This document shows, in pieces, positions 1 to 29,754 of a DNA stretch of 29,754 nucleotides (the stretch's first letter is position 1; each line of letters opens with the position of its first letter). The stretch is from Saccoglossus kowalevskii (lineage: Eukaryota; Hemichordata; Enteropneusta; Harrimaniidae): NCBI RefSeq assembly GCF_000003605.2, contig NW_003114461.1:197952-227705 (forward strand). Direction: 5' to 3'. The translations under genes and the position numbers were made by a program. Below the pieces are notes generated by a model that did no database searches, was not told the origin of the DNA, and was given only the letters and a program-made list of their open reading frames with translations.

Positions 1-471
1 CTCTATCAAATGCCTTTTCATAATCAATAAAGGCACAATAGAATCTAACCCCAAGAGTGTAAAATATTTTTCTACAAGGGTATAGAGTACAAAAATATTA
101 TTCAAAGTTGATTTACCTTTTTGAAATCCATTTTGTTCCTCAATTATTTCATTATATCGATTCAATCAATTACTTAACCTATCACTGAGAATACTTGTGT
201 GTACTTTACTTATAGTATTCAAAAGCATTATACTTCCATAGTTTGCTGGGTCATCCCTGCAACCCTTTTTGTACACTGGGGAAATTAATCCCCTGCTCCA
301 TTCTATAGGAAACACCCCTTGATCAAAAACTTTGTTATATAGACTGTACAACAGATCACAGATGTCTAAAGATGCAAATTTCCAAAACTCAGAAGGAATT
401 CCATCTGAGCCAGGTGATTTATTAGTATTTATTAGTGTCGGAACATAGTGCAGTCCCCCCTTCTCAGACAC
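1..471 (-). pseudogene. Non-LTR retrotransposon reverse transcriptase fragment (broken, runs off the window start)
   Basis: Read on the minus strand, this stretch carries successive reverse-transcriptase blocks of a LINE-type element. They are a KSPGSDGIP block near 400-425, a GLISPVYKKG...PANYGSIMLLNTISK block (about 205-300), a QNGFQKGKST block (about 106-135), and a FIDYEKAFDR block with the first catalytic Asp at about 2-30. An in-frame TGA at about 166-168 splits the reading frame, so this copy cannot make an intact protein. The later RT blocks, including the YADD-type motif, would lie beyond base 1. Similarity stops around 450-475, where the sequence turns into GC-rich repeat; this suggests 5' truncation, which is common for LINEs. 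Family membership within LINEs is not resolved. Confidence 0.88.
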
Positions 472-559
472 CCCCCTGTTCGCGCAAGCGCGGACATTGG
501 CCGCTTACGCGGACACAAAAGTGTCCCCCTCACTTTTCAGAATGGATCGACGCCCCTGG

Positions 560-601
560 CTATGGCCTTGTGACGCGTGCGCGGGTGACGACTCCCCCGC
601 T
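560..601 (+). mobile_element. End fragment of the TTAA-flanked MITE (one terminal repeat only)
   Basis: The sequence TATGGCC...GTGACGCGTGCGCGGGTGACGA ending in CCCCCGCT and followed by TTAA (602-605) matches the right end of the MITE copies at 2303-2461 and 3597-3752. No matching left end is visible; the sequence to its left (about 476-560) is unrelated. It is either a truncated copy or the edge of a longer relative. Confidence 0.6.
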
Positions 602-649
602 TTAAGCAAGGCTGACACTTGCACGATTCTGTGGCACGCACTGGCACAA

Positions 650-1440
650 CTAGTCGTAAAATGGCGTGAACTGTGCGTCTAAACCCGTCGTGACTGTGTG
701 CCATGTCGGGATGAGAATTTTGAAAAATTCATAGTTTTGGTCACGACAAAATTTAGCGACCGGGTTGTATACTATGCGCAAACTGTTCGTAAACTCGCCG
801 TGAACTCGTCGGGACAATGCGTGCCAGTGCGTGGCAGTGAGCGCCATGCCACGACTGTCACGAACTGCCACGAATAGTTCACGAACAGCTCACGTCGAGT
901 TCACGACATATTTACGAATTGGTGTCTTTCCACGGCCACGTGTACTTCACGCATTGATGGCATAAGCAGTTCACGATCAGTTTACGCACTTCACGGACAG
1001 TTAATTTGCGCATGGCACGAACAGTTCACGACGAGTTCACGGGCAGTTCACGACTACTCTGCGACAGTGGCGTTCGCGTCGGTGCAGGGGTATATATAGG
1101 CTTCCTGGACACTGCTCTCCATTCAAGAGATCGCCAGCGAAGAGACAATTTATATGGTCGTCCGTAAGTGTTTCAAAAATAGGGCACCTTGACCTGGAGT
1201 TGGGGAGGTCCCCTTTTGATATGGCGTGCCCATTTCGGCACGACACCGTTAAAATTGCGCAAACTCGTCGTGCCAATGCGGGAAGTGCGTAAACTATGCG
1301 TGAACTCGTCGTGTCAGTTCGTGTCAATGTGGACACTGATGGGCACGCATTCGTGAACTATTCGTGAACTAGTAGTCGAACGAAATGGCACGACTTGCCA
1401 CGACAAAAATCGTGGCCAAAAGTCGTGCAAGCGTCAGCCT
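650..1440. repeat. Dense array of TTCACGA / TCGTGAA motifs around a TATA box
   Basis: The stretch is packed with degenerate copies of a 7-11 base motif of the form CAGTTCACGA. Exact TTCACGA copies sit at 878, 900, 970, 1025 and 1047. The reverse form (CGTGAACT, TCGTGAAC) dominates at about 665-835 and again at about 1280-1370. The motif therefore changes orientation near 845 and again after the TATA-like sequence at 1091-1098. No protein is recognisable; the frames open here are products of the repeat. It resembles the subterminal motif arrays of DNA transposons or a cluster of transcription-factor sites. Confidence 0.6.
1091..1169 (+). promoter_or_regulatory. Possible TATA promoter with short first exon and GTAAGT donor
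   Basis: TATATATA at 1091-1098 is followed, at a spacing suited to a start site near 1120-1125, by a short segment with an ATG at 1154 and a good splice donor (CC|GTAAGTG, GT at 1164). The combination looks like a small first exon of a transcription unit, perhaps transposon-encoded. No second exon was found with confidence, so this stays tentative. Confidence 0.25.
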
Positions 1441-1804
1441 TGCTTTCACTCACATTTAAATACAGATTTTGTTACGCAAAAACGAGTGTGCTTGCTATGA
1501 TGTTCTCCACTTTTTTGAACCGTTTAACACCTGTATTTAAAAAACTAATATATACTTGAATTTACAAACTGAACAAACAACAAACCAGCACTCTCACTCA
1601 CAATTTAGTTCACAATAAGTCAATACAATGCTGATCATTTCGAAGCCCTCGACCATTCTCATAATACTCGACAACAACAAATGCGAAACCTCCGCATTGA
1701 GCAGTTCTGAACTGCAGTCGGCCAGGTCGCAATATCATTGGGTCTAAATTATTTGAAAAAGATCTATTTCGCCAGCAGATCATTCACGATATTATTGTCA
1801 AATA
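1441..1804. other. Spacer with no recognisable gene
   Basis: AT-rich and mixed sequence between the motif array and the first complete MITE. A short open stretch near 1610-1705 (around the ATG at 1628) has somewhat coding-like composition, but it encodes only 39 residues and resembles nothing I know. Confidence 0.4.
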
Positions 1805-1808
1805 TTAA

Positions 1809-1965
1809 AGCGGGGGAGTCGTCACCTACGCATGCGTCAGGTGGCCATCGCGTGTCATTGTTTACAAACAAGCGTTTACCCATGAGCCTTTGCGTTCTTA
1901 GCGTGTGTTGTTATCATCGCTTGGGACTCAATTCCTGCGTGTGCGCAGGTGACAACCCTCCCGCT
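1809..1965 (-). mobile_element. Palindromic MITE, copy 1 (TTAA target site)
   Basis: A 157-bp element with inverted ends AGCGGGGGAGTCGTCACCT... and ...AGGTGACAACCCTCCCGCT, flanked on both sides by TTAA (1805-1808 and 1966-1969). It is inverted relative to the copies at 2303 and 3597. It has no coding capacity. A TTAA duplication with AGCGGG ends suggests mobilisation by a piggyBac-like or other TTAA-specific transposase (inference). A TA duplication with a two-base longer end would also fit the flanks. Confidence 0.82.
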
Positions 1966-2121
1966 TTAAAATTGTCCAATTTATTTACTTTATTTGTCCA
2001 TTGTTTTGTCACGCATAATGCCTTAGTATTAAATGCTTTTTTTTCACAAAAATTGCAAAAATTAAAAAACAAACAAACTTATGTTCAAGTATTGACGGGA
2101 AATCAAACTATACTAGCTCTA

Positions 2122-2159
2122 AGCTCAGACTAGTAATACTAGTATTACTAGTCTGAGCT
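2122..2159. repeat. Perfect 38-bp palindrome
   Basis: The left arm AGCTCAGACTAGTAAT is followed by ACTAGT and then the exact reverse complement of the arm, so the structure is an uninterrupted palindrome with no spacer. The flanks repeat AGCTCTAAGCT-like sequence on each side. It could extrude as a cruciform or form a long RNA hairpin. Confidence 0.9.
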
Positions 2160-2302
2160 CTAAGCTATTTTCTGATTTTCACTCAACCAACATACTTTTT
2201 AATTTGTATTTTATCATTATTCTTATTACCTTACCTTCATTACTTATTTTATTATTCTTGTTATAGTATATTTACTATGTAATTATTAATGGGCGAATAT
2301 TT

Positions 2303-2461
2303 ATCGGGAGGGTCGTCATCTGCGCACGCACAGGAATTGAGTCCCAAGCGATGATAACACACGCTAAGAACGCAAAGACTCATGGGTAGACGCTTGTTTG
2401 TTTTAAACAATGACACGTCATGGCCAACTGACGCATGCGCAGGTGACGACACCCCCCCCGC
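2303..2461 (+). mobile_element. Palindromic MITE, copy 2
   Basis: A 159-bp copy of the same family. It shares the core GAGTCCCAAGCGATGA, the CGCTAAGAACGCAAAG stretch and the ACTGACGCATGCGCAGGTGACGA end. The right flank is TTAA (2462-2465). The left end has drifted (TTTATCGGGAGG), so the left target-site copy is damaged. It carries no protein. Confidence 0.8.
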
Positions 2462-2503
2462 TTAAAACTGTCAGGGCCTGTCGACTACTAGTTATTTTTA
2501 AAC

Positions 2504-2788
2504 ATGGCGGACGTGCAGTCGGAACTCGAGCTCGACGAAAACACCCGAAGACTATATTTATCGAAGGTGAATGAAATTGTGGAAGAGCATATGAGGAGTG
2601 TCGAAGGGAACAAGCTCAAACCGTACGGCCTTAAAAGTGACAAGGGAGCTGGTATCAGGAATAACGGCATAGATGAACACGGCGCAGATTTAGGCAAGCT
2701 TACATTTGTTTACTACTGGTGTATCAATTTTCAGTTCTCGACATTAGCAATTGGCTCAGATTACAAAAATTTTATATTTTTACCATGA
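2504..2788 (+). CDS. Unrecognised small ORF, possible first exon
   Basis: A 94-residue frame opens at a strong start context (AAACATGGCGG) and begins MADVQSELELDENTRRLYLS, an acidic, amphipathic, helix-like N-terminus rich in Glu, Lys and Arg. From about residue 66 the composition turns hydrophobic and AT-rich, which suggests that real coding ends before this point at an unidentified donor, or that the frame is a remnant. AATAAA signals follow at about 2801-2806, just past the stop. It lies right after MITE copy 2. I do not recognise the protein. A transposon-encoded N-terminal exon is one possibility. Confidence 0.25.
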   Translation: MADVQSELELDENTRRLYLSKVNEIVEEHMRSVEGNKLKPYGLKSDKGAGIRNNGIDEHGADLGKLTFVYYWCINFQFSTLAIGSDYKNFIFLP

Positions 2789-2994
2789 AATTTTATTAAA
2801 AATAAATAAAAGTAATATGACAAAAAGCGTAGTAGAATTGATAGCATTTTTATTTTGAACATTGTTGTCTTCAATCAGGGTACGAGTTTGTTCGAATTAG
2901 TATATACAAATTACAATGAGGTGGGGAAAATCACGTGACAACTTGAATATAATGGTAATAACGAAAATAAATCCTATCTTAACAGTTGAACAGA

Positions 2995-3200
2995 ACGATC
3001 ATATAAAGGTGGCGGCGGCACAAGGGGCAGAGGGGCGGTCGCTCTCTCGAAAAATATTTTGGGGGGCGTTGCCCCTCCAAAATAAAGCTGAAACCCTTTG
3101 TGTCAGCAAAATTTGCCCCCCAAAATGCAGGAAATAGCGTTGCAGAGGGTCCAGATTTTTTTTTAAAGAGAGCATGCCCCCGGACCCTCTAGTAAGGTCG
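2995..3200. repeat. GC-rich interspersed repeat with inverted GGACCCTCT ends
   Basis: A block rich in G and C runs within AT-rich DNA. It contains GGGGGGCGTTGCCCCTCC near 3060-3080 and an inverted 9-mer, AGAGGGTCC (3144-3152) against GGACCCTCT (3182-3190), around a poly-T and GCATGCCCCC segment. It looks like a terminal portion of a DNA transposon or other dispersed repeat. Its class is not resolved. Confidence 0.45.
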
Positions 3201-3596
3201 TGCCTTTGGCGCGAGGTTCGTGAGCAGATTTTCGTGCTGCCGCCTCTGTATAGTCAGTCGGGTTACGCACTTCTATTAGTTGCAACAATGCCCGGTGGTT
3301 GAAACTAGGTCATGGCGTGACGCACTGGGAAGATATCATAAAACACTCACAAAATCACAATAAAACGGGGAAGTGGTCGCATATTACGGCGTAGAAAACA
3401 TTGGGAATGAAAAATCGCTTAATACAAACGCCAAGGTTTCTAATCCTACTAGATGAACAGTCACCGGAACCAAAGCAATCATTTTGGCTTTTCCATTCAA
3501 ATAATCGGGACATTGACATGGATAGCAAAATGGACACCATTCAAAGAACAACGTCGTGGCGTCGTATATAAGCGAGACATCGAATAAAAACATTAA
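3200..3596. other. Spacer with no recognisable gene
   Basis: Mixed-composition sequence between the GC-rich repeat and MITE copy 3. Open frames on the minus strand here are short and resemble no known protein. Confidence 0.4.
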
Positions 3597-3752
3597 AGCG
3601 AGAGGGTCGTCACCTGCGCACGCGCGGGAATTGAGTCCCAAGCGACGAAAACATCACACGCTAAAACGCAAAGGATCATGGGTAGACAATTGTTTATAAA
3701 CAATGACACGCTATGACCATCTGACGCATGCGCAGGTGACGACTCTCCCGCT
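3597..3752 (+). mobile_element. Palindromic MITE, copy 3 (TTAA target site)
   Basis: A 156-bp copy with both ends intact: AGCGAGAGGGTCGTCACCTG on the left and CAGGTGACGACTCTCCCGCT on the right, flanked by TTAA at 3593-3596 and 3753-3756. It has the same orientation as copy 2 and is well conserved with it in the centre (GAATTGAGTCCCAAGCGA; CAATGACACGCTATGACCAT). Confidence 0.85.
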
Positions 3753-3994
3753 TTAAAACAAAATTAGCCTGGGTTCGAGTTCCGCTCAGAGCTACCGAGC
3801 TACCGAGCAAAACGTAAATAAAAAAAACCTGAAACATGTTAAACCCCCCCAAAAGAAATATTATGATTTGCGGGATTCTGAAAAAAAAAACGTTTCTCAA
3901 CTTGTCCCTTTTATTTAGTTTCAAGACGTAGGGGTATTCAAGATGGCTGCCCTATGTAGTAGATATCAGATTATGAATCACATTTAATTCATTA

Positions 3995-5005
3995 TGTGAC
4001 GTGTACGCCAGCTGACTGTGCTCAGGGATTATTATTACTCAGTCCTAGCATGGAGGTATAAACATATGTTTATACCTCCATGGTCCTAGTTATGGGTAAC
4101 AAATATTACATTCATAATCAGTGCATCGAGTCAGGGTCTCATGAATTAATAATGAGTGCAGTGAGTCAGGCCAGAATAGTTTTCAAAGGTTTTTGTAAGT
4201 AATATTATTTATTCACTCTTGGTACATGTTAGTTTAAACAAGTATCAGCAGGTATCTGGATAATGTTAGTAAACTTAGCATTTCAGTGAATTGATGGCCT
4301 CCCAAAATTAAGTGGAAATTTACAATTGGTTACTCACAGTATCCACAATTAGCAATAATAAAGAATGTGTTTATATTGTAAAACTTAAACAAATTAAAAT
4401 ATTATATGAAGATTGAAATAATCATTTAAATTAAATGTTATTCATAAGCTTAATAACAAGTAGAACAATCTTTTAGCTCAGTACTAAAAAAAAAATCGCC
4501 TCGCCCATTTTAAAATTTACATGAAACGAGAAACAGAGAATTTGTTTTTCCTAACCTAAAATCACTTTTGTATATTTATTCAATGTATTTTTATTCAATG
4601 TATTTCGGGAAACTTATGCGGGTGTATTGAATCACTGTCCTATCATGAAAGGTGTTTTGAGTCATGCGATGTATCAATTTAGATCACGTGCTTTACTTTG
4701 TAAAAAGAAATAGACTCAGGGATAGACAGATTCAGACAGACTCAGGTAGGGACACACCGGACCTGGTCCACTTGTTTGCTCTCTGGGTTTGGCCAACGCC
4801 CGAATACAGCTTTTGTACTCTATGCTTCGTTTTCCCGATGTCACCATCCGAATAAAGATTATCCGGTTCATACCACCCCCGTTTACAGTCTCAATCCTTT
4901 CCTGACATAGTAGAGCACCTCCACATCGTGGGTAAATGTTTTACGGGCTGATTCGTCTCAGGTGATAATGTTTTACGAATTATATTATTACACGTGGTAT
5001 CAAAG
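3995..5005 (+). mobile_element. Possible LTR (3995-4992) followed by a primer-binding-like site (4995-5005)
   Basis: The block starts TGTGACGTG and ends TTACA, as LTRs start with TG and end with CA. Two bases later comes TGGTATCAAAG, close to the initiator-tRNA-type primer-binding sites of some Ty3/gypsy and copia elements. An AATAAA at 4851-4856 would be the LTR polyadenylation signal. No gag or pol follows, so it would be a truncated relic. The match of ends is short and no second LTR is visible in the window, so this is suggestive only. Confidence 0.35.
4049..4082. repeat. Perfect 34-bp palindrome flanked by a 7-bp direct repeat
   Basis: CATGGAGGTATAAACAT is followed directly by its exact reverse complement. 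GTCCTAG occurs immediately before (4042-4048) and immediately after (4083-4089), which looks like a target-site duplication around an inserted palindrome. Confidence 0.9.
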
Positions 5006-5776
5006 ACTGTCAGCTGCCCATATACCACATACTTGCTAAGAGCGACACGGATATTGTTTTAGAAACCACGCTTGCTGATAGCAATGTGAAGATACCCTTG
5101 ATATTGTTTCAATTCAAGCGTCACCCGTGGGAATCCTGACAACGCCCATGATGGGTGTCCATACGAGCGATGTGACAAGGCTTTCATTACAGCTAGATGT
5201 TATGTCTTATTTATAGCATATCTAAAATGAGATAAAATAAGAAAGTGACTGGCATGTTTTATAAAAGAATATCATTCAGATTATGTATATCAATTACTAA
5301 CATCAAGATTGTGAAACCATATTAATCACTGTAAATCTTGCTAATTAAAACAATTTAACTTCATGACGATAAATGCAAAAGTTTTAGCTGCTACAATATG
5401 GATTCCTTCAGAACGGATGCTACCACTTGTCAATGCCATCGAATTATGGAAAGCCTTGGGCAAATGATTTTAATTTGTAAGTTTTGCTAATCAGCAAGCA
5501 AAATTATCTAAGGCTTGTTGTAATTGTACTTTGATATATTGAATATTTTCTAACAGAAGTTCATCTCAAATGGAAGCAAACATAACACTGCATTAATAAC
5601 AGTGGCTCTGTTTTTGTCCGCCTGCTCAACGGTCAAATATAGAATATTTAAATTCACGCTAGTTTAGTATCACTCCCTGAATCAGATGAACTATAAATAT
5701 ACGTATGCCTATAAATCAAATCGATGTACTAACAATTACACAATCGAAATTGTAATTGATGAACACAACATGATGA
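5006..5776. other. Spacer with no recognisable gene
   Basis: AT-rich sequence. If the LTR reading to the left is right, the first few hundred bases may be retroelement leader. No supported coding exon is seen. Confidence 0.4.
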
Positions 5777-6447
5777 TGTGGTAGTGTCATGGGGAAATTT
5801 CGTCTGTCTCTATGTCACGTCTGCTTGAGGTACCGGACCGGGAAAGTCACTTAAGCTTTACAGTCAAATAGACGCACACAACGAAATACGTTTCAATAGC
5901 CAGTCTTTAGCCATATCGAGAACGCCTCAAGGCAAACTGCCTCGTCCGAGACTCTGCCCAGGACTGACCAAGACTCTCTCGCCTCGTGGAGCTCTCTCTG
6001 GGACCAAGGACTTAGACCGTTTATTACGTATCAAAACTTAACCAATTACAAAGTAGTTTAAAGACATAAGGCGTAACCTTCACACATTCAATTTGCACAT
6101 AGCCAATCACACTAAGTACTGAACACGTCATATCTACTGATTAATCGTTCACTATATTAATAACTGCAAATACCAAACTGTCAGAAATAGTGGTCAGGAT
6201 GGCGACGGTTATATCGTAATTAGTTCCAAATCACTGAGTCAAGTTCCGTCCAGGACCTCGCATGAGCCTAAATGATAACAGATATAACACAGCCATTCAC
6301 TAGTAACCAGCTAAATAAGTCGGTCAACAGATACGCGAAAACTAATTCATGACAGTAGAATCATTAGGACGACTCGAAACGCCGCTGCAGTCTGAGCAGG
6401 CACTCCGGGCAAGTCACAGTGCGATAGCTAGCTAGTAAATAACCACA
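5777..6447 (-). mobile_element. Possible solo LTR, about 670 bp
   Basis: The block is bounded by TGTGGT (5777) and ACCACA (ending 6447), which form a six-base TG...CA inverted end. It is richer in GC than its surroundings. Read on the minus strand it has an AATAAA signal at 6025-6020, about 240 bases before the end, as expected for an R-U5 layout. The flanking pentamers (GATGA and CTTCC) do not match, so there is no target-site duplication to support it. It lies about 240 bases upstream of the decarboxylase start codon. Confidence 0.3.
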
Positions 6448-6684
6448 CTTCCGATATCAATATTGAATCGTCATATACTTACTTAGCAACTTCACCTAAC
6501 AGTTTTGATGCACTTATACCATTTCAATCGGCGACGGATCTGCTAAGCATTTGATTTTGAAAAGTATGCAACAGATGAATTGAGCACCGAGTTTAGTTAT
6601 GGCTACCAGGTCATCTGATTGCAATACCCCCTAAGTTAGCGTCACTGTTACTGCGTCAAAAAGATAACAATTTAGTCGGAAAAG

Positions 6685-9600
6685 ATGGCAAGCAAAAAAT
6701 ATATAAAGAAGGACTATAATGGTTTTAATTTTCGCGGGTACATGAACCTTTTCATCTTCGGATCTCTTAACAAAGACTCGGCATTTCCCGACATTACAAG
6801 TACATTACAAGTACTCATCATTAATAAAATACATTTCACTTTTAAAATTTAGTTTGTAATATTAGATATGTTTTCGACAATAAAAAAGTTTATGATATCA
6901 AAATTCATACTGTGATAAGATATTGTCTATTTATATAACCTAGTTTATCATTATTTTTCAGATGAAATATTGAATGCAGTTAAAGACCATGTACTCCATG
7001 ATGGTCTACAAAGTAACCATAGCAACAATTTTGCGTACTTGTGCCCTGGTGGAGTTTTTAGTTCGGCACTCGCCAGCTACTTGGCCGCCTACACCAATCC
7101 TTATGTCGGTAAGCGTATAAATAAAGTTTGATTGAGTGTGATAGTCAGTTTATAGGAGCGCCGGATCAACAAGGCATATATAGTATGTCTTGGTAGGATC
7201 GTCCAATGCTGATATTGTAATGATTCACAATGTTTAGAAATTGATAGAATAATTTAGATTTGTCTTCGCTGTTGTCTGAAACAATTATATTTAAAATTGC
7301 CTTGGTATGACCTATTTTCATGAATGTATTATGTAAACCATATGGCGTTATTAAAGTGTGTACAACTTGTATTTTTAGATGAATGGCATATGTATTAAAA
7401 AAAATAAAATGGAGTATTGTGGAGAGTGTTTTCTTGTCGGTCCAAATCATTCGGTGGCCAGTAATTTGCTTCGGTAGATTTAGTGCAATCCAGGGTAATC
7501 ACAAACATACCAAACACGTATATTGTCCAAGAAACTGTTATAGTACTTTGGAGTATTTAAAGAGGTAAACACATGTTTTTTGTGTATTCTATGAACCCCC
7601 TTCTTGATGGGTATAATCACAGTCCCTCAAATATTATCCCAGTTGCGTCTTAACACATTGACTCTTAAGTTGTGCAGAAATATAAAAATGTTAATCTGTC
7701 AGAAGAAACTCATTGATTGTGGAGTTGGTGGCCTTTCAAACAAAATGTGGTCCGAGGGCTACAAGATCACGGTTAATAGCGAACCCGGGCCAGCTCTATC
7801 TGTTAAATAACAAATTGTTGTTTATAGATTATTACAATCATATGACTCTGTACATACAATGTTATATATATATTTCACAAAATATTATCTTTGTTCGTTG
7901 AGTAAATATGACAATGTCATATATTCTGACGGAATTATATATAAATCCACTGCGGCATATTAGTGTCTGGTGTACAGTAAATTTAACTGTATTTTTTGTG
8001 AATTCGTACATGTGGCTGATCTATTATTGAATTCCATAAATATAATATAAATACTTATATCTAAAGTTCATGTATCCATTTATTAGATTTTACTCCATGG
8101 CATTCGCCACAAACTTATGTAACCGGCGAAATGTTTTTTTTGCAAAGTTCCACCTTATGTTAATTTTGTAATTGAATGTTGAGTTCTTTAAGGGTATATC
8201 GGGATGATGAAGCTAGTCCAAGATCTTGACTATGGGAAGGTGCAAAATACAAATGTTATTAGAATAAAATATATGTTATTTCAGGGTCTTTTGAAACGAA
8301 TCCTGCTGGGGTACGAATGGAGCATATGGTAATCGACTGGGTAGCAGGGATGATGGGTTTCCCAGCAGGCTATGCAGGCAATATTACTCCCGGTGGATCT
8401 AATGCAACCCTTCTAGCCGTTACCGCCGCCAGAGAGAATATAAATGTCCGATGTGGTGATTACAATAGGTAAGATAATAATCGTATAATCGTAGAACTGT
8501 CTTTTAAACAGACAATTTTCCGTCCACTGCGAGAACTCGCATTAAAAACAGTATAAACAAATTTCATAGTGTATCAGTGACGTCATAACATCGAGAACGT
8601 TTTTCAGGGTATTTTACGCTCAATAATGTGGTCTACATATTTGATAATAGTAAATTTTGATGAAGTAAAGGAATCTTAACGCAATATCCCCCTCTCAAAG
8701 ATCAGCATTTCAACATTGAGCTGTAAAATAGAAATTTAAAATTCAAATCGTTCGATTTTATTTATTTTATTTATTAAGTATCAACAACAATGGTCAATCA
8801 CATTATGCCTTGTATTTCGTGTAGAGAAAACGGGGTTTATTTTCACCCGACTCACGGCACGTGACAAATCCGTAACGTGAGTACCACTAATGTCTATACC
8901 TATTATGTAACGTTTTTTCACAATCTACTCTAATCAGTCGTGTTCAGGCGACACCAAGCACGGGCAAGGGAGGCAAACTGAATTGAACTCTGGCAGTTCC
9001 CGGTTCTCGTTCGGCCCCGACCATGTGAACGCTTTGGAGATAATCTCCTGTTAATCGGTGCATATGATCGTTGGGAGGAGCAGTAGTTCGGTTCGATAGT
9101 ATGCTGTAGTGCTTACGCTACACAAAGTACGGTCCACGATGTGTGCATATCGGATAGACCCAATTGCGTTCACACACGGGAGGAAACATGTACAGTGGTT
9201 ACCACGGGCTAAGGAACGTCTAAGCTTGTTAAGAATATACACAAATCTTCAGTCATTTTAAGTATGATAACTCAGTACAGTAACTAGAAAGTTATACATG
9301 TTAGTTCTACGGTTATAAAAACAATACCAATGTAAATTCAGAAAGTACAGAATGTAGAATAACAGGAAGTAGCACAGAGTCATCGTCATTTCATTTTTTC
9401 ACGAGAACAATATCTCTTGATCGATGTGCTGGCATTTTTCATGTCAGAAAAGAAGAATATTTATGAATATAATAGTAATAATCTTCCAAATGAACAATGA
9501 ATACAATGATAGCATTTTTGGCGCTTAGGCGTCCGCACCTACTTCATTAGCTCATTCTAAGGCTCTGGAAAGGCTCTTAAAACGGGCCAGATTTAGGGTC

Positions 9601-11076
9601 TCTTAAACCGTGCTAAGCGTTCACGCATGTTTTCTTAGCACGAACACAACCCTGTTGAATCTGTAGCACCTTCACCCAGGATAGGACCCTTTTTATTATT
9701 GTAACCCGGGAAGGGTAGGACCTCGACCCCATCCAACAACCACCGTCAGATAAAGCCAAATATTAAAGCAAATAAGAATAGTTGTAACACGCACAATTCA
9801 ACGTCATATTTTCATTTTGAATTTCATCGAACTGAACTCTTGGGGGCATCGATATGTTTAATTGGCGAATGTACGAAATTGTGATTTATCGTAACCGTAG
9901 CAACCCACCATATTGGACTATTCTTTAGTTATTCATTATTAACTTTATTACATTTTAAACGCTAAATTAGAAATGTAAAATTTTCTGCACGGTTGTAATA
10001 AAGCTGTTAAAGACATATAATAAATACTGACTTGCGGACATTATTCCGTTAGCTTGTTAATAAAAATTACATAACTATAAACATACTGACGTCATGTTCT
10101 AAAGCTAATTGTTAAAACAAATCTGTAATACATGTTTCGAAACTGCGAGTAAAATGTCAGTTGGCTTAATTTCTATCGAAATTATTCCTTGATTAACATG
10201 CATGACTAATTATGTAAAATGCAAATATTATCTAACTTTTTAGGGTTATACGTAACAAATATCGAAGGATTGGCAAAAAGCAATTAATTATGCATAAAAC
10301 GAAGTTTTCTCTTATTCGGATGCCAATTATGAATTATATAAATGTGCACGTGACTACATCGCATTCTCCGAGATTACTAAATAACTGACGATGATATCCA
10401 CACTCCGCATTCGATTAATATTCTTATTGCTGTAAGAAAATATATGAATAATAATGTTGTACAACAATATATGATTATCGGTCTTTTATTTTAAGATATT
10501 TTTCCTCTACTAAATTTAGTATAAGGAAATAAAATAAATCACAATTATAGTATGACTAATATGATGCATGTTGTATTTCAGGTTGGTAGTGTACATTACA
10601 GACTGGACACACCAGTGTTTCCGTAAAGCACTATTTACTGCTGGATTGAAGGAAACTGTTATACGTAAAGTGCCCGTGGACGCTGAGTATAGAATGGATG
10701 TAAAAATACTAAAGGCACTAATTGCACAGGACATCGAGGTAAATTTATAGCCGTCCTTACTTTTGTAATAATTGTCAGATTTAAGAGAAGCTCTGAAAGA
10801 CTAATATTATCGCCATAAATCAATTTATATCACACAGGAAGAGCTTATCCCGTTTATGATTGGCAGTACCATTGGAACTGCTGTCATTGGAGCGGTTGAC
10901 GCAATTGGTAGAATAGCGGATGTCGCTAATGAATATGGTATCTGGCTACATGTAGATGCGGCGTATGGAGGATTTTTTGTTTTGGTGGAAGAACTGAAGG
11001 ACTACTTTAATGACGTATGCAGATGTGACTCGATAATTGTGGATCCGCATAAATGTATTACTACGAGTATTTTAAT

Positions 11077-11135
<59 letters not shown>

Positions 11136-12334
11136 TTAATCATATATGCTTGTGAATCTACAGCGTTGTTCATGCCGTTTGGTTATGGAATTTTCATCGT
11201 CAAGAAGGGAAAAATTCTGCAGTCCTGTTTCCGCCATGACAGCTTGTTTGTTACTACCATGCAAGATGAAGAAGAGTCCCCCGTTAACATTTCAATTGAG
11301 AGAACGAAACCATTCAGGTGAGAAGATTTTTAATTTATACGTCTAAACTAACCCATCACACGAGCAGACTAAATAATCAGATGAGATGATAACTGAACAT
11401 TCTGATAAAAGGACTAAAACTTCCATTTAAGACATTCATATTATGCAGGAAGATTAAGACTATCAGTCAGGTTGCTGACCCCACGATTAAAACTGAGTGT
11501 ACAATATGATATGGCTTAGATTTGTTTGCTGCAATGTGTTCAACATTGGCATCGTTGGCATTTCTTGGTAATTTACATATAATCAAAATGGCCGCCACTG
11601 TACAAAAAGGGCAAAACATAAATAACAAGGAAAGTCTAATACTCTCGTATCTTGTATACATGATCAATCAATTTTGAATCGTTTATACATTTATTTTAAT
11701 GTTTGTGTAAGTGCATGTGTACTAAGACTAAAGTTTATCTTCATACCAGGGCTCTGGGACTGTGGCTACCACTAAGACTGCATGGTGTTGCAGCATTCAG
11801 GCGTTGTTTGGAGGAAAAACTTTGCCTAGCACGATATATGTACAGGAGTCTGAAAGGTTAGATTTGAAAAATGATACTTGTCGTTTTTTGTTATCTTATT
11901 CACGTGGCGATGAGCTGATAATATTGCCTACATGCCTATATGCCGATTGTTCTTGTATGGTTCGATGTAGGCGGAATTGCATTTACTAAGATTAATAGAT
12001 TTAACTGATCAATTGATTTACCATATTTTATTTTATTTTTATTTTATTTTATTCAGAGATACCAGGATTCCGTGTCGGACCATATCCACAGCTAACCATT
12101 GTATTATTCAAGTACGACACCGGAAATGAAACCAGGAACAACGATATCAATCGTGAATTACATAACGCAATTTTGAAAGATGGTCACTTTTATATTTCCT
12201 CGGCAATTATAGACAATAATTTTTTTCTTAGAACCTGTATTCTAAATTCTCGTTCACATAGAAACGTTATTGACGAGTTTTTGTCTACCCTCAAAAAATT
12301 AACAACGTGTCTATTACAAACACTCGGACCATAA
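6685..12334 (+). CDS. PLP-dependent group II decarboxylase, bacterial/fungal-like subfamily, eight exons, 452 aa
   Basis: Exons: 6685-6799, 6962-7108, 8285-8468, 10582-10738, 10838-11054, 11164-11317, 11750-11856, 12057-12334. All introns are GT-AG, phases match, and the sum is 453 codons. The ATG has an in-frame TAG 12 bases upstream. Motifs: CPGGVFSSALA near residue 70, GNITPGGSNATLLA in exon 3, ring-stacking His at about 159 (TDWTHQCF), cofactor-nitrogen Asp at about 241 (WLHVDAAYGG), and Schiff-base Lys at about 273 (VDPHK, completed across intron 5 by SLFMPFGYG). The C-terminus has LWLPLRLHGVAAFR, then IPGFRVGPYPQLTIV and the DGHFYISS block. This is the pyridoxal-decarboxylase family (PF00282); the motif wording resembles the bacterial/fungal tyrosine-decarboxylase-like branch rather than animal DDC, HDC or GAD. 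The substrate cannot be read from sequence; an aromatic or acidic amino acid is likely. The exon 1 donor (AA|GTACAT) is the weakest call. AATAAA lies at 12574-12579. Confidence 0.9.
8469..10581 (+). other. Long intron 3 of the decarboxylase, with GC-richer inserts
   Basis: This 2.1-kb intron is AT-rich at both ends but contains GC-richer, low-repeat segments at about 8820-9230 and 9525-9740 that read like fragments of inserted elements. No RT, transposase or gene is recognised in them. The minus-strand frame at 9051-9242 resembles nothing known. Confidence 0.45.
11082..11133 (+). repeat. (AATC)n microsatellite inside intron 5 of the decarboxylase
   Basis: About thirteen uninterrupted AATC units fill roughly half of the 109-bp intron (11055-11163). 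The frame stays open through it, giving a false protein tail rich in N-Q-S-I. The real donor is AAAT|GTATTA at 11055, which restores the conserved VDPHK-S-LFMPFGYG junction. Confidence 0.93.
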
Positions 12335-15076
12335 TGTATCATTATGACAGCATCATGCACCATCGTGTTATAATGAGTGTGACGTACACAACGCACGGGA
12401 ATATTTTTTGTTTTCACAAAATTCAAATTTGACGACGACTGTGACAATATTTATATATTAAAGTACGTCAAGTGTAGATACATAGAGACGGTATGTGGAA
12501 GTATTTATGAGCCAAATAGAAAAGCCTGTATTCAAATAATTGGTGATCATAAGGGAAATCATATTTAAATCTAAATAAAATATAAATCACAGTGTATTGT
12601 ATGATTCAAATTATTTCCCTGTACGTCGCTCCCTCGTTTACTCATTAACGTCATTTTGACAGCATAGACGTGATTCGCTGCTAGATCAATGACATTTAGG
12701 AGAGGCGTCTCGTTCCTAGACATCGTTGGGGGATATATAATGTGCGTTATATAGTGTTTGACCAAAAGGACGGGCGATGCTATTTAGACACTACGCATCA
12801 ATCTACGGGTGTTTGCTTTGAAACTAAACTGCAAGGATGGAGAAATAGAATAATTATTTTCCGTGTGATATTTAGAGAACATTTATCACGAATAAATATA
12901 CATGATGTGCATACGTTGCGAGTGAAGTGCAGAGAAACGTTTTCTATAAAACGTCTGTATGAATACACTACGCACGCGCAGAAAATATATCCCATGGTTC
13001 TTCTCGAAACTCCATTATTAAATTCCAGAGGAATGCGAGCATTTGATCAGCCGATGGCACGGGGAAATGGCTAACACAATTGCTGTGCCACATTCCGAAA
13101 TATCGTGGAACCATGTACCCGAGAAATGTCGGTAAAACACGGAGTTCCAGGATAAAGTCGACTTGCCCTTGCTGAAAGCAAGTCAACATTTTATAGTTAT
13201 GTTTATGATTATGTTGATGGTGATTGACACTAAAAGGCAAACAAATGTTATTACACTCAAGGAAATATAACACTGAATCAAAAACGATGTCGAAATTATC
13301 GATTCATTTAATGAATATCGCAAATAAACAGCGAACAACGGTTTTGGTCAGTTGTGTAATTTGCTACGTCACTATGTCTCGATGAAATATGCATTTTGTC
13401 TGTTTTAAGTGGGTGCAAGAAGACCTCACACAGTAGTGTAGGAGTTGCTTCTCTGTTTTCATTGTTTCACTTCAGAACATCCCTTTCAATTGGCGGCGTA
13501 AAGGTTCCGATAACTGATATGTAAAGAGTTAGAGTACCAGTGATTAATAATCGCATAATTTTAATATTCAAAACACTTCTCAACATATTTGCGCGTATGT
13601 ATCAACGGAAACACGGACGGTAAGAATTCAGTGAATTTAATATTTGAGTGACCTGCAGCTTTTTATATCGGAGACATCATTCTATTGTTTCTCAACAACT
13701 GGCTGTGAGTACTGTGTGGATTCAATCATGGATAGTGTGAAATTCAAATACTAGTAGTCGGCTAAACCCGTGTCTAACTCAAAAGAATACCATGATGTTT
13801 TTGAAAGGAATATCGCGTTATTTAGTTTGGAAGTTTAGAGAAATACTACTATGTTGTATATAATTCTAGTGGAGCCATTTAGTTAAAGTTCACTTCATCT
13901 ATAATAAAAAGGACTTAATTTATTCCAATCATTTTTTTAATTTTGGAATGGCATATTTCAGGCCAAACTTTGACACTTTCTGATACTAAATGCTTGCTGC
14001 ATTTTAATATAACGTTAATTTAAAGTACAAGTCTAATATAATTGAAATAACATCCAATTATGCAAATTTAATCACATTTGTTCATTTGAAATATTCTATT
14101 TTGATGTATCATATTATTATTATTTTTTTTAAATATTTCCCTAATTTTTTTTTTTGTATTTGTCTGATCGCGAAATCACCAAAATCTGAACAAACTAAAT
14201 AGCAGATCTCGTTAATTCTAGCAAACTCAAATATCAGATCTAAGGCTTTATATACAGCCATAGTAGAACTTTGACGCTTGTGCACCAATGTCATAATCAC
14301 TGTATACAAGACCTCCTCTGATTTGTTGACTAATCTGGTTTTCAAAATCTCATGAACGAGATGGAACTTTTATGGATGTTCTGATCTTTGGGCGTCGTTC
14401 GCAGCCAGAAAATAAAAAAATGAAATTAAGGAAATAGATTTGAAAAAAAATATGAATAAAATAAAAAATTAAAATTAAAATAAAGTAAAAGCTAGTCTAA
14501 TAAGAACAAATTTTAATCAGATTGGTACAAGTCTACTTTCAGTTAAATTATATTCATAATCTTTTGTTTAAAAATAAAAATGGTCGACATATAGAGTAAA
14601 TCATCTTGGTATTGGTAGTTCCATTTTATCGACATTTTTTAGGTAATTCAATTTTTGTATATATTTTCACAAATACCACATTAGCGACAAGGCATACTGT
14701 ATGTTAAGATGCTCAGTTATACATAAAAATATTGTTGTCTAAAAAGGCTGATAATACACTAAATGCAGTGAACTTATCGTCACGTAGTGTGTTATATTAG
14801 TATCGTAAATGGTTCATTGGGTTTCCATCACAAAATATATTCGTATTTGCGACCTATTTTTTGTTTTCAATGGGCAAAAGGTAATATATATATCTACAAT
14901 CGACAAGTTACTTGTATTCAATGTGTTAGAAACACAATGTGATTTCGCGATATGTATACTCGTATAAGTCCACTTTATTAAATTGAAACAGCATTGTGAG
15001 AAAAACAATAGTACTAGGGAGTCTGTCACTAAGATGTACAGCTTGGCAATATGCAGTATACGAATGGCACCGCACA
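12335..15076. other. Intergenic stretch between decarboxylase and fucosyltransferase-like genes
   Basis: This stretch contains the decarboxylase 3' UTR with AATAAA at 12574-12579, then AT-rich spacer with homopolymer runs (poly-T near 14120-14155, A-rich 14420-14500). The longest frame (12742-13074) starts at GTG and resembles nothing known. The upstream region of the next gene shows no clear promoter motif to me. Confidence 0.5.
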
Positions 15077-18000
15077 ATGAGGCCATCGCGAAAGTGGCGA
15101 CGTTTATTGGTAGTTGTCATGGCGATTTTCGCAGTGGTTGTGATCATCGATGAATATGGCCAAACTGAATCGAAAGTTCGAGCTACGTGAGTACAACCAT
15201 TATTTAACCGTATATTATGATCCGTCGCTCTGTCATGGCCATCACATTATTATCTGTTTACGGGAGGTCCGATGATACATATACCGTAACGCCCAGTTTT
15301 AGTCGCATATTTCTCTCAATGTACAGGCATCACTGACCGACTTATCGTTAACTGAATAGGCGATAGAACCGTCCTAAATGGTTTACTACGTGTCTCATAC
15401 AATATGCCCGTTAACGACCGCCATTGCTGGTAAATATGATATACATGCAATTGTTAACGGGTCAGTGATTATCAACACATGTTGTAGCAATCTATTTGGT
15501 ATTTGCGACCTCGAAAAGCCGAAACACATGTGTTATTGAAATTACATGAATAATAAAGTTTTGTATTACTTAATAGGACATCGTTTGCTGAAATAGACAA
15601 GGCCGCAGCCGGAAGGGGTAAGGGTAACTGGCTTTTATTAGATTTCAGAGTTGTTATATATGGCGAATGTGTAATTAATTTATTATTCGTACATAGACTA
15701 GACACAGACACAGAAACCGACACAGAAAATGCATAGCATGAATCGTCAATTTGTCGCATTATCCAGGCAAATCAGGCACATCACGGGAAGCAAAATACTC
15801 GCGATACAATGGCCAGTGTGAAAATGCTGCACATTGAAGGGATTTCCCGCAAATTATGTATGACCTATAGCGTACCTTAACTTAGTTTCTTTGCGTTTAT
15901 ATACAAGTAATTGCAGACTATTTCGAGTTCGAATTAAAAAAATATGCTCTAAAAATTTCAGCTTCCGCTGGGACTCATAAAAGCAGCAATGGAGACACAA
16001 AACAGGTAAGTCGGACATTTTTCTTTTATTGAAGATACACTCAATAATGACTACACTTTATTTGGAAAATGGGTCACACGTTTACGGACTTTCAGGTAGT
16101 TCGTGAAATCAATCCTACTATATTTGAAAACGCCCAGCTAGCAGCAAGCAATTTGCATTTTGCTTTAGGCAAACACTATTGAGTGTGTATTTCGCTGACT
16201 ATCACCTCGATTTACAAAATTGCGACCACTTTCCATACTTTTCAAATTTATTCAGATAACTTGCACTGTTTTGAAAGTTTTTAATTCACTAAAGTACTAC
16301 AGGTTAATGGTTTGACGTCAACTGTTGCCTGGAGCAAATGTGACAATTCCTACTATAGGATAGACGTAACTAATGTGATTGCTTCGTTGCGGATGTCGTC
16401 TGCTGCCGAGTTGAACATGGCTATCTTGTTTACAAACGTATATAGTACAGTACAGTACAGTGCTTATTACGCAGTTTCTCGAACTGATTTTGAAGTGGTG
16501 CCATTTCGAAAAACGGTTATAAGTGGTTTTCCGTGTTTTGGAGTAACAGAAAAACACTGCGTAGTCACGTGTGGCCGTTGTTTGGCCAATCACATTACAT
16601 CACATCACATAATCTAGATATTGTAATATACGCTACAATCTCGCGAGAATGAGACATATCCCAGAGCCGTCATTGCGGGAAGAGGCGTGAATGTATACTC
16701 TTTTACACCTTAACAGACTGCATTTTTATTTGTTTTGTTTGCAATCTAAGAATACTCCTATGTAGCTTTCTCTGTTGTCGGGTATTCTCACTACATAGCT
16801 CCTAAATGAAAAGTTGTTTTAGCGTTATCAAATGAAAACACCATAATGACACAAATAATTACGCCATCAAACTGTTATTTCTCGTTTTTAAAAAGTGATT
16901 ATGACCTTTAAGTATCCTGGTCGTCACCTCGTATATAAATGACATCCCCACTACGGCACTACGTCATATGAATAATAATTCATGAACACGTCCGATTTGA
17001 ACAAACAAAATACACAAATCAAACTAGCGACAGACGAATTTATAACTATTTTGGCAATGGAATAATAAGGCTCTGTTTAGGCACTTTATTGTGATTCGTT
17101 ACTTTAGTTTCCTTTTTTGTAAGATATCTCAATCGCGACAAACGCTATTCCTTGTTTACACTATCAATATTCTTCTAATATTACAGGACTCTATGACGGA
17201 TATCAATGTATCGAAACAGGACAGCCAACCAGCGGTAGAACCAACCAGCGACCAAACCAATCAAAGATATCTGTTTCCGATATTCCCAAACAAAAAGGGA
17301 GCAGGAAATAACGTGCAATATCAAGCGTTTAGAAATGCTGCTGCATTTTGTCTTTTGTCAAATCGTACTTTAGTTTTGACGCCGTTTTTTAATCTGGGAG
17401 GGTACGTGCGCGATATAAGCAAGGAGGAACAGAACCCATTCAACGAGACGTTTGACGAAACAAACCTTAAGTCGCTTCTTCCTGTTACAACTGTTGAGAC
17501 ATTTCTTCGCCATTGTAGCGGGAATTTGACCGTGTTTAATTACATATGGCGTAATATGATGAGGCCTGTGCTAAGAAAGTCTGCTATGTCATCTGTAAGC
17601 GTAGCTTATCGGGATGTTTTCAACATAGAATTGCCAGATTTCGACGACACGATTCGTGAAAATAAGTACGAAATGACGATGAATTCTAATATCACATGTT
17701 TGTGCTTACTTGACTACTTCCCGAATAGACCCGCATATGACGACAAACTCGCTGATGCTTTAGGTTTGGTGAATGCACATCTAAAAAAGGCCCAATATAT
17801 ACGACATGCCGTCGACAGTGTGACGATGAGAATGTGCAACGGAAACTCATTTCTGGCTTTCCACTGGCGGAATAAATCAGGGGAAATGTAAGTATAAACG
17901 TGACATTTCCTTCATATGTTTTATTGCATACTTAGATGTTTGTTGCACTATAGTTGTCTTGTCCCATTCAACGTACACAACGCAAGAAATTAGAAAGCTC

Positions 18001-19210
18001 GCTGCAATGACACCAGAGAGACGATCGGACACATATAATTGAATTCGGTACTACTGCATTGCTACATTCTTTAAGTACTTGAAGACCATATAAAATTAAC
18101 GGGCATCCTTTTCGTACAGTACATCGTAATGACAAACGAATACATAATACACGAACATATAACGAATATATGACAAATACATATGAATGTAAATTAGATG
18201 GATGATTGAGTTGTTAGTGAGCCTAGTGTTTGGGATGAAGAGATACCTACACAGACAAATCACAACTCGGGATATGATCCATAGTTGCCGTGGTCTTAAT
18301 CGTATGTCCTGTAACATATATCGATGTTTTATATGCATTTTAGTTCCTCCCTTCGAGGTGAGAGCGATCGAACCGAGTATGTTGAAAATGCAATGATGGC
18401 GAATGAGCTGGTTCCTAACATTACGCATCTCATAGTGTCACAAATGAATCGCTATTCCATGGGATGTGTGTACGTTGCACATCCAACCTGGTCAAGCGTG
18501 AGTAATAATGCATTTATATTCTTAGTCGGTACATTACAAGAAGACATTGTATTATATACGTACACATTGTAAGGGAGTATTTTGTTATATTTAATACTCG
18601 ATGTAAAGATTATGACATTTAATATATATATTCACATTTGACAGGAAATCATTGACTATTTATCAAGTGCATTACCCCGTCATTTGATATATGACTCGTC
18701 TGATATATTTCGTCTTCTGGGCAATGACGGAAGTGACGTCTGGCGAGACGACTACAAACTTTCTTTACTGGAACAAGAAATTTGTCTGAGTAAGTGAAAG
18801 CATCTTTGCGTTTATCGCTATAATAATATTCAGATTGTTTGATAATTCGGCGATTTGAATAATTATATTGTTACTGGAGTCTAAGAAAATTAGAATCAAG
18901 TTGAAGCTTATGTGTTTATTTGTTTGCATTACTTGTCCTTGTTCAAAGTATTGTTTTGTATCGTAAAATGTTTCCCGGGTAACATAAGCTGCAAGGTCCA
19001 TATGTTACCGAATTAATTTCTATGGATAACATTCATAATCACATTTCGTCTGTTTCAGGAGCCGACATGTTTATTGGTACGTCGGACTCCTCATGGTCTG
19101 TGTCTGTAGTCACAGAAAGAAACGCCATGAGGAAGAAATCATTTTATCTCACTGAAATTATGCCAGACGCACACAGTTTTATTCGGGGTTTTCGTAAATT
19201 TAAGACGTGA
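15077..19210 (+). CDS. O-fucosyltransferase-like type II membrane protein, seven exons, 448 aa
   Basis: Exons: 15077-15186, 15577-15617, 15962-16005, 17187-17887, 18344-18497, 18645-18789, 19059-19210. All are GT-AG with matching phases, and the sum is 449 codons. Residues about 1-30 form a signal anchor: a basic MRPSRKWRR, then LLVVVMAIFAVVVII, the Golgi/ER type II arrangement. Exons 2 and 3 (41 and 44 bp) encode a polar stem. The catalytic region opens with NQRYLFPIFPNKKGAGNN and AFRNAAAFCLLSNRTLVLTP, the G-N-N / R-T-L-V pattern of O-FucT folds (PF10250-like). It continues with FLAFHWRNKSGE, equivalent to the H-x-R GDP-fucose motif, and ends with ADMFIGTSDSSWSV...ER, the A-D-F-I-G-S-x-S family signature near residues 400-420. 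The acceptor is unknown. It could be a protein O-fucosyltransferase or a divergent relative. AATAAA lies at 19262-19267. Confidence 0.82.
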
Positions 19211-21915
19211 CATGACGTATCAACAACAATCAATCGGAATGACAAATAATATGTGAGAACTAATAAACTTTTCCAGTACGTGACAACGAACTTCCATGAC
19301 GTAATTTGCAGCTCTTTTAGCAACAGAATCCTGCATTGCAGCCAAGGCAGCTCACATTGTTATGTTGATACATTGTAACTAATCATGTAGATTACTTCTA
19401 CAACAAAAAAGGTGTTACCACTGTGGCACCAAGTGAGATTTGTTTTGTTTGATGTGACTGAACTTATAAATATACTGTTGATTAACAATCTATGATTAAA
19501 GCACACAATGAATGTTTGAAAAAGCCATTAATTTCATTAGTGTCAGTGATTGATGGTTATATGCGAGTTTATGTTATATGTAATCCCTTCTCAGCCAAGT
19601 CACTTTGAGTACACATTGGTGTTTACATGTGCTGTGAACGTATCAGACTTTATCTCAGTCAAGGTTGCAATACGGACACTTATGTTGTAAGAGCTGTAGA
19701 AATGCAACTCTGCCTAATCGTTCGTTGTTTACATTTACCATATCGCTAAATAAACATTATTTGTTGAGGACATAGAAAAAAACTAACATATGACTTTCCT
19801 GAAGATACAACTTCGTTTTATATGTAACAGAATCAGAAAATCACTGATGTAAAGAAGCATTACCAGAGGGTGCATGTCACTTAACTTTGAAAGGATTTTG
19901 TATAATTATATCGGTTTTGCCACCCATATATAGAGTCGTAAATAGTTGTAATGTCCTTTAAATACAGATTTACACTGAGCTACACTCTCAATACTGATTC
20001 GTATATCTATCATATCATATATCTCTTAATGCAATTTATTTGTTTATTCATATCATGGCAGTTCAGTGTAATAAAGCAGTCTATTACCCTGCATATATCC
20101 ATACTATGTAATACAATTTCCGGTAATCTGACTTAATCATGCAAACATATTGATAATTTAAAATCTGAAAATGTAGGGTCACTCATTAGATACTTCCTAT
20201 ATATTTTTGAAATATTTGATCATTATTTTAATAAACCCAATCTGTAGCAAGTATATACTTATAGGTGCAACACAATTGCAGCATATTAGGATCTGTATTA
20301 ATGTTTAGATGGAACAGATATATCAGGGATTCATGACTGAAAATTTTCATCATGCGGAAAGATTATTGTATGAAAATATTGACGCATAGCGGCGAATAAT
20401 AGGTTTTGTATGTTCTTATTAACCCATCCCCACTCCAGCCTGTCAGTGACGCTGATTGGAATACAACTAAGACCAGAAAGACGGATAAACGTAAATAAGT
20501 TGTGTGCGATTACTGCAAAGTCGTCTTGGCTAGTGTTGCTCCGTGTCAAGGGGATTTACAATTGTGTCCATAATGACGTCTCCCTGGTCTCCGTCGTTCT
20601 ATAAGTCCATTTCAGCCTTATATTAAAAATATAGTTAACGGTTAACTTGAAGTCAAAATTTGACACATTTACCCTCTTAGCAACTATGTGGTGAGCTAGA
20701 TATACTATAGCCGAACAAAATACTAAATATGCAAGAAAAATACTTTCGAAAATTGATGCCGAATTTTAGGAAACGAATGGCTCACTTGTGCATGTAAGAC
20801 TAGATAGTTCATATGGTGAAGTTGCTATTAGTAGAGGAAATCTGTCATGAACGGTTTTAGTGTGAATGTCAAACATTTATAATGACAATAGGATTCTCGG
20901 ACTCCGCTTGCTTTATATGGACAACAGTATTCTTCCTAGTTGCATATATTTGCCTGAAGATTGTGAGGCAAATAGTGATGTGCTTATATGTATTATCTAT
21001 GTAATACAAACAGCAGTATAACAGATGACAGTGGTTAGGTGCTCAGGATCAAGGTTACGTTCGATCTGGTGCATTAGTCGACCCATTTACATATATTAGT
21101 AAATCACATGATAATACGTCATTCCCTGATCATTGTATTGGGTTAACGCCTACTCATACCGTCAGTTTACTCGACTACATTGTGTCTGTTCACTTTCATA
21201 TATGGCTTGTTTTCGTGTGACGAAATGCCGTGAAACCATGAAGATAATTAATCAATGTGAATCATCTGGTGTTAATTGGAGTAAAGTGAATAATAATAGT
21301 AAAATTTAACAGTATCACCGATCAATTAATTAGTCAGATCGCGATTCCTGTTGATTCCTAGGCGTGTAAGAATTGAGATGATCGTGAAAGTAAATTACAC
21401 ACAACTGATTTGTTTTTAGAGTTTAATGTTGTGGGTTATAGGATTTGTATTTGTTTTTTTATCCTGAATTAAAGTATAATAATAAAAACAATTGTTTTGT
21501 TATTACCACTAAAACGTGACCTGGACTTTCGTCAGTAATTTCGGAAACACAACCACCATGCCTAGTTATGACCTACGTAACTCCTACTTGGCACCATTGT
21601 ATATTGAACAAAGTGTAACATTATTTTCGTAAAGCATGAACTAAAGAAGGTCCGTGATTTATCAGACGTTTTTTATATTGAATTTAAATACGAATCATGT
21701 ATATTTTTAAAATAATTATTGTCGTAGCTGGTATTTAAAAGTCATGATAATTACTTAAAATTACTTAAAAACCACATTGTTGATTTCGGTTTAGCGTCGG
21801 TTGACAATGAGCTCTGAGGGTCATCTGAACTGTATGTCAACCTCATTAATTTTATACCGGATATAGAAACATATACAACAAATGAAATATAGTTAAACCA
21901 CCATGATCGAAACAA
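19211..21915. other. AT-rich intergenic stretch, no gene seen
   Basis: The fucosyltransferase-like 3' UTR, with AATAAA at 19262-19267, is followed by about 2.6 kb of AT-rich DNA. Open frames are short and resemble nothing. No RNA gene was recognised. Confidence 0.5.
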
Positions 21916-21919
21916 ATGT

Positions 21920-22385
21920 TTTATTGTATAATAATATGATACAAATCTACTAAACATGATAATAACCTACTAAATAAGATATCATCTTACTAATATACAG
22001 CCTAATTATATATCAATGTAATACAAATAACGTGTCTACAATATATATGATACAACCAAATGAATAAATGACATAAATCCTCTAAACATAATATGCAACT
22101 AACCTCCTAAATATGATAGCATACTTCTAATATACAGTAACAACCTAATCAATATACATATCAACCTAATTATATATTAATGTAATACCTATTATGTACC
22201 TGCAATATATATGATAAAACCCAATGAATAAAAAAATTACATAAATCCTCAATAAATGATTAAACCCAATAAATGAATAAATTATGTCATCCTACTAATA
22301 TATATAGTAACAACTTAATCGATATATATATATCAATGTAATAAATGCCATGTATCTACAATATATATGATAAAAATCCACAATT
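21920..22385. repeat. Minisatellite: about three degenerate ~160-bp tandem units
   Basis: The marker TCAATGTAAT...CTACAATATATATGATA recurs at 22013, 22177 (as TTAATGTAAT) and 22333, giving spacings of 164 and 156 bases. Other parts of the unit recur in step, such as CTACTAATATA(C/T)A, ATGAATAAA and ACATAAATCCTC. A partial unit seems to begin near 21920. Confidence 0.8.
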
Positions 22386-22389
22386 AGAT

Positions 22390-23155
22390 ATATAACAAAT
22401 CTTAAATATATGATTTCAACCGACTGAATTATATAGAGAGAATATATTTCTTCATGAAAGTAAACAGATGAATATGATTTTATGTCATAATTATTATCCA
22501 AAGCCAAATGGCGATAAAAAACAAACGGAACAGTGACTCAATAATGAAATTTAATTACAAAACTAATCACACCTCTATTTGAGGAAATGTACAAACCATG
22601 CCCTATCTATAGCAGTTGAGCATTAAATTCCTTCACATTTTGCAGCTCATTTTATATAAGGAAATCAAGTACATACAACTAGTTAGTTGATTACTTAACA
22701 GAAACATTGTAAATGTGAATCGTATTGAGATAAATAGAACGCAGAAAATGAACACACATTATAATGCTGAGCACTAAAAATTGCAAATATCATAATTTAT
22801 CAACCATTGAAGTAACGGATTTTAAATTCATATCATAACAAATATCACCGATAAACTTTTAATTTAGAACTATAAACACACGACAAATCAAAAAATGTCG
22901 ACTTAAGCGAAGGAAAATTAGGGGAGATCGCGAGATCGTGTCTAAACAAATAACTTCATTACGAAATCAATTGCCGAGACGGATCCAGTTTCTACAACAC
23001 AAAATGGTTTCTTGTACCAGTTCCTGTCAATACTTTAAAAATACAATAATATTGAAGGGACATTATGAATAAAATATTCATTGCTCAACCAACCGAACAG
23101 GTCTGTATCCGAAATTATTGAAGTAAATATTCGGGGAACGACATATAATTGAATT
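22390..23155. other. AT-rich spacer downstream of the Ebony-like gene
   Basis: This is the 3' side of the minus-strand Ebony-like gene. No clear AATAAA on the minus strand was found close to its stop at 23156, so the 3' end is not placed. No other gene is seen. Confidence 0.4.
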
Positions 23156-26100
23156 TTACAAATGTTTAATCAAGAAATGAAAGCGATGATCAGCAGGATG
23201 AATGTTACTGAAATGTTTATACCCATCATATTCATAATCACGCAACAATTTAGATGAACTTAGTTCGACATATCCAATAGAGAGTGCTGCAGCAATAGTA
23301 AAATCATGGTTGTAAATTCCACACATACCAAGACGACCAGCAAGTCGATTTATTTCTGCAAACGAATGTAATATTAGAATCAGAACTAACACTCGTCATT
23401 GGTAGTATATTTAGTATAATGATAAATATCTTGATATAAGTTATGAAAAAAAACAAGTCTACAAACTTAAATATTTTACTCAACGACTTGGAGCAGAACA
23501 ATTGACGGAAAGTAGACGATCGTAAACTTTGAGTTAATTATTGTTGTGCCTTGGATCAACATGGTTTGTCTTGTAAACTGTGGGAATGTGGTTACTCTGA
23601 ATTATTCGTTATTTAGAACGACAAAGTATGTATGTCTTACCCATGTCAACAAGTTTCTGAATACGTGGAACTAATTCAATATCTACTTCATCACTCACAG
23701 CTGATACACCAACATGTAACCACTGACTTGGTGCGTTCACTTGAACCAATCTTTTGATTTCCTCAATCGCTGTATTTAACGCGTCCGGGAGGGCTTGTAG
23801 AGGCAAACAATTACCTAAAGTTTCATCCTGAAGTCTGTTACTGCTCATAAGATCTTCATTTTGGGAAACTGCCACAATGCGTCGATCACTTTTTCGATAA
23901 ATCAGGAATGAAAACTCCTTAGAATGCAAAAGTAAATGTTCGAAATAAGTCATAAGCCAATCAATGGCTCGTTGACGATCTACATTCAATGACGCAATGA
24001 GTGGATTTGTATCAACAAAACGAATAGCAGCCATCAAACACGCATTATCGATGTCTTCTTTAGCGACAACATTAATATATACTATTTCATAATCTTCATC
24101 TATGTCACTTTTTGTCGTCGTTTTCTTTGTTGGGTCAATAACATCTTTCAAACATTCGGCTGCAAAGAAGTCCATCATTTCCACAGTTAAACCACCTGCT
24201 CGAAGTTTCATAATAACCTCCACGGCATTTACTGTTGAAAAAAATGGACATACACATTTCTAGATATTCATTTAGTTATTTATTATATCAAAAATGTTCG
24301 TCAATTCCGGTTTTAGCCTCAGTTGTATCACTTCTACTCTGAACTTATTCAGGATTGCATTTGATTCGGAGAAACAAAGTTCACAAATAACATTTGTGTT
24401 TGTAATCTTCTAATCATTGTCATACGTACATGAATTACCGCCAAGTTGAAAATAATTATGTTTCAGAGATACGTCTCTCTCTGTCAGATTTAACACTCTA
24501 GCTACTGCAGAACGAATGATTAATGCTTTGAACGAGTAATCATTTTCATCTGTCTTCATTTCCACGCGAAATGCACTTTCTTTGGCGAGGTCACTTTTGT
24601 TTATCTTACCTAAATAAAAAGTTAAAATTAATATTGTTGCATATGATTGTTTAGAATCCGTCATAGCACCAGCTATATTTCAACAAAATAAATAATTCAT
24701 GATAATATTTATTATTATACATCTGTCACCTTGACGCCTTAAGTTGCATTATGCCCTAATTTTGCGGTATTGCAATTGGTATTTGCATTGTTCCATATTA
24801 GGATATGCGCATTCAAAATATGGAATGATTGTGCGCGTACACAAACAAGTTCACTAAATTTGTGTTGATTTCGGCATTTCCATGACGTATCTTGGAAGGA
24901 AAAGATGAATAATAATAGTAAGGATATTGCGAGGATACTGCAAAGTATGCACTCAGACAGTACGCGTATTGTTCGATATCGATTCCCCTGTCTTCGTGCA
25001 TACTCTGCACTATCCTTGTAATAATCTCAGAGTACAACAAATGTCATGTGCACAACAAATTAATAAGTCAATAGTTAATCATGTCAGAACATATTGTATT
25101 ACATAACACAAAATCCATTATTACTCACCGTTTGGTAACAATGGGAAGTTGTTAACAGGAACAATGGTAGGAATCACAGTCGAAGGCAATATGAACTTTA
25201 ACTGTTGATACACTGATTCTTGTTTCCATTCCTTGACACCATCCACAGGTTTACAATATGCCACCAATGTTTGTTCTACTTCATCACGGAACACAACCAC
25301 GACTTGTTCCACTTCTTTAATATCACAAAATGCCATTTCTATTCCATGAAAATTAATCACATTATCTGTTCGACCTTCATACATCAGCAGTCGCTTTCCA
25401 GTGGCTTCACAGTGTATCAATTTCATGAAATCACCAGACCTACACATCACTTTGTGTTCGTTATCTGTTTCAAATGGATTACTTATAAATTTGTCTGAAT
25501 TCTCAGATGAATTCAGGTAGCCATATGAAACACTAGGCCCGCTGATATAAGCCATACCTATTTCCCCGATGTTAACAGGCTGCAGATCTTCGCTCAACAA
25601 GTATATGTTGCTGTTACAAGTTGGTAAACCACAACTCATTTGTTTGTAGGGTATTGTTTTGAAATAATTACAATTAATGGTCACAGAAGTGACATCGCAA
25701 AACTCAGTTGTACCATAAATGTTAGAAAGGTTGTGTGTTGGAAGTATTGAAAAGAAATCAGAGGCAAGTTTTTTAGTCAACTCTTCCCCTGTCACAGCGA
25801 ATGTGTGATTTTAAAATCTGTTTTCCGTCAGCTGACTTCACTCGCAATACATTCAACATGGTTTTTAGTTGAGTTGGAACTAAAAGGATCCATGTTATTG
25901 CATGTATATTTAGAAACTGAATGAACAGTTCTGAATTTACAACTGTGCTTCTGTCAGCAACAACTACTGGGAGTCCTTTCAGGAGGAATCCAAATAATTG
26001 TGTTGTTGAATCTACAAAGTTTAGTGATGCTATCCAACAAACAACTTCCGTTTTGCTGAAAGTGAAAGAATCCCAAAGTGCCCTACAACGGCTTAGTATA

Positions 26101-26720
26101 TTTCTATGAGACTTAATGACACCTTTTGGAACCCCAGTGGAACCAGAAGTATATAATACACATGCAGCTGCATCGGTGTTATTAGCTTGACATTGGTCTG
26201 TTTCTGTTGGAACGTTATCATCAAATTCCACCATTCTTTTTTGAAGATCAACTAATAAAAGGTAAGTCGGAGAGCAGACTTCGTTTGGTGTGAACTGTAA
26301 CCCAGTCTTGCTTGATTCAGTTATAACACATACTGGATTTGCATCACCAATCATATGTCGGAGGCGTAATAGGGGATAACTTGGGTCAAGTGGGAGATAT
26401 GAAAAACCTAATTTGAGAATAGCAAATATCAATATGATTACATCATCACTTGGATGCAAATGCAGGCCAATAGTTGATGAAGTATTACATTTGAATGTCT
26501 TCATCGTATTCCTAATAACAAGTGCCATTGCATTAGATTTCTTATTTAGCTGAGAGAAAATCAATTTACTACTTCTGTATATTACTGCTGTCTTGTCTGC
26601 ATCTTCCATTTTTGCTTTGTATTCGAGGACACCATGCAGTGTGGATGATGGCATCCCATATGGTGCAGGTACCATCTGTCCTCGTATGATACTTGCATTT
26701 TTATCTTCCATTAGAGCCAT
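23156..26720 (-). CDS. Ebony-like A-T-C' mini-NRPS (beta-alanyl amine synthase family), four exons, about 853 aa, one frameshift
   Basis: Minus-strand exons: 26720-25129, 24609-24430, 24231-23641, 23355-23156; GT-AG, all phase 1. Start MALMEDKNASIIRG (ATG 26718-26720, context AACAATGG). The adenylation domain has A3 YTSGSTGVPKG (residues 190-200), the pocket stretch LNFVDSTTQLFG with Val236-Asp237, A5 NIYGTTE, A7 RSGDF, A8 YEGRTDNVINFHG, and the A10 Lys in PNGKINKSDL, whose codon follows intron 1. The thiolation domain has YFQLGGNS|LNAV, the pantetheine Ser sitting at the second intron. The C-terminal ~290 residues lack HHxxxDG, as in Drosophila Ebony, whose amine-selecting domain has an acetyltransferase-like fold. 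Predicted reaction: ATP-activated beta-alanine-type acid, held as a thioester, is passed to a biogenic amine in the cytosol. A net +1/-2 frameshift lies at about 25796 between A4 and A5; everything else is intact, so a sequencing indel or a young lesion is likely. Ebony is 879 aa. Confidence 0.88.
24931..25017. repeat. Inverted repeat (21-bp arms) in intron 1 of the Ebony-like gene
   Basis: GAGGATACTGCAAAGTATGCA (24931-24951) pairs with TGCATACTCTGCACTATCCTT (24997-25017) with three mismatches around a 45-base loop. It lies inside the 519-bp intron 25128-24610, which also has TA-rich flanks. It could be a small MITE or an intronic RNA hairpin. Confidence 0.6.
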
Positions 26721-27359
26721 TGTTACCAGCAAATCTAGAAGATACAATGGCATCTATAAGTGTGTTTTATTTTCTTTGTGAAATGTCACTATGATTTCCC
26801 TACCTAAATTTAACTTTCATTCAAAGTTTCAAAAAGAAGCAAGATTGAGTAGATCAATTTGAGATTGAGTAATATTGTTTTGGTGTCACTCATTCGTTTG
26901 TGCGTGTGTAAGTAAAATAAATCCTAAACTATAGATAGATTCAGCCGGGATTGCTCTTGCATAGAGACTGTCATATTGACTCATTTTGAACAATACAGGG
27001 TGTAGTTTGGGAAATTATACACTCTTTTAGTTCTCTGGATACATATTTTTGCAATATATGTTGGCAATCTCTCGACTGTGCACTGTATTGTTTACTTCAT
27101 TTTGTTATCGTCATCTATGTTGCGTGATTCAGTCGTGGTATTATGTCAGCTATTGTTTCCTAGATAATAGTTATATTTCATCATGACCATTAAAAAGCAT
27201 TTTAAATCTAAGCGATATTTTAGTCTGGTTAAGCAGTCCGCTTAAAAATGAGTTAAACTCATTCATAGACGTGAATTGACGCAAGGCACTCCTTTTGTAG
27301 CTGTTCGTGTATAGGTTCATCGGGTAGTAATTTAAGCAATGTGATGAATATTGGTTCAA
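26721..27359. other. Upstream region of the Ebony-like gene
   Basis: This is the 5' flank of the minus-strand gene. A possible splice acceptor (ATCTTCTAG, at about 26735-26743) lies just before the start codon, so the 5' UTR may contain an intron. The in-frame ATG at 26753 would add eleven residues but falls on the far side of that acceptor. No TATA box is evident. Confidence 0.35.
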
Positions 27360-27727
27360 TGTTCTGACTGTCCTGTTGTTACATCACTCTACTAGCCACA
27401 GTTCATGTCGGAAAATTGAGCTTGATTACAATTTAGGATTCTGACTGAGATTTAGCCAGCCAATGAGATTGATTTAATTTCAACCAATCAGCTCCTTTAT
27501 CTTTTCACCAATCATGTACAAGGCCATATTCATTGTAACCATTCATGAACAAGGCCAATATTTACTTTGATAATATAAATAGGAGACGAAACGTCTCTTC
27601 TTCAGTTCGTTTTTGGTTCGTTTTGTTCGTTCATGGTTCGTTCATAGTTCGATCAATAAAGTCTTCTATTACAGTCCATACGCGGTTTATTCTTCCATTC
27701 CTGAACTTGAACCTACTCTTTTTAACA
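27360..27727 (+). mobile_element. LTR-like block with CCAAT boxes, TATA box and AATAAA
   Basis: The block starts TGTTCTGACTG and ends TTTTTAACA. In between it holds three CCAAT boxes (27460, 27484, 27508), an imperfect duplication of TCATG(T/A)ACAAGGCCA (about 27514 and 27543), a TATA box (TATAAAT, 27574-27580), a small hairpin GAGACGAAACGTCTC (27583-27597), GTTCGTT repeats, and AATAAA (27655-27660). This order fits U3-R-U5 of a solo LTR. No matching target-site duplication is seen, and the same parts would also fit a gene promoter. Confidence 0.45.
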
Positions 27728-29523
27728 ATTCCCACAGTTCATAACTGCTTGTATCGATTGGGTTTATTTGGGCCGTAATATGCAAGAGTTAACGCACTAA
27801 ATAGTGGCTGATTTTCCTTTGTATAAGCAGGTGTTGTGCGGTACTGCACGACCGTGAGGGACCCACTAGTTAGAAGTTCGTTTAATGGGGTCATTGAATC
27901 AGTGAATCCTGTACGCACTGGAGTTCTTGTACATTTATTGGTTTTTGCCATTTTGACAATTGTCTTTTCTTTACGGCTTTCATACCGTCTTTATTGGACA
28001 TGTTTATGTCACTTTGTCGCCACCTGACGTGTATTCCCTGACACGAATACCCAATCCATTCTCTTCAATATGCCTAGTCTTACATCGTGTTATGCCTTGT
28101 TTTGTCCGGGTATGAGAGCATTATCATGAAACACAACTACACCTTTGATTCAATTTAGAAGATCCGCCATTAAATTTACCTGGTCTTGTCACTCTGACGG
28201 AAATACATCTGGAGTTATGAATGTTGTTATTTTGCATCTTTTTTTATGTAATTCTGTTTTAGTATCTGGACCTTGCATTTGACGTCTTAAAAACACTATC
28301 ATACTAATTTGGACGTAATATTCCACTGTATAGAGAACATATTCCTCATGTTTAATTGATCCTTGTTCAGTTCGATATATATGAGCATCGATCACATTCG
28401 CATTTGGTAAGACCTTTCTGTCGGCTCGGCCATTTTTTCTACGGTTCCCACTCCTTCCATACATTTCAGTTTTTGTTGGTAACAATGGAACTAGGATGCG
28501 GCGGGCGACACTTGCGTGGAATGTGGCAATATACTCGTGCATATGTTTTCGTACAGACCCTCTTTTATTTAAACTAATTTAAGATGATTGCTCAGTCTCA
28601 ACTGTAGATTATATTTCTGTGTCGTATGTATATAAGTAACTTTGGGGGTTAACTTGAATTTCATCTGGAGTGGTGAGACATTATTTTGTCAGCTATGCCG
28701 ATAACTAGTATGTCCGTTTTGCGAGCGTCTTTCTGATCACAGTAATCACAATGAACCATCACTTTGTACAAACATGGTGTGTGCTTCTGCTGGTTCAATG
28801 TTTTGTGTGTGTTGACCAAACATTTCAAGCTCCTTTTAGGTTTTAGGTTGAAGTGAAACAAAACTGAAACAAAATATTTCACTTTCACGACGCATGGTGT
28901 ATATAAGTGAACTGACTTAGATTTCGCCATTGTCCTTATTTAGCTTTTTAAGGTGGTCGGTTTTTTGTTGGTTTTGATTACATTATTGTCTATATACATC
29001 CTATTATTTTTAACTTTATAAAATTCTGCCAATCTAAGCTTCGCGCACACACATTTCACGTTTCACCCATTTTTAGTGACCCCCCCAAAATTATGTTTCC
29101 AATAAATCAGACAAATTTGTTTTAAAATTCATTTGTTGAACTACGTGTACGGTTATTCGTATAAGATAGCAATGGGAGAGTGATGGATGTTACAGCCGAA
29201 AAAGTGGTTCTTGAAAAGCTGCGTACCTGTTCGGTACTGGCCTTCATTAAGTACGATTTTACGGACGACTCATACCGCTGACGGGTTACTTTTTTTGTCA
29301 GATTAGTACTTAGTTGTGCAGACGCATTGATTGGTATATATTTTGGACAATCCAGCAGCATTAATAATATTTTTCATTAGTGAAAATCATACTGTGAGCT
29401 GGATCAAGGGACAAGAGTTATTGTGAAATAATTCTGTAATTTGTACACAAACCATTTGCATGCATTTCAAAATTCAAATTTCAGTGTCAATATTCAATAA
29501 CGTAAATTGATACTTTGTTTAAG
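27728..29523. other. Stretch with no supported gene
   Basis: Several minus-strand frames of 70-117 residues occur. The longest, 28189-28542, contains VIDAHIYRTEQGSIKHEEY, faintly like the start of a lipid-binding PX-type domain. No flanking splice sites or conserved follow-on were found, so I do not call a gene. The frames at 27739-27951 and 28661-28930 resemble nothing known and could be retroelement debris next to the LTR-like block. Confidence 0.4.
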
Positions 29524-29754
29524 CTATGTTCTATTCACGCATGTCTCGCCCAGCCAAAGCTTCGACATACCAGACTTGTAAAGTATACTCTTGATTTTAG
29601 TCATCCAGGGTGATTTGTATATACCTTTGTCATACAAGGCTTTCATTAAATTATACATTCTATGAGATATTTTATATGATTTACTATGAATAATACTACT
29701 CCAAAATTGCAGTATTATATTTTCAACAAGCATAGCAAGTTGAACCTTCCCCAG
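29524..29754 (-). pseudogene. C-terminal fragment of a non-LTR retrotransposon polyprotein (runs off the window end)
   Basis: Minus-strand frame, open to the window edge. It contains MYNLMKALYDKGI and SPWMTKIKSILYKSGMSKLW, the pattern found after the RT domain in many CR1/jockey-type LINEs, where a Pro-Trp precedes a helix ending near a Leu-Trp. It stops at 29524 without the usual tail. The more N-terminal RT domain would lie beyond base 29754. It has the same strand as the RT fragment at 1-471, but nothing shows that they belong to one family. Confidence 0.6.

Follow-up and report, generated by a model that had tools for sequence, protein, structure and literature searches.

Drosophila Ebony is a beta-alanyl amine synthetase whose C-terminal domain is represented in the PDB by 6dym and four more entries. 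Ebony-related A-T enzymes also occur in non-arthropods, namely in flatworms (planarian Smed-nrps and schistosome Sm-nrps), where they have been placed in Ebony's clade (PMC10531068). According to PMC11214079, planarian nrps works with an amino-acid decarboxylase (aadc), both being required for the product beta-alanyl-tryptamine; in flies beta-alanyl-amines are transmitters in inactivated form, in flatworms they act as signals in reproduction, and wider signalling by such conjugates is suggested. Because that source gives the planarian and schistosome relatives a demonstrated role, the remark in a preliminary description of the present locus that the role of Ebony relatives outside arthropods is poorly described is dated.

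Here we analyse a gene in a stretch of 29,754 nucleotides from Saccoglossus kowalevskii (the window), part of an assembly with 572,110,611 bases in 4830 contigs. The gene very probably encodes, or until recently encoded, a single-module NRPS of the Ebony family. Since insects, flatworms and several further groups of animals are already known to carry Ebony-type genes, we regard it as a well-supported addition to the family and not as a new kind of gene. It is like Ebony in domain order, length, shifted pocket Asp, C-terminal fold and grouping of the adenylation (A) domain, and unlike it in that the two proteins are only 26% identical over 871 columns (with an Ebony sequence not taken from a database record), that other pocket residues differ, and that the window copy has a frame break and paralogues. 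The flatworm enzymes could be compared by description, and the product of the window gene is a prediction, in contrast to theirs.

Structure of the gene

The gene lies on the minus strand, at the coordinates given in the preliminary description, and runs from 26720 to 23156 through A, T and C-terminal domains; its structure had to be corrected to four exons with three introns and a frame break in exon 1. The A domain is encoded by exon 1 (25129..26720), supported by Pfam AMP-binding matches, a splice donor and matches to Ebony and a paralogue. The start codon at 26720 is assumed, the identical frame being open already from 26753. After intron 1 (24610..25128), exon 2 (24430..24609) encodes a linker and the first part of the T domain and ends in LGGNS; intron 2 (24232..24429) is followed by exon 3 (23641..24231), which completes the T domain and encodes most of the amine-selector domain at the C-terminus, identified by fold search, and intron 3 (23356..23640) by exon 4 (23156..23355), which holds the end of that domain and the stop codon and is supported by paralogue matches and by hhalign to Ebony. 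All of these features are on the minus strand, the introns were placed by GT..AG and frame, and GT..AG is found at all splice sites.

Within exon 1 the homology switches frame at 25799..25826 (minus strand), among short homopolymer runs including TTTT and AAAA, between the overlapping stop-to-stop frames 25773-26753 and 25121-25810. This is the sole lesion seen in the spliced frame, which is uninterrupted from the break to the stop, and either an error of assembly or a recent mutation could account for it. By chance, open frames as long as those seen here (326 and about 225 codons) would arise, per start point and given this base composition, with probabilities of 7e-11 and 1e-7. The readable frame amounts to 303 + 546 codons against 879 in the Ebony sequence used, in keeping with the earlier statement that the protein is near Ebony in length.

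Bacterial contamination as the source of the gene was considered and rejected because of the introns, the intron-bearing paralogues and the 672-kb contig within a 572-Mb assembly that also contains a 17-kb mitochondrial contig. That contig, C4830 (17,037 bases; L107 and L108), read by eye, carries cox2, atp8, atp6, cox3, nad3, nad4L, nad4, nad5 and cob on one strand and nad6 and cox1 on the opposite strand, a gene order that we take to differ from the one usual in insects and to resemble more closely the order in hemichordates and chordates. As a separate observation, look-alike peptides (KRLPMSLCVL..., recognised by eye) occur in several frames of the window at 1738-2133, 2261-2461 and 3593-3763, and also at L094:301-648, which suggests a dispersed repeat.

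Carrier and C-terminal domains

The spliced T domain (exons 2 and 3) matches Pfam PP-binding with E 3.3e-12 and contains the carrier serine in GGNSL. The C-terminal domain of about 216 residues is encoded by exons 3 and 4. Pfam returned no family over the cut-off on the C-terminal domains, and NCBIfam nothing over the cut-off among the matches listed. In a fold search of the PDB the best match is the C-terminal domain of Ebony, and hhalign profile comparison likewise matches the two. Other comparisons gave weaker signals: plain phmmer of window exon 3 against the PDB found no kin, a three-paralogue profile placed Ebony first in the PDB at only E 0.4 with an unrelated chain at 0.49, and direct blastp between the C-terminal domains of the window and Ebony gave only E 0.008. 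A single-sequence fold model failed and was counted against the Ebony assignment. Among the viral contigs scanned, exon 3 had no match and the A domain matched one A domain. With the T domain recognised by Pfam and the C-terminal domain matched to Ebony's by profile and fold, the order A, T and C-terminal amine selector proposed earlier holds, as does the absence of the condensation motif, neither HHxxxDG nor H(4 residues)DG being present in the six frames of 22001-28500. The gene thus appears to lack the condensation domain with HHxxxDG that characterises a canonical NRPS elongation module.

Insect arylalkylamine N-acetyltransferases (for example PDB 3te4 and 4fd7) are stand-alone acyl-CoA enzymes, whereas the window domain is fused behind A and T domains. 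The Glu47 motif K-D-E-P-L of dopamine N-acetyltransferase corresponds, when aligned by eye, to T-N-P-L in the window and its tandem copy, to K-E-P-L in a distant paralogue and to N-K-A-D-L, with no Glu, in Ebony. The window domain, with Asn opposite Glu47, would therefore not qualify as an arylalkylamine N-acetyltransferase by this residue.

Adenylation domain and predicted substrate

Pfam AMP-binding matches two parts of exon 1 with E 1.4e-43 and 3.3e-11. We compared the A domain of the window, that of the intact distant paralogue and that of Ebony with 80 others, of which 79 came from bacterial genome contigs and one from an IMG/VR contig; a single pattern scan gave 481 relatives, and the bacterial rows were taken from its best 80 and are not a random sample. 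The comparison uses 79 of these best 80 loci and leaves out L001, which has F-D-V-S in an A domain truncated where its contig ends. The A domain of Ebony was typed in and not taken from a database record; the C-terminal domain, entered in the same way, is identical to the PDB sequence at 210/210 positions. In the tree of all 83 rows a branch with SH-aLRT 99 separates the window, the distant paralogue and Ebony from the rest, and in a 40-row tree (6 chosen and 31 randomly drawn rows, with the two longest branches, L080 and L075, left out) the grouping of these three is supported by 100/99, the window forming a long branch. The tree proposed in the preliminary description thus joins the window to Ebony, apart from the other 80 A domains, in a comparison of rows other than AASDH and aminoadipate reductases. 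The N-terminal pattern reported earlier was also recovered, as S-I-(I/L/V)-(R/K)-G common to the window, Ebony (in the letters used here) and the intact paralogue.

The A4 motif of the window, N-F-V-D-S-T-T-Q-L-F-G (approximately 25986..26018, minus strand), carries the pocket Asp shifted by one position, as had been noted before: the alignment gives V235-D236 in both the window and Ebony, with F-V-D-S in these two, S-F-V-D-S in the distant paralogue and F-V-D in 2/80 of the other rows. These two rows (L036 and L073) are bacterial A domains, from Kibdelosporangium and Xenorhabdus, that read F-V-D-G and F-V-D-S. In the 40-row tree no other rows lie as close to the animal Ebony group, a closeness that could reflect either shared origin or convergent pockets for beta-amino acids. 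As read from the alignment, not from a structural model, in GrsA numbering and with position 330 dependent on a one-residue gap, the pocket of the window is V235 D236 T239 L278 A299 T301 I322 C330 D331 K517. The corresponding residues are V D S M V T I G D K in the distant paralogue and V D A V V S F G D K in Ebony, so that V235, D236, D331 and K517 are the same in the window and Ebony and positions 239, 278, 299, 301, 322 and 330 differ.

An Asp shifted to 236 marks A domains for beta-amino acids. In A domains for alpha-amino acids, Asp235 and the C-terminal Lys, which hold the amino and carboxylate groups, are highly conserved (PMC11355689). Because Asp is shifted to 236 in the window and Asp235 is conserved in the alpha-amino-acid enzymes, a beta-amino acid is well supported as the predicted substrate, and beta-alanine is the likeliest. 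By analogy with Ebony, the A domain would adenylate this acid, with the shifted Asp holding its amino group, and load it on the phosphopantetheine of the T-domain serine. The C-terminal domain, of GNAT fold and presumably akin to arylalkylamine N-acyltransferases but fed by the T domain instead of acyl-CoA, would bind a free biogenic amine and yield a beta-alanyl-amine, which could leave without a classical condensation or thioesterase domain. Loading and transfer are deduced from kinship with Ebony, and the amine acceptor, catalysis and any activity of this copy despite its frame break are likewise predictions.

Paralogues, rival explanations and a neighbouring decarboxylase

A search of the genome with window exon 3 gave two further hits at E <= 0.001. 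The tandem copy, about 20 kb away and 53% identical, is readable for the end of the A exon, the T domain and the C-terminal exons, and the distant copy, on another contig and 29% identical, has its A domain in one intact exon. Loss of the A domain from the tandem copy was considered as a reading and set aside, since the sequence analysed covers little of the DNA expected to hold that domain. All three copies have exons that end after LPNG and GGNS, and they have the last intron in common. The distant copy has 455 residues between G-K and GGNS, compared to 60 in the window, and the extra length is a charged A-to-T linker of about 400 residues with 27% Glu (L097:2936-4366). Between the window and the tandem copy, dN/dS is 0.42 for the A/T part (bootstrap 95% 0.24-0.75; 143 codons, only 49 of them in the A domain) and 0.59 for the C-terminal part (0.40-0.85); an earlier count gave 0.36, 0.25, 0.77 and 0.42 exon by exon. 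Faster evolution of the C-terminal part relative to the A/T part was not significant (85% of 1000 bootstraps).

The most serious competing explanation, which we consider possible but distinctly the less probable one, is that the family is assigned correctly and the locus is a pseudogene, a decaying copy whose function is carried by the tandem or distant paralogue. The frame break and the existence of two paralogues speak for it, as does the ratio of 0.77 for exon 3, a first count on a single exon; against it, the single lesion sits at homopolymers, where we would expect assembly errors to be common, the splice sites are undamaged, and dN/dS is below 1 in both gene parts together with its bootstrap limits. 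Somewhat less likely still is an enzyme of the Ebony family whose substrate is a different beta- or gamma-amino acid, or whose acceptor is no longer a biogenic amine. The differences from Ebony at most pocket positions besides the four that agree speak for this reading, and so does the Asn opposite Glu47 in the window where the distant paralogue has Glu (by eye), but the flatworm relatives use beta-alanine (PMC11214079).

We consider it very improbable that the gene only resembles Ebony and encodes some other A-T protein, be it of the AASDH or aminoadipate reductase type or a piece of a bacterial NRPS. Its A domain does match many NRPS A domains, with linear gramicidin synthetase as the best PDB match, AASDH and reductases are absent from the trees, and the nearest row to Ebony by plain identity in the 83-row set is bacterial (L021, 37%). 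However, Ebony is the best PDB match of the C-terminal fold, tree support is 99 to 100, and introns are present both in the gene and in its paralogues from this assembly.

A gene for a PLP-dependent decarboxylase lies in the same window on the plus strand (6919..12298; seven exon cores, recognised by PF00282 over the cut-off on two exons, paralogue alignments and the PDB). Its nearest PDB entry is 5o5c of desferrioxamine biosynthesis (DesA, E 1.5e-41), followed by the bacterial decarboxylase 4obu (7.2e-38), and plant and animal aromatic and acidic decarboxylases rank behind both. It could supply the amine, as AADC does for the planarian enzyme (PMC11214079). The genome has at least 7 further decarboxylase matches besides that of the window, three of them on one contig, and a decarboxylase neighbour would be expected by chance at about 6e-4 per NRPS locus (at least 8 matches x 40-kb span / 572 Mb), a figure for a partner chosen post hoc. 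Given this choice of partner, and with an exon for O-FucT (GDP-fucose protein O-fucosyltransferase) located between the two genes (17046-17891, plus strand), the linkage is only suggestive. Our literature search, of limited coverage and hence weak as evidence, found no title on a decarboxylase gene adjoining an Ebony-type gene. We put forward, as a speculative and probably incorrect idea, a small animal biosynthetic cluster in which the decarboxylase makes an amine to which the Ebony-type synthetases of the tandem add beta-alanine.

The three copies differ in features such as the residue equivalent to Glu47 and the long charged linker, which makes them useful for studying how the amine-selector domain chooses its amine. 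An Ebony-type gene with two paralogues in another animal is a test case for wider signalling by beta-alanyl-amine conjugates, and the cluster, if real, would extend beta-alanyl-amine signals to an animal outside both arthropods and flatworms.
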